Part shown: one piece after another, positions 1 to 64,000 of the stretch
Numbering within the stretch: the stretch's first letter is position 1
Layout of the letters: every line of letters starts with the position of its first letter
Assembly: GCF_019879105.1 (NCBI RefSeq)
Contig: NZ_CP082247.1
Location: 124,001-188,000 of the forward strand
Reading direction: 5' to 3'
From: Natrinema sp. SYSU A 869
Lineage (GTDB): Archaea; Halobacteriota; Halobacteria; Halobacteriales; Natrialbaceae
Length of the DNA stretch: 64,000 nucleotides
Made by a program: the position numbers and the translations under genes
Notes under the pieces: model-generated
The model's input: the letters and a program-made list of their open reading frames with translations, nothing else
Told to the model about the DNA's origin: nothing
The model's database searches: none

Positions 1-1741
1 ACATGGCAGAGGTCGAGTGGATTCGAGATTTCTGTGACTCTATTGAAGAGCGAACCTTCGATCAGTCGATCACCGCGTTCGAGCAGCGAACCGGGTGTTC
101 GATGGACGACTTCAGCGATGAGCTGGCCGCACTGTGTCTCAAGGACGAATTCGTCAGTGAGGTGGCTGTAGATCGACTCGAGTTCTATCTGCAGACCTAC
201 GAGGTGCCGATCAACCGGGAAAACGAGGGTGTTCTCCTGGCCGACGCGAAGTCGGCCGCCTACGTCGATCGCCCCGTCGTGTTCTTCCTCGGCCTCGACG
301 AGGGTTGGACGCACTCTGCACCGCGCCGTCCGTGGGTCGATCACGACCGCCAGTATACGAGAAACATCCAACAGTTCCAGCTCCTCCTCCAAAGTGGGGT
401 CGATCAATACTACCTCGTTCAGGACACGACTGGTGGGTCACCAGTCACGCCCTGTCTGTACTTCGAGGAACTGCTCGACGAAGAGTTCGAGCGCTTCAGC
501 GACCTTGAGTCGATAGCATACGCAAAAGCGCCCCGTGAACGAGGAGACGGGTTCGAGAAAGAGCCCGTCGACGCTACCACAACCGAGGTGGAAGCGGTTA
601 GCCAGTCCAGTCTCAGTACGTACGTTAACTGCCCCCGTGACTATTTCTTCAGTCGCCTCGTCGATACCCCCGACAAGGACTACTTCAAAGAAGGGAACCT
701 GTTCCACGATTTCGCCGAGTTCTACGTCGAACATCGAGACGTGGTCGACGAAACTGTGATCGAGGACGCCGTCGATGCGATGCTCAAGGAGACGCGGCCG
801 TTCGTCAAGCGCGTCGACCAGAAGACGCGACGAACGAAGTACCGTGCTGGCCTCGAGACGATCTGTGAATTCCTGGACGAGAACGCACCGACCGACGGAT
901 CGTTTCTCACAGCTGAGAGCGGGTGGGGGTCGAACTTCTTCGCTGAGCAGTATGATCGACCGGTCGAGACGCCGATCACCGAGCGATGGTTCGAGAACGA
1001 CGAACTCGGACTGAAAGGGAAGATCGACCTGATCCATGGTCCGACCCGCCTCGTCGATCACAAGAGCGGCAGCCGAAAGCGAGCCTCGCAGGTGGTGAAA
1101 AACTCGGCGCTTGATCCGCCGGGCGAGTCACCGAACTTTCAGGTGCTTCTGTACCTCACTCACTGGCGAACACAGCAGCCGGGGGACCGGTTGGAGTTCA
1201 CCTTTTCCATTTCCTCGAGATGCTCGACGATGTCGTCGCCGGTGATGCGGATCTCGAGGAGACGCTGACCACAGTCACATACTATCCGATGTCGTTCGAA
1301 GGACATGCTGAGTCGCGTGCAGTGTTCGAGTCTCTCCGAGACGACGGTGCTGGAAATTGTCGGAAGACGCTCGAGAAGGTCGAGTACGACGACTACAGAG
1401 CGATCTTCGAGGTGACACCGATGCCGGACACTCGAGACAGCGACGAACTCATCGAATCGGAGTTCGGTCAGGTGTTGACAGAGCGGATGAAAGACTGCGT
1501 CGGCGACTACAAGTACGTCTCAGCAGGGTGTAAACAGCTAATGCGTGAGCTGATGCGGATTCGGAGTCGCAACTACTTCCGAGAGGATATCGATGTATTC
1601 GAGGACTTCGTCGACGAGCGAATCGAGGAGTTGAATCGCCGGCGTCACGGTGAGGAACGATTCCCAGTCGAGGGACTCGCCGGCGAGCCGAACTACCGCT
1701 ACGTGGACAACCGTGATCTGATTTTGGAAACCGATGACTGA
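1..1741 (+). pseudogene. AddB-like PD-(D/E)XK nuclease, C-terminal part, frameshifted
   Basis: The reading frame enters from the left edge, so the N-terminal half lies outside the window. Residues from the ATG at 3 show an AddB/RecB-like C-terminal nuclease: a conserved NCPRDYFF segment around residue 211 and the metal-binding GKIDLI...LVDHKSG motif around residues 338-352. The frame stops at 1268, while the same protein continues in another frame (FHFLEMLDDV, 1205 onward) to the stop at 1739-1741. One T appears to be missing from the TTTT run at 1203-1206. The end overlaps the ATG of the following helicase gene (ATGACTGA), so the two form an operon. By family knowledge such pairs process DNA double-strand ends. 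The frameshift may be a real mutation or a sequence error. Confidence 0.75.
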
Positions 1742-4580
1742 ACCTAACACGCAACAGCGAGAACTCATCGAGAGCACTGAGGGCACCTATCTCGTCGACG
1801 CCGGCGCCGGAACCGGAAAGACGTTCGCAGTTACCCGACGCTATGCGAACATTGTCGAGCAGTCCGGCGTCGAACCGGACGACGTCCTCCTCGTTACCTT
1901 CACGAACAACGCCGCGACCGAGATGAAAGAGCGAATCGTCGGGCAGTGCCACTACGGAATGCGCGAGCTCGCCGACGCGCCGATCCAGACGTTCCATTCG
2001 CTGTGTCACGATCTCCTCCAGGAACACGGGCATACGGCCCCGGAATATCTCGATATCGACGACACGATTACTGGCTCGACCCGGATCGTCAGCGATGACG
2101 TCGTTGAGGATGGACTGTTTCAGGAGTTCATCAACAGCTTCAGCGACGATAATCCCGAGTATGACGATCGTTTTCGAGCGATTTCCGATCCGGTGGAACT
2201 GTTAGACCTTGTCGAGGAATTGGCTGCGAAGGGCGTCTTTCCGACTGCTGACGGGTGGTACCGCGATGGGGAGCGCTATCTCGACGGCGATTTCGACGCG
2301 TTCAAACGCCTGTTCGATGACCTCAATGAACCCCGGAACGGAGGGAGCAAACAGTCTCAGCTGCGTTCGAAGCTGTACCGCTACGGGAAGAACAAGTGCT
2401 ACCTTCCGGAAGCTCCCGACAAAGCCGAGATACGCGGTAGCGGGAAGCAGATCCCGGATGAGGTCGCCCGTGACGTGTTCGAGGAAGATCGAAGCGAGTT
2501 GAAGCAGTTCGTTCACGACGTTTACTACGAGTACATTCAGTTCGCGCTCCGCCGCAACTACCTGAACTTCGGATTCCTGCAGTTGTTCGCGTTCGTGCTG
2601 CTCTGTGAGAACCACGACCTGCGTGACAAGGTCGCTTTCGAGTACGTGATGGTCGACGAGTTTCAGGACTCGAGCGAGATCCAGTTCAAACTCGCGTTGC
2701 TTCTCTCCGGGACCGAAAACGTCTGCGTCGTCGGGGACTGGAAGCAGAGTATCTATGGCTTCCAGTATGCCGACGTGGACAATATCGTCGAGTTCGAAAC
2801 ACGGTTGAACGGGTTCGCCGAGGAGTTGAATCAGGATGCTAATCGCGTTCGCTTCGATACAAACGACGTGACTACGATCGAGTTCGTCGAGAACTACCGA
2901 TCGACGCAGTCGATCCTGGATTTCTCGGAACACGGGCTTCTCGTTCCAGCGACCGGCAGCGACGAGGTCGATGTCGAGGAAACGCGAAACCGGATCATCT
3001 CTCTCGAGTCCAATAGTGATCACGAGAACACGACGATCGAAGCACTACAGAGTGAGGCGGAACACGAGTCGATACTGGCCAAAATACAGGAGATCGTCGG
3101 CAACAGTGAGTATCGAGTGGAAGACGACAATGGGGACCTCCGAGTACCGGAGTATCGCGATATTGCAGTACTGACCCGAACGCGATATTTCGGTCGTGAA
3201 CTCTTACAGGCGGCCGACAAGTATGCGGTGCCAACGGCCTATGAGGGCGGGATCGAACTGTTCCGGACTGATCAGGCCAAACTCCTGCTGGCGTGGCTCA
3301 GGATCCTCGAGGACGATCTCGATCGCGGGTGGGCCGTCGTCCTCGAGGAAGCTGGCTACATGCTCGACGAGATCGATCGGATTCTCGATCGAGGTGGCTA
3401 TCCCGAGGCCATGATTGACTTCTGCGATGAGTTGGCTGGGATGGAGACGCTCGGTGGCGTCGCACGGCGCGTGTTCTCCCGGTATGGGTACGATGGGGCG
3501 ACTGCCGACGTCATCCTTCACACGATCCAGTCGATTCATAGCACGACAACGATGACGCGGGGCGATCTCATCCGCTTTATCGAGCGGAGTATCGACGTAG
3601 GTAGCACCCATGAGGTCAGCGCGAGTGCGGGTGCGAATTCGGTGACGGTCCAGACGATTCACTCTGCGAAGGGACTCGAGTATCCGATCGTCATTCTCGC
3701 GAATATGAACAGCGGTCGCTTCCCGCCATCCGGTGGTGGCAGTAGTACAATCTCCTACAAGGATCCAGTTGGGCTCCGGCAGCGGACGGTATACTCGGAA
3801 GCGGCGCATGAGAAACCGCATGTCTATGACAATTGGCGTCCAGACGTCCTTCAGCGATGCCTTCCTCGTGATTACGATGAGGAGCGCCGATTGCTGTACG
3901 TCGCTATCACGCGAGCCGAAAGTCACGTCGTCTTCACTGCGGGGGCTGACCCTAATACATTCCTCGAGGAGCTTCCCGTCGATATAGAGCCGGTTGTGCC
4001 AGATCCCGAGGTGGTGGCGGTCGAAGAGGGTGAGCAAGCACAACTCGAGATCGAGATCCCGGGAACAGAGGGGCCAGTTCGGTATTCGCCCCACTCGCTG
4101 ATGGACGGCGATGTTTTCGAAGAGGGAGATGAGGGACGTGGTCTCGAGTTTGGCTCTCGCGTTCACGAGTTCGCCGAACGGTACGCACTGTGTGAGGCTG
4201 TCGAACCAGAGAGCAAGGATGAAGAGCGTATCCAGACGCTGCTCGATTCAATGGGCGGTGAAATCAGGGTCGAAGAGAGCGCGTTCCTACCGCTCGAGAT
4301 AGATGGGGAACGAGTGTCCATCCATGGGATCGTCGATCTGGTTCACGTGACAGAGGACACCATCGAGATCATCGATTACAAGACGGATCTGGAGCGGCAT
4401 GCAACAGCGGAGTATCAAACCCAGTTGAGCGTCTACTGGCACGTGTTATCGGAGGCGTATCCGGATCGGAAGATCACCGCGAGTATCTTCTACACCGGTG
4501 ATGATGAATTGGTGACGGTTGCACCGCTCTCGAGGGGTGAGCTTGGCGCACTTATACGCGATCAGGCCGAGCAGACGTGA
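1734..4580 (+). CDS. AddA/UvrD-like helicase with C-terminal RecB-type nuclease
   Basis: This 948-residue protein has the superfamily 1A helicase motifs in order: Walker A GAGTGKT (24-30), motif II VDEFQD (about 305-310), motif III GDWKQSIYGFQ, motif IV ENYRST, motif V TIHSAKGLEYP and motif VI LLYVAITRAE. The C-terminal 150 residues add a PD-(D/E)XK nuclease: GSRVHEFAE, then GIVDLVH and IIDYKTD followed by YQTQLSVY. This is the AddA layout (helicase plus nuclease). Its ATG overlaps the stop of the AddB-like gene, so translation is probably coupled. The expected role is ATP-driven resection of double-strand DNA ends for recombination. Unlike its frameshifted partner, the gene is intact. Confidence 0.88.
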   Translation: MTEPNTQQRELIESTEGTYLVDAGAGTGKTFAVTRRYANIVEQSGVEPDDVLLVTFTNNAATEMKERIVGQCHYGMRELADAPIQTFHSLCHDLLQEHGHTAPEYLDIDDTITGSTRIVSDDVVEDGLFQEFINSFSDDNPEYDDRFRAISDPVELLDLVEELAAKGVFPTADGWYRDGERYLDGDFDAFKRLFDDLNEPRNGGSKQSQLRSKLYRYGKNKCYLPEAPDKAEIRGSGKQIPDEVARDVFEEDRSELKQFVHDVYYEYIQFALRRNYLNFGFLQLFAFVLLCENHDLRDKVAFEYVMVDEFQDSSEIQFKLALLLSGTENVCVVGDWKQSIYGFQYADVDNIVEFETRLNGFAEELNQDANRVRFDTNDVTTIEFVENYRSTQSILDFSEHGLLVPATGSDEVDVEETRNRIISLESNSDHENTTIEALQSEAEHESILAKIQEIVGNSEYRVEDDNGDLRVPEYRDIAVLTRTRYFGRELLQAADKYAVPTAYEGGIELFRTDQAKLLLAWLRILEDDLDRGWAVVLEEAGYMLDEIDRILDRGGYPEAMIDFCDELAGMETLGGVARRVFSRYGYDGATADVILHTIQSIHSTTTMTRGDLIRFIERSIDVGSTHEVSASAGANSVTVQTIHSAKGLEYPIVILANMNSGRFPPSGGGSSTISYKDPVGLRQRTVYSEAAHEKPHVYDNWRPDVLQRCLPRDYDEERRLLYVAITRAESHVVFTAGADPNTFLEELPVDIEPVVPDPEVVAVEEGEQAQLEIEIPGTEGPVRYSPHSLMDGDVFEEGDEGRGLEFGSRVHEFAERYALCEAVEPESKDEERIQTLLDSMGGEIRVEESAFLPLEIDGERVSIHGIVDLVHVTEDTIEIIDYKTDLERHATAEYQTQLSVYWHVLSEAYPDRKITASIFYTGDDELVTVAPLSRGELGALIRDQAEQT

Positions 4581-4716
4581 GTCTGATGAGGAGAATCTCA
4601 TGCATACTCTCGCCAGCGTCGCGTCGATGAATTTCTAGAAGCAAGTAGCTGACAACGAAGTGTCACGAACTGAATGAAACTAACGCACGACTGCGTAATT
4701 ATGGCCCTCTATGACG

Positions 4717-5151
4717 TCAGCTCGGATCGGACGGGTCCGTCGCTGTGTCGAGTTGGTAGACGTCGTCGACAGCATCGAAGTCGTCATCGAATGCATACAG
4801 ATAGCCTAGTCCTTCAGTTTGCATATACGCGATAATGCACGCATCGACAAAGGATAGTGGCTCGTGCTGTCTGAACAGTGCTTTCCCCGTCGCGAGGGCG
4901 TCCGTGTTGAGCGAGTCGATGTGGAACCGAGCGTTTTCCTCGATCCGATCGAGGAGGTCGACAGCTGCATCGTGACCGGCGTGGGTCGTGAGGCCGTTGA
5001 GGGTTTCTGCGAGCACGTAGTCAAGGACGACCGTTTCCGGAAGCGACCCATCGTCGATTCCCTGCAGGATTAGGAGCGCATCGTCGTGGGCGCTATCTCG
5101 TCGATAGGCCGCAGCAAACAGAACCGTCGTATCGAGGAGTGCGCGTGGCAT
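4717..5151 (-). CDS. PIN-domain ribonuclease toxin (VapC-like)
   Basis: The 144-residue protein is a complete PIN domain with the expected acidic residues: D7 in LLDTT, E49 in LAET, D103 in FVDAC and aspartates in FDDDFD (122-126). PIN toxins are Mg-dependent RNases that cleave RNA to stop growth. The start ATG overlaps by one base (TAATG) the stop codon that the upstream antitoxin gene would use if its frame were intact, which is the usual toxin-antitoxin layout. No RNA target can be deduced. Confidence 0.85.
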   Translation of the reverse strand: MPRALLDTTVLFAAAYRRDSAHDDALLILQGIDDGSLPETVVLDYVLAETLNGLTTHAGHDAAVDLLDRIEENARFHIDSLNTDALATGKALFRQHEPLSFVDACIIAYMQTEGLGYLYAFDDDFDAVDDVYQLDTATDPSDPS

Positions 5152-5188
5152 TACTCGATGTCGATTCCCCAGGCATCATGTTCGGTAG

Positions 5189-5401
5189 TTACGTCAGTTG
5201 TCTCCTCGCCCTCATACCCTCGAACTCAGCGAATGTTCCTGTTTGCTGTTGGATGACCTGAACGCGCACACTACCGTCATCTTCGACCTGCCACCGAAGC
5301 TGATCGCCGTCGCCAATCCCGAGTTCACGCCGAATTCGAGCGGGGATGTTCGCTTGATTTCCCGACACTTTACTTTCGGCATCGATCCGATCGCTACTCA
5401 T
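5189..5401 (-). CDS. AbrB/MazE-type antitoxin with frameshifted C-terminus
   Basis: The protein has a SpoVT/AbrB-type DNA-binding core (KVSGNQANIPARIRRELGI, then DQLRWQVEDDGSVRV), as in haloarchaeal antitoxins paired with PIN toxins. The ATG at 5401 is preferred; a TTG at 5410 is in frame. The frame read here ends FEGMRARRQLT. After inserting one base near 5215, the DNA reads EGYEGEETTDVTTEHDAWGIDIE and stops at 5151-5153, overlapping the toxin start. The natural toxin-binding tail therefore appears lost by a 1-nt deletion, or the sequence has an error. The palindrome at 5433-5452 is the probable autoregulatory operator. Confidence 0.78.
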   Translation of the reverse strand: MSSDRIDAESKVSGNQANIPARIRRELGIGDGDQLRWQVEDDGSVRVQVIQQQTGTFAEFEGMRARRQLT

Positions 5402-5432
5402 AGCTACCAATACGGGCCTCGTCTTGAAAATG

Positions 5433-5452
5433 GTAGTGTGCCGTCACACTAC
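5433..5452. promoter_or_regulatory. Palindromic operator candidate of the AbrB/PIN module
   Basis: GTAGTGTG and CACACTAC form a perfect 8-bp inverted repeat around CCGT, 32 bp upstream of the antitoxin ATG. AbrB-fold antitoxins bind such palindromes as dimers to repress their own operon. Binding is inferred from position. Confidence 0.5.
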
Positions 5453-5519
5453 TTTGATTCAATCTAAGTACAAATCCGCAATATAGGCACTATCTAGTTG
5501 AGACAGTTTGAGAAGATGA

Positions 5520-6240
5520 GGTGTTCTTGTCGCAAGTGTCCATGTCGCTCGAAGAACTCCTCAGCGGAAGCTTAGACACGAATTTAGAATAATCATGGGA
5601 GAACGAGCGGACGGCAACGCCCGTCAGAGCGTTCGCCGTCCGCCTCCACGAAACCGGTTGTTCGCTTCGAGAGACAACAACGATTCTCGCGGAATTAGTC
5701 GTTGAACGCTTGCATGGAGAAGTCTGAACTTGGGTACATCGGCTGGCTGATAGCGGATGCGACCCGCCGACGTTCACGAGAGCGCTGCTCTCGTGCAGCC
5801 CAGCAGAAATCGTTTATTTCTGAGAACGGCGTCGCCGTCGCGAGTCGCTGTCGATGAGACTGCTGTCACGAGTAACGGCGAGTGATCTTGGGTGTCTGCT
5901 GCAATAGACACCGAGACAACATTTATTCTCGATGTCACAACGTTTGGTCATCATGGCACTGATCCGGCGGCTGTGTTTCTCCATTGTCTCACAGAGAAAC
6001 ACGATCTCTTGGATGCTGAGCTTCTTGTTGATCAGTTCGGCTATCGGACTGCCCTCGCTCGAGTAGGAGTAAGCGGTCGGATCAACTATACTGAGAGAAC
6101 CCTCACGGAAACGTGGTTTCACACACTCAAAATGCGCGTTGACCGCTTCCATAACTCATGGGTGGGAAGTCGGTCGAGCGTCCGCGAGTGGTTTGAACAG
6201 TTTCTGCACTACATAATTCAGCCGTGCTTGCGCAACAGTG
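5520..6240 (+). pseudogene. IS6-family transposase, degenerate
   Basis: Joining frames gives a recognisable haloarchaeal IS6-type DDE transposase: RTATPVRAFAVRLHETGCSL, then WVHRLADS, VDETAVTSNGE, VSAAIDTETTFILDV, LVDQFGYRTAL and ETWFHTLKMRVDRFHNSW. All three DDE regions can be seen, but several stops and frameshifts break the gene. Between the DPPT and RVAVDE segments about 60 bp has been inserted, containing two perfect hairpins (5775-5795 and 5804-5822; see findings). No clear terminal inverted repeats were found. A more decayed relative lies at 10740-11130. Confidence 0.82.
5771..5828. repeat. Paired-hairpin insertion in IS6 remnant
   Basis: Hairpin 1 has a 9-bp stem CACGAGAGC/GCTCTCGTG with loop GCT (5775-5795). 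Hairpin 2 has a 7-bp stem CAGAAAT/ATTTCTG with a 5-nt loop (5804-5822). A 4-bp outer pairing CGTT/AACG (5771-5774 with 5825-5828) encloses both. The block interrupts transposase homology. Confidence 0.65.
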
Positions 6241-6264
6241 TACCGTTCGGAGGAGAGATGCAAA

Positions 6265-6777
6265 TCAGGCTTTATCAAGCAGCGAGTGTGCTCGCTGGAC
6301 GTAGCTGTTCGCATCCCAGCTTCGAGCGGTGTTGATGTCACTGAGGAGTGTCAGTGCTTCATCGGACGTCAATTGATCATTTCGAACGAACACCGAGAGC
6401 AGCGTTGGCGTCGTCACGAGTCGTGTATCGGCCAGTGAGGCATGAATGAGCCCAAGGCGATTGAATTCGTCACAGAGGAAGAGTGCGGCGTCGATCTCGT
6501 TCGCGAGCGTGACGGCAGCGCTTTCACCATCATCGAGTGGGAACTCGGCGTCGAGATCAACTGACTGCACCGCCAGCTCGTTAGTTCGATCAAGGAATGC
6601 AGTTGCAGCCCGACCATGGTTGTCATCGTACGAGGCGATCTCTTGGAGTTCCTCGACAACCTCATCCGGTACTAACACATCGTAGACGTCCAGACAGAGT
6701 GAAAGTGGATTCGGATTAGAGCCCATAACGATACCAATACTCACCAGTGCGGAGGTGTCTGCAACTAATTCTGCCAT
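6265..6777 (-). CDS. PIN-like toxin of the second toxin-antitoxin module
   Basis: The 170-residue protein starts AELVADTSALVSIG and has PIN-type acidic residues at D7, E42/E43, E85 (DDGESAAV) and D103 (FLCDEF). The GES...C-D pattern resembles the DUF3368/PIN-like nucleic-acid-binding group more than classic VapC. Its ATG directly follows the TAG stop of the upstream antitoxin gene, so both are co-transcribed. The predicted role is an RNase toxin; substrate unknown. Its 3' end lies next to the IS6 remnant. Confidence 0.75.
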   Translation of the reverse strand: MAELVADTSALVSIGIVMGSNPNPLSLCLDVYDVLVPDEVVEELQEIASYDDNHGRAATAFLDRTNELAVQSVDLDAEFPLDDGESAAVTLANEIDAALFLCDEFNRLGLIHASLADTRLVTTPTLLSVFVRNDQLTSDEALTLLSDINTARSWDANSYVQRAHSLLDKA

Positions 6778-7080
6778 CTATAGCCCGGCGATCTCGTCGA
6801 CGAAGCCGTCGTCCAACTGCTGCTTCATCACACGGAGGTTGGCAGCTTCTTCTGCCCCAACGAGCGCTTTGAGCTGCTCATAGGAGATCTCACCGTCATA
6901 ATAGGCGGCGGCGATTTCTTGGGTCAGTGCGTCGTCGTGAGCGGCATCTTGGAGATACTCACGGAGCGCGGTCACGAGGATGTCTGTCCGGTCTTCTCCC
7001 AAGACTTCGGCAAGCGCGTCAGTCCGGTCGATGAGCCGATTCGGAGCCCGGAACTGGACCCGTTTCTTATCGGTACTCAT
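6778..7080 (-). CDS. RHH-type antitoxin of the second module
   Basis: The 100-residue protein begins STDKKRVQFRAPNRLIDRTD and continues with ALAEVLGEDRTDILVTALREYL, the strand-helix-helix pattern of ribbon-helix-helix repressors. A helical tail (EISYEQLKALVGAEEAANLR) suits toxin binding. The ATG at 7080 is chosen over an in-frame TTG at 7101 because the upstream codons lie inside a repeated operator-like motif. The stop abuts the toxin start. It probably represses its own operon through the two repeats at 7083-7135. Confidence 0.75.
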   Translation of the reverse strand: MSTDKKRVQFRAPNRLIDRTDALAEVLGEDRTDILVTALREYLQDAAHDDALTQEIAAAYYDGEISYEQLKALVGAEEAANLRVMKQQLDDGFVDEIAGL

Positions 7081-7082
7081 TA

Positions 7083-7135
7083 TGTGTACAATGTGAGCCA
7101 ACGCACTAGCCGTTTTCGTGTGTACAATGTGAGCC
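7083..7135. promoter_or_regulatory. Two 17-bp direct repeats upstream of RHH antitoxin
   Basis: TGTGTACAATGTGAGCC occurs identically at 7083-7099 and 7119-7135, with starts 36 bp apart, just upstream of the antitoxin ATG. Exact tandem sites on DNA faces about 3.5 helical turns apart suit cooperative binding of RHH dimers. TGTACA inside each copy is itself palindromic. Confidence 0.6.
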
Positions 7136-7324
7136 TCTATCGGCTCGCGTAGGTTTGCGCTTGACTGTGATGTCGATCGGCAATAAGGTGCTCGTCAAGA
7201 TTGCACGTCCAGTATGTAGCGGATAACCGATACTCGATGAGAGATGTCTCGGTAGTGACCCTATTCTCAAGCTGAGAGTCGAACAGCAAGTACATCTATG
7301 GAACTCTATCCTGTTAGTAGTCCC

Positions 7325-8761
7325 ATGACGTGGAGACATCTTTTCAGTATCCTTGCTGTGGTCACCCTCGTCACCCTTGCAGGGTGTGGCGGTGCTATCA
7401 CTGATGAGGCCACCACGCCGAATGGAACGACTGAACCGACATCAGAGTCCCCGGGTGAAACACAGAACACACTAACAGCGAACTCGAGTGGAACGCTGTC
7501 GGTCAATTTCATCAATGTGGGCCAAGGCTCGAGTACGTTGATTGTCGGGCCGACGAACGAGACGATGCTGATCGATTCGGGAGACTGGTCTGACGACGGT
7601 GAAGACGTACTGGCTTATCTCGAGAAGCACGACATCGACCGAATTGACTACCTCGTGACGACACACGCCGATGCGGATCACATTGGCGGCCACGAGGCCA
7701 TCATCGACTACTTCGAGACGGAAGGGGAAGGAGTGGGTGCAGTGTATGACCCTGGGATCACGTCGACGTCCCAGACCTATCAGAGATATCTGGATGCAGT
7801 TGAGGAACATGACGTGACGTTGTACGAGACGCGAGCAGGTGACCAGATTCCGTTCGAGGGAGTTGAAACTCAGGTACTTGCGCCACCTGAGGGATATCTT
7901 GCGGCCGGTGATCGAAACGAGAACAGTATCGTCGTTCGCCTCGGCTTCGGTCAATCGAGTTTCTTGCTTCCCGGAGATGGAGAGACAGCTAGCGAACAGT
8001 TTCTCGTCGACGAATACGGGGCAGTCCTCAATGCGACTGTCTTGAGTGCTAGCCATCACGGCAGTCAATCCAGTTCAGGAAACGAGTTCCTTGACGTCAC
8101 CGACCCGCGCGTCGCTGTTCTCTCGAGTGCATATGACTCCCAGTACGGCCACCCACACGACGAGGTTCTCCAGCGGTTTTCCCAGCAATCCATTCAGACC
8201 TACTGGACGGCAACGCATGGGAACATACAGGTGACGAGCAACGGATCTGCGATCACGGTTGCAACCCAGCATGACGCCCCAACTGCGCCGCTCGAACTTC
8301 GAGATGGGGACCCCATTGAACCTGGGATAGATGCTGATCTGCAGCAACGGACCGTCATCCCGGTACATGGGTCGACTGCCATGACTGATGGAGGAACGAC
8401 GGACGAATCAGCAGAGCCGACAGATCAGGTGGGCACACTGTCTATCGCCACGATCCACGAGGACGCTTCGGCGGACGAGAACGACAATCTGAACGACGAG
8501 TACATTGTCTTCGAAAATACGGGCGACCAACCTCTCGAGCTCGGTGGTTGGTCAGTCGCTGATGCGGCAGATCACACGTACACGTTCCCGAGTGGATTTA
8601 CGCTTGACCCCGGCGCACAGGTCGCCCTTCACACTGGCAGCGGATCGGATTCAGCAACTGATCTCTATTGGGGCTCTGGCCGTGCGATCTGGAACAACAG
8701 TGGTGATACCGTTATCGTCCGAGACGACAGCGGAACGATCGTACTTCAGGAGGAATACTAA
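7325..8761 (+). CDS. Exported MBL-fold hydrolase with lamin-tail domain (lipoprotein)
   Basis: The ATG at 7325 gives a short signal peptide ending in the lipobox TLAGC, so the protein is probably lipid-anchored outside the cell. A Thr/Ser/Glu-rich linker follows. The catalytic domain is ComEC/Rec2-like metallo-beta-lactamase: NVGQGSSTLI, LIDSGD, the metal motif THADADHIGG, and SASHHGSQSS. A C-terminal lamin-tail (LTD) domain (about residues 380-478) contains DEYIVFENTGDQPLELGGWSV and IWNNSGDTVIVRDDSG. MBL-LTD proteins are thought to act on extracellular nucleic acids, but the substrate is not known. The stop overlaps the next start (TAATG). An upstream in-frame ATG at 7298 is less likely. Confidence 0.85.
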   Translation: MTWRHLFSILAVVTLVTLAGCGGAITDEATTPNGTTEPTSESPGETQNTLTANSSGTLSVNFINVGQGSSTLIVGPTNETMLIDSGDWSDDGEDVLAYLEKHDIDRIDYLVTTHADADHIGGHEAIIDYFETEGEGVGAVYDPGITSTSQTYQRYLDAVEEHDVTLYETRAGDQIPFEGVETQVLAPPEGYLAAGDRNENSIVVRLGFGQSSFLLPGDGETASEQFLVDEYGAVLNATVLSASHHGSQSSSGNEFLDVTDPRVAVLSSAYDSQYGHPHDEVLQRFSQQSIQTYWTATHGNIQVTSNGSAITVATQHDAPTAPLELRDGDPIEPGIDADLQQRTVIPVHGSTAMTDGGTTDESAEPTDQVGTLSIATIHEDASADENDNLNDEYIVFENTGDQPLELGGWSVADAADHTYTFPSGFTLDPGAQVALHTGSGSDSATDLYWGSGRAIWNNSGDTVIVRDDSGTIVLQEEY

Positions 8762-9057
8762 TGCCAACTGATGGAACATACACGGCAGTCGTAGACCGGT
8801 TTGAGGACAGTCTCGCAGTGATATTGCTCGAGGACGATGGCGAAACGGTTGGCGAAGTAGTCGTCGATCGCGAGAGACTCCCCGAAGACGGACGTCACGT
8901 CAATGCAGTATTGATCGTCGAACTTGAGGATGAGGAAGTAATCGATGTGACATACAAGGAACAGGAGACGGTGGATCGATCGGAGCGGGCCCAACGCCGA
9001 TTTGACGACCTGTCTCAGCGGCCACCATCAACAGAGGACGAGTCAAACACGTCTTGA
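8761..9057 (+). CDS. DUF3006 small acidic protein
   Basis: The 98-residue protein matches the DUF3006 pattern: an N-terminal beta-rich core (YTAVVDRFEDSLAVILLEDDGE, VVVDRERLPEDGRHVNAVL) and a charged, disordered tail. It has no signal peptide. Its ATG overlaps the stop of the MBL-lipoprotein gene (TAATG). DUF3006 genes are often next to ComEC-like MBL proteins, which suggests a linked but unknown role. The TnpB-type remnant begins immediately downstream. Confidence 0.75.
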   Translation: MPTDGTYTAVVDRFEDSLAVILLEDDGETVGEVVVDRERLPEDGRHVNAVLIVELEDEEVIDVTYKEQETVDRSERAQRRFDDLSQRPPSTEDESNTS

Positions 9058-9059
9058 TC

Positions 9060-9310
9060 CTTCGGTGACGTTCTCCCCGGCGGAAACGCCGAGGCTTCCC
9101 GTACCGTAGGTGGGATATTTGCCGGTCTACGATACGACCTGTTCTCTCGTGCGAAACGTCCCGCTTTCGCGGTCGAACAGGTGTACCGATGGCTGTGTCG
9201 TTCGAAAGGCGCTTTGCGCCTTTCGCGATGACGAGAGAGCAAAGCTCTCTCGAACCACCACACAGCCGTTCTCCTATCCGCGCCATGCGGACTCGGAGTT
9301 ATGAATGGAC
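9060..9310 (-). pseudogene. IS1341/IS605-type right-end and TnpB tail remnant
   Basis: The minus strand contains VHLFDRESGTFRTREQVVS followed by a stop, matching the TnpB tail at 39707 onward (SVHLFDRSEGCFAPREQVV). A GC hairpin with the GGCGGAAACGCC core near 9080 corresponds to the right-end hairpin of such elements, and the sequence closely resembles 62996-63060. Inside the remnant, 9199-9255 is an insertion of two perfect hairpins. The TnpB body is absent. Confidence 0.7.
9191..9267. repeat. Three-way-junction palindrome (paired-hairpin insertion)
   Basis: Outer stem GGCTGTG (9191-9197) pairs with CACAGCC (9261-9267). Inside are a perfect 10-bp hairpin CGAAAGGCGC/GCGCCTTTCG with loop TTT (9203-9225) and a perfect 9-bp hairpin CGAGAGAGC/GCTCTCTCG with loop AAA (9232-9252). 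The homologous site near 39780 has only a simple 5-bp stem, so the block is an insertion. Confidence 0.7.
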
Positions 9311-9322
9311 GTCCTTTATAAT

Positions 9323-9363
9323 CTACTTAAGCGGCTCGAGCGGTCCTTGAAACCGTTAAGTAG
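9323..9363. repeat. Imperfect inverted repeat upstream of PadR 3' end
   Basis: CTACTTAA followed by GCGG pairs with CCG followed by TTAAGTAG across about 20 nt. It could be a remnant of the neighbouring element's end or a transcription terminator; the sequence does not decide. Confidence 0.4.
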
Positions 9364-9438
9364 TCAGTTTTTGTTCCGTCTGCTTGCCAGTGTTTTCTGA
9401 CTGCTACTCAAGACAGCAGCGAGTACTGTTCCCGATAG

Positions 9439-9711
9439 TTAGTCGATATACAGCGCTTTCCACTCTTTTCGGTCCTGGATAGCCCGCTCACCATCTTCTG
9501 TAAGTGCGTAATAGTTGGTTCTCCTATCGAGTTGACCCTTTTCGACAAGTTCTTTGTTGACAATAGTATCGAGATTCGGATACAGCCGTCCGTGATTGAT
9601 CTCGCTACTATAATACTGCTCGATTTCGCCTTTGACATCCTGTCCAGATGGGCGATCAGCGCCAGCGATCACGTATAAGAGGTCTCGTTGAAACCCCGTG
9701 AGATCATCCAT
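9439..9711 (-). CDS. PadR-family transcriptional regulator (paralogue 1)
   Basis: This 90-residue winged-helix protein follows the PadR pattern: LTGFQRDLLYVIAGADRPSG, a recognition segment INHGRLYPNLDTIVNKELVEKG, and a wing RRTNYYALTEDGERAI. It lacks the C-terminal dimerisation helix of long PadR proteins, as is usual for the small haloarchaeal type. It is a close paralogue of the gene at 10104. No target gene is adjacent; the neighbours are transposon remnants. Confidence 0.85.
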   Translation of the reverse strand: MDDLTGFQRDLLYVIAGADRPSGQDVKGEIEQYYSSEINHGRLYPNLDTIVNKELVEKGQLDRRTNYYALTEDGERAIQDRKEWKALYID

Positions 9712-10103
9712 ATCATGTCTTTGTAACTACCATGGTTTTGTTATTCACTCGTAAAGTGGTGTAAGCGTACACAACTGTTCGTTCCTTTATGTCGCTACGC
9801 GAATTAGCCAATAGAGTAACGCATCTCTCGTGAGTGTCGGTGAAGACACTACGCTCTTACTCTGAAAGCGACAGTTCAACCTGGTCAAACAAACTTCGGT
9901 GCCTACTCGAGCAAATTGAAACGAATGCTTCTCATTCTACGTTCCTTCAGTGGATCAGAACTGTATCTGCTATCCTTTCTACCCACATATTGGACTCGAA
10001 TAGGACAAGAGCCAACGATACCGGTATTTCGTCGATCAAAGATGATTGGCTTTACGACTGGCAGACATACCACTCGAGTCTGCCGATTATTCTACTCGCT
10101 CCG
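9712..10103. other. Intergenic region without a recognisable gene
   Basis: The open frames here show no family features, start context or conserved motifs. The 9712-9790 part probably holds the promoter of the first PadR gene. Nothing else was identified. Confidence 0.5.
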
Positions 10104-10397
10104 TCACTCAGATTCTGAGGGTAACTCGTCAACGTACTGGTCTTCCCACCCCCGTCGAGCCTCGAGTTCACGGCGGCCACGAGCGGTGACTGTGTAGTAA
10201 TTCGTTCGCTGGTCGAGTTCGCCTTTCTCGACGAGGCCCTTGTCGACGATTTCATCGAGGTTCGGATAGAGCCGTCCGTGGTGAATCTCTTTCTCGTAAT
10301 ACTCTTCGAGTTCGTCTTTGATTGCGAGTCCGTGTGGATCGTCCTGCCCGGCGATCGTGTATAACAGGTCACGCTGGAAGCCAGTAAGATCGTACAT
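10104..10397 (-). CDS. PadR-family transcriptional regulator (paralogue 2)
   Basis: The 97-residue protein begins MYDLTGFQRDLLYTIAGQDD and contains IHHGRLYPNLDEIVDKGLVEKG and a wing QRTNYYTVTARGRREL. It is strongly similar to the protein at 9439, so the two arose by duplication. The ATG at 10397 is chosen because the in-frame extension upstream is not conserved in its paralogue. Short PadR proteins of this kind bind DNA as dimers, often near their own promoter. No regulated neighbour is evident. Confidence 0.86.
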   Translation of the reverse strand: MYDLTGFQRDLLYTIAGQDDPHGLAIKDELEEYYEKEIHHGRLYPNLDEIVDKGLVEKGELDQRTNYYTVTARGRRELEARRGWEDQYVDELPSESE

Positions 10398-10739
10398 ATC
10401 GGCATTTCTGTGTATTGACGGATAAGGATTCCGAGAAGAGACGAAAGAAAGGATATAGCGCATGGAGGACGCCTCGGTCATGTAGGCTTCTCCTGACAGG
10501 GCCTTACTGAGAGGAATAGCTACGCACTGGTATCGTGTCTGGAAGACTATCACTCAGCTCTACTATCGGTCAGATTGATTAGATTTTGTAGAGCGAGAGT
10601 GGACATCACGTCAGCTACTGGAGCTTGGTATTTGACTCCATCTTGCTTTATTATATCTTTTAAATATAGTTCGAGAAATAGAGATGTTTGGTGTCAAAAC
10701 GTAGTCCCTGATTGGATTTAAGTGTGATCTACAGCCAGC
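10398..10739. other. AT-rich intergenic stretch
   Basis: It contains an AT-rich run around 10650-10680 (TTTATTATATCTTTTAAATA), which could be promoter-like, but no gene reads out of it. It precedes a decayed IS6 transposase. Confidence 0.4.
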
Positions 10740-11130
10740 AGTTGACGCAACTCCGAACTACGTTGTGCTTTCAGTCAGGATCAACGGCGACTGGTCTTGG
10801 GCGTACGCTACAATAGATTGAGAGTCGAAGCTGATTCTCGATTCGCAGTCTTTGGATGTCGAGGTACCGGTCCAGTTGCCTCGCTCCTGTATCGATTGAC
10901 CGAGAACCCCCGATCTTTCCGAAACCGTTATTTCTCGTCGATAATTGCGGCTATCTCACTGTTCTCTCTCGGTTAGAGTTGTGCGATCACCTTTATTATT
11001 CGAGAATCGTTGCATCGGAAAGTAACATCACACACGCAAGATACAACTGATCGCTTCCACAATTCATGAGTCAGCAGTCGGTCAAGCGCCCGAGTGTGCC
11101 TTGAACATTTTATACATTACTATAATACAC
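10740..11130 (+). pseudogene. Second, older IS6-family transposase remnant
   Basis: Frame-joined translation gives VRINGDWSWAYATID, ESKLILDSQSL, LFLVDNCGYLTVLSRLELC and, at DNA level, the segment for DRFHNS near 11050. It aligns segment by segment with the remnant at 5520-6240 but has more stops and indels, so it is an older copy. Only the middle and C-terminal parts of the DDE domain remain. Confidence 0.72.
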
Positions 11131-11210
11131 AACGGCTATATCCATCTTTTAGCGGACAAACGCTAGCAGAGGTGCTAAACTAGTCAGTACCAATGTACTA
11201 TTCGTGTCTT

Positions 11211-12098
11211 TTATTCTATATCCCGCCAGCTTCGCTGGGGTTCCCAGTTGAGAAGAGTTGTACTCTTCGAGAGATCGAACAATCCATCATACCCCTCGAG
11301 TTCACTGTGATGCTCAGTGTGAGGGAAATACTCGGCGACTAGGTCCTTCGTCGGAGCATCGGCCGCGGTATCTCCCGCGACGGCCCAGAAAGCCTCGTGA
11401 CCGTCGAAATCAGCTTCAACGGCCTTGCGTGCGACGACGACTGCATCGTCGATATGGAGATACGAGAACAGGACGTCACGACCGGTTGCCGGGTGTACCT
11501 CTGAGAGTGCAGCGAGCGAACGGTCGGTATCGATGAAGTGCTCGTGCATTTCTTCCTCGTTCATTACCCACGGGTACCGTAGCGAGGCGATGGTCAGGTC
11601 CGTCGAGGGTCGGCGACCGATGCCGTCGGCAGTCACTTCCATCGCGTGTTTGGCGATACCGTATGCATCATCCGGTGTACGGGGATGATTCTCGTCGACA
11701 GGGAGATATCGAACGTCGGCGTCTCGCTCTTGGTGTTCGCTCCCAATCGCGTTGATACTAGACGGAAGACAGACGGATTCGAGCCCGAGAGAATCAGCCG
11801 CTTCGAGAACGTGACTCGCCGACATCACGCTGCTCTCGTACACTTGGTAGTCGGGATGGTTGTACGGTTCCGGGATGGTACCCATGTGGATCACGGCGTC
11901 GGCATCGGTTTTCGCGATGGCGCTATACGTCTCACCGGCATCGAGTAGGTCGGTCGTAATGTAGGTATCCGAGAACTCCTCGCTGCGCTTGCCACGCGAA
12001 ATATTCGCTGTCTCGTAGCCGCGGTCAGCGAGGTGCTCGAGGACCGCTGACCCGATCTTGCCGTTACCGCCAGTTACTGCGATTGTGTTGAGCGTCAT
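11211..12098 (-). CDS. NAD-dependent epimerase/dehydratase-family SDR, uronate-dehydrogenase-like
   Basis: The 295-residue extended SDR has a Rossmann motif TGGNGKIG (9-16), the active-site serines PSSIN (about 113) and the YGIAK motif (about 145). AVIHMGTIPEP and a substrate loop with RYPWVM fit the uronate dehydrogenase and related sugar-oxidising SDRs. It is the last gene of a minus-strand sugar-acid cluster starting at 17776. Oxidation of a hexuronate or aldose to a lactone is a reasonable role, since a lactonase and dehydratases are nearby, but an epimerase function cannot be excluded. Confidence 0.72.
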   Translation of the reverse strand: MTLNTIAVTGGNGKIGSAVLEHLADRGYETANISRGKRSEEFSDTYITTDLLDAGETYSAIAKTDADAVIHMGTIPEPYNHPDYQVYESSVMSASHVLEAADSLGLESVCLPSSINAIGSEHQERDADVRYLPVDENHPRTPDDAYGIAKHAMEVTADGIGRRPSTDLTIASLRYPWVMNEEEMHEHFIDTDRSLAALSEVHPATGRDVLFSYLHIDDAVVVARKAVEADFDGHEAFWAVAGDTAADAPTKDLVAEYFPHTEHHSELEGYDGLFDLSKSTTLLNWEPQRSWRDIE

Positions 12099-12133
12099 CT
12101 GTGTCTGTTTGTATCCACTGTGGTCAGATTCTG

Positions 12134-13150
12134 TTACTCCAAGAGCCCCTTGATGTAGCCGATGGCGAACAATCGACCCATATCGGTGTAGCCTGCCATC
12201 GCGTCTTCACGGTCTTCCTCACCGACCATTCGAGGCACGTGGTCGGGGCGGATCGGCCCGTCGAAGCCCGCCTCTTGATACGCCTCGATGGCGGCTTTCA
12301 TGTCGGTCGGTCCCTCGTCGTGCCAGGTTTCGACGAAGTTCCGGTCGTCTCCCTCAACGTCACGGAAGTGGACGAAATGAATCCGATCACCGAATTCGCG
12401 AATCGTCTCGGGAATGTCTGCCTCCATCGCGGAGAAGTTCCCCTGACAGAACGTCACGCCATGACGCGGACTATCGTACATCTCGAGGATACGTCGGTAG
12501 TCGTCGACGGACGTGACGATGCGGGGAACGCCTCGGACCGGCGAAGTCGGGGGATCATCCGGGTGGAGCGCAAGGTTCACACCAGCTTCCTCCGCGACCG
12601 GGACGATTCGATCGAGGAAGTACTGGAGGTTGTCCCATAACTCCTCCTCGGTGATGTCCGCAGCCTCGTGGTCGGGAGCGCGCTCCATCCATTCGTGGTC
12701 GTAGCCGATACGTTGGGAGTCTCCTCGGCCGGGCAGTGAATCTGACGTACGGATTACGCCGAGAGGATTCTCGGTCCACACCCAGCAATAGGTGTCGATG
12801 TCGAGTCTCCCCATGTTTCGAATCAGTGTTTTGACGGTCGCGATCTCCTCGTCGCGCCCCTCTTTTCCGAGCACGGTCCTTTCCATCGGTGGGCGATCCT
12901 CGACGACATCGAGCGAGAAACCGTGGTCGGCAAAGCGGTTTCTCGTACGCATCAGCGTCTCGTATTCCCACCACCTGTCGACACCCCAGAACCGGACGAC
13001 GGCCGTATTGAGGCCGAGTTGTTTCGCAATCGTCCAGCGACGGTCCGGTTTGGGGGGCAACATGACTGTTGGGTCCATTACATCCGAGTCACCGCTGTCC
13101 ATCCTCATTGATATTACGGAGTCAGTCGTAGAGGACGAGTCGTTACTCAC
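12134..13150 (-). CDS. uxuA: Mannonate dehydratase (UxuA)
   Basis: UxuA converts D-mannonate to 2-keto-3-deoxygluconate. The 338-residue product has the family's TIM-barrel signatures: AKQLGLNTAVVRFWG, ALHPDDPP, TFCQGNFS, HFVHFRDVEG and RPDHVPRM, with the His/Cys/Asp metal ligands. The longest frame starts with a GTG that overlaps the upstream isomerase stop by 8 bp. Internal ATGs at 13108, 13102 and 13078 give starts closer to the usual family N-terminus (MDPTVMLPPKPD), so the true start may be one of these. The product would enter the haloarchaeal semi-phosphorylative Entner-Doudoroff route; KDG kinase and aldolase are not in this window. Confidence 0.88.
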   Translation of the reverse strand: MSNDSSSTTDSVISMRMDSGDSDVMDPTVMLPPKPDRRWTIAKQLGLNTAVVRFWGVDRWWEYETLMRTRNRFADHGFSLDVVEDRPPMERTVLGKEGRDEEIATVKTLIRNMGRLDIDTYCWVWTENPLGVIRTSDSLPGRGDSQRIGYDHEWMERAPDHEAADITEEELWDNLQYFLDRIVPVAEEAGVNLALHPDDPPTSPVRGVPRIVTSVDDYRRILEMYDSPRHGVTFCQGNFSAMEADIPETIREFGDRIHFVHFRDVEGDDRNFVETWHDEGPTDMKAAIEAYQEAGFDGPIRPDHVPRMVGEEDREDAMAGYTDMGRLFAIGYIKGLLE

Positions 13151-14366
13151 GGTCGCTCACCCTTCGTGCGGAGCGCCAACCCTCGTAGTACGCACTCGCT
13201 GGATGGTAGTCGGGTTCGACGACGGGAAGATCCGGCTCAACGGGGTTGCCACCGTCTTCAGGGGCAAGCCGTTTTTCATACCAGACTCCGTCAGGGCCGC
13301 AATATTCGTCGACACGATCGACTAGCCGCCGCTCCCAGCGACGAAGGCGGTCGACCTCGTCATCGTGGCCGTACGCATCGGCTCGTTCAGCGAGGACAGC
13401 GGATGCGCCGATAGCTTCCGCGAGCGCCCAGCCGTACTGATCGGGAACGATGGCGTCTCCATCAGCGTTGACGGTGTACGCGAATCCTGATTCAGTCCAT
13501 CCGAGTTCGATTGCGGTGTCGAATAGCGCTAACGCGCGAGCGAACCATCCCTCGTCGGGTACGGTTTCCGTGTCTCCCTCGTCGTAGCGGTCGAGCAGCG
13601 CGAGGAACTTCGCCCACTCGACGTGATGGCCGGGCTGGTAGCCTGGTGGGCGGAACTGGTGACGGGGTTCGTCTGCGTTGTACTCGAAGTCATGCTCCCA
13701 CTCGTCCGTGTAGTGTTCCCAGAGCAGTCCGTCAGTTTCGGCCGCGAGTTCAACCGTGATTACATTGGCGAGATGGCGCGTCCGTTCAAGGTACCGTTCA
13801 TCATCGGTTGCCTCATAGGCGGCCAGATACGCCTCGCAAGCGTGCATGTTGGCGTTCTGTCCACGGTAGGCTTCTCGTTCAGTCCAGTCGACGTCGCAGT
13901 CGCTGCGGAGCATACCGGCGTCGTCCCGGAAGCGTCTCTCAAGGAGTTCGTGGGTTGCCTCGAGGTCGGCCGCAGCACCCTCGATACCGGCGGCCGTCGC
14001 ACGGGCGTATGCGAGGAGCACGAACGCATGCCCGTATGCGGAGCGGGTTCGGTCGAGCGGTTCGCCTTCGCCGTCGACGATGAGGTGGTATCCGTTGCCG
14101 TCGTCGGCACCGTGCCCGTCGCGGAGGAATTCGATACCGTGTTGGGCTGCGTCGACGCACCAATCCGGCCCATCAACGAGGGCTCCCGCCGAAAAGTTCG
14201 CTATCGATCGGCAAGTCGCGACGAGATGTCGACGGTGGTCGGTGTACGGCTCGCCTGTCATCGGGTGTAGTAATCGGAAGCCGCGGTCGGCCAGGGCATC
14301 AGGGTACTGAATCCTAAGCGTCGTGAGGAGTCCTGCCCGCCGTTCCTCAGCTATACTCGTTTCCAT
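13143..14366 (-). CDS. AGE-family sugar isomerase/epimerase
   Basis: The 407-residue alpha/alpha-barrel protein belongs to the N-acylglucosamine 2-epimerase family. Conserved catalytic-site histidines appear in YGHAF, NANMHACEAYLA, QPGHHVEWAKF and YHPASAYYEGWR, the set seen in the mannose isomerase/YihS branch. It therefore probably isomerises an aldose such as mannose, lyxose or a 6-deoxyhexose to the ketose rather than acting on N-acetylsugars. It sits between the lactonase and mannonate dehydratase genes. In this island it could be the isomerase supplying a ketose to the distant kinase and aldolase genes; this is inference. Confidence 0.8.
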   Translation of the reverse strand: METSIAEERRAGLLTTLRIQYPDALADRGFRLLHPMTGEPYTDHRRHLVATCRSIANFSAGALVDGPDWCVDAAQHGIEFLRDGHGADDGNGYHLIVDGEGEPLDRTRSAYGHAFVLLAYARATAAGIEGAAADLEATHELLERRFRDDAGMLRSDCDVDWTEREAYRGQNANMHACEAYLAAYEATDDERYLERTRHLANVITVELAAETDGLLWEHYTDEWEHDFEYNADEPRHQFRPPGYQPGHHVEWAKFLALLDRYDEGDTETVPDEGWFARALALFDTAIELGWTESGFAYTVNADGDAIVPDQYGWALAEAIGASAVLAERADAYGHDDEVDRLRRWERRLVDRVDEYCGPDGVWYEKRLAPEDGGNPVEPDLPVVEPDYHPASAYYEGWRSARRVSDRE

Positions 14367-14472
14367 ACGATTGAATTACAATGATGCGAGTAAAAGCTAT
14401 GGGTTCATTCAAGAGCGGCGGCCGTCTACTAATTCCAGAAACCACTCCGGTTTCGCACAAATCGGTACGCTC

Positions 14473-15335
14473 TCAGACGATTCGCGACCGGAACTCGGGG
14501 ACGCCACTCGAATCCACATCGGGAACGCGGAACAACGCACCCGCGCCGTCACCCTCCGTCGATCTATCCCCATCAGTGAGGGCAGTAGTCACGTAGAGGT
14601 CAGTGTACTCCGGCCCACCGAACGTGACGGACGACACTTTCCGTGCTGGGAACTCGATCTCGGACACTGTCTCTCCGTCCGGGGCATGTCGAACGGCTCT
14701 GTTCCCGTTCCAGCGTACCGACCACACGTGGTCGTTCGCATCGACGGTCATCCCATCCGGTACGCTGCCGTCTTCGGCTGTCTCACGAAATGTTCGCTTG
14801 GTAGATAGTTCTCCCGTCGCTCGGTCGTAATCGAAAGTGTAGATCCGACGTGCCTCGGACTCAGTAAAGAAGAACGTCTCCAGGTCTCGGGAAAACCCCA
14901 TCCCGTTCGGAATGTCAACGTCTTCAACGACGACAGTCGAAGTGCCATCAGTGTCGAGACGATACAGATCTCCGAGGTCCCCGTCCCCGGCATCGTTCCA
15001 CAGAAGACCCGTCCTTCCGGGTCAGCAATAACGTCATTAAATCGCGTGTCAGCGTCGATCTCCGCTACAACGCTCGTTTCGTCGGCACCAGGGACCAGCC
15101 GTTCGACGGTTCGGTATGTAAAGAGGAGGAGTGACCCGTCGGCTTCGATCGTGTATCCTCCGATCGGATCGCCGTTCGTCTCGTAGGTTAGCTCGTACTC
15201 GTCGGTCGCGGGATCGAACGTGAATAGTTGACCGGCAGGGATATCGACCCAGTAGAGTCGTTCCTCGGTCGGGTGCCACAGTGGCCCCTCTCCGGTGTGA
15301 TTTCGGGTGTCAGCGACGCGTGTTGGGTGAGCCAT
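14473..15335 (-). pseudogene. SMP-30/gluconolactonase-like lactonase with a frameshift
   Basis: The first frame (from ATG 15335) reads NHTGEGPLWHPTEERLYWVDIPAG and RFNDVIADPEGRVFCGTMPG, the N-terminal blades and metal ligand of the SMP-30 propeller. The frame is lost at the CCCC run 14985-14988; one missing base restores GDGDLGDLYRLDTDG and the second frame (PNGMGFSRDLETFFFTES, then DVDIP and VPDGMTVDANDHVW). A full-length lactonase of about 287 residues is thus encoded in two frames. Enzymes of this family hydrolyse sugar lactones after aldose or uronate oxidation, matching the neighbouring dehydrogenases. It may be inactive, or the run may be a sequence error. Confidence 0.8.
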
Positions 15336-15506
15336 GACAGGTATTTTTCACTCGCATACTTAATATCTGGTGTTGGATTCGGACTCCACGTCCAGCGGTG
15401 AGAGCCGCAGTTCATTACTGCGACCATGATTCTCGCCCGCCTCGCAAGTGCTACAATCGAGACTGTGGTTCAGAAGATCGATTTCTGCGACGCCGCCAAC
15501 GGACGC

Positions 15507-16541
15507 TCACGCATCGTCGACGGAGATCATCCCTTTGACGACGGTCGGTTCCGTGGCCCGGGTGAACGCATCGTCGACCGCCGACAGCGAGGACTCGAAG
15601 TCGACGATCCCCCCGACGTCAACGACATCATCGGCCAGCAGGTCAACGGCCGCAGCGTAGGTGTTCTTGTACCGGAAGGATCCGTGGACGTCCAGTTCGT
15701 TGTCGATCACGTCGAGGAAGTCAAACGGAACGTTCGCCTCGTCGGCCAATCCGACTAGCACGATAGTACCACCGCGCCGAATGCCATCTAACGTCGATTC
15801 GATCGACGACTTTGCGCCGGAGGCTTCGACCACGACGTCAGCACCGACACCGTCAGTGTACTCATCGACGGCCGTTTCGACCTCGGTCTCCATGACGTTT
15901 ATTGTAAGGTCGACGCCGCGTTCGCGGGCGAACTCGAGTTTCTCCGAGACGACATCGGTTATGATCACGTCGGTCGCTCCGGCGGCACGAGCAGCTTCGG
16001 CGACCATTAGTCCGATCGGTCCCGCACCGGTGACGAGAACGGTGTCGCCGGTTCCGACATCGCCGCGACGACAGGCGTGAATACCGACCGAAAGCGGTTC
16101 GCACAGCGCCCCTTCGACGGTGGAGACGTTCTCGGGGAGTTCGTAGGCAAAGTCGGCCGGCCAAGACACGTACTCAGCGAATGCGCCGTCGTGTGGCGGG
16201 GTCGCCATGAACACCACGTCCTCACAGAGGTGGTAGTCGCCGTGCTTGCAGTGCTCACAGCGCCGACACGGGACACCGGGTTCCAGAGCGACGCGGTCTC
16301 CGGGCTCGAGATCGGTGACGTTCTCACCGACCTCAACGATCTCGCCAGCGCTCTCGTGGCCGAGGACGAGCGGCTCCTCGACGACGTAGTCACCGATACG
16401 ACCGTGTTCGTAGTAGTGAACGTCTGATCCACAGATACCGACGTCGCGTATCGCGACGAGTACGTCGTTTGGCCCGGGTGTTGGGCGGTCACGTTCCTGC
16501 AGCTCAAACTCCATCGGTTCGACTAACACAGCGGTTCGCAT
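15507..16541 (-). CDS. Zinc-dependent polyol/sugar dehydrogenase (MDR family)
   Basis: The 344-residue medium-chain dehydrogenase resembles sorbitol/xylitol dehydrogenases. It has the catalytic zinc residues in VGICGSDVHYYEHG and GHESAGEIVEVG, the four-cysteine structural zinc lobe CRRCEHCKHGDYHLC, and the NAD-binding motif GAGPIG. It probably interconverts a polyol and ketose, or oxidises an aldose or reduces a keto-acid such as fructuronate. The gene is in the catabolic cluster after the DgoD-like dehydratase gene (about 80 bp gap). A related paralogue is at 25743. Confidence 0.85.
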   Translation of the reverse strand: MRTAVLVEPMEFELQERDRPTPGPNDVLVAIRDVGICGSDVHYYEHGRIGDYVVEEPLVLGHESAGEIVEVGENVTDLEPGDRVALEPGVPCRRCEHCKHGDYHLCEDVVFMATPPHDGAFAEYVSWPADFAYELPENVSTVEGALCEPLSVGIHACRRGDVGTGDTVLVTGAGPIGLMVAEAARAAGATDVIITDVVSEKLEFARERGVDLTINVMETEVETAVDEYTDGVGADVVVEASGAKSSIESTLDGIRRGGTIVLVGLADEANVPFDFLDVIDNELDVHGSFRYKNTYAAAVDLLADDVVDVGGIVDFESSLSAVDDAFTRATEPTVVKGMISVDDA

Positions 16542-16624
16542 GCGTGACGGTTCGACTATCGATTACTAAAGTGTACGGGTCGCTGGCCTCGCGATGGGCA
16601 TTCCGTCCGCGTCGAAGTGGGTGA

Positions 16625-17776
16625 TCACCACTCGGCGATGCTGCCGTCCTCGTGGTGCCAGACTGGATTATACCAGTTGACTTCGGTCTGGGCTTGCTTA
16701 CGAACGTAGCTTTCGTCTATCTCGATCCCGAGACCGGGACCCGTCGGCCGCTCGATGTAGCCATTCTGGAACCTGAACGTCTCCGGATCCTCGAGCAGTG
16801 CCAGGCGTTGGCTCGACTCGGGCGCTTCCACGCCGAGGTCCTGCTCCTGCATGACGACGTTCTGCGAGCAGAACCCGACTTGAAGGCTGGCGGCAAAGGC
16901 GATTGGCCCGATCGGACAGTGTGGGACGACGGCCACGTCGAACGCCTCGGCCAACGAGGCGATCTTCCGCAGTTCGCTGATGCCACCGACGTGAGTGACA
17001 TCCGGTTGGATGACGGAGACGGCGTTGTCGACGAACAGTTGCTTGAACTCGTATCGAGAGTAGAGCCGCTCGCCGACGGCGATGGGAACGGTCGTTCGGT
17101 CGCTTATCGCGGCGAACGAATCGGTATGTTCCGGGAGGAGCGGCTGGTCGATGAACATCAGGTCGTACGGTTCGAGCCGCTGGACGAGTTCGACGGCCAT
17201 CGGCTTCGAGACGCGACCGTGGAAGTCGACACCGAGAAACGCCTCGTCGCCGATGGCGTCCCGGACTGCCGCTACCCGTTCGACGGCGAGGTCGACGGCG
17301 GCGGCCGTCTCCAGCGGCCGGAAATCCTGAACAAAGTTGAGTTTGAACGCGCGGTACCCCTGCTCGTAGTCGTCACGAGCGGCCGTCGCGATGTCTTCCG
17401 GACACTCGCCACCGAGCCACTGGTAGACGAGCATCCGATCGCGGACGTGACCGCCGAGCAGTTCGTGGACCGGCGCGTCGTAATGTCGCCCCTTGATATC
17501 CCAGAGGGCATGGTCGATGCCCGCCAGCGCGCTCATCAGTATCGGACCGCCCCGGAAGTAGCCGCCCTGATAGAGCTTCCGCCAGTGGTACTCCGTCCGG
17601 AGCGGGTCTTCCCCGAGGAGGTACCGCTCTATCAGTTCGCTGACCGCCGTCCGGACCGTCTCGAGCCGCCCCTGAATGATCGGCTCTCCCCATCCGACGA
17701 CCCCGTCGTCGGTCTCTATCTTCAGCAGTAACCACCGCGGGGGAACGGCGAACAGTTCGTAGTCCGTGATTTGCAT
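16625..17776 (-). CDS. Enolase-superfamily sugar-acid dehydratase, galactonate dehydratase-like
   Basis: The 383-residue protein follows the DgoD family from end to end (PPRWLLLKIET, YRGGP-like YFRGGPILMSALAGID, and the C-terminal HEDGSIAEW). Metal and catalytic residues appear in GVDFHGRVSKPM (Asp and His), GERLYSR (Glu) and VVPHCPIGPIA (His). The second metal position, normally IEEP, reads FIDQPLLPE, so Asp replaces Glu. It should dehydrate a six-carbon sugar acid to a 2-keto-3-deoxy acid. It is first in the minus-strand cluster and divergent from the SDR at 17881. The exact sugar acid (galactonate, rhamnonate, fuconate) is unknown. Confidence 0.83.
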   Translation of the reverse strand: MQITDYELFAVPPRWLLLKIETDDGVVGWGEPIIQGRLETVRTAVSELIERYLLGEDPLRTEYHWRKLYQGGYFRGGPILMSALAGIDHALWDIKGRHYDAPVHELLGGHVRDRMLVYQWLGGECPEDIATAARDDYEQGYRAFKLNFVQDFRPLETAAAVDLAVERVAAVRDAIGDEAFLGVDFHGRVSKPMAVELVQRLEPYDLMFIDQPLLPEHTDSFAAISDRTTVPIAVGERLYSRYEFKQLFVDNAVSVIQPDVTHVGGISELRKIASLAEAFDVAVVPHCPIGPIAFAASLQVGFCSQNVVMQEQDLGVEAPESSQRLALLEDPETFRFQNGYIERPTGPGLGIEIDESYVRKQAQTEVNWYNPVWHHEDGSIAEW

Positions 17777-17845
17777 AGCCGTGTTAACTGAGACCGTTCA
17801 CTTGAATGGCCGGGATCACACCGTCGTGTTCCGATGTCACATGGG

Positions 17846-17851
17846 TTTAAA
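17846..17851 (+). promoter_or_regulatory. TATA box of the SDR gene
   Basis: TTTAAA lies 30-35 bp upstream of the ATG at 17881, the spacing expected for a leaderless haloarchaeal transcript. Confidence 0.55.
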
Positions 17852-17880
17852 TTCAGCGGGCACAACAGTACGGGTGTACC

Positions 17881-18654
17881 ATGAGCGTACTGGAGAGTTT
17901 CTCCCTCGAGGGAGAGACGGCTATCGTCACCGGTGCAGCACAGGGACTCGGCAGAGAGATGGCGACCGCCCTCGCAGAAATGGGGGCCGACGTGGCTATT
18001 GCCGATATGAACTCATCGAAAGCGACGAAGACCGCAACGGAACTCGACGGCGAAACGGACGTGATCGCTGTCGACGTCGACGTGACTGATGAGGCCTCGG
18101 TCGAGTCGATGGTCGAGACAGTAACGGACCGACTGGGTTCGGTCGATGTGCTCGTCAATAACGCGGGCATTGTCGAGAACTCGCCGGCCGAAGAGACGTC
18201 GATTGACTCCTGGCGGCAGGTCCTCGCGGTCAACCTCGACGGCGTCTTCCTCTGTGCCAAACACGTTGGTCAGCGGATGTTAGAGCGGGGAGAGGGCAAG
18301 ATCGTTAACGTCTCGTCGATGTCCGGCTTCGACGTCAACGTTCCGCAGAAACAGGCCAGCTATAATACGACCAAAGCCGGCGTTTCGATGCTCACGAAGT
18401 CACTGGCAGTCGAGTGGGCCGACCGCGGCGTCCAGGTCAACGCCATTGCACCCGGCTACATGCGGACCGAACTCGTCGACGCGGTACTCGAGGAGAACCC
18501 GGAGATGGAGGCAACCTGGATGGAGAATACGCCGATGGGTCGGCTCGGCCGGCCGGAGGAACTGCGAGAACTGGTCGTCTACCTCGCTTCGGACGCCTCG
18601 TCGTACATGACCGGCTCGACGGTCGTGATGGACGGCGGATACACGTCGCGGTAG
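17881..18654 (+). CDS. Classical SDR dehydrogenase (FabG/sugar-dehydrogenase type)
   Basis: The 257-residue protein shows all classical SDR motifs: TGAAQGLG (18-25), NNAG (about 90-93), serine in NVSSMSGF and the active-site YNTTK (about 160-164). The AIAD after the second strand has an acidic residue typical of NAD preference. It stands alone on the plus strand between the two minus-strand operons. Oxidation of an aldose such as L-rhamnose or L-fucose, or of a 2-keto-3-deoxy acid, fits the island, but the sequence does not fix the substrate. Confidence 0.84.
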   Translation: MSVLESFSLEGETAIVTGAAQGLGREMATALAEMGADVAIADMNSSKATKTATELDGETDVIAVDVDVTDEASVESMVETVTDRLGSVDVLVNNAGIVENSPAEETSIDSWRQVLAVNLDGVFLCAKHVGQRMLERGEGKIVNVSSMSGFDVNVPQKQASYNTTKAGVSMLTKSLAVEWADRGVQVNAIAPGYMRTELVDAVLEENPEMEATWMENTPMGRLGRPEELRELVVYLASDASSYMTGSTVVMDGGYTSR

Positions 18655-18683
18655 TCGACGAAAGGAACGGCCCTGCCGGAGAA

Positions 18684-20144
18684 TCAGTCCGTCGGAAGGT
18701 CCCGCATCTTGTTTTTCTCCCTGTCCCAGCCGCCCGCGCCGGCAGGCTCGTAGGTCGTGGGTTCGAACGACGCCCGGATCAGACGACGGCCCGCCTCGAT
18801 ATCGGAGAGTGTCCCGACCGCAATCGCCTGAGTCAGGAGGTTTCCGACGGCAGTCGCTTCGACTGGGCCGGCGGTCACCGTTCGGTCGGTGGCATCGGCC
18901 AGGAGTTGGCAGAACAGCTCGTTGCGGACGCCGCCGCCTCCGAGCGCGATCCGCGTCGGCGTCTCGTCGACGGCCGTGGCCAACTGATCCAGCACCAGCG
19001 CCGTCTTCGTCACAAGACTGTCCAGCAGACAGCGGACGACGCCGCCCTGTCCGGTCGGGACCGGTTGATCTGTGCGACGACAGTACGATCGTACCTGCTC
19101 GGGCATCGACCCCTCTATCGAAAAGGCGTCGGCGTCCGGGTCGACGAGTGCCGCCCGCGGTGGTGCACGCCGGGCCGCTGACAAGAGGTGTTCGTAGTCG
19201 GTCGGCTCGCGGGCCTCACGCCACGCCGACCGGCACTCCTCCAGCAGAAAGAACCCGTTGACGTTTTTCAACAGCCGGACGGTATCGTCCACGCCGAGTT
19301 CGTTCGAGAGCGAGTGCTCGAAGGCCGCGGTCGTCCGGACCGGCTCGTCGCGCTCGACGCCAAGGATGAACCACGAGCCCGTGTTGAGAAACGCTGCATC
19401 GTCGGTCAGTGGAAGGCCGGCGACGGCCGCCGCGGTGTCGTGGCTTGCTGGCGCGAGGAGTTCGGGCGGTGCATCAGGGTCCGGTGCGACGCGCTCATCG
19501 ACAGTTCCCAGCCGTTCGCCGGGTTCAGCGAGTGAGGGGAGGAGATCGGTCGGAAGCCCCAGTTCCTCGAGCAAGTCAATCGCCCAGGTACGGCTCTCCG
19601 GGTCGACCATCTGCGTGGTCGAGGCAACCGTCACCTCGCCGATCGGCCGACCGCCCACCAAGAGCGAGAGGAGCTGTGGTATCATGAGCAGTTCGTCGGC
19701 CCGCTCGAGGAGTTCGGGGTCGTACTCGGCGATCGTATGGAGTTGCCACAGCGCGTTCGGCGTGTTCCAGTTCGCGATGCCAGTGGCCTCGAACAGCCGT
19801 CGTTTCCCCGCAACGTCGAACAGTTCCTCGCAGGTTGCCGCCGCCTCGGGATCGCGGTACGAGGTCGGGGCTCGAAGGAGCTCACCGTCTTCCAGGAGCC
19901 CGAAGTCCAGTCCCCAGGTATCTATCCCGACCGTGTCGAGGCCGTCGGTGTGATCGGCAGCGGCATCGAGTCCGGCCGTGATGTGATCGACGAGCGTGTC
20001 GAGGTCCCAGACGTATCTCCCGTCGCGATCGATGGGACGGTTGTCGAACCGGTAGACCTCTTCGACGGTGAACGACGACGAGGTCACGCTCCCGAGGAAC
20101 ACTGTCCCGCCGCTGGCACCGAGGTCGATGGCGACGTGGTTCAT
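18684..20144 (-). CDS. rhaB: FGGY-family kinase, rhamnulokinase-like
   Basis: The 486-residue sugar kinase begins VAIDLGASGG (phosphate 1 loop) and contains VGIDTWGLDFGLL with the catalytic Asp region, NTPNALWQL, FLNTGSWFILG (phosphate 2) and the adenosine loop ALGGGGVRNELFCQLLA. These details follow RhaB, which phosphorylates L-rhamnulose on O1. It is the last gene of the ABC-transporter operon and lies 18 bp after the aldolase gene, so kinase and aldolase would act in sequence. A dedicated RhaA-type isomerase is not in the window; the AGE-family protein at 13143 is a candidate substitute. Confidence 0.83.
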   Translation of the reverse strand: MNHVAIDLGASGGTVFLGSVTSSSFTVEEVYRFDNRPIDRDGRYVWDLDTLVDHITAGLDAAADHTDGLDTVGIDTWGLDFGLLEDGELLRAPTSYRDPEAAATCEELFDVAGKRRLFEATGIANWNTPNALWQLHTIAEYDPELLERADELLMIPQLLSLLVGGRPIGEVTVASTTQMVDPESRTWAIDLLEELGLPTDLLPSLAEPGERLGTVDERVAPDPDAPPELLAPASHDTAAAVAGLPLTDDAAFLNTGSWFILGVERDEPVRTTAAFEHSLSNELGVDDTVRLLKNVNGFFLLEECRSAWREAREPTDYEHLLSAARRAPPRAALVDPDADAFSIEGSMPEQVRSYCRRTDQPVPTGQGGVVRCLLDSLVTKTALVLDQLATAVDETPTRIALGGGGVRNELFCQLLADATDRTVTAGPVEATAVGNLLTQAIAVGTLSDIEAGRRLIRASFEPTTYEPAGAGGWDREKNKMRDLPTD

Positions 20145-20162
20145 TGGATCAGCCGTCGGTAC

Positions 20163-20816
20163 TCACTGCCCATAGCTATCGAGTTTGTCGCTCAGTCGGT
20201 CGATCTCGTCGTCCGGAAGGATCTCAGGGTCGCCGATCGAGCGGGCCTGATAGTGGATGCGGGCGCAGTACTCCACCATCAGCGCGACGGTGTAGGCGTC
20301 CTCCAGCGAATCGTCCGCGGTCAACACGCCGTGGTTGCGAAGCAGCGTCGCGTTGAACGACTCTTCGAGCGCGTCGACCGCCGCCTCACCCAGTTCCGCG
20401 GTCGCGTGAGTGCAGTACTCCGCGACCGGTACCTCGGACCCGGTAAACGAGATGAGGTAGTGGGAGGCCGGTATCGGCTCACCGAGCGAGGCGAACGTCG
20501 TCGCGTACGGCGAGTGGGTGTGGACGACGCCGCCGACCTCGGGCCGCTCGCGGTAGACGGCCAAGTGCATCGGGAGTTCAGTCGAGGGATCGACATCGCC
20601 GGAGACGACCGTGCCGTCCGTGTTGACGACCGGGACATCCGCTGGTTCGATATCCTCGTAGGGGATCCCTGACGGACTGATCGCGATATGGTTCTCGTCG
20701 AGTCTGGCGCTGAGGTTGCCGCCGGTACCGGTCGTCAAGTCGTCCTCGAGCAGCCCGCGGCCATACTCGCAAATGTCGCTACGCGTTTCGTGATGTGGAA
20801 TGGCTTCGTCTGTCAT
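20163..20816 (-). CDS. fucA: Class II aldolase, L-fuculose/L-rhamnulose-1-phosphate type
   Basis: The 217-residue enzyme has the zinc-dependent class II aldolase signature: GTGGNLSARL and ISPSGIPY for phosphate binding, TELPMH with the catalytic Glu, the zinc histidines in VVHTHSPYAT and a third His in LLRNHGVL. Such aldolases split a ketose-1-phosphate into dihydroxyacetone phosphate and lactaldehyde. Position between the transporter ATPase and the rhamnulokinase gene supports this route. Rhamnulose- versus fuculose-phosphate specificity is open. Confidence 0.83.
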   Translation of the reverse strand: MTDEAIPHHETRSDICEYGRGLLEDDLTTGTGGNLSARLDENHIAISPSGIPYEDIEPADVPVVNTDGTVVSGDVDPSTELPMHLAVYRERPEVGGVVHTHSPYATTFASLGEPIPASHYLISFTGSEVPVAEYCTHATAELGEAAVDALEESFNATLLRNHGVLTADDSLEDAYTVALMVEYCARIHYQARSIGDPEILPDDEIDRLSDKLDSYGQ

Positions 20817-20893
20817 GTATCGTGGTAGGTGTGTTGTCGGTTGTCAATCTGTCGTTCGGGGAGAGTGAAGCGGTGCCAGCTATCGACCCCTCG

Positions 20894-22066
20894 TCACTCT
20901 GCGAGGTTGTTGACGGTCTGCTTTCGCTCCCGAAGTGCGACTTCTGCCCCTTCGTCGAGTTGGCGCTGGTGGATCGTCTCACCATCGCCTGCGTTGAACA
21001 AGTGGACTGTCCGGTGGGGGACCTCTACGTAGACGTGTTGCCCCTCGGTGATCGGATACTGATCATCCGTTTCGACGATAAACGTCTGGTCGCTTGTCTG
21101 GTCTTGGGCGCGCAGGTAGACGTATGAGATGCTCCCCATCGGTTCAACGACGTCGACGACGGCCTCGAACTCGTGACTCGAGCCGCCTCTCTCGTGGAGC
21201 GTTACATCCTCAGGCCTGATGCCCAGCACGAGCTCCTCGCGATCGCCGATCGCTGACTGCATTTGCTCTGTCAGATCGTAGTCGAAGCCGTCGGCCCGAA
21301 ACGTGCTGCCCTCGACGCGGCCGTCGAAGAAGTTCATCGAGGGAGAGCCGAGGAATCCGGCGACGAACTGGTTGGTTGGGCGGTAGAAACACTCCAGTGG
21401 CGTGCCGACCTGCTGGATCTCTCCGTGATTGAGGACGACGAGTCGATCGCCCATCGTCATCGCCTCTGTCTGATCGTGGGTCACGTACAGCGTCGTCACG
21501 TCGAGCTCGTTCTGGAGCCGATTGATCTCGGTTCGCATCTCCGTTCGGAGCTTCGCGTCGAGGTTGCTGAGCGGTTCATCCATCAAGAAGATGTCCGGGT
21601 CGCGGACGATAGCCCGTCCCAACGCCACGCGCTGTTGCTGACCACCGGACATTTCTCCAGGCGTGTTTTCTAGCAACTGGTCGATCCCCATCGTCTCGGC
21701 CGTCTCATGGACGCGGTCCTCGATCTCGTCGGAAGACAGTTCCGTCGACATCTTGAGACCGAACGACATGTTCTCTTCGACCGTCATGTTCGGGTACAGC
21801 GCATAGTTCTGGAACACCATCGCGATGTTCCGTGCCCGCGGGCTGAGTTCGTTGACGATGGTATCGCCGATAACGACGTCACCCTCTGTCTGTTCCTCCA
21901 GGCCGGCGACGATCCGCAGGAGTGTCGACTTGCCGCTCCCGGACGGACCGACGAAGATCACGAATTCGCCGTCGTCGATATGCAGCGAAACGTCGTCGAC
22001 GGCAATGATATCATTCTCACCGGCCCCGTACGATTTCGTTACGTCGTCGATGTCGATTCGTGACAT
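20894..22066 (-). CDS. Sugar ABC transporter ATP-binding protein (MalK/UgpC type)
   Basis: The ATG at 22066 (SRIDIDDVTKSYG) is preferred to a longer frame reaching 22192. The ATPase has Walker A GPSGSGKST, Q-loop MVFQNYALYP, signature EMSGGQQQRVALGRA, Walker B IFLMDEPLSNLD and the switch THDQTEAM. The C-terminal TOBE domains (VLGIRPEDVTL) identify the CUT1 carbohydrate-uptake type. It energises import with the two permeases upstream in the same operon. Confidence 0.9.
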   Translation of the reverse strand: MSRIDIDDVTKSYGAGENDIIAVDDVSLHIDDGEFVIFVGPSGSGKSTLLRIVAGLEEQTEGDVVIGDTIVNELSPRARNIAMVFQNYALYPNMTVEENMSFGLKMSTELSSDEIEDRVHETAETMGIDQLLENTPGEMSGGQQQRVALGRAIVRDPDIFLMDEPLSNLDAKLRTEMRTEINRLQNELDVTTLYVTHDQTEAMTMGDRLVVLNHGEIQQVGTPLECFYRPTNQFVAGFLGSPSMNFFDGRVEGSTFRADGFDYDLTEQMQSAIGDREELVLGIRPEDVTLHERGGSSHEFEAVVDVVEPMGSISYVYLRAQDQTSDQTFIVETDDQYPITEGQHVYVEVPHRTVHLFNAGDGETIHQRQLDEGAEVALRERKQTVNNLAE

Positions 22067-22151
22067 TATTCTGTCTTGATAGTGCAGCTGGTTAGCCCCG
22101 CTACGCGGGCGTAATTTGGCATCGATACGGTCGATCGCGTCCGTCGAATCC

Positions 22152-23027
22152 TCATTCTTTGACCACCACGCCGAAGCTGAGTCCGGCAGCAAGGTATTTA
22201 TTCACCGCAATGACGAACACCACGACGGGAAGAATCGTTGCGGTCGTCGCCGCTGCGAGCATCCCCCATTCGATCTGGCGCACGCCGATGAACTGATAGA
22301 CCTGCATCGTCACTGTCGTGGCATTGTTGTTCGTCAGTACTAGTGAGAACAGCAATTCGATCCAAGCGAAGATGAAGCTGATTATCGCTACCGAGAAGAT
22401 ACCGGGTTTGGCCGCCGGCAGAATTACCTTCCGGAAGGCTTGGAACTGCGTCGCACCGTCGACGCGTGCGGCCTCTTCTAACGTCTCTGGAATGCCGTCA
22501 AAGAAGGCCTTCATTACCCAGACCACCACCGAGATATTGATCGTAATATACATGAAGATCATCCCGATTCGAGTGTCATAGAGGTTCAACGCTCGGAAGA
22601 TGACGAAGAAGGGGATGACGACGGCGACCGGTGGGAGCATCCGTGATGAGAGAATCCAGACGAGTACGTCCCGCTGTTTCGGGATGTCGTACCGCGACAG
22701 AACGTACGCAGCCGGGACGCCGATCAACAAGACGAGTATCACTGACGTACTGACCATAAAGACGCTGTTGGCGAACGCAGCGATGAAACTCGACTGTTGG
22801 AGCAGTTGCATGTAGTTGTACACCGTCGGCAGGAAGATCCAGTCCGGCGGGAGCGAGATCGCTTCGCTCGGAGGCTTGAGCGACATGGAGACGACCCAGT
22901 ACAGCGGGAAGAGGACGACGAAGGACCACGCGAGCAATGCGGCGTGTCGTCCCACCGAAACAAGACGCTCTCGGTTGGTCTTCGACATCCGGCGTTCCGG
23001 TTCCTTCGGACTATCGGTGGTCGCCAT
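22152..23027 (-). CDS. Sugar ABC transporter permease (MalG type)
   Basis: The 291-residue membrane protein has six predicted segments and the EAA motif EAARVDGATQFQAF in the cytoplasmic loop that contacts the ATPase. The ATG at 23027 overlaps the upstream permease stop (TAATG); a GTG at 23036 is a less likely alternative. It is the second permease of the CUT1 system. Confidence 0.88.
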   Translation of the reverse strand: MATTDSPKEPERRMSKTNRERLVSVGRHAALLAWSFVVLFPLYWVVSMSLKPPSEAISLPPDWIFLPTVYNYMQLLQQSSFIAAFANSVFMVSTSVILVLLIGVPAAYVLSRYDIPKQRDVLVWILSSRMLPPVAVVIPFFVIFRALNLYDTRIGMIFMYITINISVVVWVMKAFFDGIPETLEEAARVDGATQFQAFRKVILPAAKPGIFSVAIISFIFAWIELLFSLVLTNNNATTVTMQVYQFIGVRQIEWGMLAAATTATILPVVVFVIAVNKYLAAGLSFGVVVKE

Positions 23028-23962
23028 TATTCCCACACCCCCTCGAAACCGATCTTGATGATCAAGATGTTACACAGGGCGACGATCCCAATGAGGTACA
23101 CGACCGCGATGGCGCTAGCTGCGCCGAGGTCAACGAACGTAAACCCAGTCTGGAAGATGTTGATGCTCACCAGTTCCGTCTCAGTACCGGGGCCACCGCT
23201 CGTCAGACTAAACACCAGTCCGAAGGTTCTGAACAGATCGATCAGTCGGATGAGGATGGCGACGAACAACACCGGCTTCATGTACGGAATGATGACGTGG
23301 ACGTAGCGTCGCCACAGTGGCGCTCCGTCGACGCGCGCTGCCTCGAGCAGCGTATCGGGAACCGACGACATGCCGGCGTAGAAGATGATGAACATGAACG
23401 GCGTCCAGTTCCACGTATCAACGAGGATCACCGTCAACAGTGGCAGATCGCTGAGGAAGTTCGGAGCCACGAACGGCGTATACTGGGTTATCATGTACGG
23501 GATTACGCCGACCTCGGAGTTCAACATGATCCGACTGATCGTTGCGAGCGAGACCGGTGCGACTGCCATCGGGAGGATGAACGCGATGCGGTAGAACGTC
23601 TTCATCCGGTCGGATTTGACGCCGGTCACGAGCGCCGCGAGCAAGAACCCAAGGCCGGTTTCGAAGGCAAGTGCACCGACAACGAACAGTATCGTGATGG
23701 TGAACGAGTTGACCGCGCCACCGCTGGTGAAGGCAGTCTGGAAGTTCTCCAGCCCGTTGAACTGACCTATCGCCGTCGGATCGGTGAGCTTGTACTTGAC
23801 GAGGCTCAAGTACAGGTCGTAGATGCCCGGAAAAACGGTGATCAACAGCATCACGAGCACCATGGGCGTCATGAACCAGTACGGTAGGTAGGCGTTCCAC
23901 AGATCACGTAGCCTCACTAGTGCCGACGGTTCGGAGTTCGTTGATTGTGTTTGTGTACTCAT
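23027..23962 (-). CDS. Sugar ABC transporter permease (MalF type)
   Basis: The 311-residue protein has several hydrophobic segments and the motif EAARVDGAPLWRRY for docking to the ATPase. It lies 15 bp downstream of the binding-protein gene and overlaps the second permease by one base. With that permease it would form the heterodimeric channel. Confidence 0.88.
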   Translation of the reverse strand: MSTQTQSTNSEPSALVRLRDLWNAYLPYWFMTPMVLVMLLITVFPGIYDLYLSLVKYKLTDPTAIGQFNGLENFQTAFTSGGAVNSFTITILFVVGALAFETGLGFLLAALVTGVKSDRMKTFYRIAFILPMAVAPVSLATISRIMLNSEVGVIPYMITQYTPFVAPNFLSDLPLLTVILVDTWNWTPFMFIIFYAGMSSVPDTLLEAARVDGAPLWRRYVHVIIPYMKPVLFVAILIRLIDLFRTFGLVFSLTSGGPGTETELVSINIFQTGFTFVDLGAASAIAVVYLIGIVALCNILIIKIGFEGVWE

Positions 23963-23977
23963 TTGATTTCCCCGAAA

Positions 23978-25372
23978 TTACTCGCCGGCGACATCTTCCG
24001 CTGCAGTCGCGCTATTAGTCATCGCTTCCTCGACGCTCTGATTGCCGGCGATGGCGGTCTGGATCTCCTCGGAATAGGTCTGTCCCCACTCAGGGTACTG
24101 GCTGTCGAACGGGTCCGGTGCGGTCGCCTGCAGCGACTCCAGTGTGACCTGTGCGAAGTCCTCACCGACTCGAGAACGGAACTCGTCGTTCTCCCAGACG
24201 GACTGTCGCACCGAGAACGCCGCACCGTTATTCAGGTGCATCCAGGTGGTGGTTGGCTCTGACGACGCCCACAGCATGAACAGGAACGCTTCCGCGGAGT
24301 TATCGGCGTTCTTCGAGGTCGAAATCTGCCACGCGTAGGAGTTCGGTGCGAACTCGCCGTCGGCAGGTGCCGGGGCCTTCGCAATCCCGATGTTGTCGGC
24401 CGCGTCCGACGCTTCCGGATCGGTCAGGTCGGGCCAGAACAGGTTCGCGTCGGAGACGATGTGACCGGCGTTCCCGGACTGCATCATTGAGAGCACGTCC
24501 GACCACGTCTGGCTAGAGGCTCCTCCGGGACCGTAGTCTTGGAGCAGGCTTGCGTACCACTCCGCGGCTGTGATCGCCCTCTCCGCGTCCAGTCCCGAGT
24601 TGGTGGGGTAGTTATCCCACAGCTGGCCACCGTGTTCACGGATGAACGAGTTGAGGATGTAAATATTCATCCCGTACCCCTTCTGACCGCGACCGGCAGT
24701 CCCGACGACATCAGACTCGTTTTCGTGGATCGTCTGGGCGTTCGAGACGAACTCGTCGAGTGTTTCGGCGACCTCCAATCCGTATTCCTCGTAGAGGTCC
24801 GTTCGGTAGAACTGCGTCAGAACCTCCACGGTGATTGGGATACCTGTCCACGTATCGCTGTAGCCACCGCCGTGTGCCTGCCAGCGTGTAGCCTCGAAGA
24901 GGTCGTCCATCGCGTACCAGTCCTCGTCATACATGCTGTCGTCGTCGAAGTACGAGTCGAGCGGTTGGAGCCACCCCGCCTCGCGGAATTGGTTGACGAC
25001 CTGGTCGACGAAGAACACATCCCACTCGCCAGCACCGGTGCTGATGTCGGTGAGTCGCTTGGTTCGAAACTCCTGTTCGGGCAGGATGTTCCACCGGACA
25101 TCGATTCCGGTCAGTTCCTCAAAGACGGGGATCGCGGGTTCGATGGCGGCGACCCATGGATGCTGGACGGCCCCGATGTCGATCGTCGAGCCCTCGAACT
25201 GCTGCCAATCGATGTCGGCTTCCTCGTAGTCGTCGACGGGGAGGTCGACATCCTCGAGACTGGCCTCGCTATCACTACCGCCTCGCGTACAACCCGCGAG
25301 ACCGCCGAGCAGTCCGACACCTGTTGCTTTGATAAAGTTACGCCTGTTCCGTCCGCTGCGTTTGCTAGCCAT
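23978..25372 (-). CDS. Sugar-binding lipoprotein of the ABC transporter
   Basis: The 464-residue protein begins with a Tat signal (RRNFIKATG) leading to a lipobox (LGGLAGC), so it is exported folded and lipid-anchored, as usual in haloarchaea. The mature part is an extracellular family 1 solute-binding protein (EELTGIDVRW, FVDQVVNQFREAGWLQPLD). It is the first gene of the operon SBP-permease-permease-ATPase-aldolase-kinase, implying uptake of a sugar broken down by the last two enzymes. The ligand cannot be read from sequence. Confidence 0.88.
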   Translation of the reverse strand: MASKRSGRNRRNFIKATGVGLLGGLAGCTRGGSDSEASLEDVDLPVDDYEEADIDWQQFEGSTIDIGAVQHPWVAAIEPAIPVFEELTGIDVRWNILPEQEFRTKRLTDISTGAGEWDVFFVDQVVNQFREAGWLQPLDSYFDDDSMYDEDWYAMDDLFEATRWQAHGGGYSDTWTGIPITVEVLTQFYRTDLYEEYGLEVAETLDEFVSNAQTIHENESDVVGTAGRGQKGYGMNIYILNSFIREHGGQLWDNYPTNSGLDAERAITAAEWYASLLQDYGPGGASSQTWSDVLSMMQSGNAGHIVSDANLFWPDLTDPEASDAADNIGIAKAPAPADGEFAPNSYAWQISTSKNADNSAEAFLFMLWASSEPTTTWMHLNNGAAFSVRQSVWENDEFRSRVGEDFAQVTLESLQATAPDPFDSQYPEWGQTYSEEIQTAIAGNQSVEEAMTNSATAAEDVAGE

Positions 25373-25404
25373 ATTTGCCGACCTCGTGGCTTACCGAATT
25401 ACCC

Positions 25405-25450
25405 CTCAATAATAAAGGTATTTATCGATCAATTGTATTATATATCGGCT
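25405..25450 (-). promoter_or_regulatory. AT-rich promoter region of the transport operon
   Basis: On the minus strand, TTTATTATTG and TATATAATAC lie about 35-75 bp upstream of the binding-protein start, in otherwise GC-rich DNA. Either could be the TATA box. No clear repressor palindrome was found. Confidence 0.4.
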
Positions 25451-25742
25451 GGAGAAACAGGTGAAATGGACATATCATCGTCTCTCCGACCCATATGGCG
25501 CAGAATACGGCCACGAAGGCGTGACAAGTTTTAATAGAGGGTCCGAGAATATCTGCCCAGAGGAAGTTGCACGAGAACGGTGTGCGGCCGCGCTCGGCAT
25601 ACGTCCTCGTGTTGGCACTGTCCGAACGATATCGACGGTGTCGACACCGACAGAAGTCACAAACCATGAGAATGAGATACTGCACGCGGTACGTGAGTCG
25701 AATCGCATCGATGACTGGCTATTGGAGAGGATATTGATAACA

Positions 25743-26777
25743 ATGAACACAAGCACACTGACAGACGTTGGGTCGGTCGAGGTACGGGAGCGTGACCGGC
25801 CGGTTCCGGCCGACAACGAGTTACTGGTTCAGGTCGGCGCTTGCGGCGTCTGTATGACTGACTATCACATGTATCATGGCTCGTTTGCCGCGGAGACGCC
25901 ACTCGTGTTAGGCCATGAAAGCGCCGGGACAGTCGCTGAGGTCGGTGAAGACGTTACCGGGTACGAGACTGGTGATCGGGTCGCGATCAACCCGACTATT
26001 CCGTGTAACGCCTGTACGTACTGCAAGCGCGGCGAGACTCACCTCTGTGAGAACAACACGAGCATCGGTGGGGCTGCCGACAGCGTCATCGACGGTGCAT
26101 TCGCCGAGTACGTTCGAGTCCCGCAGACAAACGTCGAAGCGATCGGTGATATGTCGTTCGAGCGAGCAGCACTGGCCGAACCGTTGGCCTGCTGTCTCCA
26201 TGGACTCGATCAGGTCGACTGTGATCCGGGTGACAGCGTCGCTATCATCGGCGCGGGTCCGATCGGGCTGCTCTTGCTTCAGGTATTTCGAAGCGTCGGT
26301 GCCGCACCGGTTATCGTCTCGGAACTCGACGAAACGCGGCGTGAAATCGCATCGGAACTCGGTGCGGATGCTGTTATCGACCCCGAGGACACCGATGACC
26401 CGGTCACAGCTATCCAGACGGCCGCGGGCGGACCCGTCGACGTCGGCGTTGAGGCCATCGGGCTCGTCCCGACAATTGAACAGGCCAACGCAGTGACCGC
26501 GAAGGGCGGGTCGACGCTCATTTTCGGCGTTCCAGACCAGGACGATACGCTGGAAATCAGCCCCTTCGATGTCTTCTTCGACGAGGTAGGCTATCAGGGT
26601 TCATACTCGCTGACGACCGAGGATTTCGAGCGAGCGGTCATACTACTCGAAAATGGGCGGATCGAGGCAGACCCTCTCATTACCGATCGAATTAGTCTCG
26701 AAGACCTGCCGACAGCGTTCGACCGTATGGAGAACGGCGACGGGCTGAAACACGTCGTCATTCCCGATTCGAAGTGA
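25743..26777 (+). CDS. Zinc-dependent alcohol/sugar dehydrogenase (MDR family)
   Basis: The 344-residue enzyme has the catalytic zinc site VGACGVCMTDYHMYHG and GHESAGTVAEVG, the four-cysteine structural zinc loop CNACTYCKRGETHLC and the dinucleotide motif GAGPIG. The ATG at 25743 matches the family N-terminus; the frame extends upstream to 25461 but that part is not conserved and overlaps the transporter promoter region. It may oxidise or reduce the lactaldehyde or a sugar derived from the neighbouring pathway. It is a paralogue of the gene at 15507. Confidence 0.83.
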   Translation: MNTSTLTDVGSVEVRERDRPVPADNELLVQVGACGVCMTDYHMYHGSFAAETPLVLGHESAGTVAEVGEDVTGYETGDRVAINPTIPCNACTYCKRGETHLCENNTSIGGAADSVIDGAFAEYVRVPQTNVEAIGDMSFERAALAEPLACCLHGLDQVDCDPGDSVAIIGAGPIGLLLLQVFRSVGAAPVIVSELDETRREIASELGADAVIDPEDTDDPVTAIQTAAGGPVDVGVEAIGLVPTIEQANAVTAKGGSTLIFGVPDQDDTLEISPFDVFFDEVGYQGSYSLTTEDFERAVILLENGRIEADPLITDRISLEDLPTAFDRMENGDGLKHVVIPDSK

Positions 26778-27333
26778 ATGACCGATTCGAACCGCTGCCA
26801 CTACCCCCGAAACGCGGTTGTCCTCGTACCGGACCGAAAGAGGAGATGAGAGCCGTCGAGGGGTCCACAGACCCCTAGACGAGACTGACGGCAGTACTTT
26901 CGTACGGTCCCTTCTCATCGCGGTATCAGTGTCGACGAGGCATCGAGACAATGCTCCGGATGAGACGGTTTCCGCCTGGCCCTCCACTGAGTCGGAATTC
27001 GTATCGGTCTCCTGCCAGTGGACAGAGCAATCAATGTCGCACTCTGAAAGCAGCGTTTCCGGCATCAAAGGGGTTTGAGCCGCTCGTTACTGGACCAGGA
27101 CGTTCCTGACGACCTTCCATCAGTACTTTTCGTCCGTACTCAGTGTTCTCGATCTCGGACAGCTTTCCGTTCTGCAGAAATGAACAGGAAGTTTACGACA
27201 GACTTGAATCTAATATTTGCATCTGTCTAAAAGATCATTGCATACTCTTGGGGTGTCAAACTGTGACTGGCCCCGAATTCGTTCTGCTGTCGTGAACAGA
27301 GTTTTATCCACCGACAGTGTAGGCAGAGTTAGA
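26778..27333. other. Intergenic region before the IclR gene
   Basis: No convincing gene is present; the minus-strand frame at 26643-27068 overlaps the dehydrogenase gene and looks like a shadow. GACAGA and TCTGTC near 27197 and 27223 form a spaced 6-bp inverted repeat that could be a regulator site. TTTTATCC near 27302 is a possible TATA element for the regulator at 27334. Confidence 0.35.
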
Positions 27334-28101
27334 ATGAGTGAGACACCGCAGTACGCGGTCGATGCGACGGGAACGTCACTTGCTATACTCGAGACTCTCG
27401 TCGAGGCACCCGAACCGATGGGCGTCACGGCGCTCTCCGAGCAGGCCGATGTTGCGAAGAGCGTCGCCCACAACCACCTTTCAACGCTCCGTGCACATGG
27501 ATATGTGGTCAAGCACGGAGGACAGTACGAACCGTCACTGGGAATGCTGTCACTCGGGGAACGAACCCGCAGCGACCTGCCGATCTACCGGAACGCGAAA
27601 GAAGCGGTCGACAATCTGGCGGCGGCGACCGGCGAGACGACGTCACTGTTTATCAGGGAAGAAAAGTACGCTGTACCGGTGTATGTCGCTGAGGGCGGTA
27701 TGGACTGGACTCCCCGATTTCGAGCCGGTGACCGGATACCACTTCACGTCAATGCTCCGGGGAAGTGCCTCATGGCATCGTTGTCGGACGAGACACTCGA
27801 GTCAATCCTCGAAGGTGATGATCGCGAAGCGTTTACAGATGCAACGATCACCGATCCCGAGGAGCTCGTGGCGGAGATTCGGCGAATCCGTGACGATGGT
27901 ATCGCGTTCTGCAGAGGTGAACACCACGAAGGGATCGTCGGTATTGCAGCCATGATCCCATCGACGAGCGGCTGTCGAGCCGCCGCCCTCGGCGTCTCCG
28001 GTCCTGTCGATCGATTAAATGGAAGATATCTCGAGGAGGATGTTACGGGACAGGTACTGAGCACGACGAAATCGATTCAGGTATCGCTCACTGGGAACTG
28101 A
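27334..28101 (+). CDS. IclR-family transcriptional regulator of the sugar island
   Basis: The 255-residue protein has an N-terminal winged helix (LETLVEAPEPMGVTALSEQADVAKSVAHNHLSTLRAHG) and the IclR effector domain (SLFIREEKYAVPVYVAEGG, HVNAPGKCLMASL). IclR proteins in haloarchaea often control sugar-degradation genes, so the adjacent transporter and catabolic operons are likely targets. The ATG at 27334 gives a normal length; a longer upstream frame is not supported. Confidence 0.85.
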   Translation: MSETPQYAVDATGTSLAILETLVEAPEPMGVTALSEQADVAKSVAHNHLSTLRAHGYVVKHGGQYEPSLGMLSLGERTRSDLPIYRNAKEAVDNLAAATGETTSLFIREEKYAVPVYVAEGGMDWTPRFRAGDRIPLHVNAPGKCLMASLSDETLESILEGDDREAFTDATITDPEELVAEIRRIRDDGIAFCRGEHHEGIVGIAAMIPSTSGCRAAALGVSGPVDRLNGRYLEEDVTGQVLSTTKSIQVSLTGN

Positions 28102-28708
28102 CATCGAGTTAGCAAATGCGCAGATTTACAAATATATGGGCGTAATCTAATACGGAAGGACGTACCGGCCTTCGATCACTTTCAGACAGTTCGCGTCAGT
28201 CACATACCGTGTACAGCAACGCGTCACCAGAATCTCTACCCACTCTTCGCTTCGATTCGTGAATACAACTTTCGGACCGCTTCTTCGATAGTATCCAAGA
28301 AGCGAGCGGCGTCGGCAAATCCTCGTCGGTACCATTACTTCGCCGGCCCGGGTGTCCACTGTGCGGTGTTAGATGGACGTGTTTCTCGTCGGGGGCTAGT
28401 GTACTTTCTCACAGAGCCGTCTCATGACCTGGCGAGCGCTGTCCATCTTGGTCGAGGGTGGGGCCAGCTTATACTCTCGAAGTGCTTTGAATACCTGTCG
28501 TTGACCAGTGAGTCCACCGACGGACGTCTCGATTTCGCCTGCTGATCGGTCGTGCTCTTTTTGCAGTCCCGTATGAAACGCCTCGCACATCGTCGGGAGG
28601 TGAACCGTTGGAACCACTGGCCAATCATCCCCTGATAGATCAAATGTTTCGTATCACGACATTATATTTATTGCTTCCGTTGTCAGTGATCAATCAAACT
28701 GATCCATC

Positions 28709-29648
28709 GGCTGTGTTGAATCGCTGTAAGGCGGTGGATTTCACTGTTTGACGGCCTGCTTGATGTTATAGACGACACACATTAAGGCGATTTCACGGAA
28801 CTCTCGATACCAGGTACGCGCTCGCACGGCGTAGCCGAGCGAGCGCTTAACGGCTGAGTTGACAGTTTCGGTCATTGACCGCTGAGCGTACCGATCTTCG
28901 TCAATACGGGCGTTATGTGCGTGATCGTACGGAGCGAAGATCCGGTGTTTGATCAGTGGGCGAATGTCGAGTTCACGCAGTCGTTCTCGGAGTTGTTGCT
29001 TGTCATAGCCTTTGTCAGCAGCAAGTGACCGCAGATCGCCCGCGTTCCGGCGGGCGATCTGCTCGGCGAGGTCTGCGTCGCTTCCTTCTAACGTCGTCGA
29101 ACAGTGGAGATCAAGAACGGCTTGCGTTGCTGTATCGACGAGTTTTGTGACTTTGAGCGTTTGAACACGGTAATTCGTTCGTTGGCAGTAGTGGCGGCTC
29201 GCACGATCTCGTTCGTAGAATGTCGCGTCGATAGCAGCGTGTTCGGATAGATCGTGTAGCTGCGCCGACTGGCGCAGCAACACTCGACAGACGCGCATAC
29301 TGATCCGGTCCAACACCTTACATAACGTGGATGGCGAGGGGAGATCGGCCGCGCTGAGGCCGATCTCCCCGGTTATTTGTGGCATTTCCTTGAGCAAGTC
29401 AATCGTCATCCGGTAGGACGTATCAAGGTAAATCCGCAGACAATGGAGGGAAACAAGTGCATAGTCGGCGAATCCGCCGCCTCCTTCCGGGGCGGCGGAT
29501 TCGTCTCCATCACCAGTAACGCTTTGAGCGACCGGAACAACTTCCCCAATGAAGCGGGAGATTTGCGTCATAGACACTCGCAGCCTCCCGCTTCATCACC
29601 TTTGATTTAGCGACCTATCCCGCCGCCATCTAGCGATTCAACACAGCC
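28709..29648 (-). mobile_element. Complete IS5-type insertion sequence (940 bp)
   Basis: The ends are perfect 17-bp inverted repeats, GGCTGTGTTGAATCGCT at 28709-28725 and its complement at 29632-29648. GATCCATC directly flanks both sides (28701-28708 and 29649-29656), an 8-bp target duplication. One transposase gene fills the element. The element disrupts the integrase pseudogene. Confidence 0.92.
28741..29571 (-). CDS. IS5-family transposase
   Basis: The 276-residue DDE transposase has the catalytic set in AIDATFYERD (Asp), LAADKGYDKQQL (Asp) and SMTETVNSAVKRSLG (Glu, with the IS5/IS4-type YREK-like context). The frame is intact from ATG 29571; a GTG at 29577 is also in frame. It sits within perfect terminal repeats and a target duplication, so the element may still be active. 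Confidence 0.88.
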   Translation of the reverse strand: MTQISRFIGEVVPVAQSVTGDGDESAAPEGGGGFADYALVSLHCLRIYLDTSYRMTIDLLKEMPQITGEIGLSAADLPSPSTLCKVLDRISMRVCRVLLRQSAQLHDLSEHAAIDATFYERDRASRHYCQRTNYRVQTLKVTKLVDTATQAVLDLHCSTTLEGSDADLAEQIARRNAGDLRSLAADKGYDKQQLRERLRELDIRPLIKHRIFAPYDHAHNARIDEDRYAQRSMTETVNSAVKRSLGYAVRARTWYREFREIALMCVVYNIKQAVKQ

Positions 29649-30303
29649 GATCCATCTCTTCATAGGAACACCCATCCTATCCTCGAGCGAAATATCGTTC
29701 ATCTGAGATCGTTCCGTCGGTTGTCCGTTGATCTGTGACGATTTCGCTGCTACGGACACCGAAATAGAGCGGACAGAAACGAGTACTCGATTGCGAAACT
29801 CGTGGATCGCGTCAAACTCCTTCTCATCGACAGTATCGTTTGCTTGTTCGTCGATGTACCGCGTGATCTGTACTGGTTCCCATCGGTCCACGCCTTTGGA
29901 TACCGGCTCTCGTCCGTCGCTTTCGGGAAACGATTTCTTCGTCACGGTCCGGGTATAGTTTTCCTCGGGGAGCCCATCGCGAACACGCCAGCCGATGGCG
30001 GTGTTGACCTGTGCGTAGTACGCCCGAACTGTCCCCGGTGCGACCTCTCTCGTGAGTTCGCTCGTCCCGTCGAAACGTTCGCTCGTCCAAGTTGTCGAAC
30101 GTCTCGCTCGAGTCAGAATCTGTCTGGAACCACTCGAGAACACCCGCCCAAATTGACGTAATCGATTGGCGCTTACTGCAGGGAGTCCATTGGTGATTGG
30201 TCGTACCTGTCCTCGATAGTGGCCGGTTCTCGGGTGCATACTCAACTCGCGGGGGCTATCGTCGCGAGTGGCAGCTTGCTGTGGCCAGTGAACTCGAGTA
30301 CCC

Positions 30304-30816
30304 TCACTCCACCAGCGGCGACTCGGTACCGCGGACGCTGTCGACGATGACGTCGCCGTCAGGCCGGGACGCGATCCAGAACAGTTTGTGGGCGTCGATC
30401 GACTGTTCGAAGGTTAGGTCCGGCGTGGAGCCGACGGCGGTTTTCCGGAGCGTCCACGTAAACACTGCGTCTTCGGCCTTCTCACGAACCTGTGCATCCG
30501 AGAGTTCGGACGGAACGACGAGTACGTCGTCAAGCGTTTTCGTGACGGTCTCTGGAACCACGTCGGCACGAACAGCGAGCCGACGGGAGCGGTCAACGCT
30601 GACGACGTATTCGATATCGCGGTTTGCGATTATCGGTCGGTCGATCGTTACAACTGCGTCGTAGATGCGATACGGATATGCGACAGCGCCGACGCGACCG
30701 GTCGAGTCGATATCCTCGCGCGTAACTGTCGGTTCGATTATAGTCAGGTCCGTCCGCTGACGGGACCTGTTCGTGAGTTCCGCGGATTCGGCTTGTTGTC
30801 GACGCGTATCGCTCAT
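30304..30816 (-). CDS. Uncharacterised protein coupled to PutP
   Basis: I do not recognise this 170-residue protein. It has no signal peptide or membrane segment and is acidic, with a mixed alpha/beta pattern (GRVGAVAYPYRIYDAVVTI, VVSVDRSRRLAVRADVVPE). Its ATG directly follows the TAA stop of the PutP gene, so the two are co-transcribed and translationally coupled. A cytoplasmic role linked to solute uptake is likely, but the function is unknown. Confidence 0.65.
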   Translation of the reverse strand: MSDTRRQQAESAELTNRSRQRTDLTIIEPTVTREDIDSTGRVGAVAYPYRIYDAVVTIDRPIIANRDIEYVVSVDRSRRLAVRADVVPETVTKTLDDVLVVPSELSDAQVREKAEDAVFTWTLRKTAVGSTPDLTFEQSIDAHKLFWIASRPDGDVIVDSVRGTESPLVE

Positions 30817-32505
30817 TTATTCGTCACCCGTCTCCCAGTAGTCGCTGGCCGTAACGTGTGCACGAATGTTGTCAGTTTCTGTGACTGCCTTGGGATCGAC
30901 ATCACGACCCCCGTCGGTCACGTACTCGGGCGTTCCCGTTGGATCGTCACTGCTCGAGAGGGCCGAGAGTGGTTTGTCGAAAGATTGGAAATGATCGTCG
31001 ACGCCCTCGGGCGGCTTCGTCAGGAGTGAGACGACGATGAGCGTTGTCGTCGAGAGGATGAACGCTGGGAAGAGGCCGTAGACACCGACCAGTCCAGTGA
31101 GGAATGCCGAGCCCTCGACTGCACCCATGAGTCCGAGCACCTCGAGAAGGGTCGATAGCTGAATCCACAGGACCATCGTCAGGGTGCCAACGATCATACT
31201 CGCGACTGATCCCGTTGCAGTGATCCGTTTCCACCACAGCGACGCGATGAGCGTCGGTCCGATGGCTGCGCCGAGGCCACCCCAGGCATAGTCGAGAACG
31301 AGCGTGTAAATGGGCGTGTTCTGTGCGAAGTACGCAAAGGCGACGCTCGCTGCTCCGAGCCCGAGCGTGACGTACTGGGAGTATCGGACCAGCGTCTCTT
31401 GACTCGCGTCCGGGTTGATGTAGCCGTGGTAGACGTCCTCGACGATAGCACTCGTCGCGACGAGCAGTTGCGAGTCGGCACTGGACATCATCGCAGCGAG
31501 TGCGGCCGCCAGGATGATCCCCGCGATCGCACCGGGGAAGAACTCGAGCGTGAGCAACGGCATGACGTTGTTCGGGTCCTCGATGCCGCTCTGGCCGAAG
31601 ACGACCAGTGCGTACAGCCCGACGAAACCGGCACCGATGTAAGCGACGAACATGAACAGCTGGGCGACGAGCGCCGCGAGACGGATGTTCTTGACTTCAT
31701 CGATCCCCATGAACCGGACCATCACGTGTGGGTTCCCGGGGATGCCGAGCCCGATCGCGGCGTAGCTGATGATCCCGAAGATGGCGGCCCAGCCGGACAT
31801 CCCGGCCGTGACGCTCGTGTACGAACTTCCGATGGACTCGAGTTCACCGAACGGGAGCCCGTAGTTGGTGAACGCGATGATCGGGAGGATGATAAACGCG
31901 ATCAGGATGATCGCGCCTTGTACGTAGTCGGACCACGCGACGGCGAAGTAGCCGCCGAGCATGGTGTAACCGACGACGATGACGCCGCCCACGAGGATCC
32001 CAATCAGCGACGAGACGCCAGTGAGCACCTCCAGCAGCGTCCCGGCGGCGACGATCTGTGCGCCCACGTATCCGCCCTCGAAAATCATTAGGACGATCGC
32101 GGAGACGCCTTTGACGTACCCGGTATCGTCTTGCAGACGCGTCTCGAAGAAGGTCGGCAGTGTAACCGCCTTCACGATCTCCGTGTACTTCCGGAGGCGC
32201 TTTGCGATCCCGGCCCACGCAAACAGGTCGGCGGGGATCATTCCAAGCCCGTTGTAGAAGGCCATCACACCGGTTCCGAAGGCATCGCTCGGGACACCGA
32301 GCGTGAGCCAACCGCTCATCTCGGAGGCGCGTTCGGAAAAGCCTGTGACGACCGGGCCGATACTGCGCCCGCCGATGACGTAGTCGTCGACGGAGTCCAT
32401 GAGTTGGGAGGAGTACAGCCCGATACCGAGGAGGACGAGGAGATAGACCGCAAACGTCCCGAGAACCCAGATTCCGGCCGAACCGGCGAGCCCCTCATTG
32501 ACCAT
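30817..32505 (-). CDS. putP: Sodium/solute symporter, PutP-like
   Basis: The 562-residue protein has about 13 transmembrane segments of the SSS family, with the GGRSIGPVVTGFSERASEMSGW start and the Na-binding region SSADSQLLVATSAIVEDVY. Proline dehydrogenase and P5C dehydrogenase genes lie just upstream on the map, so proline is the likely substrate. A 48-residue membrane protein gene overlaps its start and an uncharacterised gene follows its stop. The C-terminus is a long acidic cytoplasmic tail. Confidence 0.88.
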   Translation of the reverse strand: MVNEGLAGSAGIWVLGTFAVYLLVLLGIGLYSSQLMDSVDDYVIGGRSIGPVVTGFSERASEMSGWLTLGVPSDAFGTGVMAFYNGLGMIPADLFAWAGIAKRLRKYTEIVKAVTLPTFFETRLQDDTGYVKGVSAIVLMIFEGGYVGAQIVAAGTLLEVLTGVSSLIGILVGGVIVVGYTMLGGYFAVAWSDYVQGAIILIAFIILPIIAFTNYGLPFGELESIGSSYTSVTAGMSGWAAIFGIISYAAIGLGIPGNPHVMVRFMGIDEVKNIRLAALVAQLFMFVAYIGAGFVGLYALVVFGQSGIEDPNNVMPLLTLEFFPGAIAGIILAAALAAMMSSADSQLLVATSAIVEDVYHGYINPDASQETLVRYSQYVTLGLGAASVAFAYFAQNTPIYTLVLDYAWGGLGAAIGPTLIASLWWKRITATGSVASMIVGTLTMVLWIQLSTLLEVLGLMGAVEGSAFLTGLVGVYGLFPAFILSTTTLIVVSLLTKPPEGVDDHFQSFDKPLSALSSSDDPTGTPEYVTDGGRDVDPKAVTETDNIRAHVTASDYWETGDE

Positions 32506-32641
32506 GCTCTGCCTCCTGGTAGCGGTTGCGTATCTTTTCTTCCCGTTTCCCTTCCCACACGTAGTATACGCCGAGCATCACGAGATACACGACGAACGGT
32601 CCGAATAACCAGACCAATTCAATCGATCCACTCTCTGGCAT
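32495..32641 (-). CDS. Small symporter accessory membrane protein
   Basis: This 48-residue gene reads MPESGSIELVWLFGPFVVYL and so on, with one strong transmembrane helix and a basic C-terminal tail (EGKREEKIRNRYQEAEHGQ). It ends 11 bp inside the PutP start, so both are translated from one mRNA. Haloarchaeal SSS transporters often have such a single-helix partner, by analogy with small subunits of other symporters. It is too short for routine gene calling. Confidence 0.7.
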   Translation of the reverse strand: MPESGSIELVWLFGPFVVYLVMLGVYYVWEGKREEKIRNRYQEAEHGQ

Positions 32642-32858
32642 ACTGCCATGTGATTACCATCCACACATAAATATATCGGAATTCGACGTCTACTCTGGTA
32701 TCGAATCGTATCGGTGACAAGAACGAGAGACGACAGCGATCGCTACGTTGGCAAGGTAACTAGCAGATGTCGTCTGTACGGTATCTCTACCGAGCGAAAC
32801 CAACTCTGTAACTCTGTTCAGCGGACAGTATCACATCGCGGCCGGTTCAGCGGATCGC

Positions 32859-33698
32859 TCACACGCCGACGACGGCGCGAAGCGCGAACAGCGCGTTCTC
32901 CTTTCGCTCGCGGACCCGTCGGTAAAAGTACTGCATCCACTTGTCGCCGTAGGGGATGTACTGATTGACCTCGTAGCCCTTCGCAGCGAGTTCGCGCTGG
33001 GCGTCCTCGCGAACTCCCATGAGCATCTGAATCTCGAACGGCGTTCCGTACTCCTTGTGGAGGTCGACTGCGGTCTCGAGCATCGCTGGGTCGTGGCTCC
33101 CGACCGCGACGCCCTGATCAAACTCACGGAACAGAAACTCGAGATGCGTTTGGTAGGCCTCATCGATGGCTGCTTTCGAATCGTGGGCGACCGACGACGG
33201 TTCGTCGTACGCACCTTTTACCAGTCGAACTGCGGCTGGGATATCGGCGAGCCGGGATAGATCATCGTGTGTCCGTGTAAGGTTCGCCTGAATGGCGACG
33301 CCGACGCCGTTGGGATGGTCGCGTGCCGTCGCTTCAACAGCATCAAGGGTCGTGTCAGTCGTCGTGTGGTCTTCCATATCACACCAGACGAACACGTCTT
33401 CGGCCGCCGCGATTTCGACGATTTGCTCGAAGTTCTTCGTAAAGACATCGGAGCCAACATTGATTCCGATCTGGGATGGCTTGACCGAGACGCACCCGTT
33501 CAGGTCTCGAGTGGCTAGTTGAGAGACGAGGTGGCAGTATTCCTCGGCGTCTTCGGCCGCGGGTTCGGGGTCATGGTAGTGTTCACCGAGAAGGTTCAGG
33601 ATACCGCCCATGTCCGTTTCGTTACACTCCGAGACATGATCCAGCGCACCGGATGCGGATGTCCCGGCGACAAATCGGCTAGCGATCGGGGGGATCAT
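32859..33698 (-). CDS. Proline dehydrogenase
   Basis: The 279-residue flavoenzyme has the PRODH TIM-barrel hallmarks: CVSVKPSQIGINVG, WCDMEDHTTTDTTLD, RLVKGAYDEP, FEIQMLMGVR and the C-terminal substrate motif YIPYGDKWMQYFYRRVRER. It oxidises L-proline to pyrroline-5-carboxylate, passing electrons to the respiratory chain. PutP, P5C dehydrogenase and a bat-type regulator surround it, completing the proline-to-glutamate route. Confidence 0.92.
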   Translation of the reverse strand: MIPPIASRFVAGTSASGALDHVSECNETDMGGILNLLGEHYHDPEPAAEDAEEYCHLVSQLATRDLNGCVSVKPSQIGINVGSDVFTKNFEQIVEIAAAEDVFVWCDMEDHTTTDTTLDAVEATARDHPNGVGVAIQANLTRTHDDLSRLADIPAAVRLVKGAYDEPSSVAHDSKAAIDEAYQTHLEFLFREFDQGVAVGSHDPAMLETAVDLHKEYGTPFEIQMLMGVREDAQRELAAKGYEVNQYIPYGDKWMQYFYRRVRERKENALFALRAVVGV

Positions 33699-33768
33699 AC
33701 CGGATCACTCGCACGGAACCCCCGTAAGTCGATACCCGACCACAAGATTCAGTCCATGTCAGGGCGGA

Positions 33769-34506
33769 TTAATCCGAGAACTCGTCGGGATTGAGCAGTT
33801 TCGCTTCAGCGGTCCGGAGGTGCTCGAGCAGCGTCGTCTTCGAGACGCCAAGTTCGTCCGCGAGCTCGCGCGTGCTGATCTCGCGGGGCCACGCGTAGTA
33901 GTTCCGTTCGCACGCGAGATCGAATGCTTCCCGCTGACGCGGCGTGAGACGGTCGGTCCGATCGATACTTTCCGATGAGTCGCCGTCAGCCGGGGCGACC
34001 CTGCTGATCGAAATCTCCGCATCGGTCTCAGCCCGAACGGACTCGAGTCGGTCACGGACTTCAGCGCGACCGTCAGCGACGAAAACCGGCCAGTGTTCGG
34101 CCCCGGCTTCGACGCGCACTGACGCGTCGTGGATGAATCCGTGTGAGACGAGCGTGTCGCTGATACTGTGTTCGGGCTCGTACTCGACGAACAGTTCGCG
34201 GGTCGCATTCCCTGGACTTGGTGCCGTACTGGTCGATCGCTGTCCGAGTTCGACCGTCGAGTGTGTCAGTGGTGAGTCATCTGTGAAGGCGATACATTCG
34301 TCGAGTTGCGCCGTCGTATCGGCATAGACGGTAAAGTGCCCTTTGACGGTTTCATCGACGGTTCGATGGACGGTGTGGACGAGAAGCCCAGCGTCGACTG
34401 CCTCGGTCGCCTGCAAGCCCCAGCAGTCCGGATGCCAGATCTCGAGGGTGAGTCGTGTGCCGTCCGCTGTCCCTGTCGTGGTCGTCGTCGAACTCGTGCT
34501 GCTCAT
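33769..34506 (-). CDS. Bat-type HTH-10 transcriptional regulator
   Basis: The C-terminus carries the bacterio-opsin-activator HTH (HTH_10): LTPRQREAFDLACERNYYAWPREISTRELADELGVSKTTLLEHLRTAE. The N-terminal 170 residues form the usual haloarchaeal sensor-like region without recognisable ligand motifs. The ATG at 34506 is preferred; the frame extends to 34575. Located between the proline dehydrogenase and P5C dehydrogenase genes and divergent from the latter, it probably activates proline catabolism. Confidence 0.82.
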   Translation of the reverse strand: MSSTSSTTTTTGTADGTRLTLEIWHPDCWGLQATEAVDAGLLVHTVHRTVDETVKGHFTVYADTTAQLDECIAFTDDSPLTHSTVELGQRSTSTAPSPGNATRELFVEYEPEHSISDTLVSHGFIHDASVRVEAGAEHWPVFVADGRAEVRDRLESVRAETDAEISISRVAPADGDSSESIDRTDRLTPRQREAFDLACERNYYAWPREISTRELADELGVSKTTLLEHLRTAEAKLLNPDEFSD

Positions 34507-34722
34507 ACGTGGGCTCTGCTCGGTCGTTCTCCTGTGGGCACCATAAGCATACTGAATATCGACATCGCATGTCATCCCGTCAGCGCTCGCGTCACTGCCG
34601 TCTCGAACCGGGACGGAAGCCGGACCTGTGGCGGGGCCAGTCGTTAGTCACGCTGGCAGTGTGATTGGTGCCCGACCATGGGAGGCCGTGGTTATTCGGT
34701 GATGATCCGTGACCGATACCGT

Positions 34723-36258
34723 ATGAGTCAACAGGCGACAGATCAGCCAAACCGACACTACATTAACGGCGAGTGGACCGAGGGAGAGAGTGTGGAGACG
34801 TTCGAAAGCGAGAATCCGGCGACCGGTGAGACGCTTCGGACCTTCCACCGCGGGACCGAGGCCGACGTCGACGATGCCCTCGAGGCCGCGGACAGCGTCC
34901 AGGAGGAGTGGCGTGCCCTATCGTACATCGACCGCGCGGAGTATCTCTGGGACATCTACCACGATCTCCGCGAGCGGACGGGCGAACTCGGCGAGATCGT
35001 CACGAAGGAGTGTGGCAAGGAGATTTCGGAAGGGAAGGCCGACGTCGTTGAGGCCGCACATATGGTCGAGTGGGCCGCGGGGAACGCCCGCCACCCGCAT
35101 GGAGATGTCGTCCCATCCGAAATTGCGAGCAAGGACGCGTACATGCGGCGCAAGCCCCGTGGCGTCGTCGGCTGTATCACGCCGTGGAACTTCCCCGTTG
35201 CGATCCCGTTCTGGCACATGGCCGTCGCGCTGGTCGAGGGCAACACCGTCGTCTGGAAACCCGCCGAACAGACGCCGTGGTGTGCCGAGATCGTCGCCGA
35301 AATGTTTGAGGCGAGCGGGATTCCCGACGGTGTCTTCAACATGGTCCAAGGCTTCGGCGACGCCGGAGCCGCCATCGTCGACGATCCGCGCGTCGACTCC
35401 GTTCTCTTTACCGGCTCGGCCGAGGTCGGCCAGCAAGTCGCACAGACCGTCGCCGAACAACCCGGCAAACTCGCGGCCTGTGAGATGGGTGGCAAGAACG
35501 GCGTCGTCATCAGCGACGAAGCCGACCTCGATACAGCCGTCCACTCGGCCGTCATGAGTTCGTTCAAGACGACCGGCCAGCGGTGTGTCTCCTCCGAGCG
35601 CCTGATCATCCACGAGGATGTCTACGATGAGTTCACGGAGCGCTTCATCGAGATCGCCGAAAACATCGCAGTCGGTGACCCGCTGGCGGAAGACACCTTC
35701 ATGGGACCGCTTGTCGAAGAAGAGCACAGGGAAAAGGTCCTCGAGTACAACGAACTCGCGCGGAACGAGGGGGTGAACGTACTCGTCGACCGCGACGAAC
35801 TGGACGACGAGGAGATTCCGGACGGCCATGATGACGGTCACTGGATCGGCCCGTTCGTCTACGAGGCCGATCCGGACGCGGATCTCCGCTGTACGCAAGA
35901 GGAGGTCTTCGGTCCCCACATTGGGCTCATGAAGTATTCGGGTGACATCGAGGACGGTGTCGAGATCCACAACGATACCGACTACGGGCTCGCAGGGGCG
36001 ATCATCTCGGAGAACTACCGCGAGATCAACTACTACCGCGACAACGCTGAGGTCGGACTCGCGTACGGGAACCTGCCGTGTATCGGGGCGGAAGTCCACC
36101 TGCCGTTTGGCGGGGTCGACAAGTCCGGGAACGGCTACCCCAGCGGTCGCGAAGTGATCGAGGCCGTCACCGAACGCACTGCCTGGACGCTGAACAACTC
36201 GAAAGATATCGAGATGGCACAGGGACTCTCCGCCGATATTACGACCGAGGATGACTGA
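34723..36258 (+). CDS. Aldehyde dehydrogenase, probable P5C dehydrogenase
   Basis: The 511-residue NAD(P)-dependent ALDH has the motifs TPWNFPVAIP, FTGSAEVGQQV, the catalytic Glu in CEMGGKNGVV, the catalytic Cys in GQRCVSSERL and EEVFGPHIGL. It would oxidise glutamate semialdehyde/P5C to glutamate, next to proline dehydrogenase. The ATG at 34723 fits the family start. Its stop overlaps the start of a zinc-ribbon microprotein gene. Acetaldehyde- or ketoglutarate-semialdehyde activity is a weaker alternative. Confidence 0.85.
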   Translation: MSQQATDQPNRHYINGEWTEGESVETFESENPATGETLRTFHRGTEADVDDALEAADSVQEEWRALSYIDRAEYLWDIYHDLRERTGELGEIVTKECGKEISEGKADVVEAAHMVEWAAGNARHPHGDVVPSEIASKDAYMRRKPRGVVGCITPWNFPVAIPFWHMAVALVEGNTVVWKPAEQTPWCAEIVAEMFEASGIPDGVFNMVQGFGDAGAAIVDDPRVDSVLFTGSAEVGQQVAQTVAEQPGKLAACEMGGKNGVVISDEADLDTAVHSAVMSSFKTTGQRCVSSERLIIHEDVYDEFTERFIEIAENIAVGDPLAEDTFMGPLVEEEHREKVLEYNELARNEGVNVLVDRDELDDEEIPDGHDDGHWIGPFVYEADPDADLRCTQEEVFGPHIGLMKYSGDIEDGVEIHNDTDYGLAGAIISENYREINYYRDNAEVGLAYGNLPCIGAEVHLPFGGVDKSGNGYPSGREVIEAVTERTAWTLNNSKDIEMAQGLSADITTEDD

Positions 36259-36349
36259 GACGATCTGTCCACTCTGCGGCCGGTCGGCCGTCGCCTCGGA
36301 CGAGTGGTGCCACCATTGCGGATGGACGGCTCGCTGTGGCGCCGATTAG
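36251..36349 (+). CDS. 32-residue zinc-ribbon microprotein
   Basis: The frame starts with an ATG overlapping the ALDH stop (ATGACTGA) and encodes TETICPLCGRSAVASDEWCH, then HCGWTARCGAD. CPLC and CHHC pairs make a complete four-cysteine zinc ribbon, with a fifth Cys near the end. Translational coupling to the ALDH gene supports real expression. Haloarchaea have many such zinc-finger micro-proteins; its role here is unknown. Confidence 0.62.
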   Translation: MTETICPLCGRSAVASDEWCHHCGWTARCGAD

Positions 36350-36716
36350 TGTCGATTCGATCGGTCGGCCGCGATAGCGATCATGGTGCCGTTCCGAACG
36401 CGCGAACGGTCTAATTCCAAGAATGATCTGTTCCCATGGTACATCCCGTATCCGATCGAAACAAGCGGTGTGCTACTGGCCGTTCACGTGATTCGAACGC
36501 CATGCGATCGAACGGCCCGTCGAGCAACCGTCAGCGACAAGCGGAAGGGAATGTGGCTAGGTAACATATGAACTACCGTATACACCAAAGCATATGTGAA
36601 TATTACACAATATATGTACTGGAATGTACTATGCGTGCGTTAATTTCGATATCCAATCATCGAGACTGTTCACACATTCCGAACGCTTATACACCGATAG
36701 CGCCACAGTTCGAACC
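36350..36716. other. Intergenic region with inverted repeat before IclR gene
   Basis: No gene is convincing; the frame at 36383-36571 lacks family features. ACATATG and CATATGT form a spaced inverted repeat at about 36566-36597, in an AT-rich patch running to 36625. This may be the promoter-operator region of the IclR gene at 36717. Confidence 0.4.
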
Positions 36717-37496
36717 ATGACGGACGATGGTCCCCGCTCGGTCAAGACGACGAAAACGTCACTCGCACTCGTTCGTACGGTTCGTGACAGCGACGGGGCG
36801 ACGCTGAGCGAATTAGCCGACCATCTCGATCTGGCGAAGAGTACCGTACACAATCACCTGCATACGCTGGTCGACGAAGGGTTTCTCGTTCGCGACGGCG
36901 ACACCTACCATGTCGGACTCCAGTTTCTCCCGTTCAGCGAACACGCACGAAACCGGAATCCGTTGTACTCGACGGCCCGCCAGCAAGTCTACGCTTTAGC
37001 CAAAGAGACGGGCAATGAAGCCGATTTCATCGTCGAAGAGAACGGCCGCGCGTACACACTCGAGTACGCGATCGGCGAATCGACCTCCCGTGGTCTCTCG
37101 GAATCGAGTCCGTTCCGTGCAGGAAACCGCTTTCACATGCACAACTGTGCCTCGGGCAAGGCCATGCTGGCGTTGCTGTCCGACGCACGCGTTCGGGAGA
37201 TACTCGATCGCTGGGGGCTACCGGCCACAACCGCCCACACAATAACCGACGAGTCAGTATTGTTCGACGAACTCGAGACGATACGGCAACAGGGGTACGC
37301 GACGAATAACGAGGAACTGATCGACGGCTATCGATCCATCGGTGCAGCGGTAACGGGTCCCAGCGATGACGTCATCGGCGCATTCTCTATTGGCGGGCCG
37401 GCGTATCGCATGGCTGTCGACGAATCGTCGACCCAGGAGATCGCACAGCTACTTATAGACGAGATTGACTCACTCGAATCGGAACTCTCCTATTAA
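36717..37496 (+). CDS. IclR-family transcriptional regulator
   Basis: The 259-residue regulator has a winged helix (RDSDGATLSELADHLDLAKSTVHNHLHTLVDEGFLV) followed by the IclR effector domain (ADFIVEENGRAYTLEYAIG, HNCASGKAMLALLS). The ATG at 36717 gives the family length; the frame continues upstream to 36624. It follows the P5C dehydrogenase gene and may control the proline locus, or autoregulate through the AT-rich inverted repeat upstream. Confidence 0.84.
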   Translation: MTDDGPRSVKTTKTSLALVRTVRDSDGATLSELADHLDLAKSTVHNHLHTLVDEGFLVRDGDTYHVGLQFLPFSEHARNRNPLYSTARQQVYALAKETGNEADFIVEENGRAYTLEYAIGESTSRGLSESSPFRAGNRFHMHNCASGKAMLALLSDARVREILDRWGLPATTAHTITDESVLFDELETIRQQGYATNNEELIDGYRSIGAAVTGPSDDVIGAFSIGGPAYRMAVDESSTQEIAQLLIDEIDSLESELSY

Positions 37497-38324
37497 TTAC
37501 TCGCATATGCCTGTAAACTTGGCTGTGGAGAAGCCATAGTTCGTTGACTAGTAACGCCAGTTCGCGAAGGGGACCATCACTGTGACCGAGTATAGGCCCA
37601 CATCATTCCTGCGTAGCGGTGGGGAGCGTGAGTGGTTCGCCTCTCTTCTTTCGTTACCCTAACCGAGCCAACTGATAACATTCGTTCCGACTGTCTCGAG
37701 ATATCCTATCGGTTTTGAATGACACTCGAGAAATTGAGAAAAGGGACCCAAACACTCTCGAAAACCAGCCTACATTGTGTGCAAGTGCAACCTACAACCG
37801 ACTGAGGGGGCTCGTCGAATCGCATTTCGCCCGACGAAACCGTGATTCAGAGAGACGGTCAGTGGAATTCTGAATGCCGAGATTACTCCTGAAACGAACA
37901 GGATATCGTATTTATTACTGTTTTCAACACTACAACTGCACGTACTGGTGTCTCCCAAAAGAGTTACTGAGATATGTAATATAAAACTCTCTATTTATAG
38001 TTAATAAAGATACAATCGAAAACGTATATATAAGTCCGTTACAATAACCTATCTCAAACGAGAGGAGAGTATAAGTATAATTTTGATATGATTTTGGTGG
38101 CATCGATAGAGCAGCCGTCGAAACGTGATTGGTGATCCGGGTGATCACCTAGCCGGTCCATTTCAGTTGTCTGCTGCAATATTGCACAAATCTCATCTCG
38201 AATCGAGATTTCCGTTCATACTGAACTACGAGCAGTCTATTCCGGTTGGCGACGTGCCACGGAAAGATGTCACAGAGAAACCATAATCCGCACTCTTTAA
38301 CCCAATCACTACTAGAAATCGAAC
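37497..38324. other. 828-bp intergenic region, partly AT-rich
   Basis: No gene or repeat family was recognised. The middle (about 37960-38100) is markedly AT-rich against the surroundings, with ATATATAAG and TATAAGTATAA runs. CTTTAAC at about 38297 lies 28 bp before the next gene and is its probable TATA box. Short frames in the region have no supporting features. Confidence 0.45.
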
Positions 38325-39020
38325 ATGCAACTCGAGACGAATTCGTGGACTGAGATAGAAGAAGTGGCACCGACGGCGGCGCTCGTCCCGGTCGGAAGCA
38401 CGGAACAGCACGGCCCCCATGCGCCGGTCGGAACCGATACGATCATCGCCCGGGCAATCGCTGCTGACGCCGATCGAGAGTGGGCAGGTGATTCGGTCGT
38501 GCTTCCGCCGGTACCGGTCGGTATCGCACCGTATCACGGTCGGTTCTCCGGAACGCTGTCGGTTTCACCGGAGACGCTCCGGAGGTACGTCCGCGACATC
38601 GTGGAATCCCTCTCGAACTCGAGTTCGGGTATCGAGACGGTCGTACTCGTCAACGGACACGGCGGAAACGGTGAGACGCTGTCCCATCTCGCTCGAAAGT
38701 TGTCTACGTCGACATCGATCGATCTCGACGTGTATCGCTGGGAGTGGATGCGCGCCGTCGACGAGCACGTTGGACACGCAGGTGAACTCGAGACTTCGGT
38801 CCTCCTCCACCTGTGTCCCGAGGACGTCGGGGAGCCGGTCACGGGCGACGCGACTACCTGGGCAAATACGGTCGACGGCGGTGTTCTCCACGAATTCACC
38901 GATGAATTCAGCGAGAACGGCGCGGTCGGCGACGCGACAGATGCGTCCCCGGAACAGGGCGAACGAGTGTTCGCGACCGCGGTTGACGCGCTCGTGTCGT
39001 TTCTCGATCGGATTCAGTAG
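38325..39020 (+). CDS. Creatininase-family amidohydrolase
   Basis: The 231-residue protein has the creatininase metal-site motifs VGSTEQHGPHAPVGTDT (Glu, His, Asp), VNGHGGNGETL (His) and HVGHAGELETS (Glu). Family members hydrolyse cyclic amides or act in cofactor synthesis (for example MftE, ArfB), so the substrate is uncertain. The TATA-like CTTTAAC at about -28 suggests a leaderless transcript. It stands alone, with no operon partner. Confidence 0.85.
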   Translation: MQLETNSWTEIEEVAPTAALVPVGSTEQHGPHAPVGTDTIIARAIAADADREWAGDSVVLPPVPVGIAPYHGRFSGTLSVSPETLRRYVRDIVESLSNSSSGIETVVLVNGHGGNGETLSHLARKLSTSTSIDLDVYRWEWMRAVDEHVGHAGELETSVLLHLCPEDVGEPVTGDATTWANTVDGGVLHEFTDEFSENGAVGDATDASPEQGERVFATAVDALVSFLDRIQ

Positions 39021-39306
39021 CGACCACTCGAGTTTGCGGCGGTCCAATCCGCAAACCGATCCGCCGATTCGCGACGCTCACAATAGCTTCCGCCGGTGTG
39101 TGGGGGTGGGGAAGAGCGCTGCGGGCGAGTGGCCAGCCACGAGGCGGTTACTTCAGTCACACTCGCGGATACCGATCGCACGTCTCGATCGGGTAACTCG
39201 AAGTTTTGATATCTTTCGCCCGCCAGTTCTTGGCTATGTCGTGGCAAAGAGCACACCGTCCCCGGTTTCCGTTGTCGAAGCGAACCTTGGTCAAAGGTGA
39301 TCGCTC

Positions 39307-39655
39307 GTGACGCACCCGGAGCGGTCCGCCGAAGATGTTAAGGAAGTCGTACAACGGTACTGGAGTGGCCGTGCCGAGTCATACGACGATGACGGAATTT
39401 CGGGCGTCCACGCCGCCGAGCAGCGCGAGGCGTGGCTGTCGGTTCTCCGAACGTGGACCGGTGACCCATCGCGACGCGTTCTCGATCTCGGGTGTGGGAC
39501 GGGCACGATATCGCTGCTGTTGGCGGCATTGGGACACGACGTCACAGGCATTGATCTGTCGCCTCACATGCTCGAGCGCGCTCGAGCGAAGGCACAGCGC
39601 GCGGATCGTTCAATCGATTTCCACACCGGGGACGCTGAGGAATTACAGTTGCCCG
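39307..39655 (+). pseudogene. Class I SAM methyltransferase, truncated by IS1341-type element
   Basis: From a GTG at 39307 the frame reads RYWSGRAESYDDDG, the SAM-binding VLDLGCGTGTISLLLAALGHDVTGIDLSPHML and FHTGDAEELQLP, then hits the element at 39656. The second half of the Rossmann domain and the substrate part are missing. Joining base 39655 to 41119, as precise excision would, continues the open frame to 41363 in phase, but that extension does not look like a methyltransferase. Confidence 0.75.
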
Positions 39656-41118
39656 TTGACATCCTCCCCGCCCTAAAGGGCGAGGATTCCCGACCGCGTT
39701 GGGATATTACGGTTCGCAGTTCACGACCTGTTCTCGTGGGGCGAAACAGCCCTCACTACGGTCGAACAGGTGAACCGATGGCTGTGCCAACCAGCCGTTA
39801 TCCCTATCACCGCCATCCGTGGCGAGACTCGGGAGTACCTTTTGCCGAATGTTCTCCGCACCATTCACGTCCGCGTTCGCAACCGTATCGCATTTCTCAC
39901 ACACGTACAACCCGCGTTCAACACGCTGGCTGTCGTCCGTGTGACCGCACACCGAACACGACTTCGACGTATCACGTTCTGACACTAACTCCACGTCGAT
40001 ACCTTCGGCTTCCGCCTTGTAGTCGAGCAGCGTCGTGAAGCGGTCGAACGCCCACCCGTGCAAGTCGATATTGCCGTGGTCGCCCCAGTTGCGGGACTCG
40101 CCGTTCTCATCGTCTTCACGGATGCCGCCGAGGTCGCCAACGACAAGCGTTCCGACACCTCGTTCGACACACTCCTCAACAATCGATTTTGAGAGGGCGT
40201 GCAAGAAGTGTGTCCGGCGACCCGTCCGCTTGCGGTCAAGACGAGTAGCCTCACGAGACGAAGAATCATCGCACTTCGCCTTCTTCTTCGTGAAGTAGTA
40301 TTCGTCCTCTTTGAGTGCGCCACCCGGATACAACACAGATTCTCCGCCAAACGAGACGGTGGCGAAGTTGCAAATCCCGAGGTCAACACCAGCCACTTCA
40401 TCGCCCGGCGGTTCCGGATCGATAGTGGTGCGACAGAGGAATTGCAACCGCCACTCGTCGTACTTGTAGACGGCACGAACCTGTTGAATGTCCCACTCGG
40501 TCAGGTCAACATCTGGTCGAGTTTGATACTCACACAGGATGAAGTCTGAACGGTGTTCTTTGAGGTTGCGGCCTTTCGAGAGGCGGACACGGGTGAACTG
40601 TGCGTCGTGCTTGAAGCCAGCCGCTTTGAATGACACGGTTGAACGTGGGTGGGAATCTCCGTGTTTACGGTAGCCGGGCGGTCGGGCACGGTCGTCGCCG
40701 TTCCGACGCTTGCCGAACCAGCTGTTGAACGCCTCAGCGAGTTCTTCGAGAACGCGCTGACTGGATTGAGAATGTAAGTCCGTGTAGCGTTCGTGGCTTT
40801 TGAGTTCAGCTTTGAGTTCCCCGTCATCGGGAATCTCGCCCGTTTCGTCCCACTGTTCTTGTGCGTAGTAGCGACCGACGTTCCAGAGTTTTGAGGCGGC
40901 CCATCCGAGTTGGTCGAGGTCGTCACGAACCTGTCGCTGGTTCGTAATCGTCGCCTCGAATGTTCGGACGGTTCGGATCATTTCTGGCTTCATAACTAGT
41001 TATGAACGTCGTTTTCTTAATAGTGTTGGTTGACGTGGAATATCCGGCCTTACCATCGACGGTGGATTGCGTAAGAGCTGTCGGTTGTATCCCGCCCTAA
41101 AGGGCGGGGTTTAGCCTT
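39656..41118 (-). mobile_element. IS1341-type element (TnpB only) with TTAC/TCAA boundaries
   Basis: On the minus strand the element is preceded by TTAC (41122-41119), starts AAGGCTAAAC followed by a GC hairpin with CGCCCTTTAGGGCG, and ends in a similar hairpin followed by GGATGTCAA (ending at 39656). TTAC on the left and TCAA at the right end match the cleavage motifs known for IS608-like elements. Only TnpB is encoded, so it needs a TnpA in trans. Confidence 0.82.
39707..40993 (-). CDS. tnpB: TnpB RNA-guided nuclease of IS1341-type element
   Basis: The 428-residue protein has the OrfB N-terminal helices, RuvC-I AGVDLGICNFATV, a RuvC-II-like TLVVGDLGGIRED, a zinc finger CSVCGHTD and CEKCDTV, and RuvC-III ANADVNGAENIR. 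The RuvC-II position that is usually Glu (as in LEDL) is Gly here. The frame is intact and ends about 50 bp from the right end, so a guide RNA would overlap the 3' part of the gene and run into the flanking methyltransferase sequence. Confidence 0.85.
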   Translation of the reverse strand: MKPEMIRTVRTFEATITNQRQVRDDLDQLGWAASKLWNVGRYYAQEQWDETGEIPDDGELKAELKSHERYTDLHSQSSQRVLEELAEAFNSWFGKRRNGDDRARPPGYRKHGDSHPRSTVSFKAAGFKHDAQFTRVRLSKGRNLKEHRSDFILCEYQTRPDVDLTEWDIQQVRAVYKYDEWRLQFLCRTTIDPEPPGDEVAGVDLGICNFATVSFGGESVLYPGGALKEDEYYFTKKKAKCDDSSSREATRLDRKRTGRRTHFLHALSKSIVEECVERGVGTLVVGDLGGIREDDENGESRNWGDHGNIDLHGWAFDRFTTLLDYKAEAEGIDVELVSERDTSKSCSVCGHTDDSQRVERGLYVCEKCDTVANADVNGAENIRQKVLPSLATDGGDRDNGWLAQPSVHLFDRSEGCFAPREQVVNCEP

Positions 41119-41470
41119 GTAACTTCAATAATAGTGTCATTCAGCGGTTGACGAACACGATGATCCCGTACGCGGGTAGGGTGTCATTCGCCCCTGCTCG
41201 GGAGACGGAACGAGATCGGGCAGTTCCCGTTGAAGACTGGTTGGTGGAGAGTCCGGCGACACGGCCGAACAGACGGGACAGCACACCGAGGGGATCGGCC
41301 CGATCGAATCACGATCGCTCGACGAGCACCGACCGGCGAGCGTGGCGAGTACGTATAAGGTGAATCGGATGGAGACAGACGGGGCATCTGCTCATCGACT
41401 CATCGTGATAGACATTCGACAACCGGACCAGAATCGCCATACTACCACGCTTCGTCACACATTCTGTTGC
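41119..41470. other. Region between IS1341 element and Tat-protein gene
   Basis: The first 245 bp are open in phase with the truncated methyltransferase (see 39307), ending at 41363, but the translation is low-complexity, Arg-rich and not recognisable. The rest probably contains the promoter of the gene at 41471 (CTATCG/ATATAAGG-type AT patch near 41350). No other feature was seen. Confidence 0.4.
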
Positions 41471-42073
41471 ATGAGACAGACGCAATCAAAACTGGCTGAC
41501 GACGGGTCGGAATCTGCCACTCCGACGCGGCGACGATTCTTCAAGGGAACGCTCGGTGCTGCGGCAACAGTTGCTGCTATTCCCGCTCTGAGCGGCGTTG
41601 CAGCGGCGCACTTCCCACTCGAACTTGATATCGACATTCAACCCGAGAATGCAGAGAATTTCATTGATCTAGCGGAACACGAGTCGGTATCAGTCGTCGT
41701 TCACCCCTCCGAGTTCCTCAATGGTGATGACGAACGTGAGACTTTCGACCCTACTGACGAACCCGTACGCTATCGGTTCGGGTCACGGTACGCACTGCAA
41801 GATGGCGAGGGTGCACGCCCAACTGACGACGGAGAAGTTACCCAAGTTGAAGGCGGGCATGGCGACAGTCATCAAGTGCTCGTCTTGGATTTCCCGGTTA
41901 GCGAAACGGGATTCGATGGCGAGGAGGAAGCCGGATGGCTCTACTGGGAACGCGCTGACTCCGGTGACCACGGCTACGCTGGCGTCGATTCCGTCAGAGT
42001 CTACGGCGCTGAGACGTCGAATTGGAATCTCCTTCAGTTACTCAGACGAAAATTCGACGTAGAGGACAGCTGA
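41471..42073 (+). CDS. Tat-exported protein of unknown function
   Basis: The 200-residue product has a clear Tat signal (TRRRFFKGTLGAAATVAAIP) with a likely cleavage after GVAAA. The mature part is acidic and beta-rich, with IDIQPENAENFIDLAEHESVSV, RYRFGSRYALQDGEG and GWLYWERADSGDHGYAGVDSV. I do not recognise a catalytic motif. The repeated short His/Asp/Glu patches (GGHGDSH) could bind metal. The ATG at 41471 is chosen because it places the twin arginines near the N-terminus. Confidence 0.72.
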   Translation: MRQTQSKLADDGSESATPTRRRFFKGTLGAAATVAAIPALSGVAAAHFPLELDIDIQPENAENFIDLAEHESVSVVVHPSEFLNGDDERETFDPTDEPVRYRFGSRYALQDGEGARPTDDGEVTQVEGGHGDSHQVLVLDFPVSETGFDGEEEAGWLYWERADSGDHGYAGVDSVRVYGAETSNWNLLQLLRRKFDVEDS

Positions 42074-42284
42074 CGAGAGAGGCTGCCGAGCGTGGAGTTG
42101 CCCGGTGCTGAGCGACTCCCGCTTCATGTGGGAAGAGAAGCAAGCATGTCCCCCCGAACACCGTTACGGCCCTCTTTTAACAATCCACGCCTCGAGAACA
42201 TCCCTACGTGGCTTCGCTAGAAATCAGCATCAAATACCATCTTACGTGTAGACATCACTTGGCATCCTCCCCGCCTGAAGGGCG
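42074..42284. repeat. Intergenic DNA with a stray IS605-type right-end hairpin
   Basis: TTGGCATCCTCCCCGCC at 42259-42275 followed by TGAAGGGCG matches, in minus orientation, the right end of the element at 39656. It has no TnpB attached, so it is a solo end or deletion remnant that abuts the next element. No gene was found here. Confidence 0.55.
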
Positions 42285-42433
42285 ATGATACAGAGCGATA
42301 GCGCATACCTCCGTCTTTAGGCGGAGGTCAAGCAATAGGCATAGTATGTTAATTCACGAGTCTCCGCTACTGCTTGATTTCCTACTCTTCATCGATGGTA
42401 TGAAGGCGGTATGAACTATAGTATGCAACACGG

Positions 42434-42818
42434 ATGAAGACTACACGGCACGCGACCTACAACCTCAACTACCACATCGTGTGGTTGCCGAAGTACCGCC
42501 AGTCGGTACTTCGGCAACGAGGTCGCTGACCGTGTGCGAAACATCCTCCACGAAATCGCCGACGAGAAGGGAGTAGAGATACTCGACATAACCGTCCAAC
42601 CCGACCACATCCATCTGTTCGTCAGTAGCCCGCCGAAACACGCTCCCTCGCTTCTCGCCAACTGGTTCAAGGGAATTTCCTCGCGGAAATACAACCACTG
42701 CTACGCCGATAACGAGAGTGAGAAGATTCGATGGGCGCGAGGCTACTACGCAGGGACGGCGGGGAACGTCTCCAGCGAAACGGTTCAGGACTACATCCAG
42801 CGTCAACAAAACTCATGA
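42434..42818 (+). pseudogene. tnpA: IS200-type TnpA (Y1 HUH transposase), frameshifted
   Basis: The ATG at 42434 starts KTTRHATYNLNYHIVWLPKYRQSVL, then the frame is lost; after one base it continues RNEVADRVRNILHEIADEKG, with the HUH motif DHIHLFVSSPP and the C-terminal RGYYAGTAGNVSSETVQDYI. The break lies in the right arm of a perfect 15-bp inverted repeat (42484-42518) that the homologous copy lacks; see findings. The transposase is thus probably inactive. Confidence 0.82.
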
Positions 42819-42879
42819 ATTCTGTTTGGCCCACGAGAAACGCGGCGTGTTTCTCGGGACGTCACGAGGAGGGTGACAC

Positions 42880-44118
42880 ATGACGGAACTTACCAAGACG
42901 TTGGAACTGAAACTAGTCGACCCGAACGCCCATAAGCAGAGGAAACTCTGTGAGACACGGGACGCCTACCAGCAAGCCCTCGCGGATGCGTTCGACGCTG
43001 GTTGTACCACCCAGACCGAAGCGAACGACGTGGTGGTTGACTACGACTTGAGCGGGTACGCGAAGAACGCACTCAAGAAGTACGTCCCGCAACTCACGAC
43101 GACCTACAACGCGGGCGAACTTCACGACAACCACCCCGTTCGCTTCACCAACGAAGGACTGCGACTCGACCACAAGCCCGAGAACGCTATCGAGTGGTAC
43201 GTCAAAATTCCCCATCACGAAGACTATCACCTCTGGATACCAGCACAACCGAATCCCGAACAGCGAGGTTGGCTGGAAGCGTTGAACGCGGGAGACGCCA
43301 AGATGGGCGAGAGTCGCCTATTCGAGCGGGACGGGATGTGGTATCTCCACGTCACCGCCACCCGAAACGTGGAGGAACGCTCCGAGGAATCTGCCGAAGA
43401 ACGGACGCCTATCGGAGTAGACATCGGAGAAGCGTCACTCGTCACGGTGTGTCACCGCGACGACCACGGTTCTCCGACCGCGCCCGAACTGTGGGCCGAC
43501 GAGGGCAAGACCGTCCGTCGGCTCCGTAAGACCTACTTCACTGCCACTCGCCGACTCCAGACGCGCGGGAGTGAGCGTATCGCGGAGTCCTTCAGGGACG
43601 ACGTGTGGAACCTGATAGACGATATATTCCACACCGTCACCCGCGGAGTTGTGGAGTACGCCGAATCCGTCGAGAATCCTGTTCTTGTTCTAGAAGACCT
43701 GACGTACATACGGGAGTCGATGGACTACGGCGACTTCATGAATCGGCGTCTCCACGGATGGGGATTCGCCAAACTCCACGCGCAGATACGCTACAAAGCT
43801 GTCGAGAAGGGTATCCCCGTCAAGACGGTGAACCCGCGCAACACATCGAAGGAGTGCCATTCGTGCGGTGAAGTGGGGTATCGTCCAAAGCAGGCGACGT
43901 TCAAATGCACGAACGACGGCTGTTGGATGGGCGAGTACCAAGCGGACGTGAACGGCGCGATAAACATCGCAGACCGCTACCTCAGCGGAGAGAGTCGTTT
44001 CAGAGAACACACGGACGACGATGACTCGGCTGAGGATGGGGCGCGTTTGACCGCGCCACAAGACAGCCAAGCCGATGCTGAAACCCAGCAGAAGACGCTT
44101 GGAACGTATGCGTCTTGA
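42880..44118 (+). CDS. tnpB: TnpB RNA-guided nuclease (copy 1, intact)
   Basis: The 412-residue protein has RuvC-I IGVDIGEASLVTV, RuvC-II VLVLEDLTYIRE with the catalytic Glu, a zinc finger CHSCGEVG and CTNDGC, and RuvC-III QADVNGAINIA. An acidic tail follows. TnpB homes to DNA matching the guide RNA encoded at the element's right end. The associated TnpA is frameshifted, so only TnpB is likely functional here. Its degenerate sister is at 56563. Confidence 0.87.
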   Translation: MTELTKTLELKLVDPNAHKQRKLCETRDAYQQALADAFDAGCTTQTEANDVVVDYDLSGYAKNALKKYVPQLTTTYNAGELHDNHPVRFTNEGLRLDHKPENAIEWYVKIPHHEDYHLWIPAQPNPEQRGWLEALNAGDAKMGESRLFERDGMWYLHVTATRNVEERSEESAEERTPIGVDIGEASLVTVCHRDDHGSPTAPELWADEGKTVRRLRKTYFTATRRLQTRGSERIAESFRDDVWNLIDDIFHTVTRGVVEYAESVENPVLVLEDLTYIRESMDYGDFMNRRLHGWGFAKLHAQIRYKAVEKGIPVKTVNPRNTSKECHSCGEVGYRPKQATFKCTNDGCWMGEYQADVNGAINIADRYLSGESRFREHTDDDDSAEDGARLTAPQDSQADAETQQKTLGTYAS

Positions 44119-44207
44119 AACCATAGGGTCGTTGCACTCGGCCTGAAATCTCGTGGCGAGATTCCGCGTCTTCAGGCGCGGAAGGAGGTCAACACATACT
44201 GCGTTAG

Positions 44208-44225
44208 TAACTGATCGGTTAGTCA
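44208..44225. promoter_or_regulatory. TetR-type operator-like site (copy A)
   Basis: ACTGATCGGTTAGT at 44210-44223 matches the shared 14-bp pattern ACTRAYNRGTTAGT. It lies 16 bp after the element's right end and about 190 bp upstream of the gene at 44411. Confidence 0.45.
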
Positions 44226-44387
44226 TCAGCTGATAGTTTCGATCCCGCATAGAAACGGCCGGTTCCTATACAGTGATTCCATCGTCAATTGGTACTTGAG
44301 ACCGTTCTATCCCGACTTGGAAGATCCCTACTGGTCACTTTCTTTTGGAGAACCCTGTTTAAGAAAAGACTGGGAGAAGACTTATAG

Positions 44388-44407
44388 CTGACTAACCGGT
44401 TAGTCAG
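44388..44407. promoter_or_regulatory. Perfect 20-bp palindrome, TetR-type operator (copy B)
   Basis: CTGACTAACC and GGTTAGTCAG are exact complements. The palindrome sits between the TATA-like CTTATAG (44381-44387) and the ATG at 44411, so a bound repressor would block initiation. The same core recurs around the TetR genes nearby. Confidence 0.7.
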
Positions 44408-44410
44408 CAT

Positions 44411-44830
44411 ATGCCCCAGTCGATATCGAAGAAGCGACCGTGGCTCGCAGCGCTACTCGCAACATTCGCCACTGGCCTCGGGCACCTGTACCTCCGGCGA
44501 TGGCGTCGCGCACTCGGATGGCTTGCCGTCTCACTCGGCGTGACCGCCCTGTTTACCGATCCAGCGGCGGTCGACGAGTTTCTAACCGGGAGCTGGAACT
44601 TCGATGTGTTGTTGGCGATCGCACCGATGTTCATCGTTGTCGGATGTAGCATCGTCGACGCGTATCTCCTCGCACATATCCAGAACGCAAACGCTCGTTC
44701 GTCCGAGCCATCCGATGGAGATCTGGTCTCGTGTCCCCACTGCGGAAACGAACTCGATCCGGACCTCGAGTTCTGTCACTGGTGTACGAGATCGGTTGAC
44801 GGAACCGATCGTGATCAACGGGAAGCATGA
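44411..44830 (+). CDS. Membrane protein with C-terminal zinc ribbon
   Basis: The 139-residue protein has two to three transmembrane segments (WLAALLATFATGLGHLYL, RALGWLAVSLGVTALF and LLAIAPMFIVVGCSIVDAYLL) and a C-terminal four-cysteine ribbon CPHCGNELDP...CHWCTRS. This TM2-like plus zinc-ribbon layout is common in haloarchaea without known function. Its promoter carries the perfect operator palindrome at 44388-44407, so a TetR protein probably represses it. Confidence 0.75.
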   Translation: MPQSISKKRPWLAALLATFATGLGHLYLRRWRRALGWLAVSLGVTALFTDPAAVDEFLTGSWNFDVLLAIAPMFIVVGCSIVDAYLLAHIQNANARSSEPSDGDLVSCPHCGNELDPDLEFCHWCTRSVDGTDRDQREA

Positions 44831-44923
44831 GGACGCTCACGATGGCGTTGTTTTGCGTCGGCGTCGATCCTTATCGACAGAACGCTGGCTCCTCGAGGTC
44901 AGTTCGAACTTAGTGTCAGACGT

Positions 44924-45523
44924 TCACTCGCCATCTAGCAGTACTGCAGTCACGTATTCGTCGGCAGTCCGTCTCGCCGTGGCGAGTGCGTTCGTATCGT
45001 CTAGTACGACCTCTCGAGTTCGGGCACCATCGACGATAGTCATGAGTGCCAGTGAGACGTGTTCGGCATCGACATCGGTAAACACGCCGTCCGTAATGCC
45101 GTGATCGATCACCGTCGTGAGCATGTATCGAATATACTCGTCGTTCTGCTGGAACCGCTCGCTGAACGTGTCATTGTACGGAGCCTGGCTCCGCATTTCC
45201 AGCATCGCGATTAACAGGTCCTGGTGGTCTTCCGGTTCGACAAGCAACTTGTCGAGTAGCAGCTCCAGTCGGTGCTCCGGATCGGTCGTTTCTACCTCGT
45301 GTACCGTTTCCTGAAATTGATCGAGGAGATAGTCCAGAAACGCTGCGAGAAGATCGTCTTTCGTATCATAGTGGTAATGGATCGCAGCGGTTGACTTGCC
45401 ATACGCCTCGGCGATCTGTTTCATCGTGAGATCAGCGTATCCGTGCTCGCGAAGTGCCTGGTAGGTAGCACGCATGATCTGCTCATTCGGATCCGAAGGA
45501 GACGATTCCGGTGAATCAGCCAT
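44924..45523 (-). CDS. TetR/AcrR-family regulator (intact)
   Basis: The 199-residue protein has the TetR N-terminal HTH: MRATYQALREHGYADLTMKQIAEAYGKSTAAIHYHYDTKDDLL, followed by an all-helical ligand domain of normal length. It is divergent from a second, frameshifted TetR gene and the MATE transporter gene. The half-site CGGTTAGT lies about 75 bp upstream and a full 14-bp operator at 45670. It probably controls the efflux gene and the membrane protein at 44411. Confidence 0.86.
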   Translation of the reverse strand: MADSPESSPSDPNEQIMRATYQALREHGYADLTMKQIAEAYGKSTAAIHYHYDTKDDLLAAFLDYLLDQFQETVHEVETTDPEHRLELLLDKLLVEPEDHQDLLIAMLEMRSQAPYNDTFSERFQQNDEYIRYMLTTVIDHGITDGVFTDVDAEHVSLALMTIVDGARTREVVLDDTNALATARRTADEYVTAVLLDGE

Positions 45524-45595
45524 TACGTAGTACGTGTATTGTCCACGTGATAATAGTTTTGACCCACTCGGTGTCTTTCGAAGATCATTATCGAT

Positions 45596-45683
45596 CGGTT
45601 AGTTGAATAGTGGTGAAACGCAGTCCGAGAGGCATCGAAATCACCATCTTCATTTCCCAAAGGTTTTTGACTGACTAGTTAGT
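45596..45683. promoter_or_regulatory. Operator sites in the divergent TetR intergenic region
   Basis: ACTGACTAGTTAGT at 45670-45683 fits the 14-bp pattern ACTRAYNRGTTAGT and lies about 20 bp upstream of the TetR/MATE start at 45704. A half-site CGGTTAGT at 45596-45603 faces the other TetR gene. Confidence 0.6.
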
Positions 45684-45703
45684 AAGTACCCGTATCAACC
45701 GAC

Positions 45704-46302
45704 ATGAACGACGAGCCAACTACTGAGATCCTGAACGCAACGTATCAGGCCCTCTGCAAGCACGGATACGCTGAACTCACATTGCAGGATATCGCTGCCG
45801 AATCCGAGATGAGTAAGCATCCATTCACTACTACTACGATAGCAAGAACGAGCTGTTTGTTGCGTTTCTCGACTTTCTCTACGACCGATATACGACCCAG
45901 ATAGACGCAACCGATAGTGACTCTCCGCGGGAACATCTCCGCTCACTGCTCGAGGTGTTGCTTACCGATGATGGAGATACTCCCGGGACGGAGTTCCACA
46001 CTGCGATGCTTGAGGTGAAGGCACAGGCACCGTACAACGACAAAATCCGGGACCGTCTCGTCGAATTCGATGCGTATCTCTTCGAACGAATACGAGAGAT
46101 AATTGCGGCCGGAGTCACCGCCGGTGAATTCGACGACCGCGTGGATTCGGAACGCGTTGCCGAGGTACTGACGACCATGATTAAGGGATCACATACACAA
46201 CAAGTCGCGGCCGACCACTCTCCGGATCGTCTCTACGAAACCATCACGACGTACGTCGAGACGCATCTGCTGACCGGAACGGTAGCGGAGGGTATGCAGT
46301 GA
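45704..46302 (+). pseudogene. TetR/AcrR-family regulator with a 1-nt deletion
   Basis: The frame starts TEILNATYQALCKHGYAELTLQDIAAESEMSK, a TetR HTH similar to the neighbour at 44924, and breaks at 45817. Restoring one G gives KASIHYYYDSKNELFVAFLDFLYDR and joins the second frame, which continues through the ligand domain (FHTAMLEVKAQAPYNDKIRD) to 46302. The stop overlaps the MATE start (GTGA). It was a local repressor of the efflux gene, now lost or misread. Confidence 0.82.
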
Positions 46303-47771
46303 CAGATATTCGTCGTCGCATCAGTTCACTCTTCAAGGGGCGTGAGGAGTTCGATCTCACGTCGGGTAACATCGGGAAACCGCTCTTCTTCCTGTCGATG
46401 CCAATCGTCGTCACGAACCTCTTTCAGACAGCGTACAACCTTGCAGACACGTTCTGGTTGGGCCAGTACAGCACGGATGCGCTCGCGGCGATTAGTTTCG
46501 CGTTCCCGATGGTGTTCTTGCTGATCTCGCTCGGAATGGGGATTTCAGTCGCCGGAAGCGTTCTTGTCGCCCAGTATACGGGTGCCGGAGAGGAAGGGAA
46601 GGCCGAGTACGCCGCTTCACAGACGGTAACCTTCGCCAGCATCGCGTCAGTTGTTCTCGGCGTCGTCGGCTACGTCTTCGTCGAGAAATTCCTCGGGATT
46701 ATGGGCGCTTCTTCGGACGTACTGCCGATGGCCTCGAGTTACATGGAGGTCATCTCACTGGGCCTCCTGTTCATGTTCGGATTCGCCGTGTTCGTCGCGC
46801 TTATGCGCGGCTACGGCGACACGATCACACCGATGCTGGTCATGTTCGGCTCGGTGGTTCTCAATATCATCATCGATCCGTTCCTGATCTTTGGGTGGAC
46901 GCTCGTCGAGAACGCACCGCTCGTAGGCACGATCACCTTCCCCGAACTCGGAATCGAAGGAGCCGCGATCGCGACCGTGTTTTCGCGGGCACTGGCGCTG
47001 GTCGTCGGCCTCGCGATCATGTTTCGTGGCGAGCGCGGCGTCCAGATCAACCTCCGAGACATGGTACCCGATCTCAGCTATCTCCGCCGCCTCGCTGGGA
47101 TCGGCGTCCCCGCCTCTATCGAGGGGACGGGACGAGCGGTGTCGATGAACCTGCTGTTGTTCATCGTCGCGTTCTTCCCGGATACGGTCGTCGCCGCGTA
47201 CGGGATCGGAACGCGCATATTCTCGGTCGTCTTCCTGCCCGCGATCGCGGTTGCCCGCGGCGTCGAGACGATGACCGGGCAGAATATCGGCGCGACCAAG
47301 CCCGATCGAGCCGAGCAGGCGGCAGCGCTCGCGGCGAAGGTACTCTTCGGCGTCCTCACAGGTGCGGGAGTTCTCGTCTGGTTCGCCGCGGCCCCGATCG
47401 CCGACCTGTTTACGACTGATCCCGAAGTCGTCAATATCTCCGCGGAGTTCCTGCGGTACGTCGCACTGACGTTCGGGTTCATCGGAATCATGCGCGCGTA
47501 TACGGGAAGTTTCCGCGGTGCCGGGAAGACGCTTACTGCAGCGGTGATTTCCGTGCTGATGCTCGGGGTCATCCGCTTCCCGATCGCATGGGTTTCCGCC
47601 AGTTCGATCGGCGAATCGGGCATCTGGCTCTCGTTTGCCGTCTCGAACGTCGCTGGCGCGGCGATCGCCTACGCGTGGTATCAGCGTGGGACGTGGCGAA
47701 CGGGAGATCTGACCGAATCAGCCGTCGGCATCGATGATACCGGTGTCGAGTCCCCAACGACGGACGACTAA
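46299..47771 (+). CDS. MATE-family efflux transporter
   Basis: The 490-residue protein starts with GTG overlapping the TetR stop by 4 bp. It has twelve hydrophobic segments in two MatE repeats: PLFFLSMPIVVTNLFQTAYNL and, later, GIGVPASIEGTGRAVSMNLLL. MATE proteins export cationic drugs or metabolites with Na+ or H+. TetR control and coupling suggest inducible drug or metabolite efflux. The next gene follows after 5 bp. Confidence 0.88.
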   Translation: MTDIRRRISSLFKGREEFDLTSGNIGKPLFFLSMPIVVTNLFQTAYNLADTFWLGQYSTDALAAISFAFPMVFLLISLGMGISVAGSVLVAQYTGAGEEGKAEYAASQTVTFASIASVVLGVVGYVFVEKFLGIMGASSDVLPMASSYMEVISLGLLFMFGFAVFVALMRGYGDTITPMLVMFGSVVLNIIIDPFLIFGWTLVENAPLVGTITFPELGIEGAAIATVFSRALALVVGLAIMFRGERGVQINLRDMVPDLSYLRRLAGIGVPASIEGTGRAVSMNLLLFIVAFFPDTVVAAYGIGTRIFSVVFLPAIAVARGVETMTGQNIGATKPDRAEQAAALAAKVLFGVLTGAGVLVWFAAAPIADLFTTDPEVVNISAEFLRYVALTFGFIGIMRAYTGSFRGAGKTLTAAVISVLMLGVIRFPIAWVSASSIGESGIWLSFAVSNVAGAAIAYAWYQRGTWRTGDLTESAVGIDDTGVESPTTDD

Positions 47772-47776
47772 CGACG

Positions 47777-48592
47777 ATGTCTCACGAGCTCGCACTCACC
47801 GAACGACGGACCGAAATCGACAGCCGACTCGAGATGGTACTCGACGCTGCGGATGGACAGTTAGCTCCCGCTTGGACGGCAATTCTGGAGCGTGATAACA
47901 GGTGGTTCGGGCAACTGTTAGCCCTTTCCCACAACGCTGTGGCGGAGACATCGGACAGTCCGGTCGTGGTTCCCGCAGCGACAGCGATCGAACTGCTCCG
48001 CGGATACGTCCGGCTTCGCGAGCGATTGATAGTCCAACCCGGTGATACGGCCGCCGACTCGTTGCAGTGGGAGGTGACGTCTCCATTGTTGGCCTCCGAT
48101 TTCCTCTATACGACAGCGTACTCGACGCTCGGAGGCCTTGACGATAATCGAATAGGGGAGTGCTTCGAGGTACTCACGACCGTCTCAGACTCGATTATCG
48201 AGGCACTGGGACGCACCGATAGTCAGTCAACCCCCTCATCGACCGAGTACTGTTCGTTTATCGATGATACGGCGGGCGCACTCGGTCGGGGGGCAGCCGT
48301 TATCGGTGCGACGCTGGCGGATGTCGATGAACCGGACAGAGACCACTTTGCAACGCTGGGGCGCGGATTCGGCACAGTCTGTCGGATACGAGACATCCTC
48401 GCTTCCGACGGCCCTTCCGTCCAGCCCGGTTCAGCACCCGCTACACGACGACTCCGCCAGCATACGAAACAGCGCCTGCAGGAAACTGACCGCGCACTCC
48501 GACAGCTCTCGTCCGCTGTTGACGGAGACTCCATCCGAACGTTCGTTGCGGAGACCGTCTCGGAGCGTCCAGCAGATAGCGTAGTCGGCTGA
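47777..48592 (+). CDS. Isoprenoid-synthase-like protein lacking DDxxD
   Basis: The 271-residue helical protein resembles the polyprenyl-synthetase fold in ATAIELLRGYVRLRERL, SPLLASDFLYTTAYSTLGGL and the ECFEVLTTVSDSIIEAL helix. The metal-binding DDxxD motifs expected in active prenyl transferases are not visible, so catalysis is doubtful. It follows the MATE gene by 5 bp and is probably co-transcribed with it. A lipid-related or regulatory role is possible but unknown. Confidence 0.6.
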   Translation: MSHELALTERRTEIDSRLEMVLDAADGQLAPAWTAILERDNRWFGQLLALSHNAVAETSDSPVVVPAATAIELLRGYVRLRERLIVQPGDTAADSLQWEVTSPLLASDFLYTTAYSTLGGLDDNRIGECFEVLTTVSDSIIEALGRTDSQSTPSSTEYCSFIDDTAGALGRGAAVIGATLADVDEPDRDHFATLGRGFGTVCRIRDILASDGPSVQPGSAPATRRLRQHTKQRLQETDRALRQLSSAVDGDSIRTFVAETVSERPADSVVG

Positions 48593-48951
48593 TCACGGTG
48601 GCCCAGTACAGTCATCCACAACGATGTTGAGTGGCTCATCTAGAGCGGCTGTCCGTGGCATCCACTGATAGCCGGCGGCTGTCTCCGCGTGGCGCGGCCT
48701 CTCTGGCTATCTCCGTGGGTTGACAGCGAAAGACAACTGTCCTCGCACAACCGATTATAACTAATCAGTTAGTAAGCTTTATACGCGTGCTGAATAAGTA
48801 CACAATTAGCGGCGGTACTCGGCATGATTACAAACATATATGTGTAAACATGTTGTGTCGGACGGTCTACTGACTCGAGAGCCGCATTTGGAAAATCGCT
48901 GTGCGTCTCGCAAACCCAAGTGAGCGTCGGTACAGTGTGAACTATCCTACC
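48593..48951. promoter_or_regulatory. Intergenic region with an orphan operator and promoter
   Basis: ACTAATCAGTTAGT (48761-48774 within 48758-48775) fits the TetR operator pattern, directly followed by the TATA-like CTTTATAC (48777-48784). No gene starts downstream on the plus strand; the IS605 element begins at about 48935. The site therefore looks like a promoter whose gene was displaced by the element. Confidence 0.55.
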
Positions 48952-50193
48952 CTACTCGCTCACGGCTGACGCCGTTCGCTCCGTGAGGGTAGGGCTTCCT
49001 GCTTCCACGACGCGCTTTGCAGATACCGAGGTATCCACAGGGAGCGCAGTCTCCACAGGCGTTTGTTCGGAGTGTCCCACTCCTACATCTTCGAGGCCGC
49101 GAGAAAGGATGTTCCACGCCGCGTTCGCGTCCCTGTCCGCCTCAAACCCGCAGGCAGGACAGGAGTGTTCACGGACCCATAATGGCTTCTCAGTCGAAAC
49201 GCCGCACGCCGCGCACTCTTTAGTCGTTCCCCTCGGGTTGACCGCCACGAAGTACGTCCCCTCGCGTTCGCACTTGTACTCAAGTAGACAGAGGAACGTT
49301 CGCCACGCCGCCGACGCCGTGTTGCGGCTGTTCGACGGCGATTCCATCATCCCCTTCACGCTCAAGTCTTCAACCGCCACAAGGTCGTACTCTTCCGCAT
49401 AGTAGTTTGAGAGCTTGTGTAAGAAGTCGCGGCGCTTTCGCTTGAGGTCGGCGTGACACTCCGCGACCCGCCGCCGTTGCTTCTCGTAGTTGGCAGAGCC
49501 GTGTTCCTTCCGCGAGAGTTTCTGTTGCTCGCGTTCCAAGCGTTCACGTTCGTCGGAAAGGTCGAGTGACCCGACCGCCGTGCCGTCGGTGTCGTGGGCG
49601 TACGTGAGAATCCCCACGTCGATGCCAACGCACTTCTCAGGGTTCTCAGGCGGTTCGGGCGGTTCACGGTCCATTTCGACGCCGAACGTGGCGAACCACT
49701 CATCCGTCGGTTCCTTCTTGACCGTAACCTGCTTGAGTGTCGCGTCGTCGGGGATGGAGCGGTGGAGCCGAATCGGTATGTCCGCGAGTTTCGAGAGTGA
49801 CAGGATAGTCTGACCGCCCTTCTTGTCGAGCTTGAAGCCAGACTGGCTGTACGTGAAACTGCGAAACTTCCGTGGCGGTTTCCACTTGAGTTGGCCAACT
49901 CCGTAGCCGTTCTCCTTGAGTTTGGAGAGTCCTTTGAGGTTGTCGAACAGACGTTCGACGACGGTTTGGAGAACCTTCGAGTACACGTCCGAGAGGTCGT
50001 CCCACCACTGCTTGAGATCGGGTAGTTCCGACCGAAGCGTGGTCATGGACGGTAGTTCGCCGTGGTTCTCTTGGTACTCGTTGAGGCGGTAGAGCGTGTG
50101 GTTGTACAGTTGCCTGCAAATATCGCGGTGGCGGTCCAACTCCTCGCGGTGGGAGTCGGACGGCTTGAGGCGGTACTTGTAGGCGTAGTACAT
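48952..50193 (-). CDS. tnpB: TnpB RNA-guided nuclease (copy 3)
   Basis: The 413-residue protein starts at ATG 50193 (YYAYKYRLKPSDSHREEL), 4 bp after the TnpA stop. It has RuvC-I CVGIDVGILTYAHD, RuvC-II LVAVEDLSVKGM with Glu, a zinc finger CAACGVS and CPACGFE, and RuvC-III DRDANAAWNIL. Its last 15 codons lie within the right-end hairpin, as expected when the guide RNA scaffold overlaps the gene. It belongs to a different TnpB branch from the other two. Confidence 0.9.
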   Translation of the reverse strand: MYYAYKYRLKPSDSHREELDRHRDICRQLYNHTLYRLNEYQENHGELPSMTTLRSELPDLKQWWDDLSDVYSKVLQTVVERLFDNLKGLSKLKENGYGVGQLKWKPPRKFRSFTYSQSGFKLDKKGGQTILSLSKLADIPIRLHRSIPDDATLKQVTVKKEPTDEWFATFGVEMDREPPEPPENPEKCVGIDVGILTYAHDTDGTAVGSLDLSDERERLEREQQKLSRKEHGSANYEKQRRRVAECHADLKRKRRDFLHKLSNYYAEEYDLVAVEDLSVKGMMESPSNSRNTASAAWRTFLCLLEYKCEREGTYFVAVNPRGTTKECAACGVSTEKPLWVREHSCPACGFEADRDANAAWNILSRGLEDVGVGHSEQTPVETALPVDTSVSAKRVVEAGSPTLTERTASAVSE

Positions 50194-50197
50194 GGCG

Positions 50198-50602
50198 CTA
50201 CTCGCGTTGGTTCTCAACGTACTGTTTCAGTACATCCAGCGACACCTGTCCCGTCGAGATGAGGCAGTACGAGTCATTCCAGAACGAGTCGCCCCATAGC
50301 TCAGTCTTCAGTTCGTCCGCGTACTCGTTGCGGATACGGCGGGTGGTTGCACCCTTGACCGTATTGATGAACGTCACGAGGTCAGTGGTTGGTTTCGCTC
50401 GGAACAGGATGTGTACGTGGTCGTCCTCTCCGTCGAGGTTCGTCAGTTCGGCACCGTAGTTGTCCGTGAACCCGCTGATGACCTCGTAGATGAATTGGGT
50501 TCGCTCCTCAGTTAGCACTCCGCGCCGATATTTTGTGGTGAGTATCAGGTGGTAGTGCAAGGAATACGTTGAGTGCGCTCCCGAGTCGAGATCATACACC
50601 AT
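50198..50602 (-). CDS. tnpA: IS200-type TnpA (Y1 HUH transposase)
   Basis: The 134-residue enzyme has the HUH motif EDDHVHILFRAKP and the catalytic tyrosine in DVLKQYVENQ, with the usual N-terminal STYSLHYHLILTTKYRRGVL. It cuts and rejoins single-stranded DNA at element ends during replication. The frame is intact and 4 bp upstream of TnpB. Confidence 0.9.
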   Translation of the reverse strand: MVYDLDSGAHSTYSLHYHLILTTKYRRGVLTEERTQFIYEVISGFTDNYGAELTNLDGEDDHVHILFRAKPTTDLVTFINTVKGATTRRIRNEYADELKTELWGDSFWNDSYCLISTGQVSLDVLKQYVENQRE

Positions 50603-50888
50603 TGGGTTCGTTCAATATTATAGTACCCTACTGCAAAGACATTGCGACTGCGTGGGCCTGTGAGGCAGCCACCGAATCGTGTATGAGAACCGTGCGGCGT
50701 TGACGAGACATCTCACGTCTCGTTCGCACACCGGAACGCGGAGCGCTCTGGGGACGCTGTATCTCCTCCCTGCTCGCGCCTTCCCTTTCGGTCGGCACTC
50801 GCTGAGGAAGGGGGCTTAGCGCCTACTTTCAGCTAAACCGGATCCGTTTCCGTTTCGCAGACGGAACGGTCGTCCCGTTCAAGGGAAC
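50603..50888. other. IS605 left end and TFB-like gene downstream flank
   Basis: The left third belongs to the IS605 element (hairpin near 50652-50672). The long imperfect inverted repeat at 50687-50737 (CCGTGCG...ACGAGAC with GTCTCGT...CGCACAC) may be part of its left end. The rest has no recognised feature. Confidence 0.45.
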
Positions 50889-51740
50889 TCATCTCTGCTC
50901 GAGGGAAGCGATAACGGGGGCTCGGTTCGCACTATCGACGTATTCGACGAATTGCTCGTAGCGAGCCCGAATCGTGGAGTCACTGACTCCGATGATGGTC
51001 GCCAATTCCGTCGCACTCGTGTATATCTCGGCGGCGTTTGCAACGTACAACCATGCACCGCCGAGAATTCCCAAACTCCGCTTGTTCCGTGCCCACTCGG
51101 TCGTCCGCGCCTCCGTGAGAAGGTCATCGACCAGCGACACTGCCTCGGGAGACGCATCGGGAAACTGGATCTCGAACAATTTGCTTCCCGTCGCCTCGAG
51201 GAGGTCGTCTCGTCGTTCACGAAGGGTGGCAGTCGAAACGTCAAAGTGAGCTGCGATATCGGCCTGTGAGAGGTCCACGTCGGTCGGCGAGCAGACGACG
51301 TAGAGCACTGCGGCGGTATAGGTGTATGGAGAAACGCCGCTCGTCACGCTAACGTCATCACCGATTCGGGCGAGACGTACGGCCCGGTCCCGAACGGGTT
51401 CCGGCAACGCGAGTTCGTCACAGCTTTTCTCGATGAGTCTCTCTGGATCGGCAAGTGGAACTCCAATCTCGAGTTCTCGCGAGAGACGCTGCATTTCACC
51501 GAGGATCTGCTCCTTCGAAACGGCTGTCTGATCGGCTATGACGGTCACTCGTACCGGCTCCTCGCGAAGCCGACACGCGGCGAGCAAACACGCAGCGGCA
51601 GTCCGTTCCGATGTTGTAACCTGGACATCTCGGTGCTGCACCTCTTCGGCGATTATCGCTGCGTACTGCCCGATCGAATCGTCGGCCTCGAGTTCCGTTG
51701 CTATCGCCGTTATCTCCGCCGTAACTGATTCGCGTGTCAT
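50889..51740 (-). CDS. TFB-like transcription factor without zinc ribbon
   Basis: From ATG 51740 (TRESVTAEITAIATELEADD) the 283-residue protein contains two cyclin-like repeats of the TFB core (ERTAAACLLAACRLREEPV and SPYTYTAAVLYVVCSPTDVDLS), and a C-terminal segment ATELATIIGVSDSTIRARYEQF that reads as a helix-turn-helix. The N-terminal zinc ribbon and B-finger of canonical TFB are absent. It would still contact TBP and the BRE but cannot recruit polymerase in the usual way, so a regulatory or competitor role is possible. A longer frame to 51989 is Arg-rich and unlikely. Confidence 0.78.
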   Translation of the reverse strand: MTRESVTAEITAIATELEADDSIGQYAAIIAEEVQHRDVQVTTSERTAAACLLAACRLREEPVRVTVIADQTAVSKEQILGEMQRLSRELEIGVPLADPERLIEKSCDELALPEPVRDRAVRLARIGDDVSVTSGVSPYTYTAAVLYVVCSPTDVDLSQADIAAHFDVSTATLRERRDDLLEATGSKLFEIQFPDASPEAVSLVDDLLTEARTTEWARNKRSLGILGGAWLYVANAAEIYTSATELATIIGVSDSTIRARYEQFVEYVDSANRAPVIASLEQR

Positions 51741-52179
51741 TTTATACAGATATTTCGGTAGCGGGTACTTCGTGGTCGTTCGTCCCGGTGACCGTTTCTG
51801 TGGACTCGGCCGTAATCTCCGTACAGGTATCCTATTATCATCAGTCCATATGAACTTTCCCTCGCTTTCGTTTCCGCGATTAACGGAGCCCCCGGCGAAC
51901 CTCGAGCGGATCGATCGCACAGCGGCCGCTACCGTTAGATCTACTCTTCCCCGAGAACGAGACAGATTGCTCGCTTTTCCGCGCCGCATATTTATCGGTA
52001 TCGTGAGCTTTCATACCGGTCGGATCGTTGGAATTTCGACTGGCGATGGCGGCCTCGTTGACTTGCTCTCTCGATCGAATCTCGGATGGCGTTTCCCATC
52101 GCTCGGTCCGGTCGCTCGGTCGTCTCGATTCGTCCAGCGGATAATTGAGTAGCGGACCGAACGTCGCTCGCCGAGTCAG

Positions 52180-54339
52180 TTACTGGAGACTCGGGTTCGA
52201 GCTGCCGGCGGAGCCGACAGTGTTCTGGTCGAACGTCGTTCCTGTGATCGACCTGAGCCGATCGATCAGCGAGTCCTTCTTGGGTTCGCCTATCAGGGCG
52301 ACGTCCAGGACCTCGCTGATGTTCGAGCAGGGGATGATCTCGATCATCTCTTCGTACTCGTCTTCGATCATCACGTCCTGTTCGTTCGCTTCGGGGATGA
52401 TGACCTTCGTACAGCCGGCCTTCGCGGCGGCTTCGATCTTGTGGGTGACCCCGCCGACCGGAAGCACGTCACCGCGGACCGACAGCGACCCGGTCATCGC
52501 GATTGACTGGTCGATTGGGATATTTTCCAGTGCGCTGATGACGGCGGTCGCCACCGTGATGGAGGCGGAGTCGCCGTCGACACCACCTTCGCCGGCCTGA
52601 ACGAACTGGATGTGGATGTCCTTCTCCGAAAGGTCGACATCGGAGAACTTCTTGATAATCGCGGAGACGTTCTGGACCGACTCCTCGGCCATCTCCTGAA
52701 GCTTCCCGGTGGCGATCACTCGCCCACCACCCTGTGTGGGGGCGATTTCAGCCATGACGGGGAGCATGATCCCGGAGTCCTCGCCCATGACGGCGAGGCC
52801 GTTGACGCGGCCTTCGACGCCGCCTTCGTTGACCTGCAGTTCGTAGTCCTTGCGGCGCTCGATGTAGTCGTCGGCGAGCTGTTGCTCGATCGAGCGCGAG
52901 CGGTCTTTGGCCCGTAGAACGTCGTCTCGAGTGGTGTGCTCACGTTCCTCGGCGCGGGCGATGTCGCCTGCGACCCGGATCAGACCACCGAGGGTCCGGA
53001 AGTGCAGCGTGAGGTGGTTCTTCCGACCCGACCGACGCTTTGCCTCGAGGAGGAGTTCCTCGACGGCGTCGTCGGTGAAGTGGGGTAGGCGGCCGTCACG
53101 TTCGACCTCCTGGGCGACGAAGCGGGCGTACTTGCGCCGCATCTCAGGGGTGTCCTCGATGGTGTCGTCCATGTAGACCTCGTACCCGTACCCTTTGATC
53201 CGGTTACGGAGCGCGGGGTGCATGTTCTCCATGGCGTCGAGGTTCCCGGCAGCGACCATGATGAAGTCACAGGGGACGGGTTCGGTCTGGACCATCGCAC
53301 CCGAGGAACGCTCGGACTGGCCCGTGATGGAGAACTCGCCCTCCTGAATGGCTGTCATCAGCTTCTGCTGGGTCTGGATATCAAGCGTGTTGATTTCGTC
53401 GAGGAACAACACGCCCTTGTTAGACTGATGGATGGAACCAGGTTCGACCCGCTCGTGGCTCGGGGTCCCCATGCCGCCGGACTGGAAGGGGTCGTGGCGG
53501 ACGTCGCCCAGCAGTGCACCTGCATGGGCACCGGTCGCGTCCTCGAAGGGCGCGACACGTTGTTCGCCGTTGTTGACGAGCAGGTTGGGAACCATCGCGT
53601 CCGCTCCCTGACCAATGTTCCGAAAGATCAGCCAGATGATCCCGGCCGCGAGGATGCCGAGCAGGAGGGGGCCCGCGATGATGGCGTATCCGATGACGGC
53701 TGCAATGATGATCCACATCAGGATCGAGCGCCGTCGGTTGCGCTTATCGGCTTCCTGCTTGTGCGCGTCGACGATCTGGTCGCCCTTCCCGGCGGGAACG
53801 GTCCGTACTTTCGGCTCGTTGTCGTCGTCTGGATTGTGGTAGACTAAGACATCCTGAAGTTCTTCCTTGGGAAGCAACTGACTCATCGCCTTCGCTAGCA
53901 TCGACTTGCCAGTCCCCGGCGAGCCGATCATCATGACGTGCCGGCGTTGCTTGGCTGCCTTGATGATGATATCTCGCGCTTCGTCCTGGCCGATGACCTG
54001 ATCGACGAGTCGGTCCGGGACTTCGATTTCTTCCGTCGAATCGATCTTCAGACCGCCCAGCAGATCGTCTTCGGCGATCTCTTCGTCGATTTCGACGCCG
54101 GGATCGACCTCGACTGTACTGCCGAGATCGTTGACCGTCTCGATGTCGTCCTCCTCCGCCTCGTCGGACGACGGCTCGAAGTCATCGATCGGATCGTCGA
54201 CATCGTTGCGACGGTCACCGTCCTCCTCGAGCGACGACTGATCTCCCTGACGCTCAGGCTGCTCGGTGGGTTCGTCCCCATCGGGAGCAGCGTCCGAGGC
54301 GTCTTCGGGAGAGTCGTCAACGTCTGTATTATTACTCAT
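52180..54339 (-). CDS. lonB: Membrane-anchored ATP-dependent protease LonB
   Basis: The 719-residue protein has an acidic disordered N-terminus, an AAA+ domain with Walker A GSPGTGKSM and Walker B VLFLDEIN, an inserted pair of membrane helices (WIIIAAVIGYAIIAGPLLLGIL), and a C-terminal Lon protease domain with the Ser-Lys dyad in GDSASITVATAVISAL and GGVTHKIEAAAKAGC. It degrades membrane and regulatory proteins and is essential in some haloarchaea. A TATA-like GTATATC lies about 45 bp upstream. Confidence 0.93.
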   Translation of the reverse strand: MSNNTDVDDSPEDASDAAPDGDEPTEQPERQGDQSSLEEDGDRRNDVDDPIDDFEPSSDEAEEDDIETVNDLGSTVEVDPGVEIDEEIAEDDLLGGLKIDSTEEIEVPDRLVDQVIGQDEARDIIIKAAKQRRHVMMIGSPGTGKSMLAKAMSQLLPKEELQDVLVYHNPDDDNEPKVRTVPAGKGDQIVDAHKQEADKRNRRRSILMWIIIAAVIGYAIIAGPLLLGILAAGIIWLIFRNIGQGADAMVPNLLVNNGEQRVAPFEDATGAHAGALLGDVRHDPFQSGGMGTPSHERVEPGSIHQSNKGVLFLDEINTLDIQTQQKLMTAIQEGEFSITGQSERSSGAMVQTEPVPCDFIMVAAGNLDAMENMHPALRNRIKGYGYEVYMDDTIEDTPEMRRKYARFVAQEVERDGRLPHFTDDAVEELLLEAKRRSGRKNHLTLHFRTLGGLIRVAGDIARAEEREHTTRDDVLRAKDRSRSIEQQLADDYIERRKDYELQVNEGGVEGRVNGLAVMGEDSGIMLPVMAEIAPTQGGGRVIATGKLQEMAEESVQNVSAIIKKFSDVDLSEKDIHIQFVQAGEGGVDGDSASITVATAVISALENIPIDQSIAMTGSLSVRGDVLPVGGVTHKIEAAAKAGCTKVIIPEANEQDVMIEDEYEEMIEIIPCSNISEVLDVALIGEPKKDSLIDRLRSITGTTFDQNTVGSAGSSNPSLQ

Positions 54340-54655
54340 AGAACTCGATTCAGTACCGGATCAGAAGGGATTGCGACAGATATACTTTCTCCATGTAGCA
54401 GATCGTAGCAGATGCTGTTACCGGTGAATACAACTGTTACTGTCGGGAAATCGGCCAGCAGCGGTTACTATTTTCTCCAGCTGTGATCGAGACGTTCCCA
54501 GACGAGGCCGGTCGAACGGGCAAGGGAACCATAGCGCGAGAAATGGGCAGGGAATGAGTCGGTTCTGAAAGAGTATTGCGGAGTGGCGGATTCTGGTGAG
54601 AATGCGGACCTTCTGTGAACCGAACCGTTATCCCTCGTAATCTCCGAGTCCGGAT

Positions 54656-55684
54656 ATGGAACTCTCTGCCGTTGACCTCTCTCCAGTTCCCGACGACGGC
54701 ACCGCGGCCGATGCCTACGCGAACACCGTCGAGGCCGCACAACAGGCCGAACGGCTCGGATACTCGCGGTTCTGGGTGGCCGAACACCACGGAATGGCGA
54801 GTACCATCGCAGGCATCGCACCTGAAGTATTGCTCGGGCACCTCGCCGCCGAAACCGACTCGATCCGCCTCGGCTCGGGAGCAGTGTTGCTCAATCACTA
54901 CAGCCCGTTCAAGGTCGCCGAACAGTTCGGCGCACTGAATTCGCTCGCTCCGGGCCGCATCGACGCGGGTCTCGGGCGGGCGAACGGATCGCCAGCCGCC
55001 GACCGCGCCCTCGGGACGGACCGACGCGTTCAGAATCCCGACGACGATCACGCCGAGAAAATCGAGGCCGTCATCGATCACCTCTATGACGACTATCCCG
55101 ACGGGCACGCCTACAGCGACCTCAACATTCCACGCTCGGGTGAAGACGAACCCGTGCCGTGGGTGCTCGGTTCGAGTCCCTCCAGCGCGGCTATCGCGGG
55201 CGAACTCGGACTGCGATACTGTTTCGCGGCGTTCATTCGGCCGCAGTTCGCCACGCGCGCATTCGAGGAGTATCGCGAGCATTTCCAGTCATCACGGTTA
55301 GGCGACGGTCTCGACGACCCGGAGGGGATGATTGCAGTGAACGCGGTCTGTGCTGAGACCGATGAAGCGGCGGCACGGCTACGAGCGGTGGCTGAGGCGT
55401 CATTCAAGCGGATGCAACGCGGGGAGGTTGGCACGTCACCGTCCGTCGAGGAAGCCATCGACGAACTCGGTGGTGTTCCACAGCCGACGCCTGCAACGCT
55501 CGAGCCGGACGAGTGGCCGCGTGCGATCTCTGGGAGTCCGGAAACCCTCGCAAACCTGTTGGAGCAACTCTCCGAGCGCGTCGGCGTCGATGAGGTGATG
55601 ATCCAGCACGTCGTTGCTGATCACGACGACGCGCTTCGGTCTCACGAATTGCTGGCCGATGGCGTTGGCCTCACGTCTCACTGA
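54656..55684 (+). CDS. LLM-class flavin-dependent oxidoreductase
   Basis: The 342-residue TIM-barrel protein of the bacterial-luciferase-like family shows AERLGYSRFWVAEHHGMAS, VLLNHYSPFKVAEQFGALNSLAPGRIDAGLGRANG and VLGSSPSSAAIAGELG. Such enzymes use reduced flavin (or F420) to oxidise or reduce organic substrates. It is a single gene, divergent from LonB, whose start lies about 315 bp away. The specific reaction cannot be read from the sequence. Confidence 0.87.
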   Translation: MELSAVDLSPVPDDGTAADAYANTVEAAQQAERLGYSRFWVAEHHGMASTIAGIAPEVLLGHLAAETDSIRLGSGAVLLNHYSPFKVAEQFGALNSLAPGRIDAGLGRANGSPAADRALGTDRRVQNPDDDHAEKIEAVIDHLYDDYPDGHAYSDLNIPRSGEDEPVPWVLGSSPSSAAIAGELGLRYCFAAFIRPQFATRAFEEYREHFQSSRLGDGLDDPEGMIAVNAVCAETDEAAARLRAVAEASFKRMQRGEVGTSPSVEEAIDELGGVPQPTPATLEPDEWPRAISGSPETLANLLEQLSERVGVDEVMIQHVVADHDDALRSHELLADGVGLTSH

Positions 55685-55751
55685 AGGCGGGTACCGGTCG
55701 CTCAAGGACGCGCAGGTTCGGCGTTAAGAGCGTGACTCAGTTTCGTTCATG

Positions 55752-56030
55752 CTATCCCAAGAGCTGGATGTCAGATTTGGCCATGTGGTGCAGCGCCGTC
55801 GCTGCGCCGACGCCGGTGGGACGCCGTCGTAGAAGGTCATCTTCGTCGTAGTCCAGCAACTTGATCGTCATCTGGCACGCCTGCAGGTCGATGCCGCTCT
55901 CGAGCGAGAGGTCGATCAGCTCCTCGGTAGTAGCGGTCATGGCGTTCGACGCTATTGAGTCAACGAGATCGACCGGGTTCGGAAATCGCGCTCAGGTTGA
56001 CGACGTGCGTGTGCACATCGCCTATCGCTG
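55752..56030 (-). pseudogene. DsrE/F-type sulfur-trafficking protein, truncated and frameshifted
   Basis: The minus strand reads NLSAISEPGR, then in another frame NAMTATTEELIDLSLESG, IDLQACQMTIKLLDYDEDD and GVGAATALHHMAKSDIQLL. This matches the C-terminal half of the large DsrE/DsrF/DrsH-like haloarchaeal proteins, including the conserved QACQMT cysteine. The N-terminal half is gone: the IS605 remnant starts at about 56031. A local insertion/deletion pair also scrambles the segment after YDEDD. Confidence 0.75.
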
Positions 56031-56183
56031 TTCGATGATACATAGTGCGAGCGCATACCCGCGTCTTTAGGCGCGGGTCGAGCGGTAGGCATAGTGTGTC
56101 TATTCTGCGTTGCTACGAACGGCTGTATTTCTCGTACTTTGATATGATTTTAAGGTTCGTCCTGGCTATAGTGTGTAGTACGG

Positions 56184-56542
56184 ATGAAGACCACACGACA
56201 TACAACCTCAACTACCACATCGAGTGGTTGCCGAAGTACCGCAACTCGGTACTGGTGAACGAGGTTGCCGACCGTGTGTGTCGAATCCTCCACGAAATCG
56301 CAGACGAGAAAGGCTTGGAAATTATCGACCTCACCCTCCAAGCCGACCACGTTCACCTGTTCGTGAGTAGCCCACCGAAACACGCCCCGGCCCTCTTCGC
56401 CAACTGGTTCAAGGGTATTTCCTCGCGGAAGTACAACCACCGCCACGCGGACCACGACGGCGAGAAAATCAAGTGGACACGCGGCTACTACGCGGGCACA
56501 GCGGGCCATGTTTCCAGTGAAACAGTTCAAGACTACATCTAG
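56184..56542 (+). pseudogene. tnpA: IS200-type TnpA remnant (copy 2)
   Basis: The frame keeps TTYNLNYHIEWLPKYRNSVLV, ADHVHLFVSSPP (HUH) and RGYYAGTAGHVSSETVQDYI. Relative to copy 1, about 7 bp are deleted just after the ATG at 56184, which breaks the natural start, and CAG changed to TAG removes the last residues. It serves as the unconverted reference for the palindrome found in copy 1. Confidence 0.78.
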
Positions 56543-56562
56543 CGCCACGAGGAGAGAGATAC

Positions 56563-57848
56563 GTGACCGAACTCACCGGGACGCTGGAACTCAAGCTTGT
56601 GGAACCGAACACCCACAAGCACCACAAACTCTGTGAGACGAAACAGGCGTACCAAGACGCCCTCAAAGCGGCGTTCAACGCGAATTGCACCACCCAGACC
56701 GAAGCGAACGACGTAGTGGTTAACTACGACCTGAGCGGCTACGCGAAGAACGCACTCAAGAAGTACGTCCCACAACTCTGTGGCGGAAGCTACGACGCGA
56801 AAGAGCTTCACGACGACCACCCTGTCCGATTCACGAATGAAGGTCCGAAACTCGACCACAACCCACAGAACGCCATCGAGTGGTACGTCAAAATTCCACG
56901 CCACGACGGCTACAACCTGTAGCTCCCCGCGCAACCGAATCCCGAACAGCATGAGTGGCTCGAAGCATTGCACGCGGGGGACGCGACGATGGGTGAGTAT
57001 CGCCTGTTCGACCGAAACGGTGAGTGGTACTTGCACGTCGTCGCAACGCGAAACGTGGAGGAACGAACCAGTTCGGCGGACGAAACGCCGATTGGGGTAG
57101 ACATCGGGGAAGCCTCTTGGTAACGGTGTGTCACCGTGACGAGCGCGGCTCCCCGGCTACATCCAACCTCTGGAACGACGAAGGCAAGCGAGTTCGACAA
57201 CTCCGTGAAACATACTTCACGGCGACTCGCCGCCTTCAGAAACGCGGAAGCGAACGTATCGCGGAATCCTACGGCGATTCGCTCTGGCGACAGATTGACG
57301 ACATTTCCACACAGTCACGTTGGAGGTTATCGTCTACGCCGACCAATTCGAGAATCCTGTGTTGGTTCTGGAAGACCTGACGCACATCCGGGAGAACATG
57401 GACTACGGCGCGTTCATGAACCGTCGGCTTCACGGATGGGGCTTCGCAAAGATGCACGCCCAACTCCGCTACAAGGCGGCTGAGAAAGGGATTCGTGTGG
57501 AGACGGTGAATCCCGCGTACACCTCGAAGACGTGCCACTGTTGCGGAGAACAGGGCTACCGGCCCGAGCAAGCGACGTTCACGTGTTCGAATTCGGAGTG
57601 TTGGGTTTCGGAGTACCACGCGGACATCAACGCCGCCGCAAACTTGTTGCACAAGTTTGCTGCCCGTCAGACGTAGTCTGACGACCGCGCTCAACATTGC
57701 AGACCGCTACCTCAGCGGAGAGAGCTATTCAAGAGAACACACGGGTGGCGATGACTCGGCTGAGGAAGGGGGCCGTTTGACCGGTCCACAAGACAGCCAA
57801 GCCGATGCTGAATCCCAGCAATTGACGCGTGGAACGTATGCGTCTTGA
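56563..57848 (+). pseudogene. tnpB: TnpB remnant (copy 2)
   Basis: From a GTG at 56563 the protein follows copy 1 (TELTGTLELKLVEPNTH) but has a stop at YNL* (56922), a frameshift after VDIGEAS (about 57115) and another near 57320. A separate frame keeps VLVLEDLTHIRE, CHCCGEQ and SEYHADINAA. A 48-bp paired-hairpin insertion then splits it before ALNIADRYLSG and the acidic tail. The catalytic core is recognisable but not functional. Confidence 0.82.
57638..57683. repeat. Paired-hairpin insertion in TnpB copy 2
   Basis: Hairpin 1: perfect 10-bp stem GCAAACTTGT/ACAAGTTTGC with loop TGC (57638-57660). Hairpin 2: perfect 8-bp stem CGTCAGAC/GTCTGACG with loop GTA (57665-57683). Compared with copy 1 (ADVNGAINIADRY), about 48-50 bp have been added between the codons for NAA and LNIAD. 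Confidence 0.72.
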
Positions 57849-58064
57849 AACCGAAGGGGCGAATCACTCGGCCTGAAATCCCATGGTGGGATTCCTGCGA
57901 CTTTAGGCGTGGGAGGAGGTCAAAGAAGAAGCCGATCCCAACGGCGAACACTGCGAGATTCCAGGCGGGACGGACCACGGTCCGGCGACCGACGGGAGAC
58001 GCTTTACGGGAACGAGTCCGTCGATGCGGTTGTCGCCGCCGTCACTACGGGCTGTTCCGGGAGA

Positions 58065-58181
58065 CTATTCGAGGGGGCGTGCGACGAGCAGCGAGCCCGC
58101 GAGCGCGATGGAAAGTACCCAGCCGAGGAAGAAGTACAGTGCACGGGTCTTGATCCATTGTAGTGCACAATATTCACACAA
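58065..58181 (-). CDS. Possible 38-residue membrane protein
   Basis: A minus-strand frame from TTG 58181 encodes CEYCALQWIKTRALYFFLG, then WVLSIALAGSLLVARPLE and a stop. It is strongly hydrophobic, with one clear helix and no internal ATG. It could be a small subunit or the end of a truncated gene, since IS605 copy 2 ends nearby. Between 57924 and 57978 another hydrophobic fragment (RPAWNLAVFAVGIGFFF) runs into the element's right end. Confidence 0.35.
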   Translation of the reverse strand: MCEYCALQWIKTRALYFFLGWVLSIALAGSLLVARPLE

Positions 58182-58577
58182 TCCGTATACTGGCGCGGTT
58201 CCTACTTAGTGACAGTCCAATGGTTAATTCGATGGCAGAATAACTCCAGCATCGTCGAAATCTCGAATCCGCGTATTGAATCCGGTTACAGCGATAGTCG
58301 TCCCGCGGATGAAATAACAGCTGTCGTGGATATGATCGTTGGTTTCCGCATCAATTACTGTACGCCTTTCCAGCGAATTTAATAACTTCTATATCATAGA
58401 AATGTGTATATTATACATTATTATCCCTAATCCAGCGGACGTTGCTCGGCGTATCGACGAGGCAATCGTCATTGATCCGAGCCAGTACAGTAGTCCCTCT
58501 GTGGTATAGAAGGACAAGATGGATCGGATCATAGTACGGAGGTTTATATACCTTAAATACGTCTCTTTTAACGACTT
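58182..58577. promoter_or_regulatory. TBP promoter region
   Basis: TTTATATA at 58543-58550 lies 28-35 bp before the TBP start, giving a leaderless transcript. The upstream part is AT-rich around 58380-58420. No other gene was identified. Confidence 0.55.
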
Positions 58578-59138
58578 ATGGCTGACCCGAAGGAATCCAT
58601 CAGTATCGAAAACGTGGTGGCATCGACTGGTATTGGACAGGAGCTCGATCTCCAAAGCGTCGCAATGGATCTTGAGGGGGCCGACTACGACCCCGAACAG
58701 TTCCCCGGTCTCGTCTACCGCACGCAGAATCCCAAGTCCGCCGCACTGATCTTCCGATCGGGGAAGATCGTCTGTACTGGCGCGAAAAGCACCGAAGCCG
58801 TCCACGAGAGTCTGGAAATCGTCTTCGATGAGCTCCGTGACCTCCATATTCAGGTCGAGGAGGATCCAGAGATTATCGTCCAGAACATCGTCAGCAGCGC
58901 TGATCTCGGCCGCAACCTTAACCTGAACGCAATCGCGATCGGTCTCGGCCTCGAGAATATCGAATACGAACCGGAGCAGTTCCCCGGACTCGTGTACCGA
59001 CTCGATGAGCCTGAAGTCGTTGCCCTCCTCTTTGGCTCCGGAAAACTGGTTATCACTGGCGGGAAGAAGGTGGACGACGCCAAACAGGCTGTTGATGTGA
59101 TCGTCAGCCGTCTCGAGGATCTCGGCCTGCTCGAGTAA
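58578..59138 (+). CDS. tbp: TATA-binding protein
   Basis: The 186-residue protein has the two direct repeats of archaeal TBP. Each contains an FPGLVYR strand (about 47 and 137) and a glycine-rich GKIVCTGAKS / GKLVITGGKK turn. It recognises TATA boxes and starts transcription with TFB. Haloarchaea often have several TBP genes; this copy lies in a decayed region beside transposon debris, so it may be an accessory paralogue. A strong TATA box lies at -28 to -35. Confidence 0.95.
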   Translation: MADPKESISIENVVASTGIGQELDLQSVAMDLEGADYDPEQFPGLVYRTQNPKSAALIFRSGKIVCTGAKSTEAVHESLEIVFDELRDLHIQVEEDPEIIVQNIVSSADLGRNLNLNAIAIGLGLENIEYEPEQFPGLVYRLDEPEVVALLFGSGKLVITGGKKVDDAKQAVDVIVSRLEDLGLLE

Positions 59139-59207
59139 TACGTCCTCGTCCGTCGCTGAACCGCTTCGCTGGCACTGTTGAACTCTCCACGAAGTGCTAG
59201 GCCCATA

Positions 59208-59279
59208 ACCACTTGAAAGTTAGTGCACACCCGATCGCGGGACTGGACGGCGATCGGCGTGTGAACCGTTTCAAGTGGT
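59208..59279. repeat. 72-bp palindrome, MITE-like
   Basis: Perfect outer arms ACCACTTGAAA (59208-59218) and TTTCAAGTGGT (59269-59279) enclose inner arms CACACCCGATCGC (59226-59238) and GCGATCGGCGTGTG (59250-59263), which pair with one bulge. It lies between TBP and the DUF302 fragment. It could be a miniature inverted-repeat element or a bidirectional terminator. Confidence 0.65.
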
Positions 59280-59585
59280 ATTATAGAACCGTGATGAGAA
59301 GTACGGATCAGCGTCATCCCCGATGGGATCGAGCTCATCGTTGTCAACGACGCCGATCAGGTGCTGGGTGTCGACAGCGCTGACGATGACATCGCTGTCA
59401 TCACCGTCGTACACGACGACGGTACGCGGGAGCAATGTCCCGAACTCGATGTCTTCCTCGAGACTTCGATGTGCCAACTGCGGATTGTACGTACCCAGGA
59501 TCCTGTACTGTCGGAAGTCCTCGTCGAGTTCCTTCTTGAGCGCTTTCTGGACGTCGCTGTCACAGAAAACGCCAAACCCTCGTCC
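59271..59585 (-). pseudogene. DUF302 protein, N-terminally truncated
   Basis: The minus strand reads GRGFGVFCDSDVQKALKKEL, DEDFRQYRILGTYNPQLAHR and LEEDIEFGTLLPRTVVVYDG, the core of haloarchaeal DUF302 proteins (typically GFGVLTEIDVQATLKEKL and so on). The N-terminal third is missing and there is no ATG before GFG. Frames on both strands overlap here. DUF302 genes often accompany DsrE and thioredoxin-like genes, matching the other fragments nearby. Confidence 0.72.
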
Positions 59586-59696
59586 ATAGATCCGGAGGGA
59601 AATCGTGATTGGGGCAGCAACGGCAAGTTGACGGTGTTTGTCTGCCCTGTTTCTTCGGAGGAAGAATTTAGCACGTCCGAGGTGAACACGTTCCCG

Positions 59697-60353
59697 ATGG
59701 TCTCTCGTCGTACATCACGGGTGGCTGTCTCCCTGCTCGGACTCGTTTTGCTCGCCGGGATTAGATATGCACTCCGGTGGCGATCGAACCCGTCACCCTG
59801 TCCGTATTCGCAGCGTGTCTGGATCGATCTTCCTCGACCAGGTATCACTCACTCCAAGCTGCGCACTCTTCTCGATCCACGACCCGGAGAACGGATCCTT
59901 GAGCTCGGGCCAGGAACCGGCTATTATACGGGGACGATCGCACAGGCAGTCGAGCCGAACGGGACAGTCCACGCCGCCGATGTCCAGCAGGCGATGGTCG
60001 AGCACCTGCACGTACGGACACGACAGCAGGGCCATCGGAACGTCGAACCGATACGCGGCGATGGACAGCAGCTGCCGTACCCGGACGACAGTTTCGACGC
60101 CGCGTATCTGGTCCTCGTTCTCGGCGAAATTCCGGATCAGGAGCGGGCACTCGGTGAACTCGAACGGATACTGAAACCCGGCGGCCGACTCGTCGTCGGA
60201 GAATCGCTTCCCGACCCACATTTCGTCACGCTTGAGACGCTCAAACGACGCGCCGAGCGACAAGGCCTCGAGTTCGAGGACCATGGGGGAACGCGGGTCG
60301 GCTATTTCGCCCGGTTCGGTATACAACCGATGGGAGACTATCGTAGCCACTGA
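59697..60353 (+). CDS. Membrane-anchored class I methyltransferase
   Basis: The ATG at 59697 gives a 218-residue protein with an N-terminal membrane segment (VAVSLLGLVLLAGIRYALRW) and a SAM-binding Rossmann fold (RILELGPGTGYYTGTIA, VHAADVQQAMV, DDSFDAAYLVLVLGEIPD, ERILKPGGRLVVGE). It probably methylates a lipid or small molecule at the membrane. The longer frame from 59361 runs through the DUF302 remnant and is not used. It is the intact counterpart in a decayed region. Confidence 0.82.
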   Translation: MVSRRTSRVAVSLLGLVLLAGIRYALRWRSNPSPCPYSQRVWIDLPRPGITHSKLRTLLDPRPGERILELGPGTGYYTGTIAQAVEPNGTVHAADVQQAMVEHLHVRTRQQGHRNVEPIRGDGQQLPYPDDSFDAAYLVLVLGEIPDQERALGELERILKPGGRLVVGESLPDPHFVTLETLKRRAERQGLEFEDHGGTRVGYFARFGIQPMGDYRSH

Positions 60354-60670
60354 AACGAGCGACACGCTAATCGCACAGCTGTCATGCGAATAGGTGTGCA
60401 GTGACTGTCTGTGGTTACTGTAGTGCCGACCGGAAGCGACCCCAGTAATCGATAGACCACACATAACCGGTCACGGAACTGGCACACAATTCACGTTGAT
60501 GACGGGACCATCTGAATAATAAATCGAAGTATTATCGACGATTGGGTGCTAAATCCGATATACCTTCCTTGCACAGATCGCCGACCCTTCGGATCCGCTG
60601 TAGTATGCTGTTCTGGTATTGTGCAACACACACAAAATCTTTAAACGGCGTCAGTCGCTATGTAGACGTA

Positions 60671-61030
60671 ATGGCAACTGATGCACACGGCGGCGCTTCC
60701 GGACAGTCGATCGACGAACCGCTCCACATCGAGAGCGAAAACCACCTCGAAGACGTCGTTGACGATCACGGGGTCGTCCTCGTCGACTTCCATGCCGACT
60801 GGTGTGGCCCCTGTCAGATGCTCGAGCCCGTTCTCGAGGGACTGGCCGACGAAACCGAGGCCGTAATCGCGAAGGTCGACGTCGACGAACACCAGCAGCT
60901 CGCGGGTGCCTACGGGGTTCGTAGCGTCCCGACGCTCGTCCTCTTCGCAGACGGTGAGCAGGTCGAACAGCACACCGGCGTGCTGCCGGCGGACCGACTC
61001 CGCAGTCTGATCGAGGGATACACCGAATGA
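60671..61030 (+). CDS. trxA: Thioredoxin
   Basis: The 119-residue protein has a typical thioredoxin fold with the active-site HADWCGPCQMLEP and the cis-proline region VRSVPTLVLF. A short acidic N-terminal extension precedes it. CTTTAAAC about 30 bp upstream of ATG 60671 suits a leaderless promoter. The stop overlaps the start of a thioredoxin reductase fragment, so the pair once formed a TrxA-TrxB operon. Confidence 0.93.
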   Translation: MATDAHGGASGQSIDEPLHIESENHLEDVVDDHGVVLVDFHADWCGPCQMLEPVLEGLADETEAVIAKVDVDEHQQLAGAYGVRSVPTLVLFADGEQVEQHTGVLPADRLRSLIEGYTE

Positions 61031-61300
61031 ACGGAGAACCTAACACAACCACGACCGGTCGCGACGGAGTGACCGTTGGCTCCGGCGTCGACGGCCTCTC
61101 AGCGACCGTCTACGCTGCTCAGACCGACTTCGAGCCGCTGGTGCTCGAAGGCCGGAGCCAGGCGGTCAGCTGACGCTGACGACCGACGGTGAGAACTCCC
61201 TCGGCGATATCCGTGGCCACGAGATGCCTAGCCCAGCACGGTGGGGATTCGGCTCGGCGATCCAGTCGCGCTTCCCGCGGAGGGATAACTGATCGGTGCT
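61027..61300 (+). pseudogene. Thioredoxin reductase N-terminal fragment
   Basis: The ATG at 61027 overlaps the thioredoxin stop. The frame gives TVGSGVDGLSATVYAAQTDF, the FAD-binding GxGxxG start of TrxB, followed after a 1-nt shift by PEPGGQLTLTTDGENSLGD. It ends there; the NADPH domain and CxxC are missing. It is a decayed TrxB, so this thioredoxin must use another reductase. Confidence 0.8.
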
Positions 61301-61313
61301 CGAGAGCCAAATC

Positions 61314-61333
61314 GCCTCCGTGAAGACGGAGGC
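61314..61333. terminator. Stem-loop between convergent genes
   Basis: GCCTCCGT and ACGGAGGC form a perfect 8-bp stem with a GAAG loop, between the TrxB fragment and the end of the cupredoxin gene. It could stop transcription from both sides. It also resembles IS605-type end hairpins. Confidence 0.4.
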
Positions 61334-61365
61334 CACCGATGTCCGACCTCGATACGGGTCTATCG

Positions 61366-62811
61366 TCAGCCGATCTCGATCTCTCCGCGCATACTCTGGG
61401 GGTGGACCTGACAGTAGTACTCGGCCATTTCTTCGGTAGCCGTGAACGTGACCGTCTGTGTGGCCCCTTCTTCGCCGACGAGTTCGGACGCCTGAAGATC
61501 CTCCCCGTTCTCGTCTTCGATCGCGAAGTTGTGCTGGAGTCCGTCGGCGTTCTCCCAGACGAGTACGTACTCGGTGCCCGCCTCGAGTTGCATGGTCGGA
61601 TTCTCCTCGCCCGCGATGGCGTCGGGAGCCGCGCCCTGCCAGGCCGACGCTTCGCCCAACAGTTGGAAGTCAGCGTCTCCATCCGACGATTCCTCGGCGT
61701 CCGAAGCCTCCTCGTCCTCCTGGCCGGGGAACTCCCACTCGTCGAACGGTCCCTCGACGAGCTCCTCCTGTTCCCACATCGCATGGATGAACGGTTGGGC
61801 CTCGCCGTTCGGTAATTCCATCGCGGTCGGAACGGGGTCGTAGACGGGCCTCTCGGGGGTCGGCCTGATCGGCAGGACAACACCGTGGGTGTGATGGATC
61901 CGCCCCGCGATCGTCTCGTCGGGCGCGAGCGGCAGTTCCTCGTCGAGGGGGATTCGGTATCGCTCGTCGCGCACCGTCTGCGTCGTCATGAAGTGGATGA
62001 CGCGGAACCCGTCCTCGGTGGCCAACTCACCGTTGACATGGACGTTACCGACGCCCCACGACGCGCCGTAGGTGTACACTCGGGGAAACAGCGGTGATCC
62101 GGTCCCCGTGATCCCGTGGAGCCAGCCGCCCGACAATACGCCACCGCCTGTCTCGTAGCCGGGAATCGGCGATTGCACGACGTGGTCGTGCTCGAGTTCG
62201 TACTCGTTTCCCGCCGGGTCGGTGAACTGCGCGTCGAGATCGACCGAATCAGTCGTATCACCCGGCTCTCCGGGAAGATCGTATGGCTGACGATCCTGGT
62301 AAGTGATCTCGAATGAGCCGCTGGTCACTTCGGCGTTGTCGCTGTACAGCGTCGGTTCGGTGAATCTCTCCTGAGCAATCCCGTCCGACTCTTCGTCTTC
62401 GATCGGTTCGCGGGCCGCCTCCGGTGCGGCCACGAGCGGCGGCAGGTCCTGGAGAAGTTGCGGAATGGTCTCGTCGAGTGGCTCGGGCATCCCCTTTGCC
62501 TGTTCGATCCGCGACTTGAGCAGGTCGCTCCCACGCCGCGGATTCTTGGGCGTTCCGAACACCTGGGGGCTCAGCCGCCGTTCACCCGGGAGCACCCAGT
62601 AGAAGGCGTTGCCTGGCTCCTGTCGTACCGTGACGTCGTGGCCCGAATCGGCGCCTCCACCGCCGTCGTCATCCTCGTGTTGGTCGACCGCAGCCGATCC
62701 GTTCGATCTCACCCCGACGCGTCCCACGAGCGCCCCGAGCGTCGTAGCGCCGCCGGCCGCTAGTACCGATCGCCGCGCCACGCTGTTAGTCGATTCATTC
62801 TTCTTTGTCAT
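61366..62811 (-). CDS. Tat-exported cupredoxin-domain protein
   Basis: The 481-residue protein has an N-terminal Tat signal (ARRSVLAAGG) and a long acidic linker. A central domain of unknown family contains TYGASWGVGNVHVNGELATE and RIHHTHGVVLPIRPTPERP. The last 95 residues form a plastocyanin-like cupredoxin: copper ligands His in LQHNFAIE, Cys in EYYCQVHP, His in QVHP and Met in QSMRGEIEIG. It is a probable extracellular electron carrier or copper enzyme. Its convergent neighbour is the trx pair. Confidence 0.82.
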   Translation of the reverse strand: MTKKNESTNSVARRSVLAAGGATTLGALVGRVGVRSNGSAAVDQHEDDDGGGGADSGHDVTVRQEPGNAFYWVLPGERRLSPQVFGTPKNPRRGSDLLKSRIEQAKGMPEPLDETIPQLLQDLPPLVAAPEAAREPIEDEESDGIAQERFTEPTLYSDNAEVTSGSFEITYQDRQPYDLPGEPGDTTDSVDLDAQFTDPAGNEYELEHDHVVQSPIPGYETGGGVLSGGWLHGITGTGSPLFPRVYTYGASWGVGNVHVNGELATEDGFRVIHFMTTQTVRDERYRIPLDEELPLAPDETIAGRIHHTHGVVLPIRPTPERPVYDPVPTAMELPNGEAQPFIHAMWEQEELVEGPFDEWEFPGQEDEEASDAEESSDGDADFQLLGEASAWQGAAPDAIAGEENPTMQLEAGTEYVLVWENADGLQHNFAIEDENGEDLQASELVGEEGATQTVTFTATEEMAEYYCQVHPQSMRGEIEIG

Positions 62812-63380
62812 GTGCTACCACATCTACCTCTCAGTGATTGGAAAAAAGAAAGGCGCGAATCGTTGTGGCACAGCAAATACTCATTCCCGTAAGATTTTAA
62901 TTAGAGTTTTTGTGTCTCAGCGATCCAAGCCACAATTGGAACGGGTAATATACTCTTATCAGTTTGAACGACAGCGGAATGATGGCCATCGGTGACCTCC
63001 TCACGGGCGTAAACGCCGGGGCTTCCCGTGCCGCAGGGTGGGATATTTGCTGGTTTGCAACCCAGTCGGCATGACGGGCTACTGGCGGGGCCCCACTGCC
63101 GTTACTCCTATCCCGGTATGGGACTCGGAGCTATCCCTCCGAGACACCACAGCGGTTCGAGATGGGTGTCTCGAACTTGCTGGTTCCCGGCGTCCCGATA
63201 TTGCCCGATTAGGTGGGCGGTCATACCGCCTCGGTGTCTGTCACACGACGGAATTCACCCGCTTACATATCCGTACTACCGTCAGAACGTGGCTTGCGGA
63301 GTCAAGTGACGCGATTCACGCCCGCCCTGAAGGGCGGGGATTCTCTCGCTGCTCAAAGATAGGCACACAGTAGCTCCAGG
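62812..63380. repeat. IS605-type end remnants (two hairpin ends, about 350 bp)
   Basis: CTCACGGGCGTAAACGCCGGGG near 63000 and the following GTGGGATATTTGC match the remnant at 9060. Near 63322-63343 a second hairpin CCCGCCCTGAAGGGCGGG matches the ends of the element at 39656. No TnpB frame connects them, so this is an internally deleted, MITE-like element. 62812-62990 holds the cupredoxin promoter and no gene. Confidence 0.6.
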
Positions 63381-64000
63381 TCAGCTCGTCGGAAGCCGCG
63401 CCACGCCACCGCGGTCGCGGTAAGAAATGTACAGCGCGCCATCAGTCGTCGTCACACCGATCCGAGACTCCGCATCGTACCGCCACCGGCGCCTCCCGGT
63501 AGCAGGGTCGTAGGCGGCGAGATCGTTGTCGCTGGCCGCAAAGAGGATCTCACCGGAACGGCCTAGTGCCTCGACTATCCCGCCGATCGAGATGTCTGTT
63601 GTCGTCTCCCATCGCCGGGTCCCATCGAGGGTGAAGGCGTCTAGCCGGATTAGAATGCCACCGTCGGGGTCGTCGACCGAACTCGCAACGAACACACCTT
63701 GTGAGGTCGCCGTCACCGTCTCGAGTTCGTACCCGACGGCCCGGCGCCACCGTATGGTTCCCCCATCGCGCTCGATGGCAACCAGCTCGTCCGAGCGATC
63801 ATCACGGCGGACACGCACGTAGACGTGCTCGCCGAGCCAGATTGGCGGATCAAAGTGGCTAGTCACGTCGCCGTCCACCGCGGTCCGCCACAGGACGTGC
63901 CCATCGCGGACCCGGCGCATCCGCACGGTAGAATTGCGGACCGTCACGATCCGGTCGCCAGCAGCCACGACGTAGGGGTAGCCATTACGAGGTGGCGACT
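63381..64000 (-). CDS. PQQ-type beta-propeller protein (partial)
   Basis: The frame reads through the right window edge. Blades with PQQ-like Trp-docking repeats are visible: VRDGHVLWRTAVDGDV, AIERDGGTIRWRRAVGYE, TLDGTRRWETTTDISIG and DPATGRRRWRYDAE. Such haloarchaeal propellers are usually exported proteins of unknown function. The start is beyond the window, so a signal peptide cannot be judged. Confidence 0.75.
   Translation of the reverse strand, partial: SPPRNGYPYVVAAGDRIVTVRNSTVRMRRVRDGHVLWRTAVDGDVTSHFDPPIWLGEHVYVRVRRDDRSDELVAIERDGGTIRWRRAVGYELETVTATSQGVFVASSVDDPDGGILIRLDAFTLDGTRRWETTTDISIGGIVEALGRSGEILFAASDNDLAAYDPATGRRRWRYDAESRIGVTTTDGALYISYRDRGGVARLPTS

Follow-up and report, generated by a model that had tools for sequence, protein, structure and literature searches.

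A probable mobile two-hairpin repeat in the omega-RNA hairpin of haloarchaeal TnpB elements

Described small repeats and the cassette family

In haloarchaea, small repeats termed SMR-A have reportedly been described in Haloquadratum walsbyi by Dyall-Smith and co-workers, and in the mitochondria of fungi (Allomyces) there are double-hairpin elements in which two hairpins form one mobile unit. According to the 2011 Haloquadratum paper (PMC3119063), the SMR-A repeats (HqIRS42, HqIRS43 and HqIRS55) are about 110 bp long and non-coding with inverted ends, insert without target duplication, and strongly prefer the palindromes of IS605-type elements or PATEs. In the same paper, repeats of one type are commonly more than 95% identical, most events lie outside the transposase ORF, and the mover is termed enigmatic (PMC3119063). 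A second group for comparison is the GTAG- and CGTC-tagged REPs, which include the Rickettsia palindromic elements and, as described in PMC3733652, are short and palindromic, often dimers, and in some cases intragenic.

The window analyzed here, a stretch of 64,000 nucleotides from Natrinema sp. SYSU A 869 (contig NZ_CP082247.1, positions 124,001 to 188,000), contains a 60-nt insert in the omega-RNA-like remnant of a TnpB element. We regard this insert as probably a non-autonomous haloarchaeal small mobile repeat, a cassette in which conserved single-stranded junctions connect two hairpins. The structural change at 9191–9267 is the signature of such a repeat rather than a modification of one remnant. 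Comparison of related sequences supports the mobility of the repeat well; counted against this reading is that no transposase is linked to the cassette.

Compared by description, the cassette has its nearest published counterpart in SMR-A, which it resembles in being short, non-coding and haloarchaeal, in causing no target duplication, and in occurring in IS605-type elements; it also has inverted ends, TGGTTCGA/TCGAACGA, with one mismatch. It differs in length (54–66 nt, with 60 nt for the window insert, versus about 110 bp), in having two hairpins with copy-variable stems (44 stem words among 90 cassettes, versus more than 95% identity within an SMR-A type), and in that its closest tnpB insertions lie in frame inside the coding end, whereas SMR-A events are mostly outside the ORF. 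On the palindrome preference the observations are mixed: tnpB insertions occur in several lineages, but most sampled cassettes have no Rfam omega-RNA match and a loose test for hairpin targets was negative. By description, then, the cassette is set apart from membership in SMR-A, with the same kind of working and a different build. A scan of H. walsbyi plasmid PL47 found no repeat bounded by inverted terminal repeats, and the PL47 gene has no match in 170 genomes of the family. Apart from SMR-A, no haloarchaeal double-hairpin repeat in TnpB was found in the literature covered, subscription journals and supplements being outside its scope.

The cassette is likewise comparable with the REPs. These, as described in PMC3733652, have CGTC repeats in bacterial phyla and family-specific stems, in contrast to the variable stems and conserved junctions of the cassette. 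The cassette's TCG-TCATCA does read CGTC beside its first hairpin, but those bases are partly paired and the unit is a double hairpin. The Allomyces elements share the two-hairpin unit but belong to mitochondrial genomes, and the likeness is one of description only. For the TGATGA junction, a hammerhead-like interpretation was considered and rejected, as the core does not fit.

Across the family, the design is 54–66 nt in the order TGGTT, hairpin, TCATCA, hairpin, AACGA; the junction strands are conserved and the stems are variable yet complementary. The pattern TTCGA-N-TCGNSATSACGA-N-TCGAA has six forward matches in the genome of the window and is present in 61 of 100 relatives, and the same pattern read backwards has none. 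Of 294 genomes of the phylum, 35 contain a stricter pattern, all of them among the 53 genomes of the same order; the other 241 have no match, and the backward control is zero throughout. Among 34 cassettes, chosen to have 60 nt or more of flank on each side and thus without copies at contig ends, the preceding base is G in 33 and the following base C in all 34, and the outer triplets are TGG in 32 and CGA in 34. The cassette set, drawn with a strict pattern and mostly from one locus per genome, is biased toward conserved copies. With that bias, the 90 distinct cassettes among the strict-pattern matches listed have perfect hairpins in 159 of 180 cases, and only 27 of their 1,662 stem pairs are not Watson–Crick. 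Twelve of the 44 stem words occur at both hairpin positions.

The window structure and its omega-RNA host

On the minus strand, window positions 9191–9267 read GGCTGTG-TGG-60 nt-CACAGCC. The 5′ arm of the host hairpin (RNA sense GGCTGTG, plus strand CACAGCC; 9261–9267) is followed by the hairpin's original loop triplet, TGG in RNA sense (9258–9260), which by comparison with empty relatives has been retained beside the insert. The double-hairpin cassette comes next (9198–9257; 60 nt, delimited by the empty relatives and the family pattern), and then the 3′ arm (RNA sense CACAGCC, plus strand GGCTGTG; 9191–9197), which predates the insertion, the close haloarchaeal relatives without insert reading GGCTGTGTGGCACAGCC at the host hairpin. 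Within the cassette, again on the minus strand and in RNA sense, the order is TGGTT, the 9-bp hairpin Ha (CGAGAGAGC-TTT-GCTCTCTCG; 9232–9252), the junction strand TCATCG (9226–9231; family consensus TCATCA), the 10-bp hairpin Hb (CGAAAGGCGC-AAA-GCGCCTTTCG; 9203–9225), and AACGA.

The preliminary description of this DNA had reported a 7-bp stem (9191–9197/9261–9267) enclosing two perfect hairpins, and this is confirmed. The predicted three-way junction of the minus strand has a folding energy of −48.2 kcal/mol, whereas shuffled sequences average −24.2 (z = −7.7; none of 200 shuffles was as good), and folding the region with DNA parameters gives z = −8.0. GC hairpins are abundant in haloarchaeal intergenic DNA, and the structure could in principle be a chance hairpin pair or an unrelated terminator-like structure. 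This reading hardly deserves credence given z values of about −8 and zero backward-control matches for the conserved junction pattern, and it is refuted by homologous insertions with empty counterparts.

The host RNA is sot0042 (RF02656; PMC12558985), and the cassette sits in one of its consensus hairpins. The Rfam alignment runs from 9304 to 9074 on the minus strand and covers the full model (positions 1–174; 65.6 bits, E = 9.5e-17), with the host stem at model positions 44–48/56–60 and the long insertion of the window copy in hairpin 44–60. The score of this cassette-bearing copy is under the RF02656 gathering score of 88, and the cassette is no part of the sot0042/IS200–IS605 omega-RNA family, which has 36 matches in the same genome (E up to 1). 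In full-length relatives, sot0042 RNA overlaps the 3′ end of tnpB. The window copy (9074–9304) has no tnpB to overlap: the frame ends two codons upstream of the hairpin, and tnpB homology is lost upstream. There the cassette is now a passenger in a dead remnant. Beside the remnant lie two similar adjacent ORFs (9439–9711 and 10104–10553; LTGFQRDLLY...HGRLYPNLD), which we take to be probably paired PadR-type regulators.

The placement of the stem within the guide-RNA region, also proposed at the outset, is borne out, in that Rfam puts it inside the predicted sot0042 scaffold. The comparator used then, an element at 39656, does have a simple GGCTG/CAGCC hairpin at the model position, but as a divergent relative it misled. 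That intact element has a cassette-free omega-RNA (39665–39840, minus strand; RF02656, 150.2 bits) and a tnpB of 428 amino acids (39707–40993, minus strand; PF01385 and PF07282 above cut-off), whose tail overlaps the omega-RNA hairpins. From this comparison alone the stem seemed to have grown by insertion. It did not, because the closer insert-free relatives already have the 7-bp stem and TGG loop (GGCTGTG-TGG-CACAGCC, RNA sense). In passing, the start of the ORF at 39307–39656 resembles a SAM-dependent methyltransferase (VLDLGCGTG), and the gene seems to be split by the tnpB element because the element begins inside this ORF.

Filled and empty tnpB sites

Empty and filled elements form clean pairs, GGCTGTGTGG|CACAGCC versus the same with 54 or 60 nt added. 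The insertion point is exact (GG / CACAGCC), with 0 nt duplicated and 0 nt lost. Empty sites were aligned for two tnpB families, and there the cassette shows neither target duplication nor coding capacity. By exact pattern, the filled site occurs in 12 of 392 genomes of the order. The nine named contigs are from Natronosalvus hydrolyticus (two), Natronorubrum sulfidifaciens, N. thiooxidans, Halobiforma haloterrestris, Natrialba hulunbeirensis, Natronocalculus amylovorans, Natrinema limicola and Natronococcus pandeyae. The 17 distinct filled copies comprise seven inserts of 54 nt, eight of 60 nt, and one each of 58 and 61 nt, the last two decayed; the two main stem types, +54 and +60 nt, are both in frame. 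These pairs are natural, near-identical TnpB elements that differ in whether the guide-RNA scaffold has a 54- or 60-nt branch, and the tolerance of omega-RNA to insertion is therefore directly testable.

All filled copies are identical in site, orientation and junctions, as they would be after one ancient insertion followed by many exact losses. We nevertheless consider that history very improbable. No flanking repeat explains exact loss, cassette-free elements near-identical to filled ones exist, two insert lengths occur at the site, and cassettes with the same stems occur at other sites. On the present tree of the flanks, moreover, 17 filled and 17 empty elements are intermixed, and the distribution of the 54-nt type forces at least five changes; the tree of the downstream 122 nt alone has a weaker signal and is likewise mixed. 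The closest pairs point the same way. Between the Natrinema limicola copy (L086; L146 is the same locus) and cassette-free L100 there are 14 differences in 1,203 flanking bases (3/103, 3/250 and 8/850), as against 32 or 33 in 250 between L086 and the other 54-nt carriers and 97 in 273 between L086 and L087. The Natronocalculus copy L145 is nearer to cassette-free L108 than to other carriers on either side.

A stronger alternative to a mobile repeat, possible although we think it unlikely, is that short tracts pass from one tnpB element to another with no transposition, through gene conversion or template switching where a hairpin stalls DNA polymerase. It would fit the occurrence of just two main stem types among 17 distinct filled copies, and the fact that L086, L142 and L087 have in common both the insert in hairpin 2 and an additional hairpin inserted into the loop of their terminal right-end hairpin. 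Yet between the two inserts of L086, cassette-free relatives (3–4 differences in 103) are about as close as L142 (4 in 103), and upstream L086 is far nearer to cassette-free relatives (3/250) than to L142 (33/250). In addition, cassettes with the 54-nt stems turn up in a TnpB family unrelated to this one and, at one site, outside tnpB. Counted against the mobile-repeat reading is, likewise, that the two main stem types at this site could represent two founders spread by recombination.

In genome G151, the gene of that other TnpB family has an in-frame 54-nt cassette built from the same stems (GQAESAWFERRSLSSSRKSPIFERPPETATA; open over 452 residues), and genome G397 holds a close cassette-free counterpart of the gene (GQAESTPPETATA). 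The site outside tnpB, in genome G339, has the stems of the G151 cassette with one loop flipped. Insertions at other positions add to these. In two genera (L191 and L192), a different 57-nt two-hairpin cassette lies in frame in the first hairpin of sot0042 RNA, in intact tnpB genes of 445 and 443 amino acids. A related cassette is found near the second hairpin of another lineage (L053 and L055), where the sequence reads into a stop codon and a search for TnpB motifs was negative. In L087 and L205, a TGGTT...AACGA cassette is nested in the loop of the inserted terminal right-end hairpin.

The filled elements L080–L088, L142 and L145 share their 3′ end, and their homology to intact tnpB ends at varying points about 50 to 600 nt upstream, as if they had been truncated from the 5′ side.

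Fold, frame and stem variation

The host hairpin lies within the C-terminal coding tail of tnpB, and insertions in long open tnpB frames preserve the frame, with one type meeting a stop when its loop is GTA. Twelve of the 15 filled copies with 54- or 60-nt inserts read through to the normal TnpB end (GCVVVRE...FRTTQPSVHLFDRESG), and the other three have an in-insert stop at a loop reading GTA. The frame with insert is open over its full length in Halobiforma haloterrestris (444 amino acids) and over 441 residues from stop to stop in Natronosalvus hydrolyticus; in Natrinema limicola it is open for 398 amino acids and terminates in the insert. In the proteins from Halobiforma and Natrinema, Pfam matches the two TnpB domains. 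Because 12 of 28 background cassettes have lengths divisible by 3, the few in-frame insertions are only suggestive of selection, and with three of 15 copies also stopping inside the insert, we rejected frame retention as strong evidence for it.

The preliminary description had further suggested that the insertion was kept because it preserves the RNA fold. When the predicted folds of filled and cassette-free right ends are compared, 15 of 17 filled copies keep every cassette-free base pair and all seven stem pairs; the two exceptions, L088 and L091, are decayed. The rest of the predicted fold is thus unchanged, and some filled elements have full-length tnpB, but the causal part of the suggestion fares less well. 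Shuffled inserts retain on average 72–99% of pairs in the same 15 copies, so retention is mostly explained by entry at the hairpin tip; hairpins just as perfect occur in copies of the repeat elsewhere, and the window copy is a remnant. On these predicted folds, neutral insertion together with the repeat's own structure explains the data as well as selection for the RNA fold does.

A stronger form of this suggestion, that the three-way junction arose and has been retained for a benefit to TnpB function, seems to us unlikely. It would agree with the retention of the cassette in elements whose tnpB is full-length and whose predicted fold is otherwise intact, and with the occurrence of stem changes on both sides (GAGAGAC to GAGAGAT; GAGAGACC to GAGAGAGC). 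However, most of the fold survives shuffled inserts, most homologs lack the cassette (the 12 of 392 genomes noted above carry it, by exact pattern), and sampled cassettes, most without an Rfam omega-RNA match, have stems that are equally perfect and variable. The repeat also provides material for studying how a stem can remain perfect as its sequence changes.

The loops vary in a patterned way. Where copies at the tnpB site share a stem but differ in the loop, the loops are reverse complements in nine of 64 pairs; for triplet loops as a whole, the frequency of such flips is 0.080, against a shuffle mean of 0.020 and maximum of 0.053 (2,000 shuffles). This excess also fits the copying of short tracts discussed above. 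All 143 perfect hairpins with triplet loops have a closing C-G pair, and 102 of them have a GNA loop or its complement TNC; this bias is weaker evidence than it appears because a GNA/TNC loop is also found in 112 of 267 perfect hairpins when all analyzed loci are taken together with the cassettes. In DNA, a GNA loop with a closing C-G pair is unusually stable, which would favor a DNA single strand.

For a mobile repeat, the following course may be envisaged. The cassette lies exactly between G and C in the tip of the second omega-RNA hairpin, without target duplication. Because its ends can pair with each other and a hairpin tip is entered, a branch would be added with the host RNA fold and protein frame left intact, and the host element could therefore keep moving, carrying the cassette along. 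With less certainty, transfer might occur as a folded DNA single strand, through a trans-acting transposase or template switching at hairpins. A more far-reaching proposal, which we offer tentatively and with more doubt than confidence, is that stem-variable, junction-conserved modules move as folded single-stranded DNA into G|C hairpin tips, those of other modules included, and so build branched, working guide-RNA scaffolds and in-frame TnpB tails, the stems being kept by copying at the DNA level and not by selection on RNA. The cassette provides a way into the question of how small mobile repeats that lack a transposase move in haloarchaea.

Target preference was assessed on the 28 non-tnpB cassettes (54–66 nt). 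In a strict test (the flanks, once joined, must give a perfect arm of 7 bp or more), five of 28 cassettes scored against 141 of 6,412 control GC sites (p = 0.0004), with six tnpB-site copies left out of these target controls. A loose folding test gave no difference (18 of 28 cassettes versus 961 of 1,647 control GC sites, p = 0.57). In a shuffled-partner test, whose set includes tnpB copies, arms of at least 5 bp were found in 38% versus 14%. Because the strict test is positive and the loose one negative, hairpin loops are one target among others, and we do not claim that all cassettes lie in them.

Two further observations concern genomic surroundings. The cassettes of L079, L113, L128, L136 and L204 each have a tRNA gene no more than a few hundred bases away. 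In the genome of the window, an intergenic stretch dense in hairpins (L009; C3:948500–949000) has a complete cassette flanked by hairpins that resemble the halves of the window cassette and are spaced about 240 nt apart.

Follow-up and report, generated by a model that had tools for sequence, protein, structure and literature searches.

The tnpA gene of an IS200/IS605 element in a haloarchaeal genome very probably lost its function through one quasi-palindrome template switch, as judged from sequence comparison, with the left arm of an inverted repeat inside the gene templating the right arm. The element (copy 1) is located in a 64-kb stretch of DNA, referred to here as the window, which is part of a 0.89-Mb contig (C1) in a 5.67-Mb genome. 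Its relevant features, in window coordinates, are the following.

42286–44192, + strand: IS200/IS605 element copy 1, delimited by alignment with two sister copies from the same genome (L002 and L003), the flanks of which are unrelated.
42307–42328, + strand: left-end hairpin ACCTCCG-loop-CGGAGGT, seen in the sequence; relatives have the same hairpin.
42434–42818, + strand: tnpA pseudogene with a premature stop at 42527–42529, from the sequence and its reading frames.
42484–42498, + strand: left arm GTTGCCGAAGTACCG, unchanged with respect to the consensus of the relatives; presumed template.
42499–42503, + strand: loop CCAGT, from the sequence.
42504–42518, + strand: right arm CGGTACTTCGGCAAC, presumably converted, unlike that of all relatives.
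42509–42514, + strand: minimal converted tract, from alignment with the clade consensus and the sisters.
42880–44118, + strand: tnpB, 412 aa, intact (open reading frame; PF07282).
44162–44183, + strand: right-end hairpin TTCCGCG-loop-CGCGGAA of copy 1, from alignment with relatives.

The element has the hallmarks of the IS200/IS605 (Y1 HUH transposase) family, namely a TnpA of the Y1_Tnp family with the HUH motif and the catalytic Tyr, subterminal hairpins, no inverted terminal repeats and a TnpB with a Cas12f-like zinc domain. The sister TnpA matches PF01797 at 1.7e-39 and PDB entries 2ec2/2f4f at about 5e-38, and Y1_Tnp (PF01797) is also matched in the 94-aa remainder of copy 1 TnpA. The closest relatives, 83–91% identical in tnpA, are haloarchaeal elements of the ISH35/ISHla21/ISNpe10/ISNma12 group, with which copy 1 shares the combination of tnpA, tnpB and end hairpins. 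Unlike in those elements, however, tnpA of copy 1 is dead. Disrupted tnpA genes are common in some haloarchaea (PMC3119063).

The inverted repeat at 42484–42518, described already in the initial annotation, is present as a perfect 15-bp stem with a 5-nt loop at codons 17–29 of copy 1 tnpA. No other perfect inverted repeat (loop ≤20 nt) of the whole 64 kb is as long; in 15 first-order Markov shuffles of the same composition perfect inverted repeats did not exceed 12 bp. The tnpA frame breaks at the arm, with a frameshift at about codon 26, and reads MKTTRHATYNLNYHIVWLPKYRQSVLRQRGR followed by a stop. The resulting TnpA of 31 codons ends ahead of the HUH and tyrosine motifs; DHIHLF and, towards the C terminus, the tyrosine of YI (both motifs read by eye) are lost from the first frame but still encoded in the downstream frame.

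What changed in the right arm depends on the sequence chosen as reference. The initial annotation compared copy 1 with a second element in the window:

56033–57923, + strand: copy 2, an element that has diverged and decayed and is neither the ancestor nor a near relative of copy 1, from alignment and tree.

Copy 2 indeed reads CGGTACTGGTGAAC (from 56227 on), but it is only about 76–78% identical to copy 1, belongs to another clade in the tree and has decayed, with bases lost near the tnpA start, stops and frameshifts. Its identity of ~77%, its decay and its separate clade rule it out as a reference or ancestor for copy 1. The appropriate references are the sisters L002 and L003, which are 97–98% identical to copy 1, encode an uninterrupted 127-aa TnpA and form with copy 1 a clade with 100/100 support in a maximum-likelihood tree constructed without the arm columns. 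About 100 further relatives from the same order were aligned (102 rows including copy 1).

The sisters read GTCGCCGAAGTACCG-CCAGT-CGGTATTCGTCAAC, and the surrounding clade mostly GTTGCCGAAGTACCG ... CGGTACTCGTCAAC. The exact left arm is found in 49 of the 102 aligned rows (copy 1 counted) and the exact right arm CGGTACT-CGTCAAC in 31, most of the close ones among them. The comparison with related tnpA DNA that had been proposed as a check thus gives CGGTACT-CGTCAAC or the sister form CGGTATTCGTCAAC as the ancestral right arm; the choice between these two forms is uncertain. Relative to either, copy 1 has gained a single base (at 42509–42511; T relative to the clade consensus, C relative to the sisters) and carries one T-to-G substitution at 42514, 4–5 bp apart. 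Both changes make the right arm an exact complement of the left arm, which stays ancestral. Before the event 13 of the 14 positions in the arms, which comprise the codons for LPKYR..SVLVN, were already complementary, and the repeat had one bulge in addition to the 5-nt loop. The predicted single-strand DNA fold of the ancestral sequence has an energy of −8.8 kcal/mol (z −4.4), that of copy 1 −18.3 kcal/mol.

The original proposal, that a copy-2-like arm GGTGAAC was swapped for TCGGCAAC, 8 bases replacing 7, reads copy 2 correctly, but copy 2 is the wrong ancestor, the sisters and close relatives having CGTCAAC; the sister copies refute this version, and we assign it a negligible probability. 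Relatives carry TCGTCAAC, that is, 7 of the 8 bases of the supposedly new arm, so that most of it pre-existed, and the converted tract needs to span just ~6 bp. Templated quasi-palindrome conversion itself withstands the change of reference and is the best explanation, with CGGTACT-CGTCAAC or CGGTATTCGTCAAC rather than GGTGAAC as the starting arm; the finding that might have spoken against it, TCGGCAAC in most intact relatives, was made in none of them. The weight of the evidence lies in two concerted changes and not in an 8-base patch, and two point changes leave only a small trace.

In order to find out how readily such a stem arises by chance, the changes specific to copy 1 were considered together: 16 substitutions and a few indels over 1.9 kb, with only two transversions among the 16, T42514G being one of them. 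When the same load of random mutations was applied to the ancestral element, a 15-bp stem appeared in 0 of 5600 simulations (maximum 13). A scan for sites convertible to a perfect 15-bp stem (loop 3–10) by at most one substitution and at most one indel returned a single site in the whole ancestral element, the one at 42484–42518. Because both changes fall within 6 bp and both add complementarity, and because the probability of two independent hits is ~7e-7 (a rough estimate from simulation and scan counts), templated conversion is well supported. Two ordinary mutations, a one-base insertion that disrupted the gene (slippage at CT/TC) and a later neutral T-to-G in the pseudogene, would each be commonplace, and copy 1 does have further unique substitutions and indels. 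Nevertheless, both would have had to complete the same palindrome at the one eligible site, an outcome never reached in the simulations, and T-to-G is rare in the copy 1 spectrum; we therefore regard this course of events as improbable. The region further agrees with quasi-palindrome mutation in that an imperfect inverted repeat with a short spacer was there beforehand and that identity between the arms was extended with one arm unaltered. As to several changes occurring in one event, chance is excluded at the simulated level, and since no intermediate was seen we infer a one-step origin, which is not itself observable.

A donor copy would provide another route to the same arm. Over its 3′ half copy 1 is near-identical to L002 but not to L003, which suggests that element copies recombine, so gene conversion from a copy already bearing the TTCGGCAAC arm was considered. 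That arm occurs in no aligned relative, and neither the aligned relatives nor the two scanned sequence collections (genome contigs and viral contigs) contain the perfect core CCGAAGTACCG-N5-CGGTACTTCGG; therefore, no donor was found. Neither collection holds a copy with the TTCGGCAAC arm, and the flanking sites of copy 1 are not donor-like, which makes conversion from another copy very unlikely. Even less credit can be given to a selected hairpin or programmed frameshift that regulates tnpA translation. IS200-type genes use structure for control, and a strong hairpin does lie close to the gene start; however, only copy 1 has the perfect hairpin, the sisters and relatives keep one uninterrupted frame, and the stem does not covary in the relatives. 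Covariation of the 7-bp core among them did not exceed that of shuffles (684 versus 682.7 expected), and hence the hotspot has not visibly been converted often in other lineages. One relative, L034 (AGTGCCG/CGGCACT), was considered as a second conversion at the arm site; both of its arms are altered and each change is also found alone elsewhere, and it was not counted.

Under the preferred reading, a template switch, the event would have taken place while the tnpA-sense strand was being synthesised. The nascent 3′ end would fold back past the loop and copy its own newly made left arm for about 6–15 nt, synthesis would then rejoin the normal template, and the heteroduplex would become fixed. 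The 7-bp perfect core beside the 5-nt loop is the likely hairpin promoting the switch. Strand and direction are read solely from which arm changed: under the nascent-strand model, synthesis of the tnpA-sense strand is suggested because the left arm is unaltered and in frame whereas the right arm is rewritten.

The mechanism is already known, and copy 1 is a genuine, well-supported case of it. Quasi-palindrome (QP) template-switch mutation has been measured in E. coli with lacZ QP reporters (PMC7202029), and QP mutations are known in yeast (PMC3820800), including from a yeast gene phylogeny (PMC8604942). Copy 1 shares with these an imperfect repeat, a short loop, an arm rewritten to match its partner and a multi-base frameshift; unlike the reporter events, it is natural, resides in an archaeal insertion sequence and was deduced from sister copies rather than selected. 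Monttinen and Loytynoja (PMC8794818) described how template switching creates or preserves perfect stems. As in their cases, a single templated event would have turned an imperfect stem into a perfect one; unlike in their RNA genes, the stem of copy 1 lies in a protein gene and inactivates it. Copy 1 thus offers a clean natural archaeal record of a class of mutation that has been known chiefly from reporters in E. coli and yeast. The ancestral state is established by sister copies within one genome, and the case illustrates why claims of this type should not be based on comparison with a diverged paralogue.

The left arm also contains a site at which relatives carry a small insert, and a comparable insert is present in tnpB of copy 2.

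42491–42495, + strand: empty insert site between the PK and YR codons, inside the left arm, with the insertion point at 42491/42492; from alignment, a double-hairpin insert of 51 bp is present here in frame in relatives.
57637–57688, + strand: double-hairpin insert of 52 nt at the D-I-N-A motif of tnpB in copy 2, from sequence and pattern comparison.
Loci with the PK^YR insert: L028, L055, L086, L087, L102, L103, L106, L107, L111–L116, L120 and L122; L151, L153, L154, L156–L159 and L179.
Loci with the dispersed two-hairpin unit: L131–L140 (own genome), L155, L160 and L161–L178.
Loci of the tnpB family: 57637–57688 of the window; L200–L206 and L211–L238.

On a slight balance of probability, the palindrome converted in copy 1 is the recurrent PK^YR entry point of an undescribed family of putative mobile double hairpins of ~51 bp, found in frame in IS200/IS605 genes of haloarchaea, and a second family is located at the tnpB RuvC-III motif (D-x-N-A^A). 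The spread of these units would not depend on that of the host gene, and their stems would stay paired while drifting in sequence, possibly through template switching of the kind proposed for copy 1. The 51-nt insert is present in frame at the PK^YR site in 14 of the 102 tnpA rows, and 12 of these 14 hosts have a full-length TnpA. It consists of two small hairpins, CGCAGAACC-GAY-GGTTCTGCG and GCGGAAC-NNN-GTTCCGC, and encodes SRRTDGSADIAEQGSAQ. A spliced intron was dropped as an explanation, the insert being 51 nt long, in frame and free of stops. On the tnpA tree, no fewer than 12 changes are needed to account for its presence and absence. The empty L088 and the filled L111 are 98.8% identical in their backbones, and the inserts are closer to each other than their hosts are (90.8 versus 84.8%). 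The same 51-nt insert occurs at the homologous codon of two other TnpA subfamilies (three in all) as well as at non-tnpA sites.

Of 146 genomes belonging to the order, 71 have matches to a covariance model of the tnpA insert; outside the order it matches only two among a phylum-wide draw of 247 genomes. The own genome of copy 1 contains ~10 dispersed matches, often as the core of larger multi-hairpin repeats, and the unit is sometimes nested within another hairpin (L136, L139). Across 65 matches all 16 pairs have changed on both sides, and 97.5% of the cells are paired as against 78.7% in shuffles, albeit the alignment was fitted to the structure and the figures are somewhat inflated; the linkers GGACMTC and GCTCAGT are conserved. 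G523, a 1.9-Mb genome from another family of the phylum and outside the order, has 22 matches to the model with slightly different linkers (L180, L187, L193, L197, L198).

The pattern of the second family (a variable hairpin, TGCCC, GTCAGACNNNGTCTGAC and GACCGC) differs from that of the tnpA insert. It was detected in 23 of 195 genomes, and the reversed control in none among the genomes listed. About 22 of 28 places lie in tnpB, exactly at the RuvC-III D-x-N-A^A motif; the inserts occur in both orientations, mostly antisense, and many are read through in frame, often when antisense.

An Rfam scan of eight loci, insert-bearing ones included, gave no family over the double hairpins, and no description of such inserts was found in the literature searched. 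The nearest kinds are the Rickettsia palindromic elements (RPE) and the SMR-A repeats of Haloquadratum. SMR-A have an ITR and are about 110 bp long, and PATE are derived from IS605 ends. Unlike SMR-A, the inserts are about 50 bp long, comprise two hairpins and have no ITR. What they have in common with RPE and SMR-A is that they are multi-copy, palindromic and in frame and target IS605 genes: RPE are small mobile palindromic repeats lying in frame in genes (reviewed in PMC10969869), and SMR-A attack IS605 elements (PMC3119063). If the interpretation of the inserts holds, conserved motif codons of both IS200/IS605 genes have repeatedly been invaded by tiny, often in-frame hairpin elements. This point, if true, is wider than the conversion in copy 1, and the inserts deserve a separate study.

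Some further observations concern copy 1 as a whole. Its TnpB is intact, and the genome contains two sister copies whose intact TnpA could mobilise it in trans. Compared with relatives, one arm of its right-end hairpin lacks a C and the other shows a G-to-A, and the 7-bp stem is still perfect; the two differences may be a second paired change, either templated or selected. Since G-to-A transitions are frequent here, the hairpin was taken as suggestive and not used as proof of templated change. Finally, between 43000 and 44190 copy 1 is a mosaic: in the 3′ half of tnpB it is nearly identical to L002, with L003 differing at numerous sites there, and is nearer to L003 than to L002 around 43040–43410, a pattern in the three copies (L001, L002 and L003) that suggests recombination between element copies.
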